Shown here: one piece after another, positions 1 through 64,000 of the stretch | Position numbering within the stretch: position 1 is the first letter of the stretch | Layout of the letters: each line of letters starts with the position of its first letter | Notes under the pieces: model-generated | Told to the model about the DNA's origin: nothing | Database searches by the model: none | Seen by the model: only the letters and a program-made list of their open reading frames with translations | From: Acidobacteriota bacterium | GTDB taxonomy: Bacteria; Acidobacteriota; Thermoanaerobaculia; Gp7-AA8 | Length of the DNA stretch: 64,000 nt | Assembly: GCA_021781455.1 (NCBI GenBank) | Contig: JAJXWV010000030.1 | Coordinates: forward strand, 62,001 to 126,000 | Direction of reading: 5' to 3' | Made by a program: the position numbers and the translations under genes

Positions 1-2
1 AG

Positions 3-665
3 ATGAACCCCATGCTCGGGCATCGCGGCTGCCGGCTGGGCATCACCTTTCCCGAGATCTACGAAATGCAGGTGCGAGCGATCTTCGAGGCCGCCTGCGC
101 GGTGAAAAAGGCAGGCATCGACGTCCATCCCGAGGTCATGATCCCGCTGGTCGGCACGTTGAAAGAGCTGCAGATCACCGCCGACATGACCCGCCGCGTG
201 GCCGAAGAGGTGATGAAGGAACAAGGCATTCGCGTGGCCTATCTTGTCGGAACCATGATCGAGATTCCACGCGCCGCTCTCATCGCCGAGAAACTCGGCG
301 CGATCGCGGAGTTCTTCTCCTTCGGCACCAACGACCTGACGCAGATGACCTTCGGCTATTCGCGAGATGACGCGGGAACGTTCCTGCCCGAGTACGTCGA
401 GAAGAAGATCCTGCCGAAGGATCCGTTCGAGTCGATCGACCAGGAAGGCGTGGGCCAGCTGGTACGCCTCGGGACCGAACAGGGTCGCAGCACCAACGCG
501 AAACTCAAAGTGGGCGTGTGCGGAGAACACGGCGGCGATCCCGACTCGATCCGCTTCTTCCGCAGCTGCAACCTGAACTACGTGTCGTGCTCGCCGTATC
601 GCGTGCCCGTGGCCCGGCTGGCGGCCGCGCAGGCGGAACTGGAGCTGAAGGCGTACGAGGGGTGA
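3..665 (+). CDS. ppdK: Pyruvate, phosphate dikinase, C-terminal part (5' end outside window)
   Basis: This is the C-terminal 220 residues of a PEP/pyruvate-binding TIM barrel; the gene starts before the window. PPDK interconverts pyruvate, ATP and Pi with PEP, AMP and PPi in the cytosol. Visible motifs are [11 protein letters not shown] near residue 83, [19 protein letters not shown] near 106 and the [10 protein letters not shown] block near 171-180, whose Cys173 corresponds to the catalytic cysteine of PPDK (family knowledge). The [15 protein letters not shown] combination favours PPDK over PEP synthase. The protein ends in [10 protein letters not shown], the usual family end. A hairpin terminator follows 59 bp after the stop. 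Confidence 0.93.
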
Positions 666-673
666 CGGAGACA

Positions 674-899
674 GACCACGGACCACGGACCACGGACTAC
701 AGAGCGCAGATCGCAGTTTGATGAAGGGCCGGTTCATTGCCGGCCCTTTTGCCTAACTGAGTCAATCGCCTCGACCAGCGGTCCGTGGTCCGTGTGGTCT
801 GTGGTCTGCCTTCCGCGGTCCGTGGTCTGCGGTCTGTGGTCTGCCTTCCGTGGTCCGTGGTCTGCGGTCTGTGGTCTGCCTTCTGCGGTCTGCGGTCCA
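674..899. repeat. Tandem heptamer repeat, GACCACG / GGTCYGY family
   Basis: The left arm (674-701) holds four consecutive 7-bp units of the type GACCACG. The right arm (about 779-899) holds a long run of complementary units GGTCYGY, such as GGTCCGT, GGTCTGC and GGTCTGT, broken by short CTTCYGY spacers. The arms are inverted relative to each other and enclose the ppdK terminator. The array fills the space between the convergent ppdK and chemoreceptor genes and ends directly at the chemoreceptor stop codon (901). Confidence 0.85.
724..751 (+). terminator. Rho-independent terminator after ppdK
   Basis: AAGGGCCGG and CCGGCCCTT form a perfect 9-bp stem around a TTCATTG loop, followed by TTGCC. 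It lies 59 bp after the ppdK stop, with the T-run on the plus strand. Confidence 0.8.
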
Positions 900-900
900 G

Positions 901-3084
901 CTACACCCTGAACCTCGCCACTTCCTCGGCGAATTCGCTTCCGCTGCGGACCAGCGACGAGAGCGCTTCGCTGAACTGCTCCGCGATGGCGTTGTTCTTC
1001 TGCGCAATCGTGAGTGTCACCTGCGAGGCTTTGGCAATCTCGTCCGCCTTCGAGAGCTGATGGCCGAGGCGGTCGCGGATGGCCCGGATATCGTTCGCAA
1101 TGTGCTCCATGGCCGCGGCGATTCCGCCGCTGGCGTCGGTCTGTTCGTCGGACGCGCGCTTCACGTGCAGGGCGATGTCGCGGACGCGCTCCGATTCCTG
1201 AGCGAGCAGACGGGTCGCTTCCGCCTGTCCCTTCGTGGCGCGGGAAATCTCCGTCACTGCCTCGGAGGTCTGGCTCATGACCCCGTGCAGATGCCGCGTG
1301 GCCTGGCTCTGCTCTTCCATGGCGCGGGAGATGCGCTGCGACATCTCCTGCGCGCGATCGGCGCTGTCGAGGATGCTGGCCAGCGCCTGTTCGGTCTTCT
1401 GCGCCAGATCGACGGTGGCATCGACACGCGATACACCCTCGTTGATCGCGCCGACGGCTTCCTTCGCGATCGGCTGCACGTCCCGGATGATGTCGGCGAT
1501 CTCCTTGGTCGCGCCGCGGGTGCGGTCGGCGAGCTGCCGGATCTCGTCTGCGATGACGGAGAAGCCGAAATCCTGGCTGCCGGCCTGAGCGGCGATGATC
1601 GCGGCGTTGAAGGAGAGCAGATTCGTGCGATTGGTGAGCTCTTCGATGAGCAGGAGAATCTGATCGATCTGCCCCAGGCTCTTTTGCAGCGCTTCGAACG
1701 CACCGGCCGTGCGCCGAGTCGATTCCTGCGCGCTGCGGATCCCGGTCACCGTTTCCTGCACGGCTTTGCGGCCGGAGAGCGCGTTATCGCGAACCTGATC
1801 GGCGATGCTCGCCGTCGAGGAGGCGGTGCCGTGGATGTGGTCGACCGTCGCTTCCATCTCCGCCACGAATGTGAGCAGTTCGGCGCTGAAGCCGGCCAGA
1901 TCGGTGGTGCGCCGGGAGGTCTCCCGCGCCGAGGCGTCGATCTCGGTCGTGGAGGAGGAGGTCTTTTCCACCGACTGGAAAAGCTCGTCCATCTGCCGCG
2001 CCACCTCTGCCGACGAGGCACTCAGTTCGGAAGCGCGGCTGGCCGAGTCGTAGGTGACTTCCGCGAATTTCTCGACCGCGTCCAGGACTGACTGGGCCTG
2101 GCTGCGAACGCCGGACAGCGCCTCGGTCGACGAGGCGGCGAGCTGCGACTGTTCTTTCGCACCGGTGAGCAGGCTCTCCGTACCGTCATTCATCACGCGC
2201 ACACCGTCGGTGATCGCGGTGCCGCTCGATCCCATCCGGCCGACCAGCGATCGGAGATTCCGCTGCGTCGCCGCAAAACGATCGGAGACCCGGCCGATCT
2301 CGTCGTCGGAGAACACGCGCGTGTGGGTGTCGAACCGCCCTTCGGCGAGATCGTGCGCCAGCGCGGCGAGCTGATCGATCGGCCCGGTGATGTCGCGCGC
2401 CAGCAGGTACGTCGCCGCCGCGAAGATCAGCGCCGTCATGATGGTCACTCCGATGCCGAAGGTCATGATGTCGCCAACGACGGCATCGACGGCCAGATTC
2501 GGCTGGCGAAGCCGGTAGGCGAGGCGCCCCGCAATCAGCTGGACAAATGCTCCCAGCGAGACCACGTAGAAGCCGATGAACACGAGCCCGAGCTTCAGTC
2601 CGACCGAGTACACGCGTCCGCGATACGCGAGCGCCTGGCGTTGACTGACTCCGCGGAGGAGAAACCACTTCGCGCCCCAGTACGTCCAGGCCATCGCCGG
2701 CACCGACACGATCAACGAGGCTTCCGCGAACACCTGCACTCCGCGAAAGGTCGGAAGCAAGAGCGCGCTGCCGATCATCGCCATGACCGTTCCCCACGCG
2801 ACCCAGAACGCGGCCGAGACGATCTCGGTCCTTTGCAGACAGTCCGAAATCGGCTCGCTGACCTCCTGACCTCCGGCAAGAGCCGTCGCAACGCGACTGA
2901 CAGCCGGATTGAGGGCCAGGTAGCAGCCGATCGCGCCCAGGCCATACCCGATCACGGCGCCCAGCGTGATGCTCCAGATCGGAAGCTGGTCGAGCCGCGC
3001 CACCCCATTGATGAAAGCGACGGCGAGGGGCAAGAAGACGATCAGCGGCGGAACGAGCAGGTAAACGATGTACCAACGTTTCAC
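901..3084 (-). CDS. Methyl-accepting chemotaxis protein with six-helix N-terminal membrane domain
   Basis: 727 residues from a GTG start (reading KRWYIV). The N-terminal ~235 residues contain about six hydrophobic segments and no clear periplasmic sensor domain. A HAMP-like stretch follows (TGPIDQLAALAHDLAEGRFD), then a long coiled coil of A/S/T/E-rich heptads. The cytoplasmic hairpin tip is present around residues 495-530 (FNAAIIAAQAGSQ, FGFSVIADEIRQLADRTR), the conserved CheA/CheW contact region. I see no CheR-tethering pentapeptide at the C-terminus and no che genes nearby. It probably signals from changes sensed within or near the membrane. The stop codon touches the heptamer array on its 3' side. 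Confidence 0.88.
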   Translation of the reverse strand: MKRWYIVYLLVPPLIVFLPLAVAFINGVARLDQLPIWSITLGAVIGYGLGAIGCYLALNPAVSRVATALAGGQEVSEPISDCLQRTEIVSAAFWVAWGTVMAMIGSALLLPTFRGVQVFAEASLIVSVPAMAWTYWGAKWFLLRGVSQRQALAYRGRVYSVGLKLGLVFIGFYVVSLGAFVQLIAGRLAYRLRQPNLAVDAVVGDIMTFGIGVTIMTALIFAAATYLLARDITGPIDQLAALAHDLAEGRFDTHTRVFSDDEIGRVSDRFAATQRNLRSLVGRMGSSGTAITDGVRVMNDGTESLLTGAKEQSQLAASSTEALSGVRSQAQSVLDAVEKFAEVTYDSASRASELSASSAEVARQMDELFQSVEKTSSSTTEIDASARETSRRTTDLAGFSAELLTFVAEMEATVDHIHGTASSTASIADQVRDNALSGRKAVQETVTGIRSAQESTRRTAGAFEALQKSLGQIDQILLLIEELTNRTNLLSFNAAIIAAQAGSQDFGFSVIADEIRQLADRTRGATKEIADIIRDVQPIAKEAVGAINEGVSRVDATVDLAQKTEQALASILDSADRAQEMSQRISRAMEEQSQATRHLHGVMSQTSEAVTEISRATKGQAEATRLLAQESERVRDIALHVKRASDEQTDASGGIAAAMEHIANDIRAIRDRLGHQLSKADEIAKASQVTLTIAQKNNAIAEQFSEALSSLVRSGSEFAEEVARFRV

Positions 3085-3143
3085 GGTGCCTCACTTCTGA
3101 TGGCTATTGCTGAGAAGCGGGCGGGGGGCTGGGAGATGCTGCA

Positions 3144-3710
3144 CTACTCGGCGGCGTTTCGGCGATCTCGCCACTGGTGCCAGAGCCATACTCCCGTCGC
3201 AACGACGAGGAGCAGGATCAAGCCCCATTTTTCGATGTGTGCCGCTTTTCCCAGGACCGACTCGACAGCTCGCCCAAAATAATACCCCGCGGCACCGATG
3301 ACGATGGCCCACACAAAACAGCTGACGGCCTCATAAATAAGGAACTTAAGCACCGGAATCCGTGAGATTCCGATGATCACGGCGGCGGTGATTCTCAGTC
3401 CGTACAACCATTGCGTGATGAAAATGGCCGGCGCACCGTAGCGCTCGAACATCCGGACGCCACGTCCGAAATGACGTCGCATGCGCGGATAGCGGTCCAG
3501 GAGGCGGACGCCCTGCGTGCGTCCCAGCCAAAACCAGAAAACGTGGCCGGAATAGGCGCCTAGGAATGCGAAGAGCATCACCAGGACGAGCTGCAGGTAG
3601 CCGCGTTCGGAGAAAAAGCCGGCCGTCACCAGGATGGTCTCGCCCTCGAGAAAGGTCCCGATGAAGACGGCGAAGTAGCCGAATTTCTGCAGCAACAGCT
3701 CGGGGGTCAT
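3144..3710 (-). CDS. DedA family membrane protein (SNARE-associated/VTT domain)
   Basis: 188 residues from the ATG at 3710; the open frame extends further upstream but over the divergent secreted-protein gene. The DedA pattern is complete: LEGETILVTAGFFSERG near the N-terminus, the GxxxGxxxWFWLGR region, a basic amphipathic stretch (RYPRMRRHFGRGVRMFERYG), then QWLYGLRITAAVIIGISR and a final glycine-rich helix. DedA proteins are polytopic inner-membrane proteins linked to lipid scrambling or undecaprenyl-phosphate recycling (family knowledge). A second paralogue lies at 14870-15493. The 81-bp gap to the divergent gene must hold both promoters. Confidence 0.88.
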   Translation of the reverse strand: MTPELLLQKFGYFAVFIGTFLEGETILVTAGFFSERGYLQLVLVMLFAFLGAYSGHVFWFWLGRTQGVRLLDRYPRMRRHFGRGVRMFERYGAPAIFITQWLYGLRITAAVIIGISRIPVLKFLIYEAVSCFVWAIVIGAAGYYFGRAVESVLGKAAHIEKWGLILLLVVATGVWLWHQWRDRRNAAE

Positions 3711-3791
3711 GGCTGAACTCGCAAAAGGCACGATCGGGGACGGAATTGCGGCTCCGATTCCCGCCGTTCTTCTCGATGAGGGACGACCGCC

Positions 3792-4364
3792 ATGAGGCCA
3801 CTCGCCACGATTTCGGCCGCAATTCTGATGGCCCTGCCACTCTCGGCAGCCGAACAGAAGCCGGCTGCCGCGCCGGCAGCCACCGCGCAAGCTGCGGCGT
3901 CGGACAGGGCTGCAGGGTCCGCGCCCGTGCAGCTGTCGGTGGACGCGAAAGCCACCGAGGTGTCGCCTCTGGTCGCCGCAGCCCGGAGCACCAATCGCGC
4001 TTCGAAGAAACCGAGGATCGTCATCACGAACGAGACCCTCGCGGGGAAGAACGCGCACGTCACCACGGCCGCCTCACAGCCGCCGGTGCCCATCCTTCCA
4101 CCGCGGACCAGCAGTGACTGGGACACTCTCGAAGCGATCCAGGCGGCGGCAAAGGTTCAGGCGGTGAAGGATCGCGAGGCCGCAGCGAAGAAGGCTGCAG
4201 CCGAAGCCGCCCACAAGAGACGCGAGGCCGCGCTGGCCGCACGCTCCGAGGACGATTCGCTGAACCCCGAAACGGATCCTGCCGAGATCGAGCATCAGAT
4301 CGAAACGCAGTCGACGCCGCAGACGCAGCCGGCGCCTCCTCCTCAGAAGCCTCAGAAGCCCTGA
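3792..4364 (+). CDS. Secreted Ala/Lys/Pro-rich hypothetical protein
   Basis: 190 residues starting with a clear signal peptide (MRPLATISAAILMALPLSAA). The mature part is Ala-rich, with a helical, charged stretch around residues 115-160 (AVKDREAAAKKAAAEAAHKR) likely to form a coiled coil, and a tail of Pro/Gln (PPPQKPQKP). No domain is recognised. The signal peptide and the codon bias on this strand, against weaker antisense frames, support it being real. It ends 3 bp before the stop codon of the convergent MshEN gene, so the two 3' ends nearly touch. It may be a periplasmic structural or binding protein, but the sequence does not say. Confidence 0.68.
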   Translation: MRPLATISAAILMALPLSAAEQKPAAAPAATAQAAASDRAAGSAPVQLSVDAKATEVSPLVAAARSTNRASKKPRIVITNETLAGKNAHVTTAASQPPVPILPPRTSSDWDTLEAIQAAAKVQAVKDREAAAKKAAAEAAHKRREAALAARSEDDSLNPETDPAEIEHQIETQSTPQTQPAPPPQKPQKP

Positions 4365-4367
4365 AGA

Positions 4368-5036
4368 TCAAGGATTCTCGACACTGGCGCGCGACCGCTC
4401 GTGCAGCGCCCCTTCCTTGTTCTCGACCGTGCGCAGAACCTTCTCGAGCAGAACCCACACGCGGTCGAGCGACTCTTCGATCCGGCTCAGGCGGGCGTCG
4501 AGGTCGCCGTTGTCCAGCTCCGCGATGACGTCCCAAAACACCGGATCGTTGGGCATGGTCCGCCCTGGCCGCTGGCGAACCGACATCGTGTCCTCGGGCG
4601 AAAATTCCTCCGGGTAATAGCGGTCGATCATCAGCTGAATCGAGCTCTCCGGCGCGATGAGCGGCGACACCGTCATGGCCGTGGCCTTCTCCAGCTTCCC
4701 CACGGTATCGACGTCCGTCGGATCGACCATGGCCACTTCCAGCCGGCCGGCCTCGTCGATGCGCACCGGAATGCAATGGCAGTCCATGGCCAGGTCGCGG
4801 GACATCTTCCAGAGCGCCTTCTTCGGCACCTCGACGTGCGAGAGGCTGATGCAGGGCACGTCGATCTGTCGGGAGAGAAAAGCCGCCAGCACGTTCTCGT
4901 CGATGAATTTGAGCTCCACCAGGGTCGAGCCGAAGCGCTTGCCGCTCTGCTTCTGCGCAGCCAGAGCGATCTGCATCTGCACTTCGTCGATGAGGTTTGC
5001 GGCGATCAGCATCTCGCCCAGGTTCTGCCGCTGCAT
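4368..5036 (-). CDS. Stand-alone MshEN (GspE N-terminal) domain protein
   Basis: 222 residues from ATG 5036 (MQRQNLGEML). The upstream open frame runs through a GC-rich repeat and is unlikely to be translated. Residues 1-150 match the N-terminal domain of type II secretion/type IV pilus ATPases: LGEMLIAANLIDEVQMQIAL, SGKRFGSTLVELKFIDE, VLAAFLSRQ, and VAMVDPTDVDTVGKLEKATA. No Walker motifs follow. The C-terminal ~60 residues (ARLSRIEESLDRVWVLLEKV) look like a short coiled coil. MshEN domains of some ATPases bind cyclic di-GMP (family knowledge), so a c-di-GMP-responsive adaptor is plausible, although the required motif spacing was not verified. Confidence 0.72.
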   Translation of the reverse strand: MQRQNLGEMLIAANLIDEVQMQIALAAQKQSGKRFGSTLVELKFIDENVLAAFLSRQIDVPCISLSHVEVPKKALWKMSRDLAMDCHCIPVRIDEAGRLEVAMVDPTDVDTVGKLEKATAMTVSPLIAPESSIQLMIDRYYPEEFSPEDTMSVRQRPGRTMPNDPVFWDVIAELDNGDLDARLSRIEESLDRVWVLLEKVLRTVENKEGALHERSRASVENP

Positions 5037-5069
5037 GCGTCGGAATCGTATCGGAAAAACAGCGGGGCG

Positions 5070-5192
5070 GAGGGCTGCGGGCGTCCCGCCCGCCTGCAGA
5101 CGGGCATCCTGCCCGGCTGCTCGTTGGCAACTGAGCAAAGTCTCCGGGCTGGAAACTTGGCGACAGGCGGGCAAGACGCCCGCAGTCCCGGG
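5070..5192. repeat. Palindromic intergenic repeat, CGGGCGTCCCGCCCG family
   Basis: GC-rich block with nested inverted segments (GCGGGCGTCCCGCCCGCC, ACGGGCATCCTGCCCGGC and GGCGGGCAAGACGCCCGCAG). It lies between gpsA and the MshEN gene. A related block lies at 13030-13141. Confidence 0.75.
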
Positions 5193-5217
5193 CCGTCAAT
5201 TGCGGCGAGCTCGGCCG

Positions 5218-6219
5218 CTACCGAGCCGCTTCCGCCTTCAGAGTGCGCGTCATCAACCGCTGCAGCGCAGAGCGGGGGGGCTCGCCGTCGTACAGCACGC
5301 GGTACATCTCGGCCGTGATCGGCATCTCGATGTGGTGCCGGTCGGCGAGCTCCTTGGCCGATTTCGAAGTCTTCACTCCCTCCGCTACTTCGCGGGTCTC
5401 GCTGAGGATCTGCTTGAGCGCCTTGCCGCGTCCCAGCGCCACGCCCACACTGCGATTCCTGGAAAGCGCACCCATGCACGTCAACACGAGGTCACCCATG
5501 CCCGCCAACCCTGCAAACGTCTCCAGCCGGCCACCCAGCGCCATGCCCAGCCGGGTGATCTCGTGCAGGCCGCGCGTGATCAGAGCCGCCGTGGTGTTGT
5601 AGCCGAGCCCCAGTCCTTCGAGGACACCCGAAGCGATGGCGATGACGTTCTTCAGCGAGCCGGCCAGCTCGACGCCGACCACATCGTCGGAGCGATACAG
5701 CCGGAAGGTCGAGCTGGAGAGCATGTGCTGGACATCCTGCGCGAAGACGACATCGGCCGAGGCGATCACCGCCGCCGTCGGATCGCCGCGTGCCGTCTCC
5801 GCAGCGAACGTCGGGCCCGACATGACCGCCACCGCGCGCAGTTTCTCCTCCAGGACTTCTGCGACGATCTCAGACATCCGTGCCAGCGACTTGTTCTCGA
5901 TCCCCTTGGTCGCCGAGATCACGTTGACCTGCCCGCGCACGTGCTTTCCGAATTGCTCGAGAACCCCGCGATAGTGGTGGCTGGGAACGACCATGACGAT
6001 CGTGTCGCTGAATGCAGCCGCCTCGGCCAGGTCGCTGGTGGCGCGCACGTTTTCGGGGAAGGCCACCTGCGGCAGGTACAGCGCATTGTTCCGGGCGGTG
6101 TTGATGGAATCGACCACCTGCTGCTCGTGCGCCCAGAGCATCACTTCATTGTTGCAGCGCGAGGCCACGAGCGTGAGAGCGCTTCCGAACGATCCGGCAC
6201 CGATGATGGAGAGCTTCAC
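5218..6219 (-). CDS. gpsA: NAD(P)-dependent glycerol-3-phosphate dehydrogenase
   Basis: 333 residues from a GTG start at 6219, the usual family length. GpsA reduces dihydroxyacetone phosphate to sn-glycerol-3-phosphate for phospholipid synthesis. The Rossmann motif GAGSFGSAL begins at about residue 6. Further family blocks are MVVPSHHYRGVLEQF, SATKGIE, MSGPTFAAE and GSLKNVIAIASGVLEGLG, the last carrying the catalytic Lys, followed by NTTAALITRGLHE. The start GTG overlaps the plsY stop by four bases (GTGA), so the two genes are translationally coupled. GpsA makes the acceptor that PlsY acylates. Confidence 0.95.
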   Translation of the reverse strand: MKLSIIGAGSFGSALTLVASRCNNEVMLWAHEQQVVDSINTARNNALYLPQVAFPENVRATSDLAEAAAFSDTIVMVVPSHHYRGVLEQFGKHVRGQVNVISATKGIENKSLARMSEIVAEVLEEKLRAVAVMSGPTFAAETARGDPTAAVIASADVVFAQDVQHMLSSSTFRLYRSDDVVGVELAGSLKNVIAIASGVLEGLGLGYNTTAALITRGLHEITRLGMALGGRLETFAGLAGMGDLVLTCMGALSRNRSVGVALGRGKALKQILSETREVAEGVKTSKSAKELADRHHIEMPITAEMYRVLYDGEPPRSALQRLMTRTLKAEAAR

Positions 6220-6881
6220 TCGTCTTTCCTCCCCTCGCCCAACCGCCCCTCGGTCCCGTTCACCAGGCGGGCGATGTTGGAATGATGCTTCACGATCACC
6301 GCAATGGCGATGAGGATGCTGATGACCAGGCGCCAGAACGGCGCGCCCGGCTGTAGAAAATGGAAGAAGATCGGCACCGACGCCGCCGCGAACATCGAGG
6401 CCAGCGACACGAATCGGGTGCTGAGCAGCACGATGAGGAACACGATCGCCGCCGCTGCGATCACGATCGGTCCAAGCGCCAGGAAAACGCCCGTGGCCGT
6501 CGCCACGCCCTTTCCGCCATGAAATCGAAGCCAGATCGGGAACATGTGGCCGAGGACCGCCGCCAGCCCGGCCAGCGCGATCCAGAACGCGCGGGACTGA
6601 ATCGGGCCGCCGGTCACGGCCGCCGGGATCGGCCAGTCGGGGCGATAGGCGATCCACTGCGCCAGGGCCACGGCCGCGTAACCCTTCGAGATGTCGAGCA
6701 GCAGGGCGATGACGCCGGCGCGATTCCCCGCCGTTCGGGCCACATTGGTCGCGCCCACGTTGAAGCTTCCCTGCTGCCGGATGTCGGTGCCGGCCATCAG
6801 CCTGGCCACCAGGAAGCTGAACGGAATCGAGCCGATCAGATAGCTCGCGACGACAATGATGCCTGGAAATGCAGCGGACAT
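6216..6881 (-). CDS. plsY: Glycerol-3-phosphate acyltransferase PlsY
   Basis: 221 residues from ATG 6881; a GTG three codons upstream (6890) is the alternative. PlsY transfers acyl from acyl-phosphate to glycerol-3-phosphate in the inner membrane. Signature blocks are present: YLIGSIPFSFLVARL, GSFNVGATNVAR (the GS-N-G-N loop), LLLDISKGYAAV and FHGGKGVATATGVFLAL. About five hydrophobic segments are visible. It is the first gene of the pair with gpsA. No strong Shine-Dalgarno site precedes either start. Upstream lies the CTGAGTN heptamer hairpin. Confidence 0.94.
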   Translation of the reverse strand: MSAAFPGIIVVASYLIGSIPFSFLVARLMAGTDIRQQGSFNVGATNVARTAGNRAGVIALLLDISKGYAAVALAQWIAYRPDWPIPAAVTGGPIQSRAFWIALAGLAAVLGHMFPIWLRFHGGKGVATATGVFLALGPIVIAAAAIVFLIVLLSTRFVSLASMFAAASVPIFFHFLQPGAPFWRLVISILIAIAVIVKHHSNIARLVNGTEGRLGEGRKDE

Positions 6882-6921
6882 TGGCGGCACATTGTACCGA
6901 CTGGTTTCGCTACCAGCTTCA

Positions 6922-7024
6922 TATGTCAGTGCTGAGTGCTGAGTGCTGAGTCCATGCCCTCCTCACTCAGTACTCAGCACTCAGTACTCAGCACTCAGTA
7001 CTCAGCACTCAGTACTCAGCACTC
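6922..7024. repeat. CTGAGTN heptamer hairpin, copy 1
   Basis: Left arm 6928-6951 contains CTGAGTG units. After a short spacer (CCATGCCCTCCTC) the right arm (6965-7023) repeats the complementary NACTCAG unit many times (ACTCAGTACTCAGC). The arms can pair as a long hairpin. It lies between the metB-like stop (7028) and plsY, and may end transcription of the metB-like gene. Confidence 0.9.
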
Positions 7025-7027
7025 GCC

Positions 7028-8167
7028 TCAAACGCCGTCGAACGCGTTCTCGACGTCGGCAATGAGGTCCTCGATGTCTTCGATGCCGACGGAGATGCGC
7101 ACCAGGCCCGGCGTGATCCCGAGGCGCATCCGATCCTCAATGGGAACCGAGGCGTGGGTCATCGACTCGGGGTGCGAGATCAGCGTCTCGACCCCTCCCA
7201 GAGACTCGGCCAGCGAGCAAAGGTGGACGCGGTCGAGGAAAGCCTTTGCTTTCTCCTTCGAGCCCAGCTCGAAGGAGATCATCGATCCGAAGCCGTTCAT
7301 CTGGCGCGTGGCGAGCTCATGCTGCGGGTGGTCGGGCAGGCCCGGGTAATTGACCTTCTTCACCTTGGCGTGATGGGCGAGGTAATTGGCCATGGCCTGA
7401 CCGTTCTCCTCGTGGCGCTTCATGCGCACGCCGAGGGTCTTCACGCCGCGCAGAACGAGCCAGGAGTCGAAGGGGGAGAGGATCGCGCCGACGGCGTTCT
7501 GCAGGAAACCGATCCTCTCCGCGACGTCGTCGGAGCTGGAGACGACGGCGCCGCCGACCGAGTCCGAATGGCCGTTGAGGAACTTCGTGGTGGAGTGGAC
7601 GACGATGTCGGCGCCAAGCTCGATGGGCCGTTGCAGGTAGGGCGAACAGAATGTGTTGTCGACCACTGTCAGAGCACCGGCTTTCCGCGCCACGTCGGCG
7701 CAGGCGGCGATGTCGGTAATCGTCATCATCGGATTGGTCGGGGTCTCCAGGTACAGGACCTTGGTCTCCGGACGCATCGCCGCCCGCACGGCGTCGATCC
7801 GCGAGGTGTCGACGTAGGTGAAGCGCAGCCCGAAGTTCTCGAGGACGCGGCTGAAAAGGCGGTACGAGCCGCCGTACATGTTCTCGCCGGCTACGACATG
7901 GTCCCCGGAGCGGAGCATCCGGAAGACGACGTCGATGGCGGACATGCCGGAGGCAAAGCAGTGACCGTGCTTGCCGCGCTCCAGAGCGGCCAGATTGGCC
8001 TCCAGCGCCGAGCGCGTGGGGTTCTTCGTCCGGGCGTATTCATAGCCTTTGTTCCGCCCCAGCTCGGGCTGCACGTAGGTGGAGGTCTGGTAGATCGGAA
8101 TGGTGACGGCGCCGGTATGCGGCTCCGGCTCCTGGCCGGCGTGGATGCAGTCGGTGGAGAAAGCCAT
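7028..8167 (-). CDS. Cystathionine gamma-synthase/gamma-lyase family PLP enzyme
   Basis: 379 residues, full length for the Cys/Met metabolism PLP family. Visible blocks are CIHAGQEPEPHTGAVTIPIY, YEYARTKNPTRSALE, FASGMSAI, YLETPTNPMM, VVDNTFCSPYLQRP, and HSTTKFLNGHSDSVGG with the PLP-binding lysine. It acts in transsulfuration: either homoserine ester plus cysteine to cystathionine, or cystathionine to cysteine. Sequence by eye cannot separate synthase (MetB) from lyase. The neighbouring CBS/cysteine synthase-like gene on the same strand would suit reverse transsulfuration (CBS plus gamma-lyase). The 139-bp gap between them is AT-rich. Confidence 0.9.
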   Translation of the reverse strand: MAFSTDCIHAGQEPEPHTGAVTIPIYQTSTYVQPELGRNKGYEYARTKNPTRSALEANLAALERGKHGHCFASGMSAIDVVFRMLRSGDHVVAGENMYGGSYRLFSRVLENFGLRFTYVDTSRIDAVRAAMRPETKVLYLETPTNPMMTITDIAACADVARKAGALTVVDNTFCSPYLQRPIELGADIVVHSTTKFLNGHSDSVGGAVVSSSDDVAERIGFLQNAVGAILSPFDSWLVLRGVKTLGVRMKRHEENGQAMANYLAHHAKVKKVNYPGLPDHPQHELATRQMNGFGSMISFELGSKEKAKAFLDRVHLCSLAESLGGVETLISHPESMTHASVPIEDRMRLGITPGLVRISVGIEDIEDLIADVENAFDGV

Positions 8168-8204
8168 GGCTGTCGCTCGCTTCGCTCGCGGATTGAGAGC
8201 TTCA

Positions 8205-8310
8205 AATTAGAAATTAAAACACGTTGAGATATCGATAACTTTAATCAAGGTAGCGTTATAGCGTACGTTATCGATATTCAATTTGTAATTCTCAATTGTC
8301 AATCCACTAT
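8205..8310. repeat. AT-rich inverted repeat between the two transsulfuration genes
   Basis: This stretch is about 30% G+C against about 65% around it. ATATCGATAAC (8229-8239) and GTTATCGATAT (8267-8277) form a perfect 11-bp inverted repeat, and A/T-rich outer arms (AATTAGAAATTAAAAC; GTAATTCTCAATTGTC) are partly complementary. It could act as a terminator for the upstream gene or hold the metB-like promoter. Confidence 0.65.
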
Positions 8311-9251
8311 TCCGAACGCCACTTCGAAAAGATCCCCTTCGACATGTAGCGCTCCGCGGAATCGGGCACGATCGTCACCACCCGTTTGCCCGGGCCCAGC
8401 TTCCGCGCCACCTGTAGTGCGGCGACCACGTTCGCCCCGGACGACGATCCGCCGAGAACGCCCTCCTCGGCTGCCAGGCGTCCGACCATCCGGAAGGCCG
8501 GCTCGTCCGGCACCGTGATGACTTCATCGGCCAGGGCCATGTCGAGGACGGGTGGAATGAAGGATGATCCGATTCCCTCGACTTCGTGAGGCCCCGGCTT
8601 GCCTCCGCCGAGGACCGAGCCCTGAGGCTCGACGACGGCGCAGTAGACGTTCGGCAGCCTCTCGCGCAGGTAGCGGGCCACGCCGGTGAAGGTTCCGCCG
8701 CTGCCCGATCCGGCCACGAAACCGTCGATGCGTCCGTCCATCTGCTCGAAGATTTCCGGGGCCGTCGTTTCGTAATGTGATTCGCTGTTGAACGGATTCC
8801 GGAACTGCTGCGGCACGTACGCGTTCGGGATCTCTCCGGCCAGCGATTCCGCTCTTGCGATCGCGCCGGCGATGCCTTTGTCGGCCGGCGTGAGCACGAC
8901 CTCGCCGCCGAGGGCGCGCATGATCTCGCGTTTCTCCGTCGAGAAGTTCTCGGGCACGCATAGGATCACCCGATACCCCAGGCGCACGCCGGCGAGAGCC
9001 AGGCCGATTCCGGTGTTGCCCGCCGTCGGCTCGATGATGGTGCCACCCGGTTGGAGCAGCCCGGCGCGCGCGGCGCGCGCGATCATGCCGACGCCGATGC
9101 GGTCCTTCACCGAAAGTCCCGGGTTGTAGAACTCGAGCTTCACGAAAATGTCGGCGTCGCGGTCCGTGCGAATGCGCGTGAGCCGGAGCATCGGCGTGTT
9201 GCCGACCAGGTCGATGATGTTGTCGACCGGCTTGCGGAGTGGGGAGGACAA
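8307..9251 (-). CDS. Cysteine synthase / cystathionine beta-synthase-like PLP enzyme
   Basis: 314 residues from a TTG at 9251, chosen because it gives the normal family N-terminus (DNIIDLVGNTPMLRL). No ATG or GTG is available, and the frame stays open through a heptamer repeat to a TTG at 9335. Fold-type II PLP blocks: VKLEFYNPGLSVKDRIG with the PLP lysine, EPTAGNTGIGLA, GSGSGGTFTGVARYL and GSSSGANVVAAL. It adds sulfide to O-acetylserine or makes cystathionine from serine and homocysteine. The pairing with a gamma-lyase-like gene favours the second option, but this is inference. There is no C-terminal CBS regulatory pair. Confidence 0.88.
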   Translation of the reverse strand: MSSPLRKPVDNIIDLVGNTPMLRLTRIRTDRDADIFVKLEFYNPGLSVKDRIGVGMIARAARAGLLQPGGTIIEPTAGNTGIGLALAGVRLGYRVILCVPENFSTEKREIMRALGGEVVLTPADKGIAGAIARAESLAGEIPNAYVPQQFRNPFNSESHYETTAPEIFEQMDGRIDGFVAGSGSGGTFTGVARYLRERLPNVYCAVVEPQGSVLGGGKPGPHEVEGIGSSFIPPVLDMALADEVITVPDEPAFRMVGRLAAEEGVLGGSSSGANVVAALQVARKLGPGKRVVTIVPDSAERYMSKGIFSKWRSE

Positions 9252-9301
9252 AGCGCGCGCGATTCTAGGGGGTGGTGGGGCGGACCGCAAGTCCCCGAAG
9301 T

Positions 9302-9376
9302 CCTCAGTGCTGAGTCCTGAGTGCTGAGTGACCAAAGGCCGCTCGCCGCTCAGGACTCAGGACTCAGGACTCAGAC
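9302..9376. repeat. CTGAGTN heptamer hairpin, copy 2
   Basis: Left arm CTCAGTGCTGAGTCCTGAGT... and right arm built of ACTCAGG/CTCAGGA units around a 20-bp spacer. It lies between the 5' end of the cysteine synthase-like gene and the zinc-ribbon gene terminator. The open cysteine synthase frame continues into it. Confidence 0.88.
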
Positions 9377-9396
9377 CCGGGGTCCGCCGGCCCAAA

Positions 9397-9430
9397 TACA
9401 AAACGGCGGGCCGCTGCCGGCCCGCCGTTT
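9397..9430 (-). terminator. Rho-independent terminator of the zinc-ribbon gene
   Basis: AAACGGCGGGCC (9401-9412) pairs perfectly with GGCCCGCCGTTT (9419-9430) around a 6-nt loop. On the minus strand it runs into TTTTGTATTT, 24 bp after the zinc-ribbon stop codon. Confidence 0.85.
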
Positions 9431-9453
9431 CCAGTCGTCGTTTTAGCAGTCGA

Positions 9454-9771
9454 TCAGGCCCAGGAGTTCGGGCGAGACGACGACCGCCGCGCGTTATAGC
9501 AGTCGCGGCAGTACACCGGCTTCCCGCTCACCGGGGTGAACGGCACTTCTGTGGCGACGCCGCAGCTGTCACAGGTCACGCTGACCATCTGGCGCTCGCG
9601 GCCGCCACCGTTTCCGTCACGGGCGGTCTTCCGTTTGTCGCGGCAGTTCTTGCAGCGTTTCGGTTCGTTGGTGAATCCACGCTCTGCGTAAAAGGCCTGT
9701 TCATTCTTGCTGAAAAGGAACTCCCCACCGCAATCAGCGCAGATGAGGGTTTTATCGTTGAACGTATCCAT
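9454..9771 (-). CDS. Small protein with two zinc-ribbon segments
   Basis: 105 residues with two Cys-rich modules. CADCGGEFLFSKNEQAFY, followed by CKNC, matches the widespread probable-zinc-binding (CxxC...CxxC) domain, with RGFTNEPKRCKNCR as its second half. The other module is VTCDSCGVATEVPF ... YCRDCYNARR. Proteins of this kind are highly expressed, often beside cold-shock or RNA-binding genes, but a molecular role is not established. A clean hairpin terminator follows, and a long non-coding stretch (9772-10085) precedes it that may contain a long 5' leader. No ligand-binding RNA structure was recognised there. Confidence 0.82.
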   Translation of the reverse strand: MDTFNDKTLICADCGGEFLFSKNEQAFYAERGFTNEPKRCKNCRDKRKTARDGNGGGRERQMVSVTCDSCGVATEVPFTPVSGKPVYCRDCYNARRSSSRPNSWA

Positions 9772-10085
9772 GGAACTCTGGTCTCCTAGTTGTTCCGAAA
9801 GAAAGAATTTGCCGCAGCGTGACTCGTAGCGGGGTGCCGCGACTTCGCCCCCGCGATGTGGGATCTCACAACGAACCTGACTGATCGACCCCCTTCCGAA
9901 AATGCACCGGATACAGGTCGACCCCCGAAAGCGGCTAGCTGTCCTGGAGTTCTTGCCTTGTGTCCGTTGGCTCGCCTTTTAGCATAGTTATGAGGTGGAA
10001 TCAACGAAAGCGGGGCCTGCTCAAAATAAGAATGTCAAGGTGTTGACCAGTCGCGGCTGTCTCTCCAGCGCGATACGCTTCAGAT

Positions 10086-10204
10086 AGTGCTGAGTCCTGA
10101 GTGCTGAGTACTGAGTAAGAACGGCGAGGTCGGGATCCACTCAGTACTCAGCACTCAGTACTCAGCACTCAGTACTCAGCACTCAGTACTCAGCACTTCG
10201 TACT
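10086..10204. repeat. CTGAGTN heptamer hairpin, copy 3 (largest)
   Basis: Left arm 10088-10115 has four CTGAGTN units. After a 22-bp spacer the right arm (10139-10204) carries about nine complementary units (ACTCAGC/ACTCAGT alternating). The array ends 17 bp before the DUF72 start codon, so it would be in that gene's 5' leader. The preceding 9772-10085 stretch shows no credible gene. Confidence 0.9.
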
Positions 10205-10221
10205 CAGCCCTTCGACCCAAC

Positions 10222-11064
10222 ATGCACACGATCCGCATCGGCCCCGCCGGATGGAGCTACACCGACTGGCAGGACGTCGTCTATCCGCCCCACAAATCGA
10301 AATTCGACGAGCTCGCCTATCTGGCGCAGTTCTTCGACACGATCGAGATCAACTCGCCCTTCTACCGCATCCCTCCGCCAACGCATGCCCAGAGCTGGGT
10401 GCGGCGCGTCGCCGGCAATCGCGACTTCGTCTTCACCACCAAGATCTTCCGCGCCTTCACGCACGAGCCGCAGGCCCTGGCACCCGGTGATCTCAGTGCG
10501 TGCAAGTCCTACCTCGACCCACTGGCCTCCTCGGGTCGCCTCGGCGCGATCCTTCTGCAGTTCCCGTGGAGCTTCCGCAATACGCCCGAGAGCATCGAGC
10601 GGCTGGAGTCGCTGTTCCGCGATTTCGCCGACTATCCGAAGGCGCTCGAAGTGCGCCACGCCTCCTTCCAGGCCGGCGATTTCTTCGCCTTTCTCGACCA
10701 GCACGAGGTTTCCTGGGTCAACGTCGATCAGCCGCTGTTTCACGAATCGGTGAAGCCCGCCGACACCGCAACCGGACCGGTCGGATATGTGCGGCTTCAC
10801 GGCCGCAATTACGAGAAATGGTTTGCGCATGCCGAGTCATGGGAGCGCTACAACTACCTCTACTCGCCAGAGGAGCTGGCGCCGTGGGTCGGCCGCATCG
10901 AGGCCATCGCCCGGGAACGGGAGACCTACGTCATCACCAACAATCACTTTCGCGGCCAGGCCATCGTCAACGCTGCGGACTTGGAGATTGCGTTAGGCCG
11001 GCCGGCGAAGGTGCCGCCGCAACTGCGGGAAGCGTACGGAGAACGGGTAGCGGGTAGCGGGTAG
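10222..11064 (+). CDS. DUF72 (YecE-like) family protein
   Basis: 280 residues. TIM-barrel DUF72 motifs are present: IRIGPAGWSYTDWQDVVYPP at the N-terminus, FFDTIEINSPFYRIP, TTKIFRAFTH, GAILLQFPWSF, ALEVRHASF and GYVRLHGRNYEKW, followed by YVITNNHFRGQAIVNA. The biochemical role of the family is unsettled. The last seven codons (ERVAGSG) and the stop are encoded by a GGGTAGC heptamer array, so the native C-terminus has been replaced or extended. The same tail occurs in the Lhr helicase at 58928. Confidence 0.9.
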   Translation: MHTIRIGPAGWSYTDWQDVVYPPHKSKFDELAYLAQFFDTIEINSPFYRIPPPTHAQSWVRRVAGNRDFVFTTKIFRAFTHEPQALAPGDLSACKSYLDPLASSGRLGAILLQFPWSFRNTPESIERLESLFRDFADYPKALEVRHASFQAGDFFAFLDQHEVSWVNVDQPLFHESVKPADTATGPVGYVRLHGRNYEKWFAHAESWERYNYLYSPEELAPWVGRIEAIARERETYVITNNHFRGQAIVNAADLEIALGRPAKVPPQLREAYGERVAGSG

Positions 11065-11115
11065 CGCATCTCTTCTTGAGAAGACGTTTCTCCTACCCGC
11101 TACCCGCTACCCGCT
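11045..11115. repeat. GGGTAGC heptamer hairpin, copy 1 (overlaps DUF72 stop)
   Basis: Three GGGTAGC units at 11045-11066 and the complementary TACCCGC units at 11094-11115 surround a spacer (GCATCTCTTCTTGAGAAGACG). The TAG stop of the DUF72 gene is inside the third unit. The right arm lies 21 bp before the selB start. Confidence 0.92.
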
Positions 11116-11135
11116 CGCAAGGTATCCTTCGCCCG

Positions 11136-13025
11136 ATGTCCAGAAAGAAACGCGTGGTCGGCACGGCAGGCCACATCGATCACGGGAAAACGGCGCTGGT
11201 GCGAGCGCTGACCGGAATCGACACGGACCGGCTTCCCGAGGAAAAGCGCCGCGGCATCACCATCGACCTCGGCTTCGCCAGCTGGTTCACCGACGATTAC
11301 CAGATCGGCTTCATCGACGTTCCCGGGCACGAGCGATTCGTCAAGAACATGCTGGCGGGCGTCGGCGGAATCGACAGCGCGCTGCTGGTCGTGGCCGCGG
11401 ACGAATCGGTGAAGCCGCAGACGCGCGAGCATTTCGCCATCTGCCGCCTTCTGGGCATTCGCACGGGCGTCGTGGCGATGACCAAGAGCGATCTCGTCGA
11501 TCCGGACATCATCGAGCTGGTCCGGCTGGAGATCGAGGAACTGGTGGCGGGCAGCTTTCTGGAAAACAAGCCGGTCATCCCGGTCAGCAGCACGACCAGA
11601 TCGGGCCTGGACGAGTTGAAGCGCGCCATCCTCGAATCAGTTGCGTCTGTGGGCGATCGCGACGCCACCACCCGCGTGTTCCGGCTGCCCATCGATCGCG
11701 TCTTCACGATGAAGGGATTCGGCTCCGTGATCACCGGCACGACTTACTCGGGAAGCGTGCGGGTCGAGGACGAGGTGGAAGTGCTGCCGGGCGGCAAGCG
11801 CAGCCGTGCCCGCGGCGTGCAGGTGCATGGCCAGAGCCGCGAGGAGGCGTCGGCCGGCGAGCGTACGTCGATGAATCTTGCCGACATCCCGCTCGACGAG
11901 CTCCATCGCGGACAGCAGGTGGTCGCACCCGGAACGCTGCGGCCTTCGCAGGTCATCACCGCAAGGCTCGAGCTGCTGGCAGACGCCAGGCCGCTGAAAG
12001 AGCAGACGCGGATCCGGTTTCACCATCTCGCCTCCGAGCTGCTGGGCAGCATCCGTTTCGTCGACGACACGCCGGGCGAGCTCGCTCCGGGCCACAGCGC
12101 GTTCGTGCAGATCCGGCTCGAGTCGCCTGTGGTTGCGGTGACGGGTGATCGCTTCGTGATCCGGCGCTACTCGCCGGCCCTCACCATCGGCGGCGGCGCG
12201 ATCATGGACGCGCACGTGCCGAAGCTGAGCCGCGGCACGCGCACGGAGATCCTCGAAACGCTCGCCGATGGCACGCTGCCTCAGCGAGTCGAGCTCATGG
12301 CCAAACTGGCCGGCCTGCGGGGACTGACGATCGAGGAAGTGCAGGCCCGGACGGGCATCCGGGTCTCCGCGCTCCGATCACAGCTCGGCAGCGTCCAGCA
12401 TCTCGCGAAGGTGAGCGAAGGACGCTGGCTGCACGCGGACGTGCTCAGCGACTTCCGCCGACGCTCCATCGAGTTCCTCGACCGCTTCTTCAAGACGAAC
12501 AAGATGGCGGTGAACGTGCCGAAGGGAGAGTTTGTCCAGAAGCTGCTACCGGCGGGTGCCGACGCGGCTCTCGTCAGCTTTTTGCTCTCCGATCTCGGCC
12601 GCGAGAAGATCGTCGCCGTGCAGGCGGACTCTCTGGACATTCCGGGCCGCTCGAAGACGCTCGGCGGTGCCGAGGGCGAACTGGCGCGCGCCATCGAGCA
12701 GCGATTCGCCGTGGCCGGGCTTCAGCCGCCGCCGGTGTCCGAGCTGATCAACACCATCCCGCAGAAGCCGAAGGTCATCGAAGGCGTGGTGAGCTTCCTG
12801 GTCAAACAGGGCACGCTGGCGCGGCTGGCCGACGGGGTGTACGTGCACCGCACCGCGCTCGATGCGGCGCGCGCAAAGATCGCCGCGCATCGAGGGCAGA
12901 CGATCGATGTCGGCGAGTTCAAGGAGCTCTTCGGCCTGTCGCGCAAAGTCGCCATTCCTCTGCTGGAATGGTTCGATCGCGAAGGCGTCACCAGACGCGT
13001 CGGCGACACGCGCCAGGTGCTGTAG
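11136..13025 (+). CDS. selB: Selenocysteine-specific elongation factor SelB
   Basis: 629 residues from ATG 11136. SelB delivers Sec-tRNA(Sec) to UGA codons marked by a SECIS hairpin. The GTPase domain is complete: GHIDHGKT at 12-19, DVPGHERF near 61 and TKSD near 115. EF-Tu-like beta-barrel domains follow ([45 protein letters not shown], typical of SelB). The C-terminal ~250 residues contain winged-helix-like repeats, ending in [13 protein letters not shown], as in SelB SECIS-binding domains. selA, selC and selD are not in the window. A candidate client is the selenoprotein at 21772-22344. Confidence 0.95.
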
Positions 13026-13029
13026 GCAC

Positions 13030-13141
13030 CGGACCGCGGGCGTCTCGCCCGCCCGTCGCCGGCTTCCCAGCCCGGCGACTTCTCTGTTCAGGAGCAGTCG
13101 GGCAGGATGCCCGACTGCAGGCGGGCGGGACGCCCGCAGTC
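13030..13141. repeat. Palindromic repeat, CGGGCGTCCCGCCCG family, between convergent genes
   Basis: GCGGGCGTCTCGCCCGCC at the left and GCGGGCGGGACGCCCGCAG at the right flank an inner pair (GTCGGGCAGGATGCCCGAC). The block fills the gap between the convergent selB stop (13025) and the molybdoenzyme stop (13142), ending one base from the latter. Confidence 0.8.
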
Positions 13142-14044
13142 CTAATGTCCCGCGTACCAGTCGTAGCCGCGCTCGGCCCAGTAGTCGGCTGGGCGCACGT
13201 CGGTGTAGCGGATCGTGCCGACGCGCTTGATGTTCTTGACGCCGTACTTGACCGGAATGGCGAGGCGCAGCGGGGCGCCGTGCTGCCACGACAGCGGCTG
13301 GCCGTCGATCTCGTACGCGAGCAGCGTCTGCGGGTGCAGCGCGCTCTGCATGTCGAGGCCGACGTAGTAGCCGCGATCGGGTGTCTCCATCGAGACGTAG
13401 CGGACGAGCCGGTCCGGGCGCTCGAGGTCAGGCGCGCTGCCATCGCGCGTCGGAGGCGGGTACTTCGCCATGACGTCCGCGAGGCGCGCGCCCGTCCACT
13501 TCACGATGTAGCTCCATCCTTCGATGCAGCGGAACTCCGTGATCATCTCGCGGCGTGGGAAGCTGCGGATCTCGTCGAGCGTCAGCACGGCGCGAGAAGC
13601 CGCTCCCTCGATGCGCAGCCGCCAGTCGGCATTGTCATAGCTCGCCGAAAGGCCCAGCCCGCCGTTGATGCGTGCAGCCGTGATCTGGTCCGGCCGGAAT
13701 GAGGGACTCATCCGCGACGGCCGGAAGTACGCCTCCGCGACTTTCTCGTTGAGCTGCAGCATGCGCCGGAAGGGCCAGGCCAGCCCGTCGGTGCGCGGCC
13801 GTCCCCGCAGCCAGCTCCAGCCGGCGACACCTGCCACCGCCGCGACTCCGGCCGTCACGAACCCGCGACGGCTCAGTCGGCGCAGCTCCCGGTCGACGGC
13901 TGCGTCGTTTGCGATCTCGCGTTCGCGCTCGAGATGCGCTTCGTCCGCCTCGTGGACCTCGGACGGCGGTTCCGGCGTCTCGAACGGCTCGCTCTCCGGA
14001 GCGACCGCGGCGACTTCATCCGGAGTCTTTCCCGGATCAGTCAC
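13142..14044 (-). CDS. Tat-exported molybdopterin-dependent oxidoreductase (sulfite oxidase/MsrP fold)
   Basis: 300 residues from GTG 14044. An unusually long acidic N-terminus (about 50 residues) precedes a twin-arginine signal (LSRRGFVTAGVAAVAGVAGW, RR at 59-60). The sulfite-oxidase fold shows the Mo-ligand cysteine in FRCIEGW (Cys173), then GYYVGLDMQSALHPQTLLAYE and HGAPLRLAIPVKYGVKNIKR. MsrP-like enzymes repair methionine sulfoxide in the periplasm, but the exact substrate cannot be read here. It overlaps the upstream cytochrome b gene by 8 bp, so the pair is one operon: an exported Mo enzyme and its membrane electron donor. Confidence 0.9.
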   Translation of the reverse strand: MTDPGKTPDEVAAVAPESEPFETPEPPSEVHEADEAHLEREREIANDAAVDRELRRLSRRGFVTAGVAAVAGVAGWSWLRGRPRTDGLAWPFRRMLQLNEKVAEAYFRPSRMSPSFRPDQITAARINGGLGLSASYDNADWRLRIEGAASRAVLTLDEIRSFPRREMITEFRCIEGWSYIVKWTGARLADVMAKYPPPTRDGSAPDLERPDRLVRYVSMETPDRGYYVGLDMQSALHPQTLLAYEIDGQPLSWQHGAPLRLAIPVKYGVKNIKRVGTIRYTDVRPADYWAERGYDWYAGH

Positions 14045-14717
14045 CCGTCACCTCGGAAGGCGGCGCATCGTGGAGCTCGTAGCCGATGACCATGGACCGG
14101 AAGTTGTTCCACCCGGCGCGAGCCACCTGCGCGACGTGAACGAGAAAAAAGAGCAGATAGCCGATCGTGATCCAGAAGTGGAAGAAGCGCGCCATCGGAT
14201 AGCCGCCGAGGAGCGCGTCGAGCCAGGCGAACTGGACGGGCTTGTAGATGGCCAGGCCGGTCACGAGCGATCCGAATCCCATCAGGACAATGCCGGTATA
14301 CGCGAACTGCTGGGCGCCGTTGAACTTCTGCGGAGGCGGCGGCTCGCGGCGCAGGTGCTGGTCGTGCAGCACGGTCAGCAGCGCATGCCGGAACGACGCG
14401 CGATTCGGCACGAGCAGGCGCCATTCACCCGAAAAGAGCGTGTACGCGACGTAGAGCAGCCCGTTGATGGCGAAGAACCACATCACGAAAAAGTGCAGCG
14501 CCATCCCTTCGGCGAGGCGGTAGCTCAGGTGGAGCTCGTTCCAGGTCGGCTGCGCGAAGTTCATCGGAAGGAGCTGGTGCTTCCCGACGCCGACGCGATA
14601 AACGGCGTTCGCCCAGTAGATCATCGCGCCGCTCCAGATCATCAGAGCGAGCAGCGGAAAGTTGATCCAGTGAAACCACCGGATCGCGAGCGGATGCTTC
14701 TTCTCCAGCTTCTTCAT
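14037..14717 (-). CDS. Cytochrome b561-type membrane subunit
   Basis: 226 residues from ATG 14717 (MKKLEKKHPLA); the open frame upstream is an improbable Arg/Cys-rich stretch. About four transmembrane segments are visible, with histidines placed as in di-heme b561/hydrogenase-type cytochromes: RWFHWINFPLLALMIWSG, GMALHFFVMWFFAINGLLY, QQFAYTGIVLMGFGSLVTG and FHFWITIGYLLFFLVHVAQV. It would pass quinol electrons to the exported molybdoenzyme encoded immediately downstream (8-bp overlap). This is the same role as MsrQ for MsrP, but from a different cytochrome family. Confidence 0.87.
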   Translation of the reverse strand: MKKLEKKHPLAIRWFHWINFPLLALMIWSGAMIYWANAVYRVGVGKHQLLPMNFAQPTWNELHLSYRLAEGMALHFFVMWFFAINGLLYVAYTLFSGEWRLLVPNRASFRHALLTVLHDQHLRREPPPPQKFNGAQQFAYTGIVLMGFGSLVTGLAIYKPVQFAWLDALLGGYPMARFFHFWITIGYLLFFLVHVAQVARAGWNNFRSMVIGYELHDAPPSEVTGD

Positions 14718-14869
14718 GAACGGATGCCAGGCGCACGCAGCGGCGGCGCTGCAGGGAACCTGCAAAAGCGATTGGGAATGATACTCCGCTCGTTTGCGAC
14801 GCCGTCGCAAACCGCTCCCGCACGCTACCCGCTCGTGATGGCACCCGACGCGCAAAGGTCCTCGTCCTG

Positions 14870-15493
14870 ATGCCGCATTGGCTCGCCGACGCTCTCACCC
14901 GATACGGTTACATCGCCCTTTTCGCCGGCGTCTTCCTGGAAAACCTCGGCATTCCGGTCCCCGGCGAGACGGTGCTCCTGGCAGCCGGCTTCTTCTGCCG
15001 CGAGAACCTGCTGCGCCTCGGCATCGTCATTCCGTGCGCCACCGTGGCGGCGATCTGTGGCGACAATTTCGGTTACTGGATCGGGCGTCGCGGGGGAAAG
15101 AAGTTCGTCGACCGGTACGGCCGCTTCGTCGGACTCACGCCGAAACGCATCACCGCAGTCGAGAAGTACTTCCGCCGGCATGGCCCGCGCACGATTTTTT
15201 TCGCGCGCTTTATCTCGGGTCTTCGCGTCGTCGCCGCGATCTTTGCGGGAATCAGCAGAATCCGCTGGCCTGTCTTCTTCCTTTTCAACGCAGCCGGCGC
15301 CGTCGTCTGGAGCGTTGCCGTCGCTTCACTCGGTTACGCCTTCGGCCGCAGCTGGAAGACTCTCGAGCACTGGGTCGGCCGCACCGGGGTCGTCGTGGCG
15401 GTTGCAGTTGTCGTCGTCATTGCACTGATGGTCGCTTACAGGCGCCGTACCGGCGCGTCACATTCCGCGGGCGGCGGCCATGGGAAACGCTAG
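14870..15493 (+). CDS. DedA family membrane protein, second paralogue
   Basis: 207 residues. DedA landmarks: LENLGIPVPGETVLLAAGFF, CGDNFGYWIGRRGGKKFVDR, RHGPRTIFFARFISGLRVV and FAGISRIRWPVFFLFNAAGA. A last hydrophobic helix (VVVAVAVVVVIALMVAY) and a basic, Gly/His-rich tail follow. It resembles classical DedA more closely than the copy at 3144 because it retains GDNFGYW(I)GR. It stands alone on the plus strand, divergent from the cytochrome b gene. Confidence 0.9.
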   Translation: MPHWLADALTRYGYIALFAGVFLENLGIPVPGETVLLAAGFFCRENLLRLGIVIPCATVAAICGDNFGYWIGRRGGKKFVDRYGRFVGLTPKRITAVEKYFRRHGPRTIFFARFISGLRVVAAIFAGISRIRWPVFFLFNAAGAVVWSVAVASLGYAFGRSWKTLEHWVGRTGVVVAVAVVVVIALMVAYRRRTGASHSAGGGHGKR

Positions 15494-15553
15494 CGGCCTG
15501 AGCAGCCGGTCGGACATGATCCCCGCTCAGAGACGCCGCGGCCGGCGCCTGCT

Positions 15554-16033
15554 TCACTCGCGGACGACTTCTGTCCCAGCGATGAAGTCGTGCAGTCCGC
15601 GCTTCTCCTTGTTCGTGAGGATGATCAGGAACGGCAGATAGAGGAACACGCTGTTGATCGCGTACCCAATCAGGCGAATGAATGCCCGCCCCTGGCCGAT
15701 CCCCGCGTCGCCAGTCAGCTGGTTCTGCAGCCTGACACGAAGGTGCAGCAGCATCTTGCCGGGGGTCGCGCCTTTGCTGCCCCAGAAATAGAGGAAGTAG
15801 ACGAGGCCAATCAGGCCGCACGCGAGGTTGCCGATGCTTCGGCCGGTGCCCGTCGCCAGATTCCCGGGATCCGCCGCGCGCCCTACGAAGATCGAGACGA
15901 AGATGATCATGGCGAAGATCACGAACAGAATGACCATGTCGATGAGATAGGCGAGCAGCCGGATTCCGAATCCGGCATAGCGCGCTGTGGGCACCGCGCC
16001 TGTGGGGGCGTACACGTTCTGCGCTGTAGTCAC
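15554..16033 (-). CDS. RDD family membrane protein
   Basis: 159 residues. The defining Arg-Asp-Asp pattern is visible as GFGIRLLAYLIDMVILFVIF, with R and D in the first helix and the later pair in GATPGKMLLHLRV. Three hydrophobic segments follow the RDD layout, the last being INSVFLYLPFLIILTNKEKR. RDD proteins are small inner-membrane proteins, some implicated in Na+/H+ exchange, and most have no assigned role. It is 61 bp from the convergent DedA stop and stands alone. Confidence 0.85.
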   Translation of the reverse strand: MTTAQNVYAPTGAVPTARYAGFGIRLLAYLIDMVILFVIFAMIIFVSIFVGRAADPGNLATGTGRSIGNLACGLIGLVYFLYFWGSKGATPGKMLLHLRVRLQNQLTGDAGIGQGRAFIRLIGYAINSVFLYLPFLIILTNKEKRGLHDFIAGTEVVRE

Positions 16034-16142
16034 GCATCCTCCTCATGCATCTGAGAGCGGGCGGGCGCCGTTCTCCGTTTGGGCTCGGAATGCGCAGCAT
16101 TGTAAGGCCAAGCGGGAGAACGGCATCGTCCACTCGTGAACG

Positions 16143-17432
16143 TCAGCGGGGACGAAGCTGCTGCGGCTTCCAGCCCACCGTGGCGATCGTGATCGTGATG
16201 AGCTGAACGAGAAGCACGAGGACCACGCAGGCCGTCCAGCCACCGAAGTCCCAGAAGTATCCGGGCAGCACGCCGGCTACGCTTCCGCCGATGTAGTAGC
16301 AGGCCACGTACAAGCCTGCCGCCGAGGCTCGTCCGCCCGCGGGAGCGGCAAACTGGATGTAGCTCGTCGACGCCGACTGGCAGACGAAGACGCCCGACGA
16401 ACAGAGCACCAAGCCGAGAAGAATCAATGGCAGTCCATGGAAAAGGGTAATCGTTACGCCGATCATCGACACGATTACTGCGGCGACCAACGCCGTTCGC
16501 GAGCCGACCTTCCCGATCCACACGCCGGCGACAGGCGTGATGACCAGGCCCACCAGGTACACGACGAAGAGCCAGCTGAGCTGCGCGGGAGTGAAGCGAT
16601 AGGGATCCGCGGCGAGGTAGAAGGTGATGTACGTGAACGTCGCCACCAGCGAGAACAGCACGTTGAAGCCGACGGCGTAGGTGGCCAGCAGCTGCGGATT
16701 GCGGAAGTGCCGGAGGATGTTGCCGCCGGCGCGGTGCGGCGTTGAGCCGTGCGCCGTCTTACGGTCGCGCGGCAGCCACTTCGCGATCACGATTCCAAAG
16801 GCGAGATCGCAGAGTCCGATGAACACGAATCCTAGGTGCCAGCTCGGCGCGATCGACGGAATGATCCTGTGGGTGGCTGGAAATCCGGTGAACACGCGCC
16901 CGAGAAAGCCGCCCAGGACCGTCCCGCTGACGTAGATCGACATCACCCGCGCCACGTTGGCCGGCGGCCACTCCTCGGTGATGTAGGCGATCGTCACGCC
17001 GAAGATGCCGGGCATGACCACGCCCTGCAGGAAGCGCCAGAAAATCAGCATGGAGAGCGAGGTCGCCGTCGCGGCCAGGATCGTCGGCAGCGCGAGCAGC
17101 AGCGTGGAGCTGACGATCACGCGTTTCCGGCCGATCCGCTCCGCAAGCAGTCCGCAGAATGGCGCGGAGAGCGCCACCCCAATCGTCGACGCGCTGATGG
17201 TCATCCCCACCGCCGACTTGGATGCTCCGAAGTACTTCGCGAACATCGGCAGAAGAGGCTGTGTGGCGTAGAGGTTGAGGAATGCGGCGATCCCGGCCAG
17301 CGTCACGGCGATGACGCCGGTCGCGGAGGCGGAAGCCGGGATGTCGAAGACGTCGAAGGCGCGATCCGCAACCGCGCTCTCTCCGGTCGCGACGACGGCG
17401 TCGGCGGTGTCTTCTGTGACGAGCTTGTCCAT
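16143..17432 (-). CDS. MFS transporter (YnfM/arabinose-efflux-like)
   Basis: 429 residues from ATG 17432 (MDKLVTED); an upstream ATG at 17456 is also possible. The N-terminal ~40 residues are soluble, then about twelve hydrophobic helices follow. MFS loop motifs are present: GLLAERIGRKRVIV between helices 2 and 3, and a looser copy WIGKVGSRTALV after helix 8. LNLYATQPLLPMFAKYFGAS at the first helix is typical of the YnfM subgroup. The substrate is unknown. Just upstream (17492-17599) is a gene remnant, so its promoter region has been rearranged. Confidence 0.88.
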   Translation of the reverse strand: MDKLVTEDTADAVVATGESAVADRAFDVFDIPASASATGVIAVTLAGIAAFLNLYATQPLLPMFAKYFGASKSAVGMTISASTIGVALSAPFCGLLAERIGRKRVIVSSTLLLALPTILAATATSLSMLIFWRFLQGVVMPGIFGVTIAYITEEWPPANVARVMSIYVSGTVLGGFLGRVFTGFPATHRIIPSIAPSWHLGFVFIGLCDLAFGIVIAKWLPRDRKTAHGSTPHRAGGNILRHFRNPQLLATYAVGFNVLFSLVATFTYITFYLAADPYRFTPAQLSWLFVVYLVGLVITPVAGVWIGKVGSRTALVAAVIVSMIGVTITLFHGLPLILLGLVLCSSGVFVCQSASTSYIQFAAPAGGRASAAGLYVACYYIGGSVAGVLPGYFWDFGGWTACVVLVLLVQLITITIATVGWKPQQLRPR

Positions 17433-17491
17433 CGATTCGAACCGGGTGCGGAGCATAACCGGGATGAGGAAGGGCGTGTCCCCTGCCGGGC

Positions 17492-17599
17492 CATGCATCG
17501 GCGTACGTCTACGTTCAGCTGCCGGTCTACCAGGACGTCAACGGCCTGCAGCTGACCTCGCGAGTCAACTACATCGTGGGAATCCAGCAGCGGTACTGA
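17492..17599 (+). pseudogene. C-terminal remnant of an outer-membrane beta-barrel-type protein
   Basis: In the frame of 17501 the DNA reads ASAYVYVQLPVYQDVNGLQ, then LTSRVNYIVGIQQRY and a TGA stop at 17597. Alternating hydrophobic/aromatic residues and a terminal aromatic (QRY) are how outer-membrane barrels end. Upstream the frame runs into the antisense of the MFS gene, so only the tail survives. The family was not identified beyond this. Confidence 0.5.
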
Positions 17600-17639
17600 G
17601 GCGGGTTCGTGACTCTTCAACCTGGTCGTGGGAACCGCG

Positions 17640-17855
17640 CCCCGTCACTCTGACTCTGAGCCGGCGGAGCCGAGGCGGCTGGGTGGGGGGTGCGGCGGAG
17701 CGCGGCGAAGAGTCTCTTACCGGGACGATATGTCGGCTCGAGCGGAGTGCCGGGCAGGCTCACCGCGATCGAGCAATCTGGAGACTCTTCGCCGCGCTAC
17801 GCCGCTCCGCCCAACCGCCCTCCCCAGCGGCTCCGCCGGCTCAGAGTGACGGGGG
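17640..17855. mobile_element. MITE-like palindromic element, copy A (216 bp)
   Basis: Starts CCCCGTCACTCTGACTCTGA and ends in the inverted form (GGCTCAGAGTGACGGGG). It contains AGAGTCTCTTACCGGGACGA on the left and GGAGACTCTTCGCCGCGCT on the right, which pair with each other. The same order of segments occurs at 42678-42877 and, shortened, at 53449-53563. It has no coding capacity. Confidence 0.8.
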
Positions 17856-17960
17856 GAAAGGTTACGCGATCGGCCGGCACGGAGCGCGCTGTTAACCTTC
17901 CGCTCCCAGCGACGTACAAGCATGAAAGCGGCGGAGCATCGCCGCGAACAAGGAGAAGCC

Positions 17961-18725
17961 ATGCGACGCAGCCCGGTTCTGTTCACCTTCGCCCTTGTCA
18001 TTTTTCTGGCGGCGGTCGTCCATGCGGCGGAGTCCAAGGAAGTCCACAAGATCGTTCCCCTCGACGCGAACGGCCGCGTCACCGTCGACGCCCACAACGG
18101 CGCCATCACCGTGACGCCCTGGAACCAGCCCAGCGTCTCGATCGACGCACGGATCGAGCCGGCCGAGCACTTCGATCATCCCGAGGACGTGCAGAAGACG
18201 GAAGTCCGCGTGACCGGCAGCGGGAAGGACGTCGCCATCGAGTCCGATTACAGCGCCGTGCCGTCGCACGTCTCGCTCTTTGGCATTCAGCAATCGAATC
18301 CGCCGATCTACTACACCATTCACGTCCCTGCGACCGCACAGCTTCGGGTCAGAGCACACAATGCGACGGTCAAGGTCACGGGCGTCAAAGGAGACGTCGA
18401 TGTCGCGACCCACAACGGCGAGGTCGAGGTCGTCGACATCGACGGCGGCGCGAGGATCGAGACTCACAACGGCTCGGTGAGGGTGGTCTATGCGAATGTA
18501 GGCCGCCCCAGCAGCATCGAGACCCACAACGGCTCGGCCAGCGTCGTCGTCCCCGCCGCATCGAAGATGACGGTGAAGGTCGACAGCCACCACTCCTCGT
18601 TCACCTGCGACCTGCCGATGACGATCAGGGCGACGGGCACGATGTCGACCGCGTTGGTCAACGGCGGCGGCACCGAGCTGAGCTTCAACACGCACAACGG
18701 CTCGATGCACATCTCGCGACGGTAG
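17961..18725 (+). CDS. Secreted HNG-repeat protein, DUF4097/adhesin-head-like
   Basis: 254 residues from ATG 17961, with AGGAG 5 bp upstream. A signal peptide (MRRSPVLFTFALVIFLAAVV) precedes a beta-rich body built from short repeats ending in an HNG turn: VDAHNGAITV, VRAHNATVKV, VATHNGEVEV, IETHNGSVRV, IETHNGSASV and FNTHNGSMHI. This pattern fits DUF4097 (putative auto-transporter adhesin head GIN-like) beta-solenoid domains, with one strand pair per ~20-residue turn. No outer-membrane anchor or sorting motif is visible, so it may be periplasmic or released. It stands alone, with a MITE-like element 105 bp upstream. Confidence 0.82.
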   Translation: MRRSPVLFTFALVIFLAAVVHAAESKEVHKIVPLDANGRVTVDAHNGAITVTPWNQPSVSIDARIEPAEHFDHPEDVQKTEVRVTGSGKDVAIESDYSAVPSHVSLFGIQQSNPPIYYTIHVPATAQLRVRAHNATVKVTGVKGDVDVATHNGEVEVVDIDGGARIETHNGSVRVVYANVGRPSSIETHNGSASVVVPAASKMTVKVDSHHSSFTCDLPMTIRATGTMSTALVNGGGTELSFNTHNGSMHISRR

Positions 18726-18755
18726 GGCGACCTCGAGGGCGGATCGCAAGTCCCG

Positions 18756-19544
18756 TCACTCTGAGCCGATCTCCACCGACAGCATGGAGATCGAACCTCC
18801 ATCGACACCTTCGACGGGAAACGAAACCCGATCGCCCGCGCGCCGGAGGCCGAGGACGTAGAGCAGCGGCAGGTAATGATCGGGCGTCGGCACCGACAGC
18901 CTGGCGTCGCGGCCGAGGGACTCGTAGTCGATGATCGGCTCGACATCGTCGGCGACGAGGAGATCACGGGCCTGCTTTTCGAAGCGCAGCGCCCAGTCGA
19001 ACGGCTCGACTGGGTGGCGGCCCCACGCGTACGTGTGCAGGTTGTGCACGAGATTCCCGCTGCCAATGACCAGAATGCCCTCGTCGCGGAGCGGGGTCAG
19101 GCACTTCCCCACTTCGTAATGGAATGCAGGCTCCTGCGTCTCGTCGATGCTCAGCTGCACGACAGGGATGTCCGCGGCGGGAAAGAGTCGACAGAGAACG
19201 GACCAGGTGCCGTGGTCGAGGCCCCAGCTCTGGTCGCGCTGCACCGCGGCGACGGGCGAAACGAGCTCCTGAACGCGCGCTGCGAGCTCCGGATCACCGG
19301 GAGCCGGATACTCGACTTCGTACAGCGGGCGCGGGAATCCTCCGAAATCGTGAATCGTGCGCGGCTTGTCCATCGCCGTGACGAGAGTCGCCGGAAGGTA
19401 CCAGTGTGCCGAAATCGCCAGGATGGCCCTCGGTTTCGCAAGGCGTTTGCCGATTGCGGCCCAGGCCCGGGTGTACGCGTTCTCCTCGATCGCGTTCATC
19501 GGGTTGCCGTGGCCGAAGAAGAGCGCGGGAAGGGAGTTTGCCAT
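18756..19544 (-). CDS. DODA-type extradiol aromatic ring-opening dioxygenase (YgiD-like)
   Basis: 262 residues from ATG 19544; GTG 19550 two codons earlier is the alternative. LigB-superfamily landmarks: LFFGHGNPMNAIEEN, ILAISAHWYLPAT and TIHDFGGFPRPLYEVEYPAP. LDHGTWSVLCRLFPAADIPV and IGSGNLVHNLHTYAWG also match the family. The histidines at HGNP, SAHW, LDHG and NLVHN are the expected metal and acid/base ligands. Homologues act on L-DOPA or similar catechols, sometimes with zinc. The true substrate is unknown. It is convergent with the DUF4097 gene, with a 30-bp gap. Confidence 0.92.
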   Translation of the reverse strand: MANSLPALFFGHGNPMNAIEENAYTRAWAAIGKRLAKPRAILAISAHWYLPATLVTAMDKPRTIHDFGGFPRPLYEVEYPAPGDPELAARVQELVSPVAAVQRDQSWGLDHGTWSVLCRLFPAADIPVVQLSIDETQEPAFHYEVGKCLTPLRDEGILVIGSGNLVHNLHTYAWGRHPVEPFDWALRFEKQARDLLVADDVEPIIDYESLGRDARLSVPTPDHYLPLLYVLGLRRAGDRVSFPVEGVDGGSISMLSVEIGSE

Positions 19545-19565
19545 GCCCACAATTTAGCGCCAGAT

Positions 19566-19604
19566 TACAAAACCTCGTAACCTCGTTACCTCGCAACCTC
19601 GTTC
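19566..19604. repeat. CCTCGTAA octamer array
   Basis: Four consecutive 8-bp units (AACCTCGT, AACCTCGT/TACCTCGC variants) sit 16 bp before the methyltransferase start. The same unit recurs inside the Lhr gene at 62820-62846. Confidence 0.85.
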
Positions 19605-19620
19605 AATTACACTCCACCCG

Positions 19621-20394
19621 ATGTCCTCGAACGATCGCTACTCCAAATTCGATTACAGCCGTCTGGTCAACTGGGACGAGCGCCTGCACCGCGAGTGGCC
19701 GTTCTTCGAGAGCGTCTTCCACCAGGCTCCTTCGCCACGCCTGCTCGACCTCGGCTCGGGGACCGGCGAGCACGCCCGCTTTCTGGCTTCGAAGGGTTTC
19801 GAGGTGACCGGGGTGGACAGCTCGCCGGCCATGCTCGAGAAGAGCCGCGCCTCGATCCTCCCCGGCGAGAGCGTGCGCTTTCTCGATGGCGACATTCGCG
19901 ATCTCGGCTCCGTCGTCGACGGACAGTTCGGCGGCGCACTCTGCGTCGGGAACGCACTTCCGCACCTCAGCGGCGTGAACGACCTGCAGCGCCTGGCCGG
20001 CAGCTTGCGCCGCGTGCTGCTGCCGGGCGCAGCGTTCGTCCTGCAGTTGATCAACTACGACCGCCTCGAGATCAAGCGGGAGCGCGCACTGCCGCTGTCG
20101 TTTCTTCCGGACCGCGACAACCCGGGCGCCACGATCATTTTTCTCCGGACGATGGAGCTTCTGCCGGACGGCCAGGTGATCTTCATGCCCACCACACTGC
20201 GGCAGCGGACCGATCGCGAAGAGCCGATCGAGCTCGTCTCGACGCGGCGCGTGGAGATCCGCGGCTGGCGCCGGCCGCAGATCGAAGCCGCGTTCCGGGA
20301 AACCGGCTTCGAATCGATCGAAGCCTTCGGCTCGTATGCCAAAGCACCGTTCGAGGCCGCCGAATCGAGAGACGTGATTCTGGTGGCGCGGTAG
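19621..20394 (+). CDS. Class I SAM-dependent methyltransferase
   Basis: 257 residues. SAM-binding motif I is LLDLGSGTGEHARFLA (about residues 39-54), motif II VTGVDSSPAMLEKSR, and the post-motif block FLDGDIRDLGSV is followed by CVGNALPHLSG. The C-terminal half forms a beta-rich lid (PTTLRQRTDREEPIELVSTR; RRVEIRGWRRPQIEAAFRETGF), as in small-molecule methyltransferases of the Methyltransf_25 group. The substrate is unknown. The stop is 17 bp from the convergent MFS stop, with GTCACCGG-type repeats in and beyond the gap. Confidence 0.87.
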   Translation: MSSNDRYSKFDYSRLVNWDERLHREWPFFESVFHQAPSPRLLDLGSGTGEHARFLASKGFEVTGVDSSPAMLEKSRASILPGESVRFLDGDIRDLGSVVDGQFGGALCVGNALPHLSGVNDLQRLAGSLRRVLLPGAAFVLQLINYDRLEIKRERALPLSFLPDRDNPGATIIFLRTMELLPDGQVIFMPTTLRQRTDREEPIELVSTRRVEIRGWRRPQIEAAFRETGFESIEAFGSYAKAPFEAAESRDVILVAR

Positions 20395-20400
20395 AAGGAA

Positions 20401-20446
20401 AGGTCACCGAGTCACCGGGTGACCTGGTGACCTGGCAACCCGTCCG
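20401..20446. repeat. GTCACCGG / GGTGACCT octamer repeat over the MFS 3' end
   Basis: Units GTCACCGA, GTCACCGG, GTGACCTG, GTGACCTG and GCAACC follow one another and are partly self-complementary. They run over the MFS stop codon (20412) and encode its last residues (GLPGHQVTR). Confidence 0.75.
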
Positions 20447-21680
20447 CCGGCACCCGTACGACGTCTCCCCGATTCCGGGCCGCCGCGATCAGCAGCAGCA
20501 CCACCGCGGCCACGTAGATCAGCGCGGCGGAGGCGATCGCCGTTCCGAGCGAGCTCTCCTCGGCGATGTAACCGATGAGCACCGGCGCGGTGCCTGCGCC
20601 GAAGAGCCATCCGGCCATGTTCATCAGGCCGACCACGCTCCCGCGGATCTCCGGCCGCGTCACGTCGAACATCGACGCGAAGATGTTCGCTTCGTACATT
20701 CCCTTGAAGAATCCCCAGCCGAAGAACGCGATCAAGACCACGGTCAGCGATCGCGTCATCCCGCTCAGGACCACGAACGGAATGCCGATGCCAAGCCCGA
20801 AGGCCTGCACGAGGATCCTTCCATTGCGCGAGCGCATGGCCGCGCGATCGGCGGACCAGCCGCCCGTGATCGCCCCCGCGAAACTCCCAGCTTGCGCGAA
20901 GAAGCTCGCACTCAGCCCGGAGACCGCCAGCGTCAGGTGGAAGGAATCGTGAACGTAGGTCGGCAGCCAGAACAGCAGCACCGAAGCGACGGCGTTCGCG
21001 CAGACGAACGCGGCCAGCAGGAAGGGCGCGGCCGGCGTGGTCGTCACTTCGACGATGACGTCGAAGAAACTGGCCTCGTGGGCCGTGCTCACCGCGGCAG
21101 CGCGCGGCGGCTCGCGCAGCACGAAGTAGAGGACCACCGACAGCAGCATGCCGCAGAGGCCGAAGACGACGAACGGCGCACGCCACCCGTAGTGCTGGCC
21201 GATGAGCGCCGCGACGGTCGTCCCGCCGACCACGCCGACGTAGACGCCGGTCTGGTGAAGTCCAAGGGCGCGGGACCGCGTGCGGCGATCGTGGTAATCG
21301 CTGATCAGCGAGACCGATCCCGGAAAGTAGGTCGTTTCGCCCAGGCCTTCGGCAGCGCGGAAAGCGACGAGCCAGCCGAAACCGGGAGCGAGCGCGGTTG
21401 CGGCACAGATGACGCTCCAGATCTGCAGGCCGCCGAGGATGGCGGTGCGGCGACGGATGCGGTCGACCAGCCGGCCGGCAAAGGGCGAGCACAGTCCGTA
21501 GACCCAGGCGAAAGCGGCACCGATGATGCCTTCCTCGTGGGGGGAGAGGTGCAGCTCTCCACGGATCAGCGGCACCACGGCCGACAGTGCCTGGCGGTCC
21601 GCGTAATTGAAAAAGACAATGGTCCAGAGCATCGCGACAACGATCCACTTGTAGCCGTTGGCCCCGTCGCGATCGGACAT
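20412..21680 (-). CDS. MFS transporter, anion:cation symporter (ACS)/spinster-like
   Basis: 422 residues from ATG 21680 (MSDRDGANGYKW). Twelve hydrophobic segments are visible. The first helix, VVAMLWTIVFFNYADRQALS, is typical of ACS/spinster-type carriers, as is the RRTRSRALGLHQTGVYVG loop after helix 4, and GRLVDRIRRRTAILGG is the MFS loop 2-3 motif. Such carriers export or import organic anions; the substrate is not evident. The last residues (DGLPGHQVTR) are encoded by a GTCACCGG repeat, so the C-terminus is repeat-derived. Confidence 0.88.
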   Translation of the reverse strand: MSDRDGANGYKWIVVAMLWTIVFFNYADRQALSAVVPLIRGELHLSPHEEGIIGAAFAWVYGLCSPFAGRLVDRIRRRTAILGGLQIWSVICAATALAPGFGWLVAFRAAEGLGETTYFPGSVSLISDYHDRRTRSRALGLHQTGVYVGVVGGTTVAALIGQHYGWRAPFVVFGLCGMLLSVVLYFVLREPPRAAAVSTAHEASFFDVIVEVTTTPAAPFLLAAFVCANAVASVLLFWLPTYVHDSFHLTLAVSGLSASFFAQAGSFAGAITGGWSADRAAMRSRNGRILVQAFGLGIGIPFVVLSGMTRSLTVVLIAFFGWGFFKGMYEANIFASMFDVTRPEIRGSVVGLMNMAGWLFGAGTAPVLIGYIAEESSLGTAIASAALIYVAAVVLLLIAAARNRGDVVRVPADGLPGHQVTR

Positions 21681-21732
21681 GCGCGCTGCAGAGTGCACGA
21701 ACCGCGAGGCAGGCGCAAGGACGCAGGAGAAT

Positions 21733-21762
21733 GTAGGGACGCGCTGCGCAGCGCGTCCCTAC
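21733..21762. repeat. Perfect 30-bp palindrome, GTAGGGACGCG family, copy 1
   Basis: GTAGGGACGCGCTGC is followed directly by its exact reverse complement. It lies 9 bp beyond the selenoprotein stop (21772) and may serve as its terminator, though no T-run follows. Longer relatives lie at 23984-24062 and 54986-55050. Confidence 0.85.
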
Positions 21763-21771
21763 CTGCTGCCG

Positions 21772-22344
21772 TCAGGCCGAGTGCTTCCACACCGTGGATT
21801 TCAGGGTCCACACGCTGTCGGGATAGCGCTGCTCGAGCTCCTTCGCGACGCTCTGGAGCTCGCCGGCATCGTGGCTGCGGCTATACCGGCTCACGTTCCG
21901 CCAGTAGAGCGCCTCGGGCGCGGCCTTGCTCTTCGGATAGCTCTCCACCACGTGCGCGTACCGCCGCTCCGCCTCCTCCCAGCGCTTGTGCACCACGTCG
22001 AGCCGCGCCAGCCCCATTTCCAACTGGGCACGAAAGTCGTCCTTCGGAAGGTAGCCCTCTATGCGCCAGCGCTCCTCGCCGTCGGAGTCCATCACCAGCA
22101 CCGTCGGCGTCCACACCGCGTCGAAGCGCTTGAACCAGACCGGGTGCTCCTTGATGTGCGCCTCGACCGGGATGAAGTTCTGCTCGATGAAGCTGGCCAC
22201 CCCATTGTCGCCGTACGACTCGGCTTCCAGCCGAGCGCACCCGCCTCACGCGGGAGCGGCACTGAAGTCGAGCAGGATCGGCCTGCCCGTGCTCTTCGCC
22301 TGTCCGAGTGCCGCATTGACGTCGCGATTCCATGCCACTGCCAT
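21772..22344 (-). CDS. Thioredoxin-fold selenoprotein (in-frame TGA = Sec33) with C-terminal TPR-like region
   Basis: Read from ATG 22344, which has a perfect AGGAGGT seven bases upstream, the frame gives MAVAWNRDVNAALGQAKSTG, then RPILLDFSAAPA, a TGA (22246-22248), GGCARLEAESYGDNG, and continues as the 142-residue open frame to a TGA at 21772. With TGA as selenocysteine the product is 190 residues with UxxC (Sec33-Gly-Gly-Cys36) at the thioredoxin active site. The fold is supported by the preceding beta-strand (PILLDFSA), the cis-Pro block VWTPTVLVMD and GYLPKDDFRAQL. A TPR-like tail follows (WEEAERRYAHVVESYPKSKA). A SECIS-like hairpin follows the TGA, and SelB is encoded 9 kb away. It is likely a cytosolic thiol/selenol oxidoreductase, as no signal peptide is seen. 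The alternative is a nonsense mutation, which the conserved Cys and intact frame argue against. Confidence 0.87.
22218..22236 (-). promoter_or_regulatory. Bacterial SECIS (bSECIS) hairpin
   Basis: On the mRNA, CUCGGCU pairs perfectly with AGCCGAG (7 bp, plus an outer G-U pair) around a GGA triloop. The apical loop starts 17 nt after the UGA and has G in its first two positions. This fits the published bSECIS model (loop 3-14 nt, a G in the first two positions, 16-37 nt from UGA to loop). Confidence 0.8.
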
Positions 22345-22351
22345 AGTTGTG

Positions 22352-22358
22352 ACCTCCT
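22352..22358 (-). promoter_or_regulatory. Strong ribosome binding site of the selenoprotein gene
   Basis: AGGAGGT on the minus strand, seven bases before ATG 22344. It decides the start upstream of the TGA: translation must begin there, which makes the in-frame TGA unavoidable. Confidence 0.85.
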
Positions 22359-22423
22359 GCCGGACGACGTGCACAGCGCGAACCATCGGACCGACGGCCA
22401 GCGGGCTGCATGCCCGCACTTCA

Positions 22424-22589
22424 CTAGTGGCCTGTATTGGTTGAATTGGTACCAGTGGCGCCGGGATCGGCGACGTGAGCGAGTCGCGCCGACGCAGGCA
22501 TAGCGGTGACTATGCTGAGGAGGCGCAACGAAGCTCACGGCGTCGAGACCAAGCCAAGTGGTACCAATTCAGCCGATACAGGCCACTAG
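22424..22589. mobile_element. 166-bp MITE-like element with 31-bp terminal inverted repeats
   Basis: The left end (22424-22454, starting CTAGTGGCCTGTATTGG) and right end (22559-22589, inverted) match at 29 of 31 positions. The interior is also largely self-complementary (GCATAG...CTATGC; GTGAGC...GCTCAC), so the whole element can fold into one long hairpin. It abuts the L,D-transpeptidase stop codon (TAG, 22590-22592), with CTAG repeated at the junction. There is no coding capacity. Confidence 0.82.
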
Positions 22590-23267
22590 CTAGCGCGGCA
22601 GGAAGGCCGACGTGGTCAGCCACTTCTTGTCCGGGTAGTACGCGAAGATCGGAGTCCCGCCGCGAAGCGTGTCGATGATCTTCGCCGCGACTTCCTTGCG
22701 CACCGCAGGACAGCCCCAGCTGCGGCCGAGCCGCCCGAGCGCCTGCACGGCGGCGCGACTGACGTACGACGCGCCGTGGATCACGATGGCCCGATCCCAG
22801 GCCATGTCGTTGACTCCCTCTTCCAGTCCGCGAAGGCGGAGCGAGTAGCCGTTGTGCCCGAAGTACGTTCCCGCCGTGACGAACAGCCCGAGGCTCGTGG
22901 CCAGGCTGCCGGGGCTGTTCGAGAAAAAGCCCGCGTGATCGCCGCCGCTCGCTTTCCCATGAGCGACGAGCTCGCGGAACAGGAGCTTGTTCGAGGTCAG
23001 GTCGAACACGAACATCCGCGGCTGCGACGACGACAGCGAATAGTCGATCACCGTGAGCAGGTCGCGTCTCTTCACCAGTCCTCGCTCTTCCGCACATTCC
23101 GTGGCGTCGAGAGCGAGGCGGAGGACGTCCGCGCGCAAGCCGGGCGCCTGGCGGAGCAGCGAAGAAACGAACGAGTCGGAAGGAGGAGCGCCGCAGGTCG
23201 TCGAAGCGGACGCGTACGGGACGGCAGCAAGGACTGCGAGGGCGAGCGTGAGGAGCAGTCGCTTCAT
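22590..23267 (-). CDS. Secreted L,D-transpeptidase-like protein (YkuD_2 family)
   Basis: 225 residues from ATG 23267; a GTG two codons earlier is possible. A signal peptide (MKRLLLTLALAVLAAVPYAS) directs it to the periplasm. The catalytic block is AIVIHGASYVSRAAVQALGR followed by SWGCPAVRKEVA: His in HGA and the nucleophilic Cys in SWGCP, as in murein L,D-transpeptidase catalytic-domain proteins. VIDYSLSSSQPRMFVFDL and AHGKASGG are further family blocks. It would cross-link or anchor to peptidoglycan. Its stop codon touches the MITE-like element. Confidence 0.9.
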   Translation of the reverse strand: MKRLLLTLALAVLAAVPYASASTTCGAPPSDSFVSSLLRQAPGLRADVLRLALDATECAEERGLVKRRDLLTVIDYSLSSSQPRMFVFDLTSNKLLFRELVAHGKASGGDHAGFFSNSPGSLATSLGLFVTAGTYFGHNGYSLRLRGLEEGVNDMAWDRAIVIHGASYVSRAAVQALGRLGRSWGCPAVRKEVAAKIIDTLRGGTPIFAYYPDKKWLTTSAFLPR

Positions 23268-23366
23268 GGGCACCAGGATCGATTTGGACTTGCGTGCGGC
23301 GGAGACCGATGCGCCGCGGGCGCGAGAGGAATGATAGCAAATAACTGCGAGAGGTCGGTTCGGCGA

Positions 23367-23954
23367 TTACTCCTTCGACTCTGATCGCGGGAGATCGTCG
23401 ACCCTGTCGATGTCGGCCAGGACGCCGCCATCGTCGACCGCCAGCTTCACGATGGACCCGGCGTAATCCGCAAAAATCGCGCGGCAGCCGACGTCGCCGC
23501 GCAGGTTCATCATCTCGGGAAAAAGCCGCCGGTCGACGATGACCGGATTGCCGCGGATTCCCTTGTGCGTGGGAATGACCGCGGCCGCCCGCGTGCGCTC
23601 GTATTCCTCGATCAGGTCATCGACCGTTCGCGTCCTCACGAACGGCTCGTCCCCCAGCACGATCATCGCTGCCTCCGTATCCTCACCCATCGCCCGCAGC
23701 CCGGCGCGGATCGAGGTGCTCATCCCTTCCGCATACGCGGCGTTCAGCACCGGCCGCGCCCGGCCGAAGTGAAGTTGCGCCCGGATCTCGTCGGCATAGG
23801 CGCCGAGAACGATGATGACGTCATCGGCACGTGAGGCGTTCACGGACTCGACGACGTGCTGGAGCAGCGGCTTGCCGCGCAGAGGCGTGAGCTGCTTGCT
23901 CTGGCCGAAGCGCGTGGCCTGCCCGGCGGCCAGGATGATGGCGGAGATCATCAT
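23367..23954 (-). CDS. MobA/MocA-like nucleotidyltransferase
   Basis: 195 residues. The NTP-transferase signature LAAGQATRFGQSKQLTPLRG is at the N-terminus (G-x-x-x-R-F-G-x-x-K), followed by GMSTSIRAGLRA, VLGDEPFVR with the metal-binding aspartate, and IRGNPVIVDR. This is the pattern of molybdenum cofactor cytidylyl-/guanylyltransferases that activate molybdopterin. It fits the exported molybdoenzyme at 13142, although it is 9 kb away and no xdh-type genes lie beside it. Confidence 0.88.
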   Translation of the reverse strand: MMISAIILAAGQATRFGQSKQLTPLRGKPLLQHVVESVNASRADDVIIVLGAYADEIRAQLHFGRARPVLNAAYAEGMSTSIRAGLRAMGEDTEAAMIVLGDEPFVRTRTVDDLIEEYERTRAAAVIPTHKGIRGNPVIVDRRLFPEMMNLRGDVGCRAIFADYAGSIVKLAVDDGGVLADIDRVDDLPRSESKE

Positions 23955-23983
23955 GCGGAGCTTAGCGCGTCACGATCGATCGT

Positions 23984-24062
23984 TGTAGGGAAGCGCAGCA
24001 GCGCGTCCGCAACTCCAGGGGATCTTCTTGCGACGAGAGCTGCGGACGCGCTGCTGCGCGTC
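23984..24062. repeat. GTAGGGACGCG-family inverted repeat, copy 2
   Basis: GTAGGGAAGCGCAGCAGCG and its inverted copy at the right end (GCTGCTGCGCGTCCCTGCAC), each extended by TGCGGACGCG-type sequence, enclose a 30-bp spacer. It lies between the MobA-like gene and the serine hydrolase stop. Confidence 0.8.
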
Positions 24063-24088
24063 CCTGCACGTTGAGCGATCACGCCGCG

Positions 24089-24997
24089 TCACTGCGCGGC
24101 TTTGATCATCAGGTCGTCCACCGCGATGGCGAGATCGCCGAGGTATTCGTCGCCTTTGGGGTGGTGCGTAAGGCCGATGAGGATGTAGTGGCGGCCGGGG
24201 CCGGTGACGTCGGCGGTGTCGTGGAGCCAATCCTCCCACGTCCCCGACTTGCGGAGGATCTGAAGATTGCGCCCGGAGAGTGCCTTCGTGAACTTGAGGT
24301 CCTCGTGCGGAATGTCGGGCGAGGCAAAGATCTCACGCATGGTGCGCGAGGCGGCCGGCGAGACGAGCTTCCCCTGCTCGAGCATCAGGTAGTAGCGCAG
24401 CAGCTGCCGCACGGTCGCGGCGTGGGAGTGATTCGCGACCGGATCGCCGATGCGCTCGCTGCCGGGACCGTAGTGCTTCCCCATCCAGATTCCGCCGCCA
24501 TGCGCGGCATCGTAGAAACCGTACGAGTTCAGCACCTGCTGGATCTCGCGCAGCCCGAGCTGCCGAGAGTATTTCGCCGCCATCTCGTTGCTGGAGATCT
24601 TGATCATCATTCCCAGCTCGTGGCGGGTCTGCGGATCGAGGTGCGTGGCGGCGTCCGGGTGCAGCTGAAAGTACGCCAGCAGAATGCCGATCTTGGCCAC
24701 GCTCGCGGCGTACTGGATGCTGTCGGGCCGGAGCATGGCCAGCCTGAGGTGATCGAGGTCGAGCACGCCGATCGCAGTCTGCTCCTCCGTCATGCCGTAG
24801 CGCGCCCGGAGCTCCGCGTCGATGGACTGAAGGCTCGCCTGCAGCGACGGATCGACGGGCGTGTCGTAATCGAGGACGTACGACTGGAGCGCAGGATTCG
24901 GACGCGGCGCCGAGGCGCAGGCGAAGACGGTCATGAGGATGACGCAGCTGAGGATGTAGCAGAACGCTTTCGAGGCCACGGCTGGAGAGTATGCCAT
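24089..24997 (-). CDS. Class A beta-lactamase-related serine hydrolase, probable lipoprotein
   Basis: 302 residues from ATG 24997 (MAYSPAVASKAF). An N-terminal hydrophobic helix ends in LMTVFACASAP, a possible lipobox with Cys. The penicillin-recognising fold shows SxxK in YAASVAKIGILL, an SxN-like SSNEMAAKYS, and KSGT in ILRKSGTWEDW in place of KTG. It is probably a cell-envelope serine hydrolase or carboxypeptidase; beta-lactam hydrolysis cannot be assumed. The start lies 4 bp after the kinase-remnant stop, so it may share that transcript. Confidence 0.85.
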   Translation of the reverse strand: MAYSPAVASKAFCYILSCVILMTVFACASAPRPNPALQSYVLDYDTPVDPSLQASLQSIDAELRARYGMTEEQTAIGVLDLDHLRLAMLRPDSIQYAASVAKIGILLAYFQLHPDAATHLDPQTRHELGMMIKISSNEMAAKYSRQLGLREIQQVLNSYGFYDAAHGGGIWMGKHYGPGSERIGDPVANHSHAATVRQLLRYYLMLEQGKLVSPAASRTMREIFASPDIPHEDLKFTKALSGRNLQILRKSGTWEDWLHDTADVTGPGRHYILIGLTHHPKGDEYLGDLAIAVDDLMIKAAQ

Positions 24998-25001
24998 CGC
25001 C

Positions 25002-25631
25002 TCAGCGCAGCGCCGCATACTCGGCTCTCGCCTGCTTGACGATCGGAATGTCGGGATCCGAACCTTTCCACAGCGCGAGAACGTCCTCGTACGCGGATTT
25101 CGCCCTTCGCGGATCCCCCGCCATCGCGTACGCCCTCGCGATCTGGTAGCGGGCCAGCGCCTCCGCCCGGGCGGAGTCGGACGCAAGAGCCAACGCCACC
25201 GCAGCGCCGTACTCGATATCGCGAGCCCTGGAGAGCTCGAGGGCTTCCCCGGCTGCTCGCTTCGCCGCGACCGCGTCTCCGAAGAAACCGTTCCACAGCG
25301 CTTCTGCGGCCTTGAACTGCGCAGCACGTTCCCTTTCGCCGGACTGCTGGGCGATTGCGACCGCGCGCTGTGTCGCTGTCGCCGCTTCCCGCATTTGACC
25401 CGAGTACGCATGCACGAACGCCTGGTGGCCGTCGAGCCTGCTCTCCGCTTCGGAATCGCCATGGGCGAGCGACACCGCTCGATCCATCGCCGCCCGGTCG
25501 TTCATCAGGAAAGCGAGGTCGTATTGCTGAACGAGAAACTCCGGAGCTTCGACTTTGCGCTGCATCGCGCGGTCCAGCGTTGTTCCTTCCACCGGTCGGC
25601 CAGCGCTGTCCGGCCGTGCCTTCGTATCCAA
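25002..25631 (-). pseudogene. Truncated and internally deleted TPR region of a Ser/Thr protein kinase
   Basis: About 209 codons are open. They match only the C-terminal TPR half typical of acidobacterial kinases: YDLAFLMNDRAAMDRAV, GFFGDAVAAKRAAGEALEL, IEYGAAVALALASDSARAEA, and the hallmark end YEDVLALWKGSDPDIPIVKQ then ARAEYAAL. The kinase domain and first TPRs are missing. Between SDSARAEAL and YQIARAYAMAGD roughly 90 residues normally present in this family appear deleted in frame. The only start is a TTG in unrelated sequence. The intact kinase at 25990 ends differently, so this is not its displaced tail. Confidence 0.7.
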
Positions 25632-25825
25632 CCTTCATGTCCCTCGGCACCAGAGCGGGCCATCTTTCGAAGAACGGCTACGTCTTCTACATGTTCGGCT
25701 GCGGGGGCGGCGGTGCACCGGGCGGCCGAGTGTATTCGTCGCGCCAGTTCACGATCAGCACGCACTCCTTCAGCGGCAGAGGCCGCGCGACGCAGCACTG
25801 AACGGAGGCCGTGATGAGCCCCCTC

Positions 25826-25871
25826 ATCCGGCCTTCGGCCACCTTCTCCCCCGCTGGCGCGGGGGAGAAGG
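25826..25871. terminator. Strong hairpin downstream of the kinase gene
   Basis: CCTTCTCCCCCGC (25842-25854) pairs with GCGGGGGAGAAGG (25859-25871) around TGGC, a 13-bp stem. A CCGGCCTTCGGCC mini-hairpin precedes it. It sits 119 bp beyond the kinase stop. Similar CCTTCTCCCCC hairpins are common dispersed repeats in high-GC genomes, so it may be a repeat rather than a dedicated terminator. Confidence 0.6.
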
Positions 25872-25989
25872 GCCTCGATTGATGATCTCGCGAGGATTCG
25901 TCAAAGCATCGCCAGGGACAGGTCCTGGGGTGATCGGGCGGAACGCCGGCATGCTCACCGCTCAATATCGCCGGTCGGCGAGGCGCCTC

Positions 25990-28188
25990 TCACGAGGCGG
26001 CCGGGTAGAGGCGCTCGAACTCCGGATTTCCGTGGAGCGGGGCGAGGTCGGGATCCTGCCGCGTCCACGTCGAGTCGCGGTAGCCCGACTCCCAGGCCTT
26101 CCGGATCGCGATCAGGGCATCGTCCGTATTCGCCATTGCGCAGAAGACGCACGCCGTGTTGTACAGGATCATCGAGTCGTCCGGGCGGAGCACCATGGCC
26201 ATGCTCGCTTCGCGCTTGGCGTCGTCGTGGCGTCCAAGGGACGCGTAGTCGCCAGCGAGCAGAACGCGAGCGCGTGCGTCCTCCGGCACTTTCTTGAGGT
26301 GCGCCTCGTAGATCGCAATCTCGCGGTGAAGATAGTTCGCCAGCGCATCCTTCTTGCCCAGCGCGCCGAGCGAGTTGTGGATCGGAATGGTGGTGTTGTA
26401 GTTCTCGCCCGAGTGGGCGAGGGCTTCCTCCATCATGTCGACGACATCCTGGTAGCGGCCGGCTGAGAAATACGTTCGACCTAACAGGTAGTAGCCGCCG
26501 TCGAGATCGGGATTGCGACTCAGCGCCGCCTTGATCTTCTCGATCGTCTCTTCGTAGTGGCCCTCCGCGAACGTCACCCACGCCTCGGCCAGCTGGATCT
26601 CCGGTGCATCGTGGCCGGAGGCGCTGGCCTTCTGCGTCGCGGCGATGGCGCGGTCGATCCACTGCTGCTGCCGTTCGAAGTGGTAGTAGTACTGCGCGCA
26701 CACGTTGGCCACGCCTGCGTGTGCAAGGGCGAACTCCGGGTCGAGTGCCGCGGCGTTCTCGTACATCTGGAGCGCGACCTGCAGGTCCTGCCGCCCAACC
26801 CTCCGCGCGTAATTGCGGCCGCGCAAGTAGAGGTCGTAGGCCTGCAGGTTCTCCGTCGGCTTCGCCGAAAGCGCCTGCTGCTCCTGCGGGGAGAGGGTGA
26901 TCCGGAGGGCCGCCGCGATCTTCTGCGCGATCTCGTCCTGCACCTCGAAGACGTCCTTCATCTCGCGGTCGTACCGCTCGGACCAGAGGGGGAAATTCGT
27001 CGCTGCGTCGAGCAGCTGGGCGTTGATGCGCAGCCGCGCGCCGGCCCGCCTCAGACTGCCGGCGAGCACGTACGACACGCCGAGCTCCTTCCCCACCTGA
27101 CCGGCAGTGACAGGCTTGCCGCGGTAGGCCAGCACCATGGCGCGGGAGAACGTCTTCAGCCCTTTGATCTTCGACAACTCGGTGGTGATGTCCTCGGTGA
27201 TGCCGTCGCGGAGATACTCATCCTCTTTCACGCCGCTGAGGTTTTCGAAATACAGCACGGCGATCGAATGCTCCCGCAGGGCCGCCGTGGCGCGGCTCCC
27301 GCTGCTGTCGGCAGCGGCGCGGCCGCCCGAGTCGAGGTCGCGTTTCAGGCGCTTGAGCGCCGTCTTGAGGTCGTTCGCCGTCTGGAACCGGAGCTCGCGA
27401 TCCTTCTCGAGCGCCTGCGCGAGAATGCGCTGCAGCTCCTGCGGAAGCGACGGGTTGAGCTGCGTCACCGGCTGAGGATCGCGGTTGAGAATGGATTCGA
27501 AGATCACCGCTGAGGTGTCGCCCTGGAAGGGAAGCACGCCCGTCGCCATCTGATAGAGCACCGTGCCGAACGAGAAGAGATCAGTGCGCGAATCGGTGAC
27601 CAGGCCACGCGCCTGCTCCGGCGACATGTAGGACACCGTTCCGACCGCGGTACCGGCCGAGGTCAGCTCGTCCGTCCGGACGGCCGTGACCATCGCCGAC
27701 GGTTCGGCGCCTTCGCGGCGTTCGATCTTCGCCAGGCCGAAGTCGAGAATCTTCGCCTGTCCCCGCGAGGTGATGAAGATGTTCGCCGGTTTCAGATCGC
27801 GGTGAACGATGCCGTGCGAATTCGCTGACTCGAGTGCGTCGACGATCTGCAGTCCGAACATCAGAAGCGATTCGAGATCGAACGGCCCGCGGCGGATGCG
27901 ATCGGCGAGCGACTCGCCATCGAGCAGTTCCATGGCGATGAACTGCTCCGAGCCCGCCTGTTCGATGCCGTGGATGGTGCAGATGTTCGGATGGTTGAGG
28001 GCCGAGGCCGCGCGGGCCTCACGCTGAAATCGCTGCAGCGAAGCCTCGTCACTGGCCATCGACGGCGGAAGAAACTTCAGCGCGACGTGGCGGCCGAGAT
28101 TCGTGTCCTCCGCTTCGTAGACCACACCCATCCCACCCTTTCCGAGTTGCGAAAGGATCTTGTAGTGGGAAATCGTCTGACCGATCAT
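25990..28188 (-). CDS. Cytosolic Ser/Thr protein kinase with TolB-like and TPR regions
   Basis: 732 residues. The kinase domain (1-280) is complete: glycine loop GKGGMGVVYEA (17-27), ATP lysine 38 (VALKFLPP), HRDLKPAN (129-136), DFG (149-151) and SPEQ (189-192). Residues ~310-440 (IAVLYFENLSGVKEDEYLRD onward) match the TolB-like N-terminal domain that often follows such kinases or adenylate cyclase-type regulators. Residues ~450-730 are TPR repeats (LAHAGVANVCAQYYYHFERQ; LGRTYFSAGRYQDVVDMMEE). No transmembrane helix is visible. Targets are unknown. This architecture is characteristic of Acidobacteriota. Confidence 0.93.
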   Translation of the reverse strand: MIGQTISHYKILSQLGKGGMGVVYEAEDTNLGRHVALKFLPPSMASDEASLQRFQREARAASALNHPNICTIHGIEQAGSEQFIAMELLDGESLADRIRRGPFDLESLLMFGLQIVDALESANSHGIVHRDLKPANIFITSRGQAKILDFGLAKIERREGAEPSAMVTAVRTDELTSAGTAVGTVSYMSPEQARGLVTDSRTDLFSFGTVLYQMATGVLPFQGDTSAVIFESILNRDPQPVTQLNPSLPQELQRILAQALEKDRELRFQTANDLKTALKRLKRDLDSGGRAAADSSGSRATAALREHSIAVLYFENLSGVKEDEYLRDGITEDITTELSKIKGLKTFSRAMVLAYRGKPVTAGQVGKELGVSYVLAGSLRRAGARLRINAQLLDAATNFPLWSERYDREMKDVFEVQDEIAQKIAAALRITLSPQEQQALSAKPTENLQAYDLYLRGRNYARRVGRQDLQVALQMYENAAALDPEFALAHAGVANVCAQYYYHFERQQQWIDRAIAATQKASASGHDAPEIQLAEAWVTFAEGHYEETIEKIKAALSRNPDLDGGYYLLGRTYFSAGRYQDVVDMMEEALAHSGENYNTTIPIHNSLGALGKKDALANYLHREIAIYEAHLKKVPEDARARVLLAGDYASLGRHDDAKREASMAMVLRPDDSMILYNTACVFCAMANTDDALIAIRKAWESGYRDSTWTRQDPDLAPLHGNPEFERLYPAAS

Positions 28189-28355
28189 CCGAGCTCCTCA
28201 GCTTACGAACCTCTCCAGAACGAGACCCCGCACCGACGCGATGCGCATCGCGAAGCGTGTGGAGGTCGCCGCATTCAAAGTAGGTAAGGTGGGCATTGTA
28301 CGCTCGCGGGCGGCAGCGGCGATTGCAGGAGTGCCCCGACCCTTGGCGCTGCACT

Positions 28356-28395
28356 GAAGAACTCAGCCGTCTGCAGAAGAACTCAGCCGTCTGCA
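28356..28395. repeat. Two tandem copies of a 20-bp unit
   Basis: GAAGAACTCAGCCGTCTGCA occurs twice in direct succession (28356-28375, 28376-28395) between the kinase promoter region and the alpha/beta hydrolase 3' end. The surrounding 28189-28536 stretch has no credible gene. Confidence 0.85.
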
Positions 28396-28536
28396 AAGGA
28401 ACAGAGGCGGCGAAGCCGCCGAAAGAATTTGGCGGCGGCCGTCAGCCCGCCGAAACTCAGGCGTTCGATTCCGTCGAGGGCGCGGAGCGCCCGGCAGAAA
28501 TCTCCGCGAAGAATGTCAGCGGTTCAGGATCCTCGG

Positions 28537-29292
28537 TCAGACCGCCCGCAGCGTTTTCACGAACGCAGCCATCTTCCGCAGCACGAGCTCCGGCTGATCG
28601 CGATGGGCCGCGTGACCGGCGCCCGGCACATGCAGCGTCTGAACCGGGGCGCGCACCTGCCGCTCGATCGCCTCGACCTGCTTCCAGGTGCCGTACTCGT
28701 CATCGCTTCCCTGGATCACCAGTATCGGCACTTCGATCTCCGGCAGGTACTCTTCGATGTTCCAGTCGCGGAACGCCGGGTCCAGCCAGACGTCGTTCCA
28801 GCCCCGAAAGGCGTTGTCGACGTCGCGGTGATGGCGCGCGAGGCGGTTGCGGAGATCGGTCGTCTCCCAGGCACCCTTCATGGCCGCGATGCTCTCGATG
28901 CTGAGCGTCTCGACGAAGACGTGCGGCGCTTCGAGGATGAGCCCCCGCAACGGACCCGACACGTTGCGGCCTGCATAGATCAGGGCGATGGAGGCGCCAT
29001 CGCTATGGCCCACCACGATGGCCTCGCGAACGCCATGGTGGCGCATGACCTCGGCGAGGACGTCCGCTTCGTCGTGCATGTACCCGACGGGTCGGGGCAG
29101 CTCGGCCGGCGGAGAGGATCCGTAACCACGGCGCGAGTAGACGAGGGCACCGCAGCCGGACTCGTCCGCGAGCCGGCGCGGAAAGTCGCGCCACAGCGAG
29201 GCCGACCCGAGGCCTTCGTGAAGAAAGACGAGCGTCGGAGCGGCGCCGGCCGGAGGGCCGTACCAGATCGATTCGAGGTTAGTGCTGTGCAA
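28537..29292 (-). CDS. Alpha/beta hydrolase
   Basis: 251 residues from a TTG at 29292. The frame stays open upstream only because the CCGAGGAA repeat is read as a Pro/Arg/Glu-rich run, which is not credible protein. Hydrolase landmarks: LVFLHEGLGSASLWRDFPRR (oxyanion loop), CGALVYSRRGYGSS, the nucleophile elbow VVGHSDGASIAL, VIQGSDDEYGTW with the acid, and GAGHAAHRDQPELVL with the catalytic His. It resembles the MhpC/pimeloyl-type hydrolases found near aromatic-acid ligases, such as the divergent CoA ligase next door. The substrate is unknown. Confidence 0.82.
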   Translation of the reverse strand: MHSTNLESIWYGPPAGAAPTLVFLHEGLGSASLWRDFPRRLADESGCGALVYSRRGYGSSPPAELPRPVGYMHDEADVLAEVMRHHGVREAIVVGHSDGASIALIYAGRNVSGPLRGLILEAPHVFVETLSIESIAAMKGAWETTDLRNRLARHHRDVDNAFRGWNDVWLDPAFRDWNIEEYLPEIEVPILVIQGSDDEYGTWKQVEAIERQVRAPVQTLHVPGAGHAAHRDQPELVLRKMAAFVKTLRAV

Positions 29293-29298
29293 AACGGT

Positions 29299-29506
29299 TG
29301 TGACGGGTTCCTCGGGTTCCTCGGGGTTCCTCGGGGTCCTCGGGTTCCTCGGGGTTCCTCGGGTTCCTCGGGTTCCTCGGGGTTCCTCGGGGTTCCTCGG
29401 GGTTCCTCGGGGAACCTTCGGTGTTTTCGACACGCTCGAGCAGCCGAGGAACCGAGGAACCGAGGAACCGAGGAACCGAGGAACCGAGACACGCGACCAG
29501 CAGCCG
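29299..29506. repeat. CCGAGGAA octamer hairpin in a divergent promoter region
   Basis: The left arm (29307-29421) is a run of GGTTCCTCGG units of 8-10 bp with variable numbers of G. The right arm (29441-29487) holds six inverted units (CCGAGGAA). Between them is about 20 bp (TTTTCGACACGCTCGAGCAG). The array fills nearly all of the gap between the divergent alpha/beta hydrolase and CoA ligase genes, so both promoters must lie inside or next to it. Confidence 0.92.
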
Positions 29507-29528
29507 CATAATAGCCGCACATTCCCCC

Positions 29529-31070
29529 ATGTACGTTCGCGCCGCCGATCGCCTTCCTCTGCAATTCAACGCAGCCGAGTGGTTCATCGGCCGCCACGCC
29601 GCCGAGGGCCGCGGGAGCCGAACGGCGATCATCGATGAGGAAGGCTCGCTCTCCTATGGCTTGCTCGACGAGGCCGTTCGCCGCTTTGCGCGGGTTCTTC
29701 GCGATGCCGGCGTCCGCCGCGACGAGCGGGTGGCATTCGTTGCGCCGGACTCGCGGTGGCTGTCGATAGGGTTCTGGGGGGCAATCGCCGCGGGCGCGGT
29801 CGCGGTGCCGGTCAACACACTCCTGACGGCATCCGATTTCCGCAGTGTTCTCGAGGACTGCGGCGCGCGCGTCACCGTGGTCGATCCCCAGATCGTCGAC
29901 CCTGCGGCACTCTCTTCGATCGATACCGAAGTGTGGACCGTCGACGACATGCGGAAGCGTCTCGAAGGGGCGGCAGCGCAGCCGGCGTATGCGGCAACGC
30001 ATCGCGATGCGATGGCCTTTTTCCTTTACTCGAGCGGCACGACCGGCGAGCCGAAAGGCGTGGTGCATCTGCAGCACGACATGTGGATCTGCTGCGAGAC
30101 CTACGGCACGTCCGTTCTCGAGATCCGGCCGGATGACCGTTGCTTCAGCGTGGCGAAGCTTTTCTTCGCGTACGGACTCGGCAACGCGCAGTATTTTCCG
30201 TTCCATGTCGGCGCGGCGGCAGTCCTGTTCGCTGGCCGCCCGACGCCGGCCGCCGTGTTCGACGTCGTCCGCACCCATCGTCCGACGCTGTTCTTCGGCG
30301 TACCCACCGCATTCGCGAACATGCTCTCCGCGATCGAGGACGGTGCCGCCGCCGATTTCACGTCGGTGCGGACGTGCGTCAGCGCAGGCGAATCTCTTCC
30401 CGCGGCGATTCTCGAACGCTGGCGCGCCCGCACCGGCACCGACATTCTCGACGGCATCGGCTCGACCGAGATCTGCCACATCTTTCTGACCAACCGGCGC
30501 GGCGACATTCGTCCGGGATCGAGCGGCAAGCCCGTCGCTGGATACGAGCTCGACATCGTCGACGAGAGCGGGCGCCCGGTCGAAACCGGCCAGATGGGCG
30601 ACCTGATCGTGCGCGGCGACTCGACCATGGCGCTGTACTGGAACAAGCACGAAGCCACGAAGTCGGCCTTGAACGGCGACTGGATCCGTACGGGCGACAA
30701 GTACACGCGCGATGCGGACGGCTACTACGTTCACGGAGGCCGCTCGGACGACATGATCAAGGCCGGCGGCATCTGGGTCTCTCCGGTCGAAGTCGAAGCG
30801 GCGCTGATCCGCCATCCGTCGGTCCTCGAATGTGCGGTCATCGCCATCGAGGACGAAGATGGTCTTCACAAACCACACGCCTACGTGGTGCTGCAGCCGG
30901 GCGTCAGGGCGGACGAGATGATCACGTTCGAGCTGCGCGAGTTCGTGAGGGGAATGCTCGCGCCGTACAAGTGCCCGAAGAGCATCCGTGTAGTCGACGA
31001 GCTGCCGAAGACGGCGACGGGGAAGCTGAAGCGCTTCGAGCTTCGCAAGAGGGCGGGATCGCGGGAGTAG
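29529..31070 (+). CDS. Benzoate-CoA ligase family acyl-CoA synthetase
   Basis: 513 residues from ATG 29529 (MYVRAADRLPLQFNAAEWFI). This ANL-superfamily enzyme forms acyl-AMP then acyl-CoA in the cytosol. Motifs: FLYSSGTTGEPKGVVH (P-loop-like A3), FFAYGLGNAQYFPFHVGA, DGIGSTEICHIFLTNR (A5), GDWIRTGDKY (A7 region), GRSDDMIKAGGIWVSP, and the catalytic lysine in PKTATGKLKR. LFFAYGLGN and GSTEICHIFL are typical of BadA/BclA aromatic-acid ligases. Without other aromatic degradation genes here the substrate is open. It is divergent from a hydrolase across the octamer array. Confidence 0.9.
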   Translation: MYVRAADRLPLQFNAAEWFIGRHAAEGRGSRTAIIDEEGSLSYGLLDEAVRRFARVLRDAGVRRDERVAFVAPDSRWLSIGFWGAIAAGAVAVPVNTLLTASDFRSVLEDCGARVTVVDPQIVDPAALSSIDTEVWTVDDMRKRLEGAAAQPAYAATHRDAMAFFLYSSGTTGEPKGVVHLQHDMWICCETYGTSVLEIRPDDRCFSVAKLFFAYGLGNAQYFPFHVGAAAVLFAGRPTPAAVFDVVRTHRPTLFFGVPTAFANMLSAIEDGAAADFTSVRTCVSAGESLPAAILERWRARTGTDILDGIGSTEICHIFLTNRRGDIRPGSSGKPVAGYELDIVDESGRPVETGQMGDLIVRGDSTMALYWNKHEATKSALNGDWIRTGDKYTRDADGYYVHGGRSDDMIKAGGIWVSPVEVEAALIRHPSVLECAVIAIEDEDGLHKPHAYVVLQPGVRADEMITFELREFVRGMLAPYKCPKSIRVVDELPKTATGKLKRFELRKRAGSRE

Positions 31071-31148
31071 GTTCAGGCCTGAACCAAAAGAGCGGTCGCG
31101 AGGTAAGACGGCAGGGGCGAGCCTCGGAGACAACGAAAGGAAGGAGTC

Positions 31149-31444
31149 ATGGCCATGGATGAACTACGACAACAGCTGCTGGACCTTCTGACCCGCGATC
31201 ACGCACACGCCGGGTTCGACGCGGCCGTGAAAAACGTCCCCCCGGCGATTTGCGGCAAACGGCTCTGATGCGCGATGTGCTCGTGATCGCCGATCACAAC
31301 GCCTACCACGTCGGCCAGATGATCCAGCTTCGCCGAATCCTCGGCGCCTGGCCGGCACAGTGGCGCGGGAACGCGTCGTTCGCGCGATCGGTGTCGTTTG
31401 ACCACAGAGCTCACCGAGAGCACGGAGGCTTCGTCGCGATCTGA
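31149..31444 (+). pseudogene. DinB-family protein with large internal deletion
   Basis: A good ribosome site (AAGGAG) precedes ATG 31149, which reads MAMDELRQQLLDLLTRDHAH, then AGFDAAVKNVPPA. This is the usual start of a DinB-like four-helix bundle. The frame then hits TGA (31266). In another frame GDLRQTALMRDVLVIADHNA and YHVGQMIQLRRILGAWP give the family's C-terminal helix with its metal-ligand HNAYHVGQ. About 100 middle codons are gone and the halves are out of frame, so the product is not functional. Downstream the frame runs into a short inverted repeat. Confidence 0.8.
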
Positions 31445-31475
31445 ATCGCTCCGCGATCTCAGTGTCCTCTGTGGT
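31401..31475. repeat. ACCACAGAG inverted repeat
   Basis: ACCACAGAGCTCACCGAGAG at the left and CTCTGTGGT at the right are inverted around TCGCGATCTGAATCGCTCCGCGA, itself a small hairpin. It resembles the CACAGAGAA array at 52827. Confidence 0.65.
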
Positions 31476-31580
31476 GAAGAGAAGAACACCTTCGACTTCG
31501 ACCGCTGAGAGTGGCCGATCGGCCGAACTCCACAATCTGGTGCTGCGACTCTAAGGAAGCAGCGATACCATGAGCGGAGG

Positions 31581-31886
31581 ATGAAGACCTGCGCGGAGCA
31601 CCATCATGAGCATCGCCAGTTGCCGTGTCCCTGGCGTGCCTGCCCGAACAGCGAAAATGCGCCCGATACCGTCGAAGTGCCGCGGCACACCGGCCCTGGA
31701 CAAATGACGAGCGCCGAGGGCCACTTCGATTCTCCGCCACCGCCGCGCGTGTTCGCGCGGGAAGCGTGGAGCTGCGAGCAATGCGCAGCGTCCGGCTGGG
31801 CCTGGGTTGAAGCCGGCGCGGAGCCGCGCGCGGACCGCTGCCCGCATCGCCGACGCCCCACCGTGGTGCCGCGCGCCAGGCGGTGA
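31581..31886 (+). CDS. Small Cys/His-rich hypothetical protein
   Basis: 101 residues with several potential metal ligands: CAEHHHEH near the N-terminus, CPWRACPNS, WSCEQC and CPHRR. GC at third codon positions is high in this frame, consistent with coding, and the CPWxxCP and CxxC pattern suggests a zinc-binding protein. The C-terminal part is Arg/Pro-rich and could be out-of-frame read-through. No family is recognised. It ends 18 bp before the convergent secreted-protein stop. It may equally be chance: antisense frames are also open. Confidence 0.4.
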   Translation: MKTCAEHHHEHRQLPCPWRACPNSENAPDTVEVPRHTGPGQMTSAEGHFDSPPPPRVFAREAWSCEQCAASGWAWVEAGAEPRADRCPHRRRPTVVPRARR

Positions 31887-31904
31887 GGATGACGTTCATC
31901 GCGA

Positions 31905-32615
31905 TCACCGCCGTTTCCGCGTGTAAGCAATCGCGTTTTCGAGCTGGTTGACGAAGTCGGACTCCGTTCGTGCCGGCTCGAGCGCGGCGCGGCGCCGGGA
32001 TGCGACGACGGCTTTCCCGTTCTCGAGATGAAACGTTCCCGAGCCGAGGGCGCGGAATGCACCCGCTGCCGGAATCACCATCAGGAGAAAGTAGTACGGC
32101 TCGTCGAGATGAAAGAGTTGCGCGTCAGGCTCGGTGGCCCGCACGAAGACGTTGTTGACCATCAGCGTGCCGCCGGGACGCGCAACCACGATGACGTCGC
32201 CCGGGTGGACGCTGTTCGTGGCGTCGCCCAGAACCGAAAGGACCCGAACGGCGTATTCGGAGAAGAGGAACGTCCGCTTCGCGTTCGGCAACGACCGCCG
32301 CTCCAGGGGAATGCCTTTGATGACGAGGTCGGAATTCGCGACGCCGTTCAGCAGGACGGGGTTGACGCTCGCGGGGAGAGTCGCGGGGTCGACGTGCGCA
32401 ACAAACGAACCTTCCATGCTGCGGGAGACGACCACGTGCTTTTCGCCGGCTCCGGCCGCGCGCGCTGCACGTGCGTCGATCGTCTCTTCGGTCGTGTAGA
32501 CGTCGAAGTACGAGGCGAGCTTTGCATCCACTGCAGGGGACGTGTTCAGGAACGGCTGCGCCGCCGCCGAGATTGCGCAGACGAGCGCAATGAGACCACT
32601 GACCACAACTCTCAT
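31905..32615 (-). CDS. Secreted hypothetical protein
   Basis: 236 residues with a signal peptide (MRVVVSGLIALVCAISAAAQ) and an otherwise soluble, mixed alpha/beta composition. A central stretch (TNSVHPGDVIVVARPGGTLM, VNNVFVRATEPDAQLFHLDE) resembles a beta-rich binding domain but was not assigned. The C-terminus is basic (NAIAYTRKRR). A purine-rich site (GGAAGGTCC) lies just before the ATG. It stands alone. The frame has strong GC bias at third positions and no competing plus-strand frame of similar quality, so it is probably real. Confidence 0.7.
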   Translation of the reverse strand: MRVVVSGLIALVCAISAAAQPFLNTSPAVDAKLASYFDVYTTEETIDARAARAAGAGEKHVVVSRSMEGSFVAHVDPATLPASVNPVLLNGVANSDLVIKGIPLERRSLPNAKRTFLFSEYAVRVLSVLGDATNSVHPGDVIVVARPGGTLMVNNVFVRATEPDAQLFHLDEPYYFLLMVIPAAGAFRALGSGTFHLENGKAVVASRRRAALEPARTESDFVNQLENAIAYTRKRR

Positions 32616-32696
32616 GGACCTTCCTCCGTGTGATTTCGACTGAGACGGAGCGCGGACTCCACGAAGGGGCTCGTTCCGGCTGCTGTCGTACCAACA

Positions 32697-32811
32697 TCAC
32701 CCGGTCCAGTTCTCGACGTGCAACCCGGTTACGCGGCGAAACCCCCCGCTCGTTGTTCGAGACCAGCGTTAGGCCGCGCGCGACGGCTTGCGAACAAGTC
32801 GATCGAGCGGA
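32697..32811 (-). pseudogene. VapC (PIN domain) C-terminal fragment with frameshift
   Basis: On the minus strand the DNA reads QAVARGLTLVSNNER, then after one extra G in a run of six, FRRVTGLHVENWTG and a TGA (32697). This is the standard end of VapC toxins (T-L-V-T-N-N-x-R-E-F ... L-x-V-E-N-W). Nothing of the N-terminal three quarters remains. It directly follows the intact VapC gene. A near-identical segment recurs at about 34725-34795. Confidence 0.7.
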
Positions 32812-33234
32812 TCAAGCTTCGGCGTCGACCCAACAGATATGAGAACCGAGCGGACTTTCGAGGACGGCGGAATGGAACTTCGCATCCGCGGTGACGAGCT
32901 CGCAATTCTCCGCGACCGCGAGTGCCAAGTACAAACTATCGTAGACACTCCGATCCAATGTGGCTGCGATCTCGAAAGCGGCAGGAAGAAGAGCAGCAGA
33001 TGGATAAATGTCGAGCGGGATGCCTGCAAACGCGCTCAGGATCTCGCCGGCCTCGACGTGCGTGACCTCGGCCCGGCGCACTTTCTTCCAGAGAGTGTTT
33101 CCGAACTCGGGTGCAATCAGATCAGGAGCGGAGAGAACGACATCTGAATCGAGGAGTCGGGCAGCCCCCGCCGAGTGGACTTCCGGTATGAACCACTTGA
33201 TCGCGACACTGGCGTCAACGACGACTTTCTTCAT
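32812..33234 (-). CDS. vapC: VapC-type PIN-domain toxin RNase
   Basis: 140 residues. The PIN acidic site is complete: Asp7 (VVVDASVAIKWF), Glu43 (LIAPEFGNTLW), Asp99 (RSVYDSLYLALA) and Asp117 (LVTADAKF). VapC toxins cleave RNA (often tRNA or rRNA) until bound by the antitoxin. The start overlaps the antitoxin stop by four bases (ATGA), the normal coupled layout. DASVAIKWF and YDSLYLALA place it in the PIN subgroup common in Acidobacteria and cyanobacteria. Confidence 0.9.
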   Translation of the reverse strand: MKKVVVDASVAIKWFIPEVHSAGAARLLDSDVVLSAPDLIAPEFGNTLWKKVRRAEVTHVEAGEILSAFAGIPLDIYPSAALLPAAFEIAATLDRSVYDSLYLALAVAENCELVTADAKFHSAVLESPLGSHICWVDAEA

Positions 33235-33461
33235 CGCCGACGGTCTTCAGCAATCAACGCACCGCTGTCGGAGTGTTTTCGACCGCCGAGCTTGCGACGG
33301 ATGCGAGCGGCGGCGATACGGCTTTCGACGATGTCGGCGTCAGCAGCCCGTTCGATGATGAGTTGCAGCTCCGCCTGGAGCGAACGGCCATTGCGCTCGG
33401 CTCGAGCCTTCAGCCGTTCCACCGTGCGCTCTTCCAAGTCTCTGATCAGTACGCGTGCCAT
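33231..33461 (-). CDS. vapB: Ribbon-helix-helix antitoxin of the VapBC pair (FitA/VapB-like)
   Basis: 76 residues from ATG 33461 (MARVLIRDLEERTVERLKAR). The N-terminal strand ARVLIRDLEE and following helices (ERLKARAERNGRSLQAELQL) are the RHH DNA-binding motif of FitA/StbC-type antitoxins. The C-terminal half (ADADIVESRIAAARIRRKL) would wrap the toxin. Its stop overlaps the toxin start. A perfect palindrome 13 bp upstream of the start is the likely operator for autorepression. Confidence 0.87.
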   Translation of the reverse strand: MARVLIRDLEERTVERLKARAERNGRSLQAELQLIIERAADADIVESRIAAARIRRKLGGRKHSDSGALIAEDRRR

Positions 33462-33473
33462 GATTCCTCGCGA

Positions 33474-33492
33474 TGCTAGCAATATGCTAGCA
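33474..33492. promoter_or_regulatory. Operator palindrome of the intact VapBC locus
   Basis: TGCTAGC-AATAT-GCTAGCA, a perfect 7-bp inverted repeat with a 5-bp centre, 13 bp before the antitoxin start. RHH antitoxins bind such short palindromes. The AATATG centre could also overlap the -10 region. Confidence 0.75.
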
Positions 33493-33497
33493 CGCAC

Positions 33498-33935
33498 GGG
33501 ATCATCAAAGAGGGATTGACGGATGAGGCTGGCGGGGAGGATTGGACGAAGTCAGAACCGCCGTATTCGCCTGAATCGGTAACAGTGGATTCGATCCTTC
33601 GCGCTCAGGCTCGACCAACTCCCAATGACGTACCGGCCGCCATAAGACCCCCTCGCCGTGAGGGACGACCACGATCCCCTCTCGGTACCGTGAGGCGGGA
33701 GATCGTCGAAAGGTCGAAAGATGGTGTACATCTTCTGCTGGGTGACAGCATTAGCATTGGCCTTACCATGACCGTAACCCAGCGTGGCGCGAACACGGAA
33801 CGTGGTGGGCAGCGCAGGGGAGCGCGTGACAGGTGAGACGCTCGGAAAGCCTTGCCTTTGCGTTTGACCACTTCCGCCGATGTTTCTTCAAGACGACGGC
33901 GGTCCTATCCTAACTTGAGGCCGACGCGTAATTGG
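33498..33935. other. No gene recognised
   Basis: 438 bp between the vapBC promoter and the next secreted protein. Two weak overlapping frames (about 88-106 codons) have no signal, domain or ribosome site and a composition expected of chance frames. It may be decayed DNA of the toxin-antitoxin patch. Confidence 0.5.
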
Positions 33936-34610
33936 TTACTGTGCGATCGCGTCCTTCGCCAGATGCCGAAGCTCTTCAAGAGTGTAACGCTGCGCGACAC
34001 CAGGCGGAATTGACAGATCGATAGCTTTGTCGCGCACGACGAAGATCCTGCCACGAAGTTGGCCGTCTCGTGGTTCACTCCCGATCACGACAACTTCGTC
34101 GCCTAACACTACATCCGGCTCGCGCGTCGATCGGGTGCACACCCGTGTGCCGTCGATGGTTGCGTCGCCGTGCTGCAACACGTAGGCGAAGACGGCACCG
34201 AAAGCAACGGATGCGTCGTCGGCTGCTATGACCTCTTGAGTTCTAATCCAGACGGATGCGCAAATGTTCTTGTAGGGAAGGCAAATACCGGGCACCACGT
34301 CGATGACGGTTCCGCGAATTGCGGCTTTGTCGCCGATGACATCGCGTCGAGGCGGGCTCTGGAGATCTGTAGTGACGTCGCCAAGGACCTCCTCGGTGCA
34401 TGCCTTGCGTCGATCGGTCACACGGTTCATGAGTGCCGTTCGTGCTTCGATGGCGCTCATACCGAGTGTGGCGGCATCGGCCTGTGTCGTGAGCCGGGTG
34501 ATCGGCACAAATATCCACGTGTCGGGGTCAGGCCCGTGCAGCGGGGCATTGTGAGATGGATTCGCAAGCTGAGCGATCAGAAGAGCGAGACTGAGCATTG
34601 GAAAGCACAT
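33936..34610 (-). CDS. Secreted hypothetical protein
   Basis: 224 residues from ATG 34610 (MCFPMLSLALLIAQLANPS), a short hydrophobic signal-like N-terminus. Sixteen further codons upstream are open but lie outside the hydrophobic start. The body contains several cysteines (RKACTEEV, GICLPYKNICASVWI, TRVCTRS) that could form disulfides, and a beta-rich region (GDEVVVIGSEPRDGQLRGRIFVV) resembling an OB-like or barrel fold. No family is recognised. Codon bias is weaker than in its neighbours and the flanking DNA is full of decayed toxin genes, so it may be an acquired gene. Confidence 0.6.
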   Translation of the reverse strand: MCFPMLSLALLIAQLANPSHNAPLHGPDPDTWIFVPITRLTTQADAATLGMSAIEARTALMNRVTDRRKACTEEVLGDVTTDLQSPPRRDVIGDKAAIRGTVIDVVPGICLPYKNICASVWIRTQEVIAADDASVAFGAVFAYVLQHGDATIDGTRVCTRSTREPDVVLGDEVVVIGSEPRDGQLRGRIFVVRDKAIDLSIPPGVAQRYTLEELRHLAKDAIAQ

Positions 34611-34724
34611 ATGGCCGCCCCTACATATGTAATGGCGGGAGGATGGCTGGAGATTCAAGGTGCGTCAAGCTCTTCGTGGAACTCAACACTGACAGACGTG
34701 GCGGTGAATACATCGCACTGCAAC

Positions 34725-35094
34725 CAACCCGGAAACGCGACGGAACTCCCTCTCGTTGTTCGAAACCAGCGTCAGGCCGCGCGCGACGGCTTGCGAAGCG
34801 GTCAGAGTATCAAGCCGGGCCAATGGGTGTGCCCGCACCCTCGAGCTTTGCACGCACTTGAGCGGACACCGCAGCGTCTCCCGACGTCAACTCCAGGATG
34901 GTTCTAGCGGGGCAAGGAAGTTCTCGACAAGCCGAAGTGTCCTCGCCGCTGACGTGCTCCTGGCCGCTCCCGTTCGGAGCTCAGCCTCTGTGATGACGCT
35001 GATCGCGACATCCTCCCGAGCTCGTATGAGCAACTCAGAAAGGACCTTCTGGTCAGAGCGCAAATGCAAGGTCCGTATCCAGCAGGTACTTCAC
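34725..35094 (-). pseudogene. Second VapC toxin gene, frameshifted
   Basis: It begins GTG at 35094 (KYLLDTDLAFAL then TGA), overlapping the antitoxin stop as GTGA. After a frameshift the family sequence resumes (LRSDQKVLSELLIRARED, VAISVITEAELRTGAARS, TLRLVENFLAPLE). Another break follows, then LDTLTASQAVARGLTL and VSNNEREFRRVSGL. All parts of a VapC are recognisable, but at least two frame breaks and missing sequence prevent one product. The antitoxin partner (35091-35339) remains intact. Confidence 0.8.
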
Positions 35095-35339
35095 GAGAGC
35101 TTTCGCCGCTTCTCCAGAGTTCCCTGTTCCGGTCGTTCGAAGTCGGCCGGGACGCCGGAGAATGACTCGACGTAGTTTTCCGGCCAGTCGCCGTTCGGTT
35201 CGAGGATCACGGCGTTGCCCTCTCGATGAACGAGAACCGTGTCACCGTCGAATCGAAATTCCTTCGGCAGACGGACAGCCTGGCTTCTGCCGGTCCAGAA
35301 AACGCGCGCGGTTTTCCTCTGAGTTGCTTTGCTGGCCAT
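35091..35339 (-). CDS. vapB: AbrB/MazE-like (VapB/VagC) antitoxin, toxin partner decayed
   Basis: 82 residues from ATG 35339 (MASKATQRKTARVFW). The swapped-hairpin DNA-binding motif is RVFWTGRSQAVRLPKEFRFD then GDTVLVHREGNAVILEP, the VagC/VapB pattern (N-G-x-S-Q-A-V-R-L-P). The C-terminal part (PENYVESFSGVPADFERPEQ) is the toxin-binding tail. The stop overlaps the start of a frameshifted VapC. Keeping an antitoxin without its toxin is harmless and common. It might also still act as an anti-addiction factor or repressor. Confidence 0.87.
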   Translation of the reverse strand: MASKATQRKTARVFWTGRSQAVRLPKEFRFDGDTVLVHREGNAVILEPNGDWPENYVESFSGVPADFERPEQGTLEKRRKLS

Positions 35340-35362
35340 GATATCTACCAACGGTAGCTATC
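35340..35362. promoter_or_regulatory. Operator-like palindrome before the second antitoxin
   Basis: GATATCTACC-AAC-GGTAGCTATC: ten-base arms with one mismatched pair, directly upstream of the antitoxin start. This is the usual place for the autorepression site of AbrB-type antitoxins. Confidence 0.65.
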
Positions 35363-35408
35363 ATCGTACCGCGGGCGGGCGGAGGTGAAGAACCGCAGAT
35401 GAGCTTGG

Positions 35409-35479
35409 CTGGGAGACAGGGAGTCGAACCCCGATTCATCGGTCCAGAGCCGATTGTCCTACCATTGAACGATCTCCCA
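35409..35479 (-). tRNA. tRNA-Gln (anticodon CTG)
   Basis: On the minus strand the acceptor TGGGAGA pairs with TCTCCCA. The D arm is TCGTTCAATGGTAGGA, the anticodon loop CTCTGGA with CTG at 34-36, and the T arm GGGGTTCGACTCCC. CCA is not encoded. Glutamine is assigned from the anticodon CUG, which reads CAG. Confidence 0.93.
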
Positions 35480-35592
35480 GGATCGGCCGCGGGCGCGGAT
35501 CGTACACGGCGCTAAACCGCCCGGTCAAGGAGCGCATTCCGCGCTCTCCGCGGCCTCAAATCTGCGTCTGTCAAGAGCCTCGTTTCTTTGAC

Positions 35593-35955
35593 ATGCGTGG
35601 CACAATGGCCGCAGAGGATGACGCCGTGCTGCCCGAAGTTTTCGAATGCCCGCAGTGCCAGCGACAGTTCGTTTTTGAACTGGTCGAATCCTCTGACGAC
35701 CGCTCCATCCACTGCCCCCAGTGCAAGCGCTACCTCGGCGAGAAGGACGTCAACTTCGTCCTGGTCACCGAGATCGAGGAACTGAGCGAGCGGCTGCGGT
35801 TCGAGCGCGAGCGCCTCGAAAAAGACGAGGCCGTCTACGGCATGACCGACTGCGATGCCGAGATGCACGTCTATGGCACCGAGGTCCACAAGGTCGTCGC
35901 CATCCTGCGCAAGACCCTCGCCGACCTCGAGGCGCTCAAACAGCAGTACCGGTGA
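35593..35955 (+). CDS. Small zinc-ribbon plus coiled-coil protein
   Basis: 120 residues; ATG 35605 four codons in is an alternative start. The N-terminal half is a four-cysteine ribbon (FECPQCQRQFVF and IHCPQCKRYLG). From residue ~57 an almost uninterrupted helix follows (EIEELSERLRFERERLEKDE ... VVAILRKTLADLEALKQQYR), likely a coiled coil. No family is recognised. The ribbon could bind nucleic acid or protein. It begins 113 bp beyond the divergent tRNA-Gln and is followed by three degenerate repeat copies. Confidence 0.75.
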   Translation: MRGTMAAEDDAVLPEVFECPQCQRQFVFELVESSDDRSIHCPQCKRYLGEKDVNFVLVTEIEELSERLRFERERLEKDEAVYGMTDCDAEMHVYGTEVHKVVAILRKTLADLEALKQQYR

Positions 35956-35989
35956 GGAGCCCATTGCGGGGTGAGTTGCGGGGGATCCT

Positions 35990-36173
35990 TCGCCGCGCTT
36001 TGCCGCTCCACCCAACCACCTTCCCCGCGGCGCCGCCGGCTCAGGATGACACGCGTTTCTCGCCGCGCTGTCCCACCCGCCACCCGCGCGTGCCTCGCCG
36101 GCTCAGGATGACACGCGCTTTTCGCCGCGCTGCCCCACCCGCCAACCGCGCGCTCGGCGGCTCAGGATGACAC
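35990..36173. repeat. Three tandem half-copies of the MITE-like element
   Basis: Three successive segments (35990-36055, 36058-36118, 36121-36173) each run from CTTCGCCGCGCT through a pyrimidine-rich CCACCC stretch to GGCTCAGGATGACAC. They resemble the right half of the elements at 17640 and 42678. Confidence 0.7.
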
Positions 36174-36218
36174 ATGCCTTGCTGCCCCACGCCCGCCAGC
36201 ACCGCGGCCGCGACAAGA

Positions 36219-36434
36219 TCACTGGACCTGAGGCGACATCCGGAGCAGGACGATACAGAAAACGATGATCAGCGCCGCCGCTCCGATGAGGATCAGAAAC
36301 GACGCCGGCTCCGTTTCGCGTGTGGCACGGCCGAGACGGCGGAACGCGAGCAGCAGGGCCGTCGTCCCGAGCGTGAGCATGATGCCACCGATGGCCAGCA
36401 CTCGCAGGACGAGCTGCTTGAATTCGGGATCCAC
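36219..36434 (-). CDS. Small two-helix membrane protein
   Basis: 71 residues with two hydrophobic segments: LRVLAIGGIMLTLGTTALLL (about 10-29) and FLILIGAAALIIVFCIVLLR (about 46-65). They are separated by a short polar stretch (RRLGRATRETEPAS). The start MDPEFKQLV is preceded by a plausible promoter gap. No family is recognised. It is supported mainly by the clean hydrophobic pattern and by third-position GC. Confidence 0.62.
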   Translation of the reverse strand: MDPEFKQLVLRVLAIGGIMLTLGTTALLLAFRRLGRATRETEPASFLILIGAAALIIVFCIVLLRMSPQVQ

Positions 36435-36469
36435 GGTGGGAACACTATCACCGTGATCCTGAAGTCACG

Positions 36470-36548
36470 GGTTGCGCGGTTCCGCGGTTCCGCGGTGTCC
36501 GCAGGCACGTGCCTTTTTTCGACCACATAACCGCGCAACCACGCAACC
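36470..36548. repeat. GCGGTTCC octamer hairpin
   Basis: Left arm GGTTGCGCGGTTCCGCGG... (units GCGGTTCC/GCGGTTGC), right arm AACCGCGCAACCACGCAACC, inverted around a spacer containing GCACGTGCCTTTTTTC. It ends 4 bp before the HAD start. The same unit is inside the Lhr gene (62768-62805). Confidence 0.88.
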
Positions 36549-36552
36549 AGGC

Positions 36553-37266
36553 ATGAACCCGCGAAATCTTCCCGATCCCGTCACCGCCGCCCTCTTCGAT
36601 TTCGACGAGACGATGATCGATCTCGAACGCCAGCACGACGCGGCGCATCGCCTGCTATGCCGGGCCATGGGCTCCGATTACGACCGGATGCCGGAGAGCT
36701 TCCGCTTCGGTTCGGGGCGCCGCATCGTCGACGACATCAGCGACATGCGCGCGTATTTCGACTGGAGTGAATCGCCGGACGCGCTGTACGAAATCCGTCA
36801 TCGAGCCTTCCTCGACGAATGTCGCCGCGCGAGCCTCGAGCTCATGCCGGGTGTCGAGCGGACCGTACGCGCGCTGCACGGCCACGGCTTGCGGCTGGCC
36901 ATCACCTCCAGTGCAGCGGGCGACGCCATCGACGAGATCCTGCGCCGCTTCGGCATTCGGGATCTCTTCGAGACGATCGTCGACGGCAGCGAAGTTCGTC
37001 ACGGCAAGCCCGATCCCGAGGCTTACCTCCTGACCGCTCGACGGCTGGGCGTCGATCCGGCGCAATGCCTCGTCTTCGAGGACTCCGAGGCGGGAGTGCG
37101 GGCGGCAAAGGCCGCCGGGATGTTCTGCTTTGCGGTGCGGAATCCGCGGGCGCGGACCGTTCAGGATCTCGGGGAGGCGGACGTGATCCTGCAGTCGCTC
37201 GAAGAGCTCGAGGCCGCTAGCGTTTCTTCACCGAGAGAACGCTCAGGTCCGCAACGAGCTGGATGA
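36553..37266 (+). CDS. HAD-superfamily hydrolase (phosphoglycolate phosphatase-like)
   Basis: 237 residues from ATG 36553 (MNPRNLPDPVTAALF); the open frame before it is repeat DNA. HAD motifs: motif I FDFDETMIDLE with the nucleophilic Asp, where the usual D-x-D-G-T/V becomes DFDETM. Motif II is LAITSSAAGDAID, motif III KPDPEAYLLTARRLG, and motif IV VFEDSEAGVRAAKAAG. It is a cytosolic phosphatase or phosphomutase; the substrate is unclear. Its last 50 bp overlap the 3' end of the convergent PilZ gene, and the final residues (SPRERSGPQRAG) look non-conserved. Confidence 0.85.
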   Translation: MNPRNLPDPVTAALFDFDETMIDLERQHDAAHRLLCRAMGSDYDRMPESFRFGSGRRIVDDISDMRAYFDWSESPDALYEIRHRAFLDECRRASLELMPGVERTVRALHGHGLRLAITSSAAGDAIDEILRRFGIRDLFETIVDGSEVRHGKPDPEAYLLTARRLGVDPAQCLVFEDSEAGVRAAKAAGMFCFAVRNPRARTVQDLGEADVILQSLEELEAASVSSPRERSGPQRAG

Positions 37267-37867
37267 GGCGCTTGCCCTCGTCGTCCGCCGTTTCGTACGC
37301 GCGGCAGAGCGTCTGCAGCTCGTCCGGGTCCTCGTAGGCGGCGACTGTGAATCCGTCCAGCGGCTGGTGCGGCGAGCCGGTCGGCCTGGATCGCCATTCA
37401 CCGTCGATCATCCGGTAGGTAACGAACCCGCCGGTACGGGCGCGGCGGGCCTCACCGAGACGAGCCAGGATCACTTCGCCTTCAGTGCCGTTCGTTTCTC
37501 CGCTGGCGTTGGCGCGCTGTGCCGCGAGAATCCGCCCCACGAACGTGGCCATCATGTCCTGCAGCAGCTCGTCGGACTCCCCCACGGCCTGCACGAAACG
37601 GAACCCGCTGTGTGAAACCATATCCGAGCCGCCGGAACCCTCCCGAATGACCTCTGTGTGGATCACTTCGCAGAGGTATTCGATGTCCGACCCGTGCCAC
37701 CGAAAGGTCAGCCGGGACCGCCCGCCCGTTTTGAAGACTCCGTGGTGCTCGACGAATGCGCCGGTAATGCCGATGTCGAGGATCAGCCCGTTCTGGCCGT
37801 CGATGAGGGCCATCAACGGTTTAGCCAGCTTCATGCGCTGCGAGTGGCGTCTTTCAGTCGCGGCCAT
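37217..37867 (-). CDS. PilZ-like protein with conserved C-terminal extension, paralogue 1
   Basis: 216 residues from ATG 37867 (MAATERRHSQRMKLAKPL). The N-terminal R-R-x-x-x-R (ERRHSQR) and later DIGITGAFVEHHGVF resemble the c-di-GMP-binding PilZ signature (RxxxR and D/NxSxxG), although IxGA replaces SxxG. Residues 1-120 form the beta-barrel. The C-terminal ~80 residues (GGFVTYRMIDGEWRSRPTG; CRAYETADDEGKRLIQLVAD) are an uncharacterised extension shared with the paralogue at 42922-43572, also 216 residues. The 3' end overlaps the convergent HAD gene. Confidence 0.7.
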   Translation of the reverse strand: MAATERRHSQRMKLAKPLMALIDGQNGLILDIGITGAFVEHHGVFKTGGRSRLTFRWHGSDIEYLCEVIHTEVIREGSGGSDMVSHSGFRFVQAVGESDELLQDMMATFVGRILAAQRANASGETNGTEGEVILARLGEARRARTGGFVTYRMIDGEWRSRPTGSPHQPLDGFTVAAYEDPDELQTLCRAYETADDEGKRLIQLVADLSVLSVKKR

Positions 37868-37952
37868 TGGACTTTCAAGTATGGCGGAACGGCTGAACCG
37901 TTGCCAACGCGACGTGTGCAACGATTTCGCTCCTCAGGGCGTCTTAGAGAAG

Positions 37953-38037
37953 TCCTGAGTCCTGAGTGCTGAGTCCTGAGGGGGTGAGGCAGCCCCCAGC
38001 TCTCAGATCTCAGGACTCAGGACTCAGGACTCAGGGA
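37953..38037. repeat. CTGAGTN heptamer hairpin, copy 4
   Basis: Left arm CCTGAGTCCTGAGTGCTGAG and right arm of three CTCAGGA units around GGGGGTGAGGCAGCCCCC, itself a hairpin. It lies in the 5' region of the histidine kinase gene. Confidence 0.9.
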
Positions 38038-38100
38038 GCGAGGCAAGCATATTGCTCGCCCTGCCAGCGTTTCACGAGAGAGGTCGCGCGCTTGACCGAA

Positions 38101-40086
38101 ATGCACCTTCCGCAGCAGCAGAAAGAGCGGCGCAGCATCTGGCGCGTCGGCCCGGAGAGCACATGGACGACCGTCCTGCCGGTGGCGTTCATCATCGTGT
38201 CACTGCTGTCGCTCGTCGTCCTTCCGCTGGTAGTTTCGAGTCACACGAAGCGGATGCACGACGAGATACGGCTTCTGGCCGAGCCGGCCCGGCGGAGCGC
38301 CAACGCGCTGCAGGACGACCTCTCTGACGAGCTCAACGAGGTCATCGCCTTCCAGGTCACCGGCCAGGCGCAATACCGCGAGAATTACGAGCGGTTGCTG
38401 CGGGAGGGCCACGCCCAACGGGAGATTCTGGGGCGGCTCGCTCCGAAGCTGGGCGACAAGGTCGAACGAAGCTACGCCGACATGTCCGCCGAGAGCGCCC
38501 GATGGCATGACGCAGTGGTCAGCGGCGAGTTCCTGCAGCGCCAGCTCCCCCAGGAAGTCTTTCTGACGCGTCTGTACGAGCACCATCCGTCGTACGAGAA
38601 GTCCCTGACGTCGGCTTCGAACCTGGAGATCGCGATCCAGTCCGTGATCGAGGACGACCTCCAGCGGATTCGAGACGTGGAGAACGTCAACGTCTGGGTG
38701 ACGATCATCCTGACGGTGCTGGCGCTCACCTCCGCGCTGCTGGTGGCGGGGTTGGGACGGCAGATGCGTCTGCTCGCGCGCGAGGCGATGCGACGCCGGC
38801 GCGAAGCCGAGCAGGAAGCGACCGAGGCCGAGAGTGCGCGGGCGACCGCCGAGCGCGAAGAGCGCCGGGCAGCATTCCTGGCCTCGGCGGGCCAGGAGCT
38901 GACGGCCTCGCTCGACTACGATCAGACGATTGCCACGCTGGCGCACCTGATCGTTCCCAATCTTGCGCAGTCGGTGATCATTGATCTCTATGACGACGAG
39001 TCGACCCTGCGCCGGGCCGCCGTGGCCAGGCGCGACGGCTCGGAATCCGTGGTTCGCGGCCTCGCCGGGGAGGCCATGCACGACATACCGGACGCGATTC
39101 TGCGGGTGATCATCGACCACGTGCCCCACCTCGTCGGCTCATCGTCGGAGGCGTCGAGTTACGTGGGCGGGGTCGCGCAGCAAGGGGACAGCGCCTGGGC
39201 CATCGTGCCGCTGGTCAGCCGCGGCGAAAGCCTCGGCGTCGTCGCGGCGCAGGGCTCACCCGACCACCCGTTCGGCAATGAAGACCTGACTTTGATGGCC
39301 GAACTGGCGCGCCACGCGTCGCTCACTCTGGACAACGCCAGCCTGTACCGCCATTCGCAGCAGGCCGTTCGGGCACGCGAAGAGGTGCTGGCCATCGTCT
39401 CCCACGATCTGCGAAATCCGCTCAACGCGGTGACCCTTGGCGCGTCTCTCCTGCGATCCGCCGAGTCCCTCTCGCTGGAGGATCGCGAGCAGGTGGACAT
39501 CATCGAAGTTTCCGCGAAGCGGATGAGCCGCCTGATCTCCGATCTGCTCGACGTCACCCGACTGGAGGGTGGCAAGAAGCTGCCCATCGAAGCGACCGAG
39601 GTCGAGGTCTCCACGATCTTCGAGGAGATCTCGGACCTGTTCAAGAGCCAGGCTGCCGCGAGCTCGGTCCACCTCGTGTTGCGCGGAGCGGATGCGGTTC
39701 CGGCCGTCCACGCCGATCGGCACCGCGTCATGCAGGTGATGTCGAACCTCATCGGGAATGCCATGAAATTCACTCCGCCGGGCGGATCGATCCGGGTCAC
39801 AGCGGAACCTCGAGACTCCGACGTCCTGTTCGTGGTCGCCGACACCGGTCCCGGCATTCCAGGCAAGAACCTCGAAGACATCTTCAACCCGTACTGGCAG
39901 GGGAAGCGTGCGGAGCGGCTCGGTGCGGGGCTCGGCCTGCCGATCGCAAAAGGGATCGTGGAGGCGCACGGCGGGCGGATCTGGGTCGAGAGCCATCCGG
40001 GCGAAGGGACGAAATTCTTCTTCACGCTGCCGACGCGCAAGTCGCTCGCCGACTTCCCCGCCGGTCACGCCGCCGCCTCGCGGTAG
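38101..40086 (+). CDS. Membrane sensor histidine kinase with GAF domain
   Basis: 661 residues from ATG 38101 (MHLPQQQKERRSIWR). TM1 (TVLPVAFIIVSLLSLVVLPL) and TM2 (VWVTIILTVLALTSALLVAG) enclose a ~150-residue helical periplasmic region of the CHASE3-like type. A coiled coil, a GAF-like domain (SLDYDQTIATLAHLIVPNLA onward) and the kinase core follow. H box: VLAIVSHDLRNPLNAV with the phospho-His; N box: MSNLIGNAMKFTP; G1 DTGPGIP; G2 GAGLGLPIAKGIVEAHGG. No receiver domain is attached and no response regulator is adjacent. Confidence 0.93.
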   Translation: MHLPQQQKERRSIWRVGPESTWTTVLPVAFIIVSLLSLVVLPLVVSSHTKRMHDEIRLLAEPARRSANALQDDLSDELNEVIAFQVTGQAQYRENYERLLREGHAQREILGRLAPKLGDKVERSYADMSAESARWHDAVVSGEFLQRQLPQEVFLTRLYEHHPSYEKSLTSASNLEIAIQSVIEDDLQRIRDVENVNVWVTIILTVLALTSALLVAGLGRQMRLLAREAMRRRREAEQEATEAESARATAEREERRAAFLASAGQELTASLDYDQTIATLAHLIVPNLAQSVIIDLYDDESTLRRAAVARRDGSESVVRGLAGEAMHDIPDAILRVIIDHVPHLVGSSSEASSYVGGVAQQGDSAWAIVPLVSRGESLGVVAAQGSPDHPFGNEDLTLMAELARHASLTLDNASLYRHSQQAVRAREEVLAIVSHDLRNPLNAVTLGASLLRSAESLSLEDREQVDIIEVSAKRMSRLISDLLDVTRLEGGKKLPIEATEVEVSTIFEEISDLFKSQAAASSVHLVLRGADAVPAVHADRHRVMQVMSNLIGNAMKFTPPGGSIRVTAEPRDSDVLFVVADTGPGIPGKNLEDIFNPYWQGKRAERLGAGLGLPIAKGIVEAHGGRIWVESHPGEGTKFFFTLPTRKSLADFPAGHAAASR

Positions 40087-40181
40087 AGCGCCCGGCGCGG
40101 GCTCTTCTCACGCGTCCTTTGCCGTCTGACTCGGCCACGGTGCAGTCAAACGGAGCCATAATCTAGGCACCGGGCCCTGTC

Positions 40182-42635
40182 ATGACGTCGAAAAATCACA
40201 CGATCCCGCTGCCGAAGGCTGGTCGCATCGATGCGGATTCGATCGTCGATTCTTTCGCGTTCCGGATGAAGTACTCGATCGCCCGCGACCACTACAACGC
40301 CACCGATCTCGATTCCTATCAGGCCCTCGCCTTTGCGGTTCGCGACCGGCTGATGGATCGATGGTTCAACGCGCAGGACGCGTACTACCGCTCGGATGTA
40401 AAGCGCGTTTATTACCTGTCGCTGGAGTTCCTGCTCGGCCGGCTTCTGGTCAGCAACATCCTCAACCTCGGCGCCAGGGGCGAATACGCGGAGGCGATGC
40501 GCAGGCTCGGCTTCGTGCTCGAGGACGTCGCCACACGCGAGCCCGACGCCGGGCTCGGCAACGGCGGCCTGGGCCGTCTGGCAGCGTGCTTTCTCGATTC
40601 CGCAGCCACTCTGGCGATCCCGCTGTACGGCTACGGCATCCGGTACGAGTACGGCATCTTCCGCCAGCACATCATCGACGGCCAGCAAACCGAGGCTCCG
40701 GACAACTGGTTGCGCTACGGCAACCCGTGGGAAGTGCCGCGCGCCGACGTTCTCTTTCCCGTCCGCATGTACGGTCACACCGAGTACTACGTCGACGACG
40801 AGGGCCGGAAGCGCGTGCGCTGGGCCGACACGCAGAACATCTACGCGATGGCCTACGACCTGGCGGTGCCGGGCTATCGGAACGACACGGTCAACTCGTT
40901 GCGGCTGTGGGCAGCGAAGTCGAGCCGCGAGTTCGATCTCGCCCAGTTCAACCTCGGCGCATACGTCGCGGCGGTCGAGGACAAGAACAGCAGCGAGAAC
41001 ATCTCCAAGGTGCTCTATCCGTCCGACGAGCGCCGCTCGGGCCGCGAGCTGCGCCTCAAGCAGCAGCACTTCTTCACATCGGCCACCATCCAGGACGTCA
41101 TCCGCCGCTTCAAGAAGCACCACCGTGCCTGGGAAGAGCTGCCGGATCGGGTGGCCATCCAGCTCAACGACACGCATCCGTCCATCGCCATCGCCGAGAT
41201 GATGCGCGTGCTCGTCGATCATGAGGCCCTGCAATGGGACCTGGCCTGGTGGATCAGCGAGCGCGTCTTCGCCTATACCAACCACACCGTTCTGCCCGAA
41301 GCTCTGGAAGTGTGGCCACTGGACCTCATGCGCTCACTACTGCCGCGCCACGTGGAGATCATCGAGGAGATCGACCGCCGTCTCTGCGGCGCGGTGCGCC
41401 TGAGCAGTCCGAATGATGAGGCGCGCGTCGACCGCATGGCCATCATCGACAAGTCCGCCGGCAACGTGCGCATGGCCCACCTGGCCATCGTCGGCAGCCA
41501 CTCGGTCAATGGCGTGGCCAGGCTGCACACCGACATCATTCGCAAGCGGATCTTTCCCGACTTCGACCAGTTCTACCCGCACAAGTTCAACAACAAGACC
41601 AACGGCATCACCCAGCGGCGCTGGCTGCTGCAGGCCAATCCCGAGCTCTCCGAGCTGATCAACTCCGCGATCGGCGACGGCTGGGTGCGCGATCTCGACC
41701 TGCTTCACGCGCTGGAGCCGCTCGCGGACGACCCGATGTTCCGGGCCCGCTGGCGGGCCGTGAAGTTCACCCGCAAGCACCGCCTGGCGCGCTGGCTGCG
41801 CATGATCGACCACGTGGACGTCGATGCCGAGTCGATGTTCGACGTGCAGATCAAGCGCATCCACGAGTACAAGCGGCAGCTCCTCAACGTGATGCACGTG
41901 ATCTCGCTCTACCGGCGCATCGAGGCGGGGCAGCCCACCATTCCGCGCACCGTGATCTTTGCCGGCAAAGCGGCGCCGAGCTACGAGGCGGCCAAGCTGA
42001 TCATCCACCTCATTCACGACCTGGCCGGCATGATCCAGAACAACCCCCAGATCGCCGAACGGCTGCTCGTGGTCTTCGTGCCCAACTACGACGTCTCCGC
42101 CGCCGAGCTCTTGTTCCCGGCCACCGATCTCTCGGAGCAGATCTCCACGGCCGGCACAGAAGCCTCGGGCACCGGCTGCATGAAGGCCGTCCTCAACGGC
42201 GGAATCCTGATCGGGACGCTCGACGGAGCGAACATCGAGATCCGCGACGAAGTCGGCGAAGAGAACATGTTCATCTTCGGCCGCAACGCCGACGAGATCG
42301 CGGCCCTCCGCAATTCCTACGACCCGCGCTCGTTCATCGACGCCGATCCCGAGCTCCGCGAAGTGATCGCCGCGATCGAGCGCCGCGGCCATTTCCAGAA
42401 GCTGGTGGACGAGCTGAGGAATCGCGACCGGTTCTTTCTCTGTGCCGATTTCGCTTCTTATGTCGAAACGCAGAAGAGGGCCGCCGAGTTGTTCACGAAC
42501 GCCAACGACTGGAGCCGCATGTCGATCCTCAACACGGCGCGCAGCGGCCGCTTCTCGGCCGATCGCACCATCGTCGAATACGCCGAGGACATCTGGGGTG
42601 TGGCGCCGATGCCGGTGAAGTTCGAGGATTCGTAG
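40182..42635 (+). CDS. glgP: Glycogen/alpha-glucan phosphorylase
   Basis: 817 residues, full length for GT35. It releases glucose-1-phosphate from glycogen using Pi and PLP. Landmarks: YYLSLEFLLGRLL, AGLGNGGLGRLAACFLDS, GYGIRYEYGIFRQ, YTNHTVLPEALEVWP, KFNNKTNGITQRRWL, IKRIHEYKRQLLN, and the PLP lysine in EASGTGCMKAVLNGG. The start is 95 bp after the histidine kinase stop, with no visible terminator between. No other glycogen genes are nearby. A MITE-like element follows the stop. Confidence 0.96.
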   Translation: MTSKNHTIPLPKAGRIDADSIVDSFAFRMKYSIARDHYNATDLDSYQALAFAVRDRLMDRWFNAQDAYYRSDVKRVYYLSLEFLLGRLLVSNILNLGARGEYAEAMRRLGFVLEDVATREPDAGLGNGGLGRLAACFLDSAATLAIPLYGYGIRYEYGIFRQHIIDGQQTEAPDNWLRYGNPWEVPRADVLFPVRMYGHTEYYVDDEGRKRVRWADTQNIYAMAYDLAVPGYRNDTVNSLRLWAAKSSREFDLAQFNLGAYVAAVEDKNSSENISKVLYPSDERRSGRELRLKQQHFFTSATIQDVIRRFKKHHRAWEELPDRVAIQLNDTHPSIAIAEMMRVLVDHEALQWDLAWWISERVFAYTNHTVLPEALEVWPLDLMRSLLPRHVEIIEEIDRRLCGAVRLSSPNDEARVDRMAIIDKSAGNVRMAHLAIVGSHSVNGVARLHTDIIRKRIFPDFDQFYPHKFNNKTNGITQRRWLLQANPELSELINSAIGDGWVRDLDLLHALEPLADDPMFRARWRAVKFTRKHRLARWLRMIDHVDVDAESMFDVQIKRIHEYKRQLLNVMHVISLYRRIEAGQPTIPRTVIFAGKAAPSYEAAKLIIHLIHDLAGMIQNNPQIAERLLVVFVPNYDVSAAELLFPATDLSEQISTAGTEASGTGCMKAVLNGGILIGTLDGANIEIRDEVGEENMFIFGRNADEIAALRNSYDPRSFIDADPELREVIAAIERRGHFQKLVDELRNRDRFFLCADFASYVETQKRAAELFTNANDWSRMSILNTARSGRFSADRTIVEYAEDIWGVAPMPVKFEDS

Positions 42636-42677
42636 ACGCGCTCAATTCCGGCATCCCTGAGCCGGCGGAACCCACGT

Positions 42678-42877
42678 CCCGTCACTCTGAGCCGGCGGAG
42701 CCGCCCCCGGCGGCGGAGCGCGGCGAAGAGTCTCTTACCGGGACGATTGTCAGGCGGAAGTGGATCGCGCGTGACAGCAGGCTCACCGCGATCGTGCAAT
42801 CTGGAGACTCTTCGCCGCGCTGCGCCGCTCCACCCAACCACCCTTCCACGCGTCTCCGCCGGGTCAGAGTGACGGGG
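42678..42877. mobile_element. MITE-like palindromic element, copy B (200 bp)
   Basis: Starts CCCGTCACTCTGAGCCGGCG, ends GGGTCAGAGTGACGGGG. It contains GAAGAGTCTCTTACCGGGAC and the inverted CTGGAGACTCTTCGCCGCGC in the same order as copy A at 17640. It lies between the convergent glgP and PilZ-like genes. Confidence 0.82.
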
Positions 42878-42921
42878 CGGCCGCTCCGCGCCGCTCTGAG
42901 TGACGGAAGTCGATTCCGCTC

Positions 42922-43572
42922 TTACGCCCTCGGCGGGATATTCAGGGCGTCGCTCACACTGAGCTCGGCGAACATGCGGATCAGGCGGCGGCCCTCGTCA
43001 TCCGAGGCCTGGTAGACGCGGCAGAGTCGCTGGATCTCTTCGCTGTCTTCGCTTCGGGCCACTGTGAAGCCGACCGGCGGTTGTTCGGGAAGGAAGATCC
43101 GCCGGCGGTGCCACGCTCCGTTCTCGAATCGGTAGGAGAGAAACCCGGCGTCGGTGCCGCGCACCGTGCGATCGCCGTCGATGGAGCGGCCGATGCCGGC
43201 CAGGGTCATGTTGCGGCGTTCTTCGAGCTCATGAGAAACGAGGCTGCCCAGCATGTTCCGGAGGCGGTCACCGGACTCGCCTAACGCGGCCACGAAGCGG
43301 ATACCGGATTCCAGGCCGCTGCCCGGATACTTCGCGTTCTGGCTGTTGATGGTGCGGACCACTTCGCAACGCAGCGCAATCTCCTCGCCATCGTAGGCGA
43401 AGCGCAGCTCGCCGTTCTTCTCGTCCAGAGGCGTGCCGTGATGCACGCGCGCACCGAGGACTCCGACTTCGACCAGCGCGACGGCTGTCGCGGCGAAGGT
43501 CCCGGGGATGGATGGATCGAGTCGCAAACGCTGAAACTCGCGGCGCTCTTCGACGGCCTGCATGACCGCCAT
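42922..43572 (-). CDS. PilZ-like protein with conserved C-terminal extension, paralogue 2
   Basis: 216 residues from ATG 43572; ATG 43563 (MQAVEERREFQRL) is a close alternative. It has the same length and plan as the protein at 37217: an N-terminal ERREFQRLRL arginine motif, VEVGVLGARVHHG in place of the D/NxSxxG turn, a basal barrel, then the shared extension (GFLSYRFENGAWHRRR; CRVYQASDDEGRRLIRMFAE). The strict c-di-GMP ligands are degenerate, so binding may be lost or altered. Its start is 17 bp after the stop of the lytic transglycosylase gene on the same strand, suggesting co-transcription. Confidence 0.7.
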   Translation of the reverse strand: MAVMQAVEERREFQRLRLDPSIPGTFAATAVALVEVGVLGARVHHGTPLDEKNGELRFAYDGEEIALRCEVVRTINSQNAKYPGSGLESGIRFVAALGESGDRLRNMLGSLVSHELEERRNMTLAGIGRSIDGDRTVRGTDAGFLSYRFENGAWHRRRIFLPEQPPVGFTVARSEDSEEIQRLCRVYQASDDEGRRLIRMFAELSVSDALNIPPRA

Positions 43573-43589
43573 TTTAGCGGCAGACGGCC

Positions 43590-44387
43590 TCAGCGCGCGT
43601 AAGTCATGTTCATCCGCGAGGCCGCCAGGAACGATTCCCTGACCTGGAGCCGGTACCACCGCGTATGCGAGTTCACGCGCTGGACGTAATTCACGGTCTC
43701 CGGGAAGGGCGGCATGCCGCCGAATTTCTCGATGTTCCCCTCGCCCGCGTTGTAGGCCGCCAGAGCAGTGCGCAAGTTGCCGAAGCGGTCGATCAGGTAT
43801 CGGAGGTACTTCGTCCCGGCCACGATGTTCTGCTCCGGATCGAACAGGTTGTGCACGCCCAGGAGCTCACCGGTGCTCGGGACGATCTGCATCAGTCCCT
43901 GGGCGTTCTTCTCCGAGATGAGGCGGGGGCGGAAGTCGCTTTCGGCCTCGATGACGGCCGCCACGAGCTCCGGCGCGAGCTGATTGCGCTGGGCCTCGCG
44001 GTAGATGATCGAACCGTAGGGCACGTGAGTGCGGAAGAACTCTTCCTTCGTCACTTCCAACGTCATGACTGCCGGCTCGGGCTGCGGATCGAGAAAGCCC
44101 TTCCGGATTCTTGCGGTGGTGAAGATGCGGAAGTCGTTGACGGCTGCCTGCGGGCGCGCCGCCACGCGCGATTCGGCGATGCTGCTGATCGAGGGAAGCT
44201 CGCTGACGCCGAGCACCAGAGGGACGCCAACCAGCAGGGCGAATCCTCCGCGCCTGAGGTGAGCGACGACGCGCAGGGAGCGGCGCCACAGAGTCCGCTC
44301 GCGCAAGGCGTGGCGCTGACAATCGCAAATGATCCGGAAGTCTTTTCCGGTCGGTCTCGACGTGGTGCGCGTCGCGCGTGCGGCCAT
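43590..44387 (-). CDS. Membrane-anchored lytic transglycosylase (SLT domain)
   Basis: 265 residues from ATG 44387; the frame remains open ~150 codons further upstream but that part has no sensible composition. One hydrophobic helix (GGFALLVGVPLVLGVSELP, about 46-64) anchors it. The SLT fold follows: YGSIIYREAQRNQLAPELVA, catalytic Glu in AAVIEAESDFRPRLIS, NAQGLMQIVPSTGELLGV, YLIDRFGNLRTALAAYNAGE and the C-terminal NYVQRVNSHTRWYR. It cleaves peptidoglycan between MurNAc and GlcNAc. It precedes the PilZ-like paralogue by 17 bp. Confidence 0.86.
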   Translation of the reverse strand: MAARATRTTSRPTGKDFRIICDCQRHALRERTLWRRSLRVVAHLRRGGFALLVGVPLVLGVSELPSISSIAESRVAARPQAAVNDFRIFTTARIRKGFLDPQPEPAVMTLEVTKEEFFRTHVPYGSIIYREAQRNQLAPELVAAVIEAESDFRPRLISEKNAQGLMQIVPSTGELLGVHNLFDPEQNIVAGTKYLRYLIDRFGNLRTALAAYNAGEGNIEKFGGMPPFPETVNYVQRVNSHTRWYRLQVRESFLAASRMNMTYAR

Positions 44388-45215
44388 ACGCAGGCCGACG
44401 GAGGGCAAAAGCCGGACCACTTTTGCTCCGGCATCGAACAACTCTCTGAGCAAACGTGAGTTTGAGATCGGCGTCCACAGCAAATCCGCAAGTCGAAATC
44501 GGAAAGACCGAGGCTCGTTCGTCGAATTACGTGGGACGCAAACCGCGAATGCGGCCCGCCTCTTGTTCCGGGCCTTACGGGACTCCGCGGTAGAGCGATC
44601 GAAGCGGCGGACCAAGGCGCGACCATCGCAGCCCGCGCGCATTTCCTCGATTGCATGCGGCGGCCATGCGGTGCGGTCGCGACGCCGTGCGCTCTCGCGC
44701 ATCCGCGATGATCGCCCTGCAAACCGGGCATTCTCGTATCGCACAGCCGTGTGCCGCATCATCACTCGATCGACCGCCCGTTTGCGCTCAACATAGGCGC
44801 GCGCCGCCGCAGATCGCAATGGCGCGAGAACGGAAATGCCGTCCACGCGCTTCCGCGCACCACGTCGAAAGTCGTGCTTCCGTCGGCTCTTGCGCTTTCA
44901 ACCTGTGGATTCGTCGTCATTCGTGAATGCTCTTGCCGCAACTTGATCACACAGACATCGATGTCATTGGCGATGGGGACCCGGTGTTCGTCTTCCCCTG
45001 GTGAAGTGACGAACTCGATGCGCGATGGCATCGCTGAACGTGTTGCTCAGCTGCGGAGATACAAGAGCATCGCACATCGACCGGCGATTCGCCTAATCGT
45101 TGCACGCGAATGTCAGCGCGACCTTACGACTGGATTGGAACGACCGGCTCGACGCGAACAGCGGCGCGGTCTCGTTGCTCAGAGCTCTACGTCGGCAGGA
45201 GTTGCAGGTTTCGCG
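44388..45215. other. 828-bp stretch without a convincing gene
   Basis: Several frames of 60-170 codons are open here on both strands, as expected of high-GC DNA, but none has a signal, domain, ribosome site or consistent third-position GC. The base composition is slightly lower in GC than its neighbours. It may hold a decayed gene and the promoter of the transglycosylase. Confidence 0.5.
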
Positions 45216-46139
45216 TTAGGGCGGCGGCAGGGTCGTCGTGCTGGTGGTCGTCGTGGTTGACGTCTCCGCGGCTGGTGGAGCAGCGGTTTCTGTTTCCGTC
45301 GCGGGCGGGGCCTGCGCGGGGGGCGTGGTCGCGGAGGTCTCCGTCGGTGCAGGCGATGCCGTATCGCTCGGGGGCGTCTGCTCGATTGCCGTGTCGACGA
45401 CGGGCGGTGCGGAGGGAGGCGTTCCCGCTTTCTTCTCCGTCAGCACTTCGGTCTCGAACAGATACCCCCATCGCCTCAGGCGCGACAGGATCATCCGCTG
45501 GCGCGATCGCAACCGCCTGTTCGGATCGCCGGGATTCATGATCCGCGGATTCGGGAGGCATCCCGCGAGCAGCGCGGCCTGCTGCGGAGTGAGCTGCGAA
45601 GCGGGCTTGTGGAAATAGAACCGTGACGCGGCCTCTGCGCCGTAGACGCGTTCGCCCATCTCCACGACGTTCAGATAAAGCTCGAGGATCCGTTTCTTGG
45701 TGAGGTGATTCTCGAGCGATCGGGCGATGAAGTACTCCTTGATCTTGCGCAGCGGATTGCGGGAGGGCGAGAGATAGAGATTCTTGGCCAGCTGCTGCGT
45801 GATCGTCGAGCCGCCGTGCGTGAGCTTCTTCCGCTCCCAGTCCCGCTGGATGGCCTCGGCCATGGCCTTGGTGTCGATGGCGTTGTGCTCGTAGAAGTTG
45901 TCGTCCTCGGCGACGAGCACCGCACGGCGCAGGTACGGCGAGATGCGTGCGTACGGCACGAACCTGTATGAGATCGTGTCGTCCTTTCCTTCGGCGCGGA
46001 GCTCCTGCTTCCGCTGCTCCATGAATGCAGTCGTCGACGGCGCCTTCGTCGCGAGCGGCGATACATCGGGAAACGTGACCACTTCCCACGCCACCACAGC
46101 GGCAATCACGCCGAGGAACAGCAGGAAGACCTTCCGCAT
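45216..46139 (-). CDS. Monofunctional peptidoglycan glycosyltransferase (MtgA-like, GT51)
   Basis: 307 residues from ATG 46139 (MRKVFLLFLGVIAAVVAWEV), which begins with the single membrane anchor. GT51 motifs: VAEDDNFYEHNAID with the catalytic Glu, GGSTITQQLAKNLYL, RKIKEYFIARSLE, ILELYLNVVEMGERVYGAEA and AALLAGCLPNPRIMNP. No transpeptidase domain follows. Instead there is a ~70-residue Pro/Thr/Ala/Glu-rich low-complexity tail ending TTLPPP, unusual for MtgA. It polymerises lipid II into glycan strands. Confidence 0.93.
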   Translation of the reverse strand: MRKVFLLFLGVIAAVVAWEVVTFPDVSPLATKAPSTTAFMEQRKQELRAEGKDDTISYRFVPYARISPYLRRAVLVAEDDNFYEHNAIDTKAMAEAIQRDWERKKLTHGGSTITQQLAKNLYLSPSRNPLRKIKEYFIARSLENHLTKKRILELYLNVVEMGERVYGAEAASRFYFHKPASQLTPQQAALLAGCLPNPRIMNPGDPNRRLRSRQRMILSRLRRWGYLFETEVLTEKKAGTPPSAPPVVDTAIEQTPPSDTASPAPTETSATTPPAQAPPATETETAAPPAAETSTTTTTSTTTLPPP

Positions 46140-46213
46140 CACACCCGCGATTCTAGCGGAGCGCGGCCGGCGCACTCTCGACGCAAGGGCGGACACGAAC
46201 CTAAGATGATTTC

Positions 46214-46591
46214 ATGCGGCCCTGGGCCCTCTTCCTCATCGTTGCCGGACTGGCCGGATCGGCGCTGGCATTCGACCCGACGCTCCACGGCCATCGAATC
46301 GGCGTGCTCGACCCTGCCGCGCGCTACGACTCTCGCGACAACCAGGCCGTCGTCCTCATCGAGCGCTACCTGTGCGACGAGCTGCGGAGCCGCGGCTTCG
46401 ACGCATTTCCCGTTGGGCGAAGCTACGAGGGCACGTCTGTCGTCCCGACCGGCCTCGGCGTCGGCGGATGGTCCGGCCGGCTGTTTTTCTCTGCCGCAAT
46501 TCCGCTGTTTCAGTGGCGGCAGGTCCACAGCGCGGCCCACGGCGTGGCGCGCGACGCTGCCGCTGCAGTCAGCGAGACTGTGCAGCGCTGA
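46214..46591 (+). CDS. Small secreted hypothetical protein
   Basis: 125 residues with a signal peptide (MRPWALFLIVAGLAGSALA). The mature part (GHRIGVLDPAARYDSRDNQA, VVLIERYLCDELRSRGF) looks like a compact alpha/beta domain with one cysteine, and the C-terminus is Ala-rich. No family is recognised. The stop lies 9 bp before the cutA start, so it is probably in one transcript with cutA. The frame has good coding bias. Confidence 0.72.
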   Translation: MRPWALFLIVAGLAGSALAFDPTLHGHRIGVLDPAARYDSRDNQAVVLIERYLCDELRSRGFDAFPVGRSYEGTSVVPTGLGVGGWSGRLFFSAAIPLFQWRQVHSAAHGVARDAAAAVSETVQR

Positions 46592-46600
46592 GACGCGACC

Positions 46601-46933
46601 ATGAAGCCACTGATCGTCCTCACCACGGTTGCGCAGACCTACGACGCTCGGGAAATCGCCGAGGAGCTCGTCAGCCGTCGCCTGGCTGCCTGCGTGAACA
46701 TCCTTCCCCAGGTTCTCTCTGTCTACCGCTGGGAGGAGAAGGTCGAACACGACAACGAGCAGATCCTGCTGATCAAGACTCTCGACGAGCGCCTCGACGA
46801 GCTCCGCGAGTTCATTCTCAAACGGCACCCCTACGACGTGCCGGAGTTCGTCGTCATCGAGATCGACGCGCTCGAAGGTCCGTACCGCGACTGGCTCATC
46901 GCCGCAGCGATGATCCAGGAACGAAACGTCTGA
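46601..46933 (+). CDS. cutA: CutA-like divalent-cation tolerance protein
   Basis: 110 residues, the usual family length. Ferredoxin-like trimer-forming blocks: VLTTVAQTYDAREIAEELVS, RRLAACVNILPQVLSVYRWE, EEKVEHDNEQILLIKT and HPYDVPEFVVIEIDAL, then YRDWLIAA. CutA proteins are trimers linked to copper tolerance, but the biochemical role is not settled. It follows a small secreted protein by 9 bp. Confidence 0.94.
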   Translation: MKPLIVLTTVAQTYDAREIAEELVSRRLAACVNILPQVLSVYRWEEKVEHDNEQILLIKTLDERLDELREFILKRHPYDVPEFVVIEIDALEGPYRDWLIAAAMIQERNV

Positions 46934-47116
46934 CGGGAAGCGCAGAGGGCAGAATATTCAGCCCTCACTGCTTGCCGAGGCGGGCCCAGCCGGAGCCGGA
47001 CTTTTCCACAACCCGTAGAACTCGAGAGTCTTGAAAAGCTCGCCGCCCTCGGAATTCTGCCCGCCGCGCGCCCGCTGGATTTCTTCGCCTGCGCCGGGAG
47101 TTAGTATCACCCGTCC

Positions 47117-49945
47117 ATGGAATCGATCGTCATCCGGGGTGCGCGTGAGCACAACCTCAAGAACATCGACGTCGTCATCCCGCGCAACAAGTTCGTCGTC
47201 ATCACCGGCGTGTCCGGCTCCGGAAAATCGTCGCTGGCCTTCGACACGATCTTTGCGGAGGGGCAGCGCCGCTATGTCGAATCGCTGTCGGCCTACGCCA
47301 GGCAGTTCCTCGAGCAGATGGAGAAGCCCGACGTCGACTCCATCGAGGGGCTCTCGCCCGCCATCTCCATCGAGCAGCGCACGACATCGCGAAACCCGCG
47401 CTCGACCGTCGGCACGGTCACGGAGATCTACGACTACCTCCGCCTCCTGTATGCCTCAGTCGGCGTTCCGCACTGCACGAACTGCGGCCAGGAGATCCGG
47501 CCGCAGACGATCCAGCAGATGGTCGATCGCCTCCTGACCCTTCCCGCCGGAACGAAATTCACGGTCCTCGCGCCCTACGTCCGCGGAAAGAAGGGCGAGT
47601 ACCGCAAGCAGATGCTGCAGATGGTCAAGGAAGGCTTCACACGCGCCGTCGTCGACGGCGAGATGGTGGAGCTCGCTGATCCACCGAATCTCGACAAGCA
47701 GAAGAAGCACACCATCGACATCGTCATCGACCGCCTGGTGGTGAAGGACGGAATGGCCCAGCGCCTCGCCGACTCGCTGGAGACGGCTACACGCGTCGCC
47801 AAGGGGCTGGTGAAGATTCTCTACGCGGAAGGCAACCGCGAGGAGCTCCTTTCCCAGAGCTACGCATGCCCAGACTGCGGTATCTCCGTCGGCGAGATCA
47901 CGCCGCGGCTGTTCTCCTTCAATTCGCCCTACGGTGCCTGCCCCCGCTGCTCCGGGCTGGGCGTTCTCCTGGAGATCGACGAGAAGAAGATCGTTCCCGA
48001 TCCGACACGCTCGATCCGCGACGGCGCCATCGCGCTCTGGAAGGAGGGGGCCGACAACTGGCGCCTCAAGCAGATCCAGACGGTGGCCAGGCATTACAAG
48101 TTTTCGCTCGACACGCCGTGGGAAAAGCTTCCCGAAAAGGGCCAGAACACGATCCTCTACGGCTCGGAAGACAAGATGAAGTTCGAGTTCCAGGGCGACT
48201 CCAGCGCCTATCAGTACACCGGCAGCTACGAGGGCCTCGTGCCGATGCTGCAGCGGCGCTACCACGAGTCCGACTCCGACGACATGCGCGAAGAGATCGA
48301 GCGCTTCATGACGCCGACGAAGTGCCCGGAATGCGGCGGCCGGCGCCTCAAGCCGGAAGCGCTGGGCGTCACGGTCGCCGACCGCCCCATCGACAAGGTG
48401 GTGAGCCTGCAGCTCAGCGAGGCCCAGGAGTTCTTCCGGACGATCACGCTCAACGCCCGCGAAGAACAGATCGCCGGAAAGATCCTGAAGGAAGTGCGCG
48501 ATCGCCTCGGTTTCCTCAACGCCGTCGGCGTCGGATACCTCACCCTGAATCGCAGCTCCGCCAGCCTTTCCGGCGGCGAAGCGCAGCGCATCCGCCTGGC
48601 CACCCAGATCGGCTCGAAGCTGATGGGAGTGCTCTACGTTCTCGATGAGCCGTCGATCGGCCTGCATCAGCGCGACAACCGCAAGCTGATCGAGTCGCTT
48701 CTCGAGCTGCGCGATCTCGGCAACACCGTCATCGTGGTGGAGCACGACGAAGAGACCATCGCCACGGCCGATCACATCATCGACCTCGGCCCGCGGGCCG
48801 GCGTCCACGGCGGCGAGATCTCCGCGGAGGGCTCGCTCGAAGAGGTGAAGACGTTCCCGGGCTCGCTCACCGCGAAATACCTCCGCGGCGAGCTGAGCAT
48901 CGATCCTCCGCCCGCGCGGCGGCCGATCGGCGAGAACAAGCTGATCATCCGCGGCGCGCGGCAGAACAACCTCAAGGATCTCGACATCACGATCCCGCTC
49001 GGCCTGTTCGTCTCCGTCACGGGTGTCAGCGGCTCCGGGAAGTCGACGCTGGTCAACGACATCCTCTTCCGCGCGCTGTCGCGGCACTTCTACGACTCGC
49101 CCGACACGCCGGGCGACCATGACCGCATCGAGGGTCTCGACCTCGTCGACAAGGTCATCGACATCGACCAGTCCCCGATCGGCCGCACGCCGCGATCGAA
49201 TCCCGCCACCTACACCCAGCTCTTCACCGAGATCCGCAGCCTGATGTCCCAGACCCCCGAAGCGCGCATGCGCGGCTACGGCCCGGGACGGTTCTCGTTC
49301 AACGTGAAGGGCGGCCGCTGTGAAGCCTGCAGGGGAGACGGCCAGATCAAGATCGAGATGCACTTCCTGCCCGACATCTACGTCACGTGCGATGTCTGCG
49401 GCGGGCGGCGCTACAACCGCGAGACCCTCGAAGTGAAATACAAGGGCCACTCCATCGCCGACATCCTGGGCATGACCGTGGAGCAGGGCATCGACGTCTT
49501 TCGCAACATCCCGAAGATCTACAACGTGCTGAAGACGCTCGACGACGTGGGGCTTGGCTACATCAAGTTAGGCCAGTCGTCGACCACGCTCTCCGGCGGC
49601 GAGGCGCAGCGCGTCAAGCTGGCCAAGGAGCTGGCGCGGCGCGCCACCGGGAAGACGCTCTACATTCTCGACGAGCCGACCACCGGCCTGCACTTCGACG
49701 ACGTCGCCAAGCTGCTGCACCTCATGCAGGGTCTCGTGGACCGCGGAAACACGGTGGTGGTGATCGAGCACAACCTCGATGTCATCAAGACCGCCGACCA
49801 CATCATCGACCTCGGTCCCGAGGGGGGCGACGCGGGCGGCTACATCATCGCTACGGGCACGCCCGAGGAGATCGCCCGGGTCAGACAGAGCGCGACCGGC
49901 CAGTACCTGCGCAAGGTGCTCAGCAAGCGCAAAGCCGTGGCGTAG
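47117..49945 (+). CDS. uvrA: Excinuclease ABC subunit A
   Basis: 942 residues, full length. UvrA scans DNA for bulky lesions and loads UvrB in nucleotide excision repair. Walker A I ([15 protein letters not shown]) and II ([14 protein letters not shown]) are present, with two ABC signatures ([18 protein letters not shown] and [16 protein letters not shown]) and Walker B ([25 protein letters not shown]). Zinc modules: CPDCG ... [14 protein letters not shown] and CEACRGDG ... CDVCGGRR. I see no clear LexA-type box upstream. The TAG stop lies within the left end of an inverted-repeat element. Confidence 0.97.
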
Positions 49946-50106
49946 GAGTGCGGACGTCCTCGTCCGCAAACCGCCGGACGTCTCGTCCGGCGGTGATCAA
50001 ACCAGCCTCGCGATCCTCTCCGGGTAAGCCGCAGCATATTTCCAATTCCTCATTTCCGCCGAAGCAGGGTGGTGAGAACGTAATCCACCGGGACGTCCGC
50101 ACTCCT
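49944..50106. mobile_element. 163-bp element with perfect 16-bp terminal inverted repeats
   Basis: AGGAGTGCGGACGTCC (49944-49959) and its exact reverse complement (50091-50106) bound the element. Further pairs lie inside the left end (GTCCTCGTCCGC; CCGCCGGACGTCTCGTCCGG). The uvrA stop codon overlaps the left end by two bases. A related GGACGTCCGCACT segment occurs at 51787-51803 before the LigD polymerase gene. There is no coding capacity. Confidence 0.75.
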
Positions 50107-50141
50107 CATGGTCCCGTAAAATGCCCGATGGAGGTCCCCTC

Positions 50142-50990
50142 ATGAAACGCATGCTCGTGCTCTTTGCACTTCTTTGCGCGGCCGCGCCTCTCCTCGCCGT
50201 CGAGTCCGACGACTGCCGTGGTTATCAGCAACTGGCCGCTCTGTACGAGATTCGCGACCTGATGCTCAAGCCGTACTCATCGTCGTACGACATCAACAAG
50301 GTCATCGACAACCAGCTCGATCAGCTCCGCGGACCGCTGCCCGACGGCGGGTATCGCTGGGTGCGGTGGGTGCGGCCGACTGGAGACGCGCCTTACGACA
50401 AGCACGGCCACACCGTCGCCGCCGTGAACGGATCGGACAGCGATCGATTCGAGGCTTCCGGCCAGCACACTTTCGCAGTGGCCGTGGTCGTGCCGCAGAA
50501 GAAGTCGCTGTTCAGCGGCAACAATCCCGTGTACGTGGGGACGGTTCACATCTCGTACACGGTCGAGGGGCGGACGCGGAGCAAGGACGAGGCGATCAAC
50601 TCCTGGATGAACCCGGACACGTCGCGGACCATCGACCTCGGCACCGTCGCCGACAGCGCAGAGGTCGCGCTCGACGCCTCGACGAATGCAAAGGACGCGA
50701 AGAACGCCCTTGTGGAGATTCACTTCCGCAACGCCGTCGCCAGGGACGATCCTGATAACCCGGCGTACGACACGATCCAGTCGCTCCAGCGCGTCCGCAA
50801 CGATAACGATTCGATCGACGGCGAGATCGCGCGCCTGGAGCGGAATCTCTACCCCGATTCAGAGCCGATTCCCCTCGTTGCGGTCGTGAAGGACCTCCGG
50901 CGCGCGGACGACCTGATGCACAGCAAGAAGAGCGAGGACCAGGAAAAGGGCCAGAAGCTGTTGAGCGAGACGCTGGCCCGCCTGCGCTGA
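50142..50990 (+). CDS. Secreted hypothetical protein
   Basis: 282 residues from ATG 50142, with GGAGGT at 50129-50134. A signal peptide (MKRMLVLFALLCAAAPLLAV) is followed by a helical stretch (QQLAALYEIRDLMLKPYSSS) and a central beta-rich domain (HTFAVAVVVPQKKSLFSGNN; VYVGTVHISYTVEGRTRSKD). A charged helical C-terminus ends the protein (SIDGEIARLERNLYPDSEPI; ADDLMHSKKSEDQEKGQKLL). No family is recognised. It is likely a periplasmic single-unit gene. Confidence 0.75.
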   Translation: MKRMLVLFALLCAAAPLLAVESDDCRGYQQLAALYEIRDLMLKPYSSSYDINKVIDNQLDQLRGPLPDGGYRWVRWVRPTGDAPYDKHGHTVAAVNGSDSDRFEASGQHTFAVAVVVPQKKSLFSGNNPVYVGTVHISYTVEGRTRSKDEAINSWMNPDTSRTIDLGTVADSAEVALDASTNAKDAKNALVEIHFRNAVARDDPDNPAYDTIQSLQRVRNDNDSIDGEIARLERNLYPDSEPIPLVAVVKDLRRADDLMHSKKSEDQEKGQKLLSETLARLR

Positions 50991-51118
50991 GCGGCACGCC
51001 CAACGTTCACGCGGGGCCGGCGGAAGCCGCCGCCCCGTCATCCCCAGCCGCTTGCCCCCGCGGGAACGCGGCGGCCGGGATGACTCCCGTCATTTCGTGC
51101 GTTCTTCTTCCCGTTCTC

Positions 51119-51748
51119 ATGCCCACGAAAATCTTCCTTCTCTCACCGGCAAACCTCGGCGGTACGCGCGCCAGACAGCTCATGTCGCCGCGGGCGAGCT
51201 TCGCGGCGGCAGTCCAGTACCGCTCGCCGGAAGGGGTGCCGATCGCCGACGCTTTCGCGTTCATGAGCGCGCTCTATTTCCGAGGAAAGATCGCTTACGC
51301 CCGGCGGTTCGCTGCTGCCTCGACGCGAATCGGCGGCGACGGGATCTTCGTCATCACGCCGGGATTCGGGCTGGTACCGAGCGACTGGCGGATCACGAAC
51401 GAGCGGATGAGGAAGCTTCGAGCCACGGACATCGACGCGGCGAAGCGCTCCTACGCGAAACCACTTCGCGATCACGCGAAATCGATTGCCGAGGCAATCG
51501 ACGGCGAGGCGGACGCGCAGGTGGTGCTTCTGGGGAGCATCGCCAGCGGCAAGTATGTCGACGTCCTCCTGCCGATTTTTCGCGAAAAGCTGCTGTTCCC
51601 GGCTCCTTTTGCCGGCCTCGGCGACATGGCTCGCGGCGGCCTGATGCTCCGCGCCGCGCGCGAAAGCCGCGAGCTTCCGTATGCGACTCTCGATGCGCCG
51701 CGGCACCGAGCGCCGGGGACGTCGGGGAAGATGCCAGCGTTGCCTTAA
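51119..51748 (+). CDS. Conserved hypothetical protein upstream of LigD polymerase
   Basis: 209 residues from ATG 51119 (MPTKIFLLSPANLGG); the 13 codons before it look non-conserved. IFLLSPANLGGTRARQLM, then AFMSALYFRGKIAYARRFA, FVITPGFGLVPSDWRI and VVLLGSIASGKYVDVLLPIF, give the look of a small alpha/beta enzyme. I recall proteins of this type beside DNA-repair genes, but I cannot name a function. The last ~12 residues (PGTSGKMPALP) lie in repeat-like DNA. It is 85 bp upstream of, and in the same direction as, the LigD polymerase gene. Confidence 0.7.
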   Translation: MPTKIFLLSPANLGGTRARQLMSPRASFAAAVQYRSPEGVPIADAFAFMSALYFRGKIAYARRFAAASTRIGGDGIFVITPGFGLVPSDWRITNERMRKLRATDIDAAKRSYAKPLRDHAKSIAEAIDGEADAQVVLLGSIASGKYVDVLLPIFREKLLFPAPFAGLGDMARGGLMLRAARESRELPYATLDAPRHRAPGTSGKMPALP

Positions 51749-51833
51749 GAAGAACCGCCGGACGCGGACGTGCGGCGGGTGCGGGCGGGACGTCCGCACT
51801 CCGAGTGCGCGGAAATTGCAGAGGCCGGAAGCG

Positions 51834-52823
51834 ATGGCAGTTCGACGACTGCTCCTGCCCACCGACAGCGAAGAGGTCGTGCTGCGCTTCGGCGAGCACG
51901 AGCTCCGGCTGACGAACCTCCGCAAGCTCTTCTGGAAGAAGCTCGGACTCACCAAGCGCGACCTGCTGCAGTACTACGCCGACATCTCGCCCTGGCTCCT
52001 CCCGCACGTGGAGGAGCGGGCCATGGTCATGAAGCGCTATCCGAACGGCGCCGAAGGCGAGTTCTTCTACATGAAGCGGGCGCCGTCGCCGCGGCCGCCG
52101 TGGATCGACATCTGCGGGATCCCGCACAACGCCGGCCTCGTCAACTTCCCCATCGTGCAGGACCTGGCCTCGCTCTTGTGGCTGATCAACCTCGGCTGCA
52201 TCGACCTCAATCCGTGGTACGCCCGCTGTGACGACTGGGACCGGCCGGACTTCCTCCACTTCGACCTCGATCCCGGACCGGGGGCGGACTTCGCGAAAGT
52301 GCGGCGCGTGGCCCTTTACGTCCGCGACATTCTCGGCACGCTCGGCATTCCGACGTACGCGAAGACCACGGGGTCGAAAGGAATTCACGTCTACATCCCG
52401 ATCGTCCGCGGCCCGCTGCAGAAGGAGGTCTGGACATTCGCGAAGGCAATCGCGATCGAGCTGGAGTCGCGCCATCCCGACGTGATCACCGCCGAGTACC
52501 GCAAGGTGAAGCGGCCGTATGGGCGCGTGCTCGTGGACTACAACCAGAACGCCTGGGGGCGGACGCTCGCTTCGATCTACTCGGTGCGGCCGACGCCGGT
52601 GGCCAGCGTTTCGACACCGGTCACGTGGGAGGAAGTCGAGCGCGGCGTACGCATCGAGGATTTCCGGATCGACAACGTCGTCGAGCGCGCTCGCGAGGTC
52701 GGCGACCTATGGAAACCGGTGCTCGGCAAGAGGCGGTTCGACCTGAGGAGAGTGTTCGAGACACCGAAGAAGGCCGGGAAGACGGAACGCGCCTCACGCC
52801 TTCGTGAGCCAATGAAGAAATGA
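51834..52823 (+). CDS. ligD: LigD-type DNA polymerase/primase (PolDom)
   Basis: 329 residues from ATG 51834 (MAVRRLLLPTDSEEVVLRFG). The archaeo-eukaryotic primase fold of bacterial NHEJ is complete: LTNLRKLFWKKLGLTKRDLL, RAMVMKRYPNGAEGEFFYMK, metal ligands in FLHFDLDPGPGADF, TTGSKGIHVYIPI, RPYGRVLVDYNQN, and the distal TPVTWEEVERGVRIEDF. It fills gaps and adds ribonucleotides at DNA ends with Ku and ligase. Here the ligase that should follow is truncated, and no ku gene is in the window. The TGA stop is followed, in the same frame, by the ligase remnant. Confidence 0.92.
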   Translation: MAVRRLLLPTDSEEVVLRFGEHELRLTNLRKLFWKKLGLTKRDLLQYYADISPWLLPHVEERAMVMKRYPNGAEGEFFYMKRAPSPRPPWIDICGIPHNAGLVNFPIVQDLASLLWLINLGCIDLNPWYARCDDWDRPDFLHFDLDPGPGADFAKVRRVALYVRDILGTLGIPTYAKTTGSKGIHVYIPIVRGPLQKEVWTFAKAIAIELESRHPDVITAEYRKVKRPYGRVLVDYNQNAWGRTLASIYSVRPTPVASVSTPVTWEEVERGVRIEDFRIDNVVERAREVGDLWKPVLGKRRFDLRRVFETPKKAGKTERASRLREPMKK

Positions 52824-52826
52824 AAC

Positions 52827-52870
52827 CACAGAGGCACAGAGAACACAGAGAACACAGAGAACACAGAGAA
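52827..52870. repeat. ACAGAGAAC nonamer array at the ligase breakpoint
   Basis: Successive 9-bp units (ACAGAGGC, ACAGAGAAC x3, ACAGAGAA) fill the gap between the LigD polymerase stop (52823) and the first recognisable ligase residue. They stay in frame (TENTENTEN) because the unit is 9 bp. Confidence 0.9.
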
Positions 52871-52874
52871 TTCT

Positions 52875-53402
52875 AACAAGTTCGGGGCGCTCGGTCTCGA
52901 CGGCGTCATGGCCAAGCGTCTCGGCGAGCCGTATCACTCCGGCGATCGCGAAGGCATGGTGAAGGTCAAGCACCTCAAGACCGCCGACTGCGTGGTCGGC
53001 GGCTTCCGCTACGGAGAAGGGACGAAGCTCGTCGGTTCACTTCTACTCGGTTTGTACGACGAGGAAGGGCGGCTGGTCTTCATCGGCCACACCTCATCGC
53101 TGAAGAACAGCGACAAGGCCGCCCTGACGGACAAGCTCGAGTCGATGCGCGGGGCGAATCCGTTCGAGGTACGCGTGCCGGGAGGACCGAGCCGCTGGTC
53201 CCAGGGCCGCAGCGGCGAGTGGGAGCCGGTCCGTCCGGGGCTCGTCTGCGAAGTCGAGTTCGACTACTTCTCCCAGGGCCGATTCCGCCACGGATCGAAG
53301 TTCCTTCGATGGAGGCCGGAAAAGAAGCCACGCCAGTGCACGATGGAGCAGGTGATCACGAAACCGGCACGGGGCAAGTCGGTCGCGAAGATCTTCGCGT
53401 GA
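52875..53402 (+). pseudogene. ATP-dependent DNA ligase, C-terminal remnant (adenylation half lost)
   Basis: The frame reads NKFGALGLDGVMAKRLGEPY (motif IV, with DGVMAK), GDREGMVKVKHLKTADCVVG (motif V, K-x-K) and an OB-fold of about 130 residues ending SVAKIFA. Missing are the first ~200 residues, including the adenylated lysine motif KxDG and motifs III/IIIa, so it cannot ligate on its own. It continues in the LigD polymerase frame after one TGA and a 9-bp repeat array. An ATG at 52908 could still give a 164-residue OB-fold protein. Confidence 0.87.
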
Positions 53403-53448
53403 TCGATCAACCGCCAGCGTCAGCAAAGCCGCGGCCCCGTCACTGGCT

Positions 53449-53563
53449 CCCGTCACTCTGAGCCGGCGAAACCGCGGGGGCGGTGGACGGGCGGAGCGGT
53501 GGAGCGCGGGGAAGAGTCTCTTACCGGGACGATTGTCAGCTGGAGACTCTTCGGGATGACACC
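53449..53563. mobile_element. MITE-like palindromic element, copy C (shortened)
   Basis: Begins CCCGTCACTCTGAGCCGGCG and retains GGAAGAGTCTCTTACCGGGA and GGAGACTCTTCGGGATGACA. It lacks the ~60-bp right-hand GCTCCACCCAACC region of copies A and B. It lies between the ligase remnant and the VWA gene. Confidence 0.75.
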
Positions 53564-53589
53564 CACGTGCTCTTTGCGTTAACGGGACC

Positions 53590-54975
53590 GTGAAGCGTCT
53601 CCTGGCCTCAGCGATCTTCTTCCTCCTCGCCACCACAGCCTCCGCTCAGACCGTGCGCATCGTGCAGAAGCCGCAGGGGCTCGTGCACGGGATGCTGTAC
53701 GTCCCGATCGTGGCCACCGATCCGGTCGCCCGGGTCGAGCTGCTGATCAACAACGTCAAGTACACCGAGGCGGCCGGGAAGACGATGACGGCGCAGGTGA
53801 ACATCGGCGAGTACATCCGCCGGCTCCGATTTCGTGCGGTCGGTTACGACGCCAGCGGGAACGTGGCCGGCGAGGATGACATGGTGGTCAACGACCCGCG
53901 GCCGCCGTTTCGAGTGACGCTGAGTGCGCCGGCGAAGCTGCCGGACACGGGCGAAGCAATGCTTTCCGCGAACGTGCTGGCGCCTGTCGAGACACACGTA
54001 CAGTCGGTCGACTTCTTCATCGGAGAGAAGAAGGTGGGCACTGTCGCGACAGCGCCGTACAAGATTGCGGTCGACGCCTCGCAGTATCCGCATGCGGTGT
54101 ACGCGAGGGTCACCGCTCACGCAGAGGACGGCGAGGAGGCCAATGACGTCGACTTCTTCGGCGACCGGGCGAACGCCGAGCTGAACGTCACGATCGAGCA
54201 GCTTCCGCTGTCTGTGGCCTCGGGCTCGAAGCCGCTCACCCTCAGCGATCTGACGCTCGTCGACAACGGGCTCCCGCGAAAAATCGAATCGCTCGTGCCT
54301 GCCTCGGATCAGCCGCTGTACGCGATTCTGCTGATCGACTATTCCGAGAGCATGCTCGAGGAGCTCCCGGTCGTGAAAGCCGCCGCGAAGGAGTTCGCGC
54401 GAACACTTCTGCGGCCGCGGGACCGGATCGCCGTGGTCGGGTTCAACCAGCGTCTGTTCTGGCTGACGGGATTCACCAACGACTACGCCGCGGCAGCAGC
54501 AGCCGTCGACACGATTCAGCCCGCGGGCGAGACGCACCTCTACGACTCGGCCATCGAGATGCTGTTCGAATTGCAGAAGCTCCCGGGACGTCATGCGCTG
54601 ATCGTTCTCACTGACGGCGTGGACCAGGGAAGCGTGTTCAAGCTCGACCACCTGATCCATTACGCGCGCTACGCCGGCGTGCCGGTGTATCCGATCATCA
54701 AGAACAAGCGGCTGTCGCGATGGATGCGCTTCGGCGTCGGCTACGTCGCCACCAAGCGTCTGGCAGACGTGGCGCGCGATACCGGCGCGACCTACTTCAT
54801 CATCCAGAGGGAACGCGAGCTCCCGGCCGTCTACCAGCGCCTCGCCGCTGAGCTGCGCCAGCAGTACCAGCTGGTCTTCTACTCCAGCCCCGGCGCCGCC
54901 GACGAGTGGCATTCCATCAAGGTCGACACGCGCGGAGGCCAGACGCTGAGGGTGCCGCGCGGATACTTTCCTTAG
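53590..54975 (+). CDS. Secreted von Willebrand factor A-domain protein
   Basis: 461 residues from GTG 53590. A signal peptide (KRLLASAIFFLLATTASAQ) precedes two beta-rich Ig-like regions (VARVELLINNVKYTEAAG; VQSVDFFIGEKKVGTVA, each followed by APYKI-like strands). A VWA domain occupies about 235-440, with the MIDAS DYSES after ILLIDYSESM and a downstream LTDGVDQGS. The layout matches the VWFA-related Acidobacterial domain family of exported proteins. The function is probably adhesion or envelope protein assembly, by analogy. It stands alone, with a shortened MITE-like element upstream. Confidence 0.88.
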   Translation: MKRLLASAIFFLLATTASAQTVRIVQKPQGLVHGMLYVPIVATDPVARVELLINNVKYTEAAGKTMTAQVNIGEYIRRLRFRAVGYDASGNVAGEDDMVVNDPRPPFRVTLSAPAKLPDTGEAMLSANVLAPVETHVQSVDFFIGEKKVGTVATAPYKIAVDASQYPHAVYARVTAHAEDGEEANDVDFFGDRANAELNVTIEQLPLSVASGSKPLTLSDLTLVDNGLPRKIESLVPASDQPLYAILLIDYSESMLEELPVVKAAAKEFARTLLRPRDRIAVVGFNQRLFWLTGFTNDYAAAAAAVDTIQPAGETHLYDSAIEMLFELQKLPGRHALIVLTDGVDQGSVFKLDHLIHYARYAGVPVYPIIKNKRLSRWMRFGVGYVATKRLADVARDTGATYFIIQRERELPAVYQRLAAELRQQYQLVFYSSPGAADEWHSIKVDTRGGQTLRVPRGYFP

Positions 54976-54985
54976 GGACAAACCG

Positions 54986-55050
54986 TCGTAGGGACGCGCA
55001 GCAGCGCGTCCGCAGCTCTCGTCTTACCCCTTCACGGGTGCGGACGCGCA
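54986..55050. repeat. GTAGGGACGCG-family repeat, copy 3
   Basis: GTAGGGACGCGCAGCAGCGC then GTCCGCAGCTC, a 20-bp spacer, and GGTGCGGACGCGCAGCTGGG in inverted orientation. The right arm is degenerate. It follows the VWA stop. Confidence 0.7.
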
Positions 55051-55121
55051 GCTGGGCTCTTACGCTTGCTTTCCAGCGAACGGTCGAGCTCGTGGATCAC
55101 TGATCAGGCGCGGCACGCCTC

Positions 55122-56306
55122 GTGAAGCGGGGAGCAGCCGTGACGAGCGCTTCGCTTCTGCCCACGCCACGAAAGCGTCACCGTGTGTTCGGTGGCCTCA
55201 ACGAGCGTCAGGAGCGCGTCTTCTCCTGGATCGCCAGCCTCGTCGTTCTGCTCTTCGTCGCGGGATGGATCGGCGCCTTTCTCAACATGCGTCGTGTGCA
55301 GCAGGAGCTCGTCGGTCAGCAGAAAGCGGCCGGAGTGAAACAGCCGCTGCCCCGGCCCGTCGCCCCCGCTCAGCAGGTGGCTACGGCCTTAAGCAGCAAT
55401 GCCGGCCCGTCGCTGGCGTTTCTCAACGAGGCACTGCTGTCTGCGATCAATCCGCTGCACGGAGCCAGCGGGAAGGTCTACTTCACCACGCGAACGGGCG
55501 GAGCGTCGATCGTCAATCGCGCCCCGTCGAATTCGAAGGCGGTTTTGTCCGAGGGTGGCAAGACGGTCGAGATCTCTCCGGAGTTCGTGGCGCCCCCGAA
55601 TCCAGGTATGTACCACCTCGCTGTTCAGCTGGGTCAGGTCACGGAGGCCGTCGACAACCTCAACGTGATCACTCTCGTGCCCTTCGCGCAGAAGCAGGCC
55701 GGCCACATCGGCCTGTACTACCTCGGCACGTGGCCCTTCGAGCGCGGCGGGCGGCCGAGAACACCCGCATACGCAAACCCCGCCGGGTTCATCGAAGTCA
55801 CTCCGCAGAATGCAGACACGGCTGTCTCCGAGCATTTCAAGCTGCGCGACTTCCTGACGAAAGACCAGCCGAACGTCTGGCCGAAATACATCCTCCTGAA
55901 CCCGAAGCTGCTCGACAAGCTCGAGCTGACGATCCAGGAGCTCGAGCGCAGCGGCCACCCCGTACGCCACATGCAGATCATGAGCGGATTCCGCACTCCC
56001 GAGTACAACTACACCGGCGGCAACACACAGGGCCGGGCGAACCTCAGCCGTCACATGTACGGCGACGCCTCGGACGTCTTCGTCGACAACGATCGCAACG
56101 GCGTGATGGACGACCTCAACGGTGACGGACGAGTCGACGTCCGGGATGCGGAAGTGATCCTGCAGGCCGTCGAGCGCGTCGAAAAAGCTCATCCCGAGCT
56201 CGTCGGCGGAGTTGGCGTTTATTCCGCATGCTGTGGACACGGGCCGTTCACGCACATCGACGTTCGCGGGTACCGCGCACGTTGGCGCGGATTCGGGAAT
56301 GGCTGA
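55122..56306 (+). CDS. Membrane-anchored peptidase M15-like protein with Ca-binding-type loop
   Basis: 394 residues from GTG 55122. One transmembrane helix (WIASLVVLLFVAGWIGAFL, about 36-54) is followed by a Pro/Gln-rich linker and a ~150-residue beta domain. A D,D-carboxypeptidase-like M15 domain follows: MQIMSGFRTPEYNYTGGN, the zinc motif SRHMYGDASDVFVD (SxHxxGxAxD) and the distal FTHIDVRGYRARW. Inserted after the zinc motif is a Dx[DN]xDG-type loop pair (DNDRNGVMDD, DLNGDGRVDVRDA), like dockerin or EF-hand calcium sites. It probably trims peptidoglycan peptides from the periplasmic face. Confidence 0.87.
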   Translation: MKRGAAVTSASLLPTPRKRHRVFGGLNERQERVFSWIASLVVLLFVAGWIGAFLNMRRVQQELVGQQKAAGVKQPLPRPVAPAQQVATALSSNAGPSLAFLNEALLSAINPLHGASGKVYFTTRTGGASIVNRAPSNSKAVLSEGGKTVEISPEFVAPPNPGMYHLAVQLGQVTEAVDNLNVITLVPFAQKQAGHIGLYYLGTWPFERGGRPRTPAYANPAGFIEVTPQNADTAVSEHFKLRDFLTKDQPNVWPKYILLNPKLLDKLELTIQELERSGHPVRHMQIMSGFRTPEYNYTGGNTQGRANLSRHMYGDASDVFVDNDRNGVMDDLNGDGRVDVRDAEVILQAVERVEKAHPELVGGVGVYSACCGHGPFTHIDVRGYRARWRGFGNG

Positions 56307-56328
56307 TGTGGCCCGAAGGAGGAAGTGC

Positions 56329-56766
56329 GTGGCTATCGAATTGACCTGCCCGGAGTGTGCGACGCGGCGCGCCGACGCCTCACAGCCGTGTCCGACCTGC
56401 GGCGCCGCCCCAGTCCGGCCTGAAGACAAGCGCGGGCGCGAGGAAGAGGTTCGCGACCAGGATCTCCAGCCCTACGTGACCCTGCGCTACATCGCACGCC
56501 TGTTCAAGATCCTCGCGATTTTGATGGTGGTAATGCTCATCGGGGAAGTCGTCACAGGGCTGGTGACTGAGGGACAGGGTGCGCTGATCACGCTGCTTGG
56601 CGAAGCGACCCGCCTGCTGGTGCTGGCTGGTCTGATGTGGGGCGGCGGCGACATTACCCTGCTGCTGATCGACGCCGGCCACGATGTCCGCGTGGCGCGA
56701 ATCATTCTCGGGCGCATTCATTCCGAGCTGAGCAAGCGGAGCGAGAGAACCGATCGAGCGGCGTGA
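56329..56766 (+). CDS. Zinc-ribbon membrane protein
   Basis: 145 residues from GTG 56329, with AAGGAGG six bases upstream; this decides against earlier ATG starts that would overlap the peptidase gene. The N-terminal ribbon is CPECATRR...CPTCGAAPV. Two hydrophobic helices follow (YIARLFKILAILMVVMLIGE; ALITLLGEATRLLVLAGLMW), then VRVARIILGRIHSELSKR. No family is recognised. The gene follows the M15 peptidase by 22 bp and is probably co-transcribed. Confidence 0.75.
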   Translation: MAIELTCPECATRRADASQPCPTCGAAPVRPEDKRGREEEVRDQDLQPYVTLRYIARLFKILAILMVVMLIGEVVTGLVTEGQGALITLLGEATRLLVLAGLMWGGGDITLLLIDAGHDVRVARIILGRIHSELSKRSERTDRAA

Positions 56767-56802
56767 ACGCCGGCGAGTCACGCCAATGCGCCGCGGGCGC
56801 AG

Positions 56803-57531
56803 CTATGGATGGCCGATCGCCCGCCGCAGAACTTCGCGCAGATCGCTGAAGACGTTCTCCGGCGGAATACCGAGCTCGCGATATGCCGAAGCGCGCTTGA
56901 GAAGGTTCTCTGCAGTCTTCTCGTCGAGTACGCGCGAGTCGATGCTGCGGTTGTTGACCTCGCAGAACGCGACGATCGATGCGAGGGCCACCCGGCGGTT
57001 TCCGCCCTGGAATGGCCGCGCCTGAAGCAGCGCGAAAACGAACGCCGCAACCTTGTCGGCAAACTGTGGGTAGGCCTCGCGACCAAGCGTGGTCACCTGG
57101 GGGCGTTGCACGGCATTGAGCAGCCCGAACTGCGACTCGACGACTCCGGGATGCGCCTGCGTACCGCCGAACTCGGTCGAGACTGCTTTGTGCAGATCGA
57201 CGAGATCCTGGACGCTCAGGTAACGGACGCCGCCGTCAGTCTGTGAGGCGGCGAAGGGCGTTGGGATACTTCTTGACGGCCCGCTTGAAGGCTGCGGCGA
57301 CGGCTGGGTTTGCGAAACCGGCGGCTTCGACGACGATGCGGGCGTTTCCGGCGCCTTTCGGTGTGGAGGGAGGGCTGCTTTTGACGGCTGAGGCTTTCGC
57401 GATGCCTGCCTTGCCGGCTTTGGTGGCTTTGACGGCGTGGGTTTTCTTGCCGGCGCCACTGGCTTTGCTGCTTTTTTTGTCCGAGGCTTTGCGGGAGGCT
57501 TTGGCTGCTTTGGCTTTTGCTTTGTCGCCAT
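56803..57531 (-). CDS. Fic/Doc-like domain protein with altered catalytic motif; start uncertain
   Basis: From about 57222 down the sequence is a Doc/Fic-type domain: VRYLSVQDLVDLHKAV, AYPQFADKVAAFVFAL and the signature region ARPFQGGNRRVALASIVAF. Fic enzymes need HxFx[DE]GNGR or HxFxxGNKR; here the His is Arg (RPFQGGNRR), so AMP/phosphate transfer is doubtful. No ATG, GTG or TTG exists in this frame between 57531 and the domain. The ATG at 57531 would require a ~95-residue Lys/Pro-rich leader overlapping the upstream gene in another frame and lacks its own ribosome site. Coordinates give the maximal frame; expression may need coupling, frameshifting or a non-standard start. Confidence 0.6.
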   Translation of the reverse strand: MATKQKPKQPKPPAKPRTKKAAKPVAPARKPTPSKPPKPARQASRKPQPSKAALPPHRKAPETPASSSKPPVSQTQPSPQPSSGPSRSIPTPFAASQTDGGVRYLSVQDLVDLHKAVSTEFGGTQAHPGVVESQFGLLNAVQRPQVTTLGREAYPQFADKVAAFVFALLQARPFQGGNRRVALASIVAFCEVNNRSIDSRVLDEKTAENLLKRASAYRELGIPPENVFSDLREVLRRAIGHP

Positions 57532-57538
57532 GCTTCAT
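57236..57538 (-). CDS. Small basic Lys/Ala-rich protein, candidate antitoxin of the Fic/Doc-like gene
   Basis: 100 residues from ATG 57538, with GAGG six bases upstream. Residues 1-65 are a Lys/Ala-rich, histone H1-like tail (KAKAKAAKASRKASDKKSSK). The last ~32 residues (IVVEAAGFANPAVAAAFKRA, VKKYPNALRRL) form a compact helical domain that looks conserved. Codons are strongly GC3-biased in this frame. The stop lies at the point where the Fic/Doc domain begins in the other frame, the usual antitoxin-toxin order. The basic tail may bind DNA; this is inference. Confidence 0.65.
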   Translation of the reverse strand: MKHGDKAKAKAAKASRKASDKKSSKASGAGKKTHAVKATKAGKAGIAKASAVKSSPPSTPKGAGNARIVVEAAGFANPAVAAAFKRAVKKYPNALRRLTD

Positions 57539-57701
57539 CTGCATCCTCGAAAAGACATCGTAAGCCCGTTAACTATCTGAGTCAATGCATTTTACGGCTC
57601 GTCTAGAAAAATCGCGAACTCGGGGGCGGGGGGTCGCCTACCTCTAAGTCACTTCTCTTCAGATTGTTAGGGAGCTTTGAGGATGCACTCATTCGTGTGC
57701 A

Positions 57702-58016
57702 TCATTGGGTCGATTTGCCGGTCGGTTCCTCAATCGGCTTGTAATCGATGGCAAGGAACTCCTTGGATTTCTTGGCGAGAGTGTAGTTCTGGCCTGCCGT
57801 ATCGAATGTCAAATAACCTTTCGCGACCAGCGAGTGCGCCGGGGCGTCACCGCCGCCCGCCGGATGTTTGATCTTCCGGATCGCTTCGGCCGGCAAGGTC
57901 TCGGCCGACAGACGCCGGAACTCCTGAAGAACGCGGATCTCCTCGACTGTCAACGGATGTGGAAGCTCAATGGGCAAGCTCTGACTCCTCGCGGCAAAGT
58001 TGCGCGGATTGTACAT
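57702..58016 (-). CDS. Small conserved-looking hypothetical protein
   Basis: 104 residues. The central part (LTVEEIRVLQEFRRLSAETL; AHSLVAKGYLTFDTAGQNYT; LAKKSKEFLAID) has the pattern of a small winged-helix or helix-turn-helix fold: helices, then a beta-hairpin. DNA binding is only a possibility. No family is recognised. It lies alone between the Fic/Doc locus and the Nei gene on the same strand. The preceding 57545-57701 stretch has no gene. Confidence 0.65.
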   Translation of the reverse strand: MYNPRNFAARSQSLPIELPHPLTVEEIRVLQEFRRLSAETLPAEAIRKIKHPAGGGDAPAHSLVAKGYLTFDTAGQNYTLAKKSKEFLAIDYKPIEEPTGKSTQ

Positions 58017-58053
58017 AGTCCTGAGTCCGGTGTGATGAGCCTGGCGCGAGGCA

Positions 58054-58857
58054 TTACGACTGGCAATGCGGGCACCAGTACGTCCCGCGCATGTCGGAGC
58101 CCTGCTTGCGGTACTCGATCAAGCTCCCGCACTTGCGGCACGGATCGCCGCTGCGCCCGTACACCCAGAGGTTCCGGTTGCGCCGCAGACTGCTCATCGT
58201 CTGCCGCGAGCTTCCCTCCCGTTCCACGTTGTGCTGCAGGAGCTTGCGCGCGGTCGTCATCGCCTTGCGAAGTTGTTCGTCGGTCAACACGGCCACCGAT
58301 GTGAACGGGCTGATTCCGCAGATGAAGAGGACCTCCGATTTGTAGACGTTCCCGATTCCAGCGATGACCGTCTGGTTCAACAGGACATCGGCGATCTCCT
58401 GCGTGGCGCGGGAACGAATGCGCAGCACCGCATCCTCGATGTCGAAATCACCCGCGAGAAGGTCGGGACCGAGTCGACGGAGATCGGGCGAGCGAACGAT
58501 CGAACGGGCGTCGTGAAATTCGGCGACTGGAAGATTGAAGCCGACGGCGACATAAGCATCCGTCTCGATCACCACGCGCATGTCGCTGCGGCGACGCATC
58601 CAGCGCTCACCCGGACGGTAGATGTGCCAGCTGCCGTTCATCCGCAGATGCGAGCGGAGAAAGAGGCCGCCCGAGAATTCGATGATGAGGTGCTTCCCGA
58701 TGGCGGAGACGTTCTCAACCCGGCGGCCGGCAATCGGACTCTGATCATCGACACGGCCGAGTTGCGGGAGCACGGTCTCGAAGCGCGTTACGGTCCGGCC
58801 GCCGAGTGCCTGAAGGATCGTGCGTGCTGCGCGGTGGATGGTGTCGCCTTCGGGCAT
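58054..58857 (-). CDS. nei: Endonuclease VIII-like DNA glycosylase/AP lyase (Fpg/Nei family)
   Basis: 267 residues. The catalytic N-terminal Pro2-Glu3 (MPEGDTIHRAA) is of the Nei type. FLRSHLRMNGSWHIYRPGER carries the conserved loop lysine-equivalent region, ADVLLNQTVIAGIGNVYKSE is the helix-two-turn-helix, and the C-terminal zinc finger is DPCRKCGSLIEYR...YWCPHC. It removes oxidised pyrimidines and cuts the AP site. It lies 70 bp after the Lhr helicase gene on the same strand, so the two repair-type genes may be co-transcribed, with a GGGTAGC array between. Confidence 0.93.
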   Translation of the reverse strand: MPEGDTIHRAARTILQALGGRTVTRFETVLPQLGRVDDQSPIAGRRVENVSAIGKHLIIEFSGGLFLRSHLRMNGSWHIYRPGERWMRRRSDMRVVIETDAYVAVGFNLPVAEFHDARSIVRSPDLRRLGPDLLAGDFDIEDAVLRIRSRATQEIADVLLNQTVIAGIGNVYKSEVLFICGISPFTSVAVLTDEQLRKAMTTARKLLQHNVEREGSSRQTMSSLRRNRNLWVYGRSGDPCRKCGSLIEYRKQGSDMRGTYWCPHCQS

Positions 58858-58859
58858 TG

Positions 58860-58950
58860 TCAGCGGGTAGCGGGTAGCGGGTAGGAGAACCGGGGCGATG
58901 CTCTTGCCGTTCCCTACGCGCTACACGCTACCCGCTGCCCGCTACCCGGT
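58860..58950. repeat. GGGTAGC heptamer hairpin, copy 2 (overlaps Lhr stop)
   Basis: Three GGGTAGC-type units at 58864-58884 and the complementary TACCCGC/TACACGC units at 58919-58950 flank a spacer. The right arm covers the Lhr stop codon (58928) and encodes its last six residues. The left arm starts 6 bp before the Nei start codon. Confidence 0.92.
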
Positions 58951-61900
58951 GGCGCATCTGGTAGCCCAGGGCGCTCGGTGCGAATCCCGCCTCTGCCAGG
59001 AACGGAGCGAGCGCGCTCTTCGCCACCGCCTCGTCATTGACCTCCGTGATGAGCAGCGCGCGCCGGGCGCCGCTCTCGACGATCGATGCCAGCGCAGACG
59101 CGACTTCCCGCGCCACCATCGATCGTGAAGGCTCATCCTCGGGAAGAAATGTGAACACCTGCTTCTCGCCGCGGCCGAGATAGGCCGCGAGCGCTCCGTT
59201 GACGAGAATCACGCTCGACCCGACGGCGCGCATCAGCGCAGACGGGCCTTGAGGCCATTTCACGATCGTGCCGTACGGACTGGCGGGATCGGTCGCGGCG
59301 AGCATGACCGTCTCCGGCTGGTCCGGAGGATCGCGGAACGATCGCAGAAGATCGAGCGCCCCGCCCGTGGCGAACTGCGTCGCGCCGAGCCTGGCGACGA
59401 AATATCCTCGCCGGATGCGGCCCGCCTCTTCCATCGCCTTGAGCACCGCATAGACCGCGCTGAAGCCGCCGGCGATGCTCTCGGCAGGAGCCGTTTCGCG
59501 CGTGACCACGCCATAGCGCGCCAGCAATTGATGGGCGAGAGCATTGGCCCGCTCTGTCGGCGCGACGGTGAACGGCGGCACCAGCGACCAGCGTCCCTGG
59601 GTGGCGGGAGGGGTCGTCTGGCGGGAGCGGAACGCGCCCCGCTGCGAGACCGTCCGCCTCGCCGCCGGCGCCGTTCGCGTCAAGGACCGCAGCGCGTGGA
59701 ACGTGTCGTTGGTGACGAGGCCGCGCCAGACCAGCGTCCACAGCGCATCGACGGCGTCGTTGCCGAACCCGCCCACTGCCGCGTGAATGTTCGTAAAGAA
59801 GGAAGCCCCGTGGGTACGGAGATAGTCGACGATCTTCTCCTCGGTCGACGAGGGAGCAGACGCACTGCTGTGCGCCCCTGCAGGCGGCGCAACCAGAGAT
59901 GGCAGACTCGAGGCGAGGTAGAGCGCGATGCGGCCGTCCTTCTCGCCTAACGGCTCGACCCCGACCCAGACCACCTCGCCGGCCGAAGTCAGCGTATCGA
60001 GATCGGAGGAGCGGTAGTCCTCGATGCGCGCCGCCAGGATCTGCGTTTCGAAGATCGAGGCCGCCATCGGATAGCCCTGCAGTGTCTCGATGACTTCGAG
60101 AAGCGCATCGAGTCCGCGGCGCTTGCTCGAGACGCCCTGCCACGAAGCCATGAGCCTCGCCAGAGCCGGCGCCTCGACCGGCTCGATCTCGCGGCGCAGC
60201 TTTGCCAGCGATCGCTGCCGGATGGCGCGCAGGACTTCCGTGTCGCACCATTCCCGCTGCGTGCCACCCGGTCGGAACTCGCCCTCCGTGAGCCGTTCCC
60301 GCTCCACGAAACGGTCCAGCATCGAGGTCACGACGGCAACGCCCAGCCCGAGCCGTTGCGCCACCTCCTGCGGCGTGAACGGGCCATGCGTTCGGGCATA
60401 GCGCAGGATCAGGTCGCCGAGCGGATCGGCAACCGGCTCGAGGTAGCGATCCGGGATGCCGGCCGGCAGCGGAACGCCGAGAGCATCGCGGAAGCGACTG
60501 GCGTCCTCGATGGCGATGAAGCGCTTCTGGCGCGCGATCGGGATCTCGAGGATGCGGCGCTGTCTGGCGAGGCTTCGAATCGCGGATTGCGCGACGTCCC
60601 CCTGGCCCTCCACCTTCGATCGTGCGGCAATCTCGTCCCCGGTCAGGTCGCCGATGCGCAGCAGCAGGTCGTGGATTCCGTCGACGTTTTTCGCCTTGCG
60701 CCTCTCGTCGAGCTGCTGCAGCTCGAGCTCGGCCCGCTCGATGGCGGCAGGGTCGAGAAGCTCGCGCAGCTCGGGCTCGCCGAGGAGCTCGCGGAGCTGC
60801 GACTGGTCGATGGCCAGGGCCTGGGCACGGCGCTCGGCCAGCGGCGCGTCGCCGTCGTAGATGAAGTTGGCAACGTAGCGGAAGAGCAGCGATCCCGCGA
60901 AGGGCGACGGCTTCTGCGTGTCCGCGGTGATGACGCGGATCGACCGCTCGCGGATCTTCGTCATCGTGGCGGCGAGAGCCGGCACATCGAAGACGTCGCG
61001 CAGGCATTCGCGATACGCCTCCAGGATCATCGGGAACGATCCGAATCGCGATGCCACCTGCAACAGGTCGTAGGCGCGCTTGCGCTGCTGCCAGAGCGGT
61101 GCACGGCGCTGCGGATGCATGCGGGGAAGCAGCAGCGCCCGCGCGGCCGCCTCGCGGAACTTCGCCGCGAAGAGCGAGCTCGAGCCGAGTTGCCGCACCA
61201 CCAGCGGCTCGACCTCCTCCGGCTCGGGCAGGACCAGCTCCGCCCGCGGCGGGAGATCGGTCTCCGGAAAGCGGACGATGAAGCCGTCGTCGCTCCACAT
61301 GGTTTCGACGTCGATGGCCAGCTCGTTGCGGATCTTCGCCGTGGCCGCCATCGCCCATGGTGCGTGGATCCGTCCGCCGAACGGCGTCAGCACGCAGACG
61401 CGCCAGTCGCCGAGCTCGTCGAGCACGCGCTCGACGACGACGGTGCGATCGTCCGGAATCGCGCCCGTGGCCTCCTGCTGGTCATCGAGATACTGCAGCA
61501 GGTTCTCCGCCGCGAGCCGGTCGAGATCGTGGCGCTTCGTCAGAATGCGCACGGCCTCGCCGCGCTTGAGCGTCCGCAGCTCGCGGACCAGCGATCCGAT
61601 CTCCTCGCCGAATGGAACCGTGCGCTCGGCCGCGTCTCCCTTCCAGAACGGGATCTTTCCCGGCTCGCCCGGCGCGGGCGTGACGATCACGCGATCGTGC
61701 GTGATCTCCTCGATGCGCCAGGTGGAGGCGCCCAGCGTGAAGGTCTCGCCCCGATGCGTCTCGAACACCATCTCCTCGTCGAGCTCGCCGACGCGTGCGC
61801 TCCCCTTCTCCGCTCCGGCCAGAAAAACGCCGTACAGGCCGCGATCGGGAATCGTTCCGCCGCTGGTGACGGCCACGCGTTTCGCCCCGGCGCGGGCGGT

Positions 61901-63499
61901 CAGCCCGTTCGTGCCTCGATCCCAAGTCACCCGCGGCCGCAGTTCCGCGAATTCATCCGACGGATAGAGCCCCGAAAGCATGTCCAGCACTCCGTCGTAG
62001 GCGCCACGGCTCAGCTCCGCGAACGGCGCGGCCGCTCGGATCGCAGCGAACAGATCGTCGGCATTCCAGTCGTCCATCGAGACCATGGCCACGATCTGCT
62101 GGGCCAGGACGTCGAGCGGATTGCGCGGATAGCGCGTCGGCTCGATTCGGCCGTCGTGCATGGCCCGCGTGACCGCCGCGCAGGCCACCAGATCGCCGCG
62201 GAACTTGGGGAAGATGATTCCTTCGCTCACCGCGCCGACCTGGTGGCTGGCCCGGCCGATGCGCTGCATGCCGCTGGCAATCGAGGGCGGTGCCTCGATC
62301 TGGATGACCAGGTCGATGGCCCCCATGTCGATCCCCAGCTCCAGTGACGACGTGGCCACGAGTGCCGGGAGCCTCCCCGACTTGAGGTTGTCTTCGATCT
62401 CCACCCGCTGCGCCCGGGCAATCGAGCCGTGATGGGCCTGCACCAGGATTTCGCCGGCCAGCTCGTTGAGCGAGCCGGCCAGGCGTTCGGCGAGGCGCCG
62501 CGAGTTCACGAAGATCAGAGTCGAGCGGTGCTCGCGGATCAGCTCGAGCAGCCGCGGGTGAATGGCCGGCCAGATCGAGGCGCGAGCCGGGCCGCTCCAG
62601 GCCGGACCGCTGGCAATGCCGGTCGCTTCCCCGAGCTTCGCCATCTCCTCGACCGGCACTTCCACGCGGATGGAGAGCTGCTTCTTCTCCTCGGTGTTGA
62701 TGATCGAGACGGCGCGGAAGTGCGTCTTCTCGGTCGTCGCGAACTCGTCGTGGACGGCGTCGGCAGGGTTACGCGGTTCCGCGGTTGCGCGGTTCCGCGG
62801 TTTCTTCTCCACCTGGTGGCCTCGCAACCTCGTGACCTCGCAACCGCCGAGGAAACGCGCCACCTCATCGAGCGGCCGCTGCGTTGCCGAGAGACCGACG
62901 CGTTGCGGCGGCGTTTCGCAGATCCGCGCCAGGCGTTCGAGCGAAAGCGCCAGGTGCACGCCGCGCTTGTTCGGAACCAGCGCATGGATCTCGTCGACGA
63001 TGACGGTCTCCACGGCCCGCAGTGATTCGCGGGCGCTCGACGTCAGCATCAGGTAAAGCGACTCCGGCGTGGTGATCAGGATGTCCGCCGGCTGGCGGAG
63101 AAAACGCGCCCGCTCGGCCTGTGGAGTGTCACCCGTTCGGATGGCGATCTCCGGCATGACGAAGGCCTCGTTGCGAGCGGACGCCAGGTTCGCGATGCCG
63201 GCCAGAGGTGCGCGCAGGTTCCGCTCCACGTCGACGGCCAGAGCCTTGAGGGGCGAGACGTAAACGACCCGGCAGCGCCGCTCCTTCTTCGGGATCGGAG
63301 CGAACATCAGCCGGTCGAGAGCCCAGAGAAACGCCGTCAGCGTCTTCCCGCTACCCGTCGGCGCGAAGATCAGGGTCCAATCGCCGCCGGCAATCGAAGG
63401 CCACCCCAGCTCCTGCGCGCGCGTGGGCGCCGCGAACGAGCCGGTGAACCACTCGCGCACGGCAGGATGAAAGCGGGCAAGAACTGATGGTGTCGGCAT
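58928..63499 (-). CDS. lhr: Lhr-like DEAD/DEAH-box ATP-dependent helicase
   Basis: 1523 residues, the full length of long Lhr helicases, which are 3'-5' ssDNA translocases linked to DNA repair. Motif I is APTGSGKTLTAFLWALDRL, motif II VDEIHALVPNKRG (DEIH), and motif III LSATQRP. Motif VI is RIGRASHQVGAVSEG, with DLVIQIEAPPSIASGMQRIG. The long C-terminal region carries the Lhr winged-helix and barrel domains (GPFTPQEVAQRLGLGVAVV; FAGSLLFRYVANFIYDGDAP). Two oddities: residues around 220-245 (VTRLRGHQVEKKPRN...) are encoded by octamer repeats, and the last residues RVAGSG come from a GGGTAGC array. Confidence 0.95.
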   Translation of the reverse strand: MPTPSVLARFHPAVREWFTGSFAAPTRAQELGWPSIAGGDWTLIFAPTGSGKTLTAFLWALDRLMFAPIPKKERRCRVVYVSPLKALAVDVERNLRAPLAGIANLASARNEAFVMPEIAIRTGDTPQAERARFLRQPADILITTPESLYLMLTSSARESLRAVETVIVDEIHALVPNKRGVHLALSLERLARICETPPQRVGLSATQRPLDEVARFLGGCEVTRLRGHQVEKKPRNRATAEPRNPADAVHDEFATTEKTHFRAVSIINTEEKKQLSIRVEVPVEEMAKLGEATGIASGPAWSGPARASIWPAIHPRLLELIREHRSTLIFVNSRRLAERLAGSLNELAGEILVQAHHGSIARAQRVEIEDNLKSGRLPALVATSSLELGIDMGAIDLVIQIEAPPSIASGMQRIGRASHQVGAVSEGIIFPKFRGDLVACAAVTRAMHDGRIEPTRYPRNPLDVLAQQIVAMVSMDDWNADDLFAAIRAAAPFAELSRGAYDGVLDMLSGLYPSDEFAELRPRVTWDRGTNGLTARAGAKRVAVTSGGTIPDRGLYGVFLAGAEKGSARVGELDEEMVFETHRGETFTLGASTWRIEEITHDRVIVTPAPGEPGKIPFWKGDAAERTVPFGEEIGSLVRELRTLKRGEAVRILTKRHDLDRLAAENLLQYLDDQQEATGAIPDDRTVVVERVLDELGDWRVCVLTPFGGRIHAPWAMAATAKIRNELAIDVETMWSDDGFIVRFPETDLPPRAELVLPEPEEVEPLVVRQLGSSSLFAAKFREAAARALLLPRMHPQRRAPLWQQRKRAYDLLQVASRFGSFPMILEAYRECLRDVFDVPALAATMTKIRERSIRVITADTQKPSPFAGSLLFRYVANFIYDGDAPLAERRAQALAIDQSQLRELLGEPELRELLDPAAIERAELELQQLDERRKAKNVDGIHDLLLRIGDLTGDEIAARSKVEGQGDVAQSAIRSLARQRRILEIPIARQKRFIAIEDASRFRDALGVPLPAGIPDRYLEPVADPLGDLILRYARTHGPFTPQEVAQRLGLGVAVVTSMLDRFVERERLTEGEFRPGGTQREWCDTEVLRAIRQRSLAKLRREIEPVEAPALARLMASWQGVSSKRRGLDALLEVIETLQGYPMAASIFETQILAARIEDYRSSDLDTLTSAGEVVWVGVEPLGEKDGRIALYLASSLPSLVAPPAGAHSSASAPSSTEEKIVDYLRTHGASFFTNIHAAVGGFGNDAVDALWTLVWRGLVTNDTFHALRSLTRTAPAARRTVSQRGAFRSRQTTPPATQGRWSLVPPFTVAPTERANALAHQLLARYGVVTRETAPAESIAGGFSAVYAVLKAMEEAGRIRRGYFVARLGATQFATGGALDLLRSFRDPPDQPETVMLAATDPASPYGTIVKWPQGPSALMRAVGSSVILVNGALAAYLGRGEKQVFTFLPEDEPSRSMVAREVASALASIVESGARRALLITEVNDEAVAKSALAPFLAEAGFAPSALGYQMRHRVAGSG
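62768..62846. repeat. Two octamer repeat families inside the Lhr coding sequence
   Basis: 62768-62805 consists of GCGGTTCC/GCGGTTGC units, as at 36470. 62811-62846 consists of CCTCGCAA/CCTCGTGA units, as at 19566. Both are read in frame as RLRGHQVEKKPRNRATAEPR, between two blocks of normal helicase sequence. Confidence 0.85.
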
Positions 63500-63546
63500 A
63501 CGAGCACGTCGGGCAGGAGCTGCAGAAATGCGGCCCGATTGTCCTC

Positions 63547-63573
63547 CCCGCTACCCGCTACACGCTATACGCT
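63547..63573. repeat. TACCCGC heptamer remnant upstream of lhr
   Basis: Three successive heptamers (TACCCGC, TACACGC, TATACGC) lie 50 bp upstream of the lhr start. This is a single arm, without the inverted partner. Confidence 0.8.
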
Positions 63574-63686
63574 CCGTTCGGTTTGCCGCAAAACGGAGCG
63601 CGTGACTGGCCTCACGTTGCTGGACAACACTTCTGGTGACTGCAACAATACTGGGACTCTCCACACGGGCAGACTAAAGGTAGCGA

Positions 63687-64000
63687 ATGCGGCTCAAAGT
63701 GCTCGGCGCGTACGGCGCGTCAGATGCGGAACATAACCTGACGGGGTATCTCCTCGACGATTGGCTGGCCGTCGACGCCGGCACAATGACGTCGAAGCTC
63801 TCGCTTGCGCAGCAGGCGCGCATCCAGGCTGTGTTCATCACGCACTCGCACGCCGACCACATCCGTGACCTTCCCCACCTGATCCACAACCGCTTCAGCC
63901 AGAGCGCTCCGCCGCTGATTCTCTTTGCCGCCCGGCACGTGATGGACATCCTCTGCAAGAACGTCTTCAACGGGCTGGTGTGGCCAGACTTCTCGACCAT
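63687..64000 (+). CDS. Metallo-beta-lactamase-fold hydrolase (cyclic-nucleotide phosphodiesterase-like), 3' end outside window
   Basis: The first ~104 residues, from ATG 63687 with AAAGG eight bases upstream, read MRLKVLGAYGASDAEHNLTG. The metal motif FITHSHADHIRDLPHL (HxHxDH) follows. LLDDWLAVDAGTM before it and the long helix after it (LILFAARHVMDILCKNVFNG) resemble class II 3',5'-cyclic nucleotide phosphodiesterases and related MBL hydrolases rather than tRNase Z. The substrate cannot be fixed from this part. The gene continues beyond the window. Confidence 0.85.
   Translation, partial: MRLKVLGAYGASDAEHNLTGYLLDDWLAVDAGTMTSKLSLAQQARIQAVFITHSHADHIRDLPHLIHNRFSQSAPPLILFAARHVMDILCKNVFNGLVWPDFST

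Follow-up and report, generated by a model that had tools for sequence, protein, structure and literature searches.

Among described selenoproteins, the nearest by domain to the protein reported here is the 'thiol:disulfide interchange protein' selenoprotein (PF13098, UxxC; WP_011366075.1; PMC13188914), and a like-named 'Trx-like 2' was placed under cd02953 in the GOS survey (PMC2398784). The former shares with our protein the Thioredoxin_2 domain, a DsbD-gamma-like fold and the UxxC site, but it is defined by the thioredoxin domain alone, without mention of a TPR tail, and the comparison is one of descriptions only. The selenoprotein thioredoxin (PF00085, UxxC) is likewise a cytosolic thioredoxin fold but has no TPR tail. 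In VPGUxxT proteins (NF041382, NF041383), Sec occupies the same place in the active site of a comparable thioredoxin domain; however, their motif is UxxT and not UxxC, they are 287-349 residues long, and no TPR tail was matched in them. TsoB (NF045694), a rhodanese/DsbD fusion-like selenoprotein, has a C-terminal DsbD-like domain, but it is a 572-residue fusion with a different Sec motif, UxxxxU. Finally, the chaperedoxins CnoX/YbbN are cytosolic and also have a thioredoxin domain followed by TPR, whereas they contain Cys or Ser instead of Sec and their tail is twice as long. None of the 119 selenoprotein families listed in a 2026 catalogue is a thioredoxin-TPR protein, and this catalogue leaves Acidobacteriota unmentioned. 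In deep-Sep, the single acidobacterium that was examined yielded no new family.

The window, that is, the whole stretch of 64,000 nucleotides analysed here, belongs to an acidobacterial genome of 4.88 Mb in 90 contigs. A first-pass annotation of this DNA had proposed a hidden selenoprotein gene on the minus strand, starting from an AGGAGGT motif and ATG 22344 with a frame open through a TGA, and all these elements are present (22358-22352 for the motif, 21774-21772 for the stop codon; Table 1). The frame that begins at ATG 22344 gives RPILLDFSAAPA-TGA-GGCARLEAES and remains open as far as this stop. The only internal TGA is codon 33 (22248-22246), and when it is translated as U the protein is MAVAWNRDVNAALGQAKSTGRPILLDFSAAPA-U-GGC-ARLEAES, continuing to residue 190, with no signal sequence that could be read in it. 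The mechanical ORF call, as had been anticipated, starts at GTG 22200 and gives 142 residues, so that the active site is left out.

Table 1. Positions of the selenoprotein gene, its parts and selB in the window.
Feature	Positions	Strand	Description	Basis
Selenoprotein gene	21772..22344	-	190 codons + TGA stop; Sec = codon 33	
Shine-Dalgarno AGGAGGT	22352..22358	-	7 nt 5' of ATG 22344	read from sequence
Predicted Sec-encoding TGA	22246..22248	-	codon 33; first position of UGGC active site	
bSECIS hairpin	22219..22235	-	stem 22235-22229 / 22225-22219, loop GGA 22228-22226	
Thioredoxin-fold domain	22021..22344	-	residues 1-108; Sec33, Cys36, TP80 at cis-Pro position	Pfam PF13098
TPR-like tail	21775..22020	-	residues 109-190; five helices	models, YbgF match
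selB, selenocysteine-specific elongation factor	11076-13025	+	TIGR00475 370 bits, above curated cut-off	ORF

Looking at homologues, we found about 49 distinct ones, from several phyla, with a TGA at exactly codon 33. A search of 60 relatives gave, apart from the gene in the window, five homologues whose TGA is at this codon (32-50% identity). A profile built from the homologues found in these relatives was then run on 396 Acidobacteriota genomes and recovered 25 full-length members, of which 24 carry a single TGA and the other (G351) has Cys. Scanning GTDB contigs added members in Acidobacteriota, Gemmatimonadota, a planctomycete, Schekmanbacteria and bins labelled Deltaproteobacteria; it was the alignment query of these contigs that matched, whereas single-protein queries of genome contigs, viral contigs and plasmids gave no match, nor did a search of PHROGs with the selenoprotein. 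Four full-length homologues have Cys in place of the TGA: L042 (CKGC), L078 (CGGC), and L074 and L075 (both CEGS). The position thus holds either TGA or Cys in the homologues checked, in agreement with the earlier proposal that the TGA occupies the first position of a CxxC motif and stands for Sec; Cys36 and P80 are conserved along with Sec33. One homologue (L007:1501-2061, in genome G003) has an in-frame TAG at codon 67 besides the Sec TGA in an otherwise well conserved gene, which could reflect a fault in the assembly, decay of the gene or a second recoding event.

The start of standard gene calling at GTG 22200 would be the right one if the TGA were a true stop or a sequencing error, leaving only the 142-residue ORF or a pseudogene, a reading that we consider practically untenable. 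The TGA lies at the same codon in the approximately 49 homologues, the upstream half and the start are conserved, with protein conservation beginning at ATG 22344, and Cys is found at the site in genomes that lack the Sec machinery. Moreover, nearly all close pairs have a dN/dS ratio of about 0.1-0.2 both before and after the TGA, and a ratio so far below 1 excludes a pseudogene as well as a simple stop. Purifying selection thus acts on the parts before and after the TGA and maintains the whole product.

The hairpin that follows the TGA, CTCGGCT-GGA-AGCCGAG, has a 7-bp stem starting 10 nt after the TGA and a loop 17 nt after the UGA. When 48 nt were folded, the MFE was -22.3 kcal/mol (z = -3.1) and none of 200 shuffles folded as well. 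The published bSECIS rules ask for a loop of 3-9 nt with a G in its first two positions, a stem of 4-16 bp, a distance of 16-37 nt between loop and UGA, and an MFE of at most -7.5, and the hairpin falls within all these limits, as the first-pass annotation had stated. As evidence, however, this agreement is weak and was set aside, since the loose rules (stem of 4 bp or more, spacing, loop G) are satisfied after 69% of the TGAs of the window. A stem of 7 perfect base pairs closing a GGA loop is found after only one of the 1598 TGAs, which is this one. No Rfam entry was found at the hairpin at gathering thresholds.

We then considered the hairpin across the family. In a core alignment of 37 sequences, 91.7% of the stem cells are paired, and sliding one arm lowers this to 52% or less. 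Covariation is slight, most pairs being nearly invariant: U-A replaces the outer C-G pair in two sequences, a compensatory change, and U-G replaces it in two others. Codon choice is the stronger evidence for the hairpin. Indeed, within it Arg is encoded by CGG in 37 of 37 sequences (22% elsewhere in the same genes), Leu by CTG in 36 of 37 (37% elsewhere), and Ala by GCT in 30 of 33 (8%) and by GCC in 36 of 36 (33%), while codons flanking the hairpin on either side have little or no such bias. Pooled over 308 pairs, pS falls to 0.29 in the segment that runs from the TGA to the end of the hairpin, with 0.66 upstream of this segment and 0.63 downstream. The hairpin region is therefore constrained at the DNA level beyond what the protein needs. 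The conservation of the TGA, of the frame on both sides and of the hairpin in about 49 distinct homologues means that their combination is not due to chance.

The core stem is absent from the distant members (S/A-P-G-U-L-G-C and kin; L009, L037-L044 and L072). These have another predicted hairpin, UGGAUGC-CGUGAC-GUAUCCA, placed further 3', with 96.8% of its cells paired (at most 52% in the slid controls) and changes on both sides of two pairs. In all four Cys members there is no stable hairpin at the site (MFE from -4.0 to -7.6). One protein family thus appears to use two unrelated RNA signals, the position being shifted in the distant clade. Taken together, the core stem, the distant-clade stem and the lack of a hairpin in the Cys members indicate that the structure follows the TGA, and that the RNA in turn sets the amino acids next to the active site on its C-terminal side (RLEAE or MDAVTYP).

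The machinery for Sec insertion is complete in the host. selB lies 8.7 kb from the selenoprotein gene, close to the 9 kb given by the earlier reading, and its start is probably an ATG at about 11136. selA (472.6 bits), a tRNA-Sec with the anticodon UCA (71 bits) and selD are encoded elsewhere in the genome, and selD itself contains an in-frame TGA. By eye, from ORF translations, selB is adjoined at 13142-14855 by a molybdopterin-dependent oxidoreductase resembling MsrP and its cytochrome-b-like membrane partner. selA, selD and a tRNA-Sec candidate were found in all 18 family or order relatives searched, some of the tRNA candidates being weak (that of G006 is below the gathering score) and the selA of G007 being a fragment at a contig end.

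In the phylum sample, selA is present in 252 of the 396 genomes (a base rate of 64%) and in 24 of the 24 TGA carriers (hypergeometric P = 1.3e-5, a value that ignores the kinship of the genomes). Six further TGA genomes were reached through other loci, and four of them have both selA and selB. In G426 selB is present and selA was not detected, and in G429 selA is present with no SelB above the cut-off. Neither is without the machinery altogether, and the gaps are likely to be contigs missing from draft bins. The concern that TGA forms might occur in genomes lacking selA and selB was thus not borne out among the carriers checked. Among the genomes with a Cys form, G351, G421 and G422 gave no selA match and no SelB above the cut-off, whereas G420 encodes a Cys form (L074, in which the resolving Cys is replaced by Ser) despite having selA and selB.

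Since the read-through frame is open, the UGA might in principle be read as another residue, Trp or Cys, by a near-cognate tRNA or a reassigned code. We judge this highly improbable, because UGA also terminates the same gene, the genome holds the complete Sec machinery together with a SelD that has its own in-frame TGA, and the conserved hairpin is tied to the TGA and not to the Cys forms. Altogether, the genomic data point to an in-frame UGA that almost certainly encodes selenocysteine. By this comparative evidence, codon 33 is read as Sec by the host SelA, SelB, SelD and tRNA-Sec, directed by the hairpin 10 nt downstream.

As for the protein, an AlphaFold model built from 29 sequences has a pLDDT of 95.6 and a pTM of 0.90. 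Residues 1-108 superpose on DsbD-gamma (1vrs_E) with a Z score of 15.6 and an rmsd of 1.8 over 106 residues, and DsbH also matches. In the model, a strand (residues 23-28) is followed by a helix (residues 34-43) that is opened by Sec33, and the W-T-P80-T sequence precedes the strand 81-85, which is the usual place of the cis-Pro. The predicted structure therefore has both hallmarks of a thioredoxin fold, a redox pair at the N-terminus of helix 1 and a Pro at the cis-Pro position. Pfam Thioredoxin_2 (PF13098) matches with 48.5 bits (cut-off 27) and is found in 29 of the 29 members, while the match of the selenoprotein to the classical thioredoxin domain (PF00085) has an E value of 0.02. The thioredoxin domain announced by the first-pass annotation is thus recovered, but it is of the DsbD-gamma/DsbH type and not a classical thioredoxin.

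The VIA-align alignment covered mainly residues 1-114, and the tail was therefore modelled and searched separately. Modelled alone, residues 108-190 form five helices (pLDDT 94.5), and the best match is the TPR domain of YbgF (2xev_A; TMq 0.87, rmsd 1.6, Foldseek E 0.01). With such an E value, the match indicates a shared arrangement and is not a proof of descent. Pfam TPR_6 is matched in 13 of the 29 members.

No NCBIfam model covers this thioredoxin-TPR family, and those for VPGUxxT, TsoB, DsbD and BamD match weakly, far below their cut-offs. The VPGUxxT models align with residues 3-60 (E 5e-9), and membership was not accepted with 36.3 bits for a cut-off of 275 (NF041382) and 27.3 bits for a cut-off of 350 (NF041383). 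Similarly, the TsoB model matches residues 2-108 (E 1.6e-9) with 36.4 bits for a cut-off of 805, and it was rejected. Literature searches for a thioredoxin-TPR selenoprotein found none. The architecture is therefore distinct within the UxxC thioredoxin-like selenoproteins when compared with NCBIfam and the 2026 catalogue, and with the PF13098 entry by its description; to this extent the earlier suggestion that the family, with its TPR-like tail, is undescribed holds.

This selenoprotein is widespread in soil bacteria and is missed by standard gene calling. As the latter cuts the protein after the active site, its database entries are likely to be headless TPR/thioredoxin fragments. A coherent family is thereby added to the bacterial selenoproteome in Acidobacteriota and Gemmatimonadota, phyla that are common in soil and that the searched papers on selenoproteins scarcely mention. 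With Cys members to set beside those with Sec, and with two alternative SECIS hairpins, this one family offers direct material for asking why Sec is kept and how an RNA signal constrains the protein in which it lies.

What the protein does can be approached from its architecture. It is very probably a cytosolic selenoprotein in which Sec33 is inserted by the host machinery under the control of the hairpin, and in which a UxxC thioredoxin domain of the DsbD-gamma type and a TPR domain make up what would be a reductase with a docking tail. The UxxC site would lie at the start of helix 1 of the thioredoxin fold, followed by the small TPR domain. The Sec33-Cys36 pair may reduce a disulfide, a sulfenic acid or a selenenyl-sulfide bond in a client, Cys36 would resolve the mixed selenosulfide, and the TPR tail may dock the client or a partner protein. 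Clustering of about 45 loci brought out no neighbour that is conserved, and nothing there points to a client; a YfcE-like phosphoesterase adjoins the gene in two sister genomes. The lack of a signal peptide together with that of a conserved neighbour suggests that the protein is cytosolic and acts alone, and it would probably be re-reduced by the general thiol system. We thus infer that it is most likely a cytosolic selenol-disulfide oxidoreductase, with the TPR tail serving to dock the partner.

A narrower role is possible, which we hold only tentatively, as a reductase dedicated to a single partner enzyme (a peroxiredoxin, a methionine sulfoxide reductase or a reductase complex, for instance), in which the TPR would be the module that confers specificity. 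The nearest fold, DsbD-gamma, is an electron-relay domain, and UxxC thioredoxins suit high-turnover reduction (PMC13188914), but a conserved neighbour, often expected of a dedicated partner, is what the loci do not have. It is somewhat less likely still that the protein is a Sec-dependent chaperedoxin like CnoX/YbbN, whose TPR tail would hold damaged proteins while the thioredoxin domain protects or reduces their cysteines. The domain order is the same, the Foldseek matches include E. coli YbbN, the selenoprotein is also cytosolic, without a signal peptide, and in Caulobacter CnoX a TPR tail is joined to a CxxC oxidoreductase (PMC8129009). Nevertheless, the tail is one five-helix unit of about 82 residues and not the two five-helix subdomains of CnoX (PMC8129009), and the superposition over the whole length is poor (rmsd 11-13). 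There is also no convincing profile match, since hhalign, run against a single sequence, gave probabilities of 20% over the thioredoxin part and 0.2% over the tail. Membership of the CnoX family was not accepted, while a CnoX-like action is still a live rival by architecture. The docking reductase is the reading that we retain. The broadest statement, to which we give slightly less than an even chance, would be that of a previously undescribed and widespread soil family, acting as a redox chaperone or reductase that depends on Sec and is guided by its TPR, and having two or more unrelated clade-specific SECIS hairpins that shaped the residues after the active site.

The Cys form kept by G420 weighs against the main reading, and so does the patchy distribution of the gene, which is present in 5 of 18 genomes of the same family and was not found in a genome of the same genus that is 87% complete. 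The window protein is 55-65% identical to Terriglobia homologues (L050-L056) and 45-49% identical to those of its own family, and in the tree it is placed among the Terriglobia homologues (support 100/100 for the group of 11 rows). This closeness, together with the absence of the gene from most family members, could be explained by horizontal transfer or by loss of paralogues. At 22424-22589, 80 nt upstream of the selenoprotein ATG, lies a 166-bp palindromic MITE-like element with 57-nt arms that are 79% complementary and CTAG at both ends. The genome contains about 34 full or partial copies, many of them at contig ends, and the 15 or so full-length copies are 96-100% identical, which indicates a recent spread of this element.
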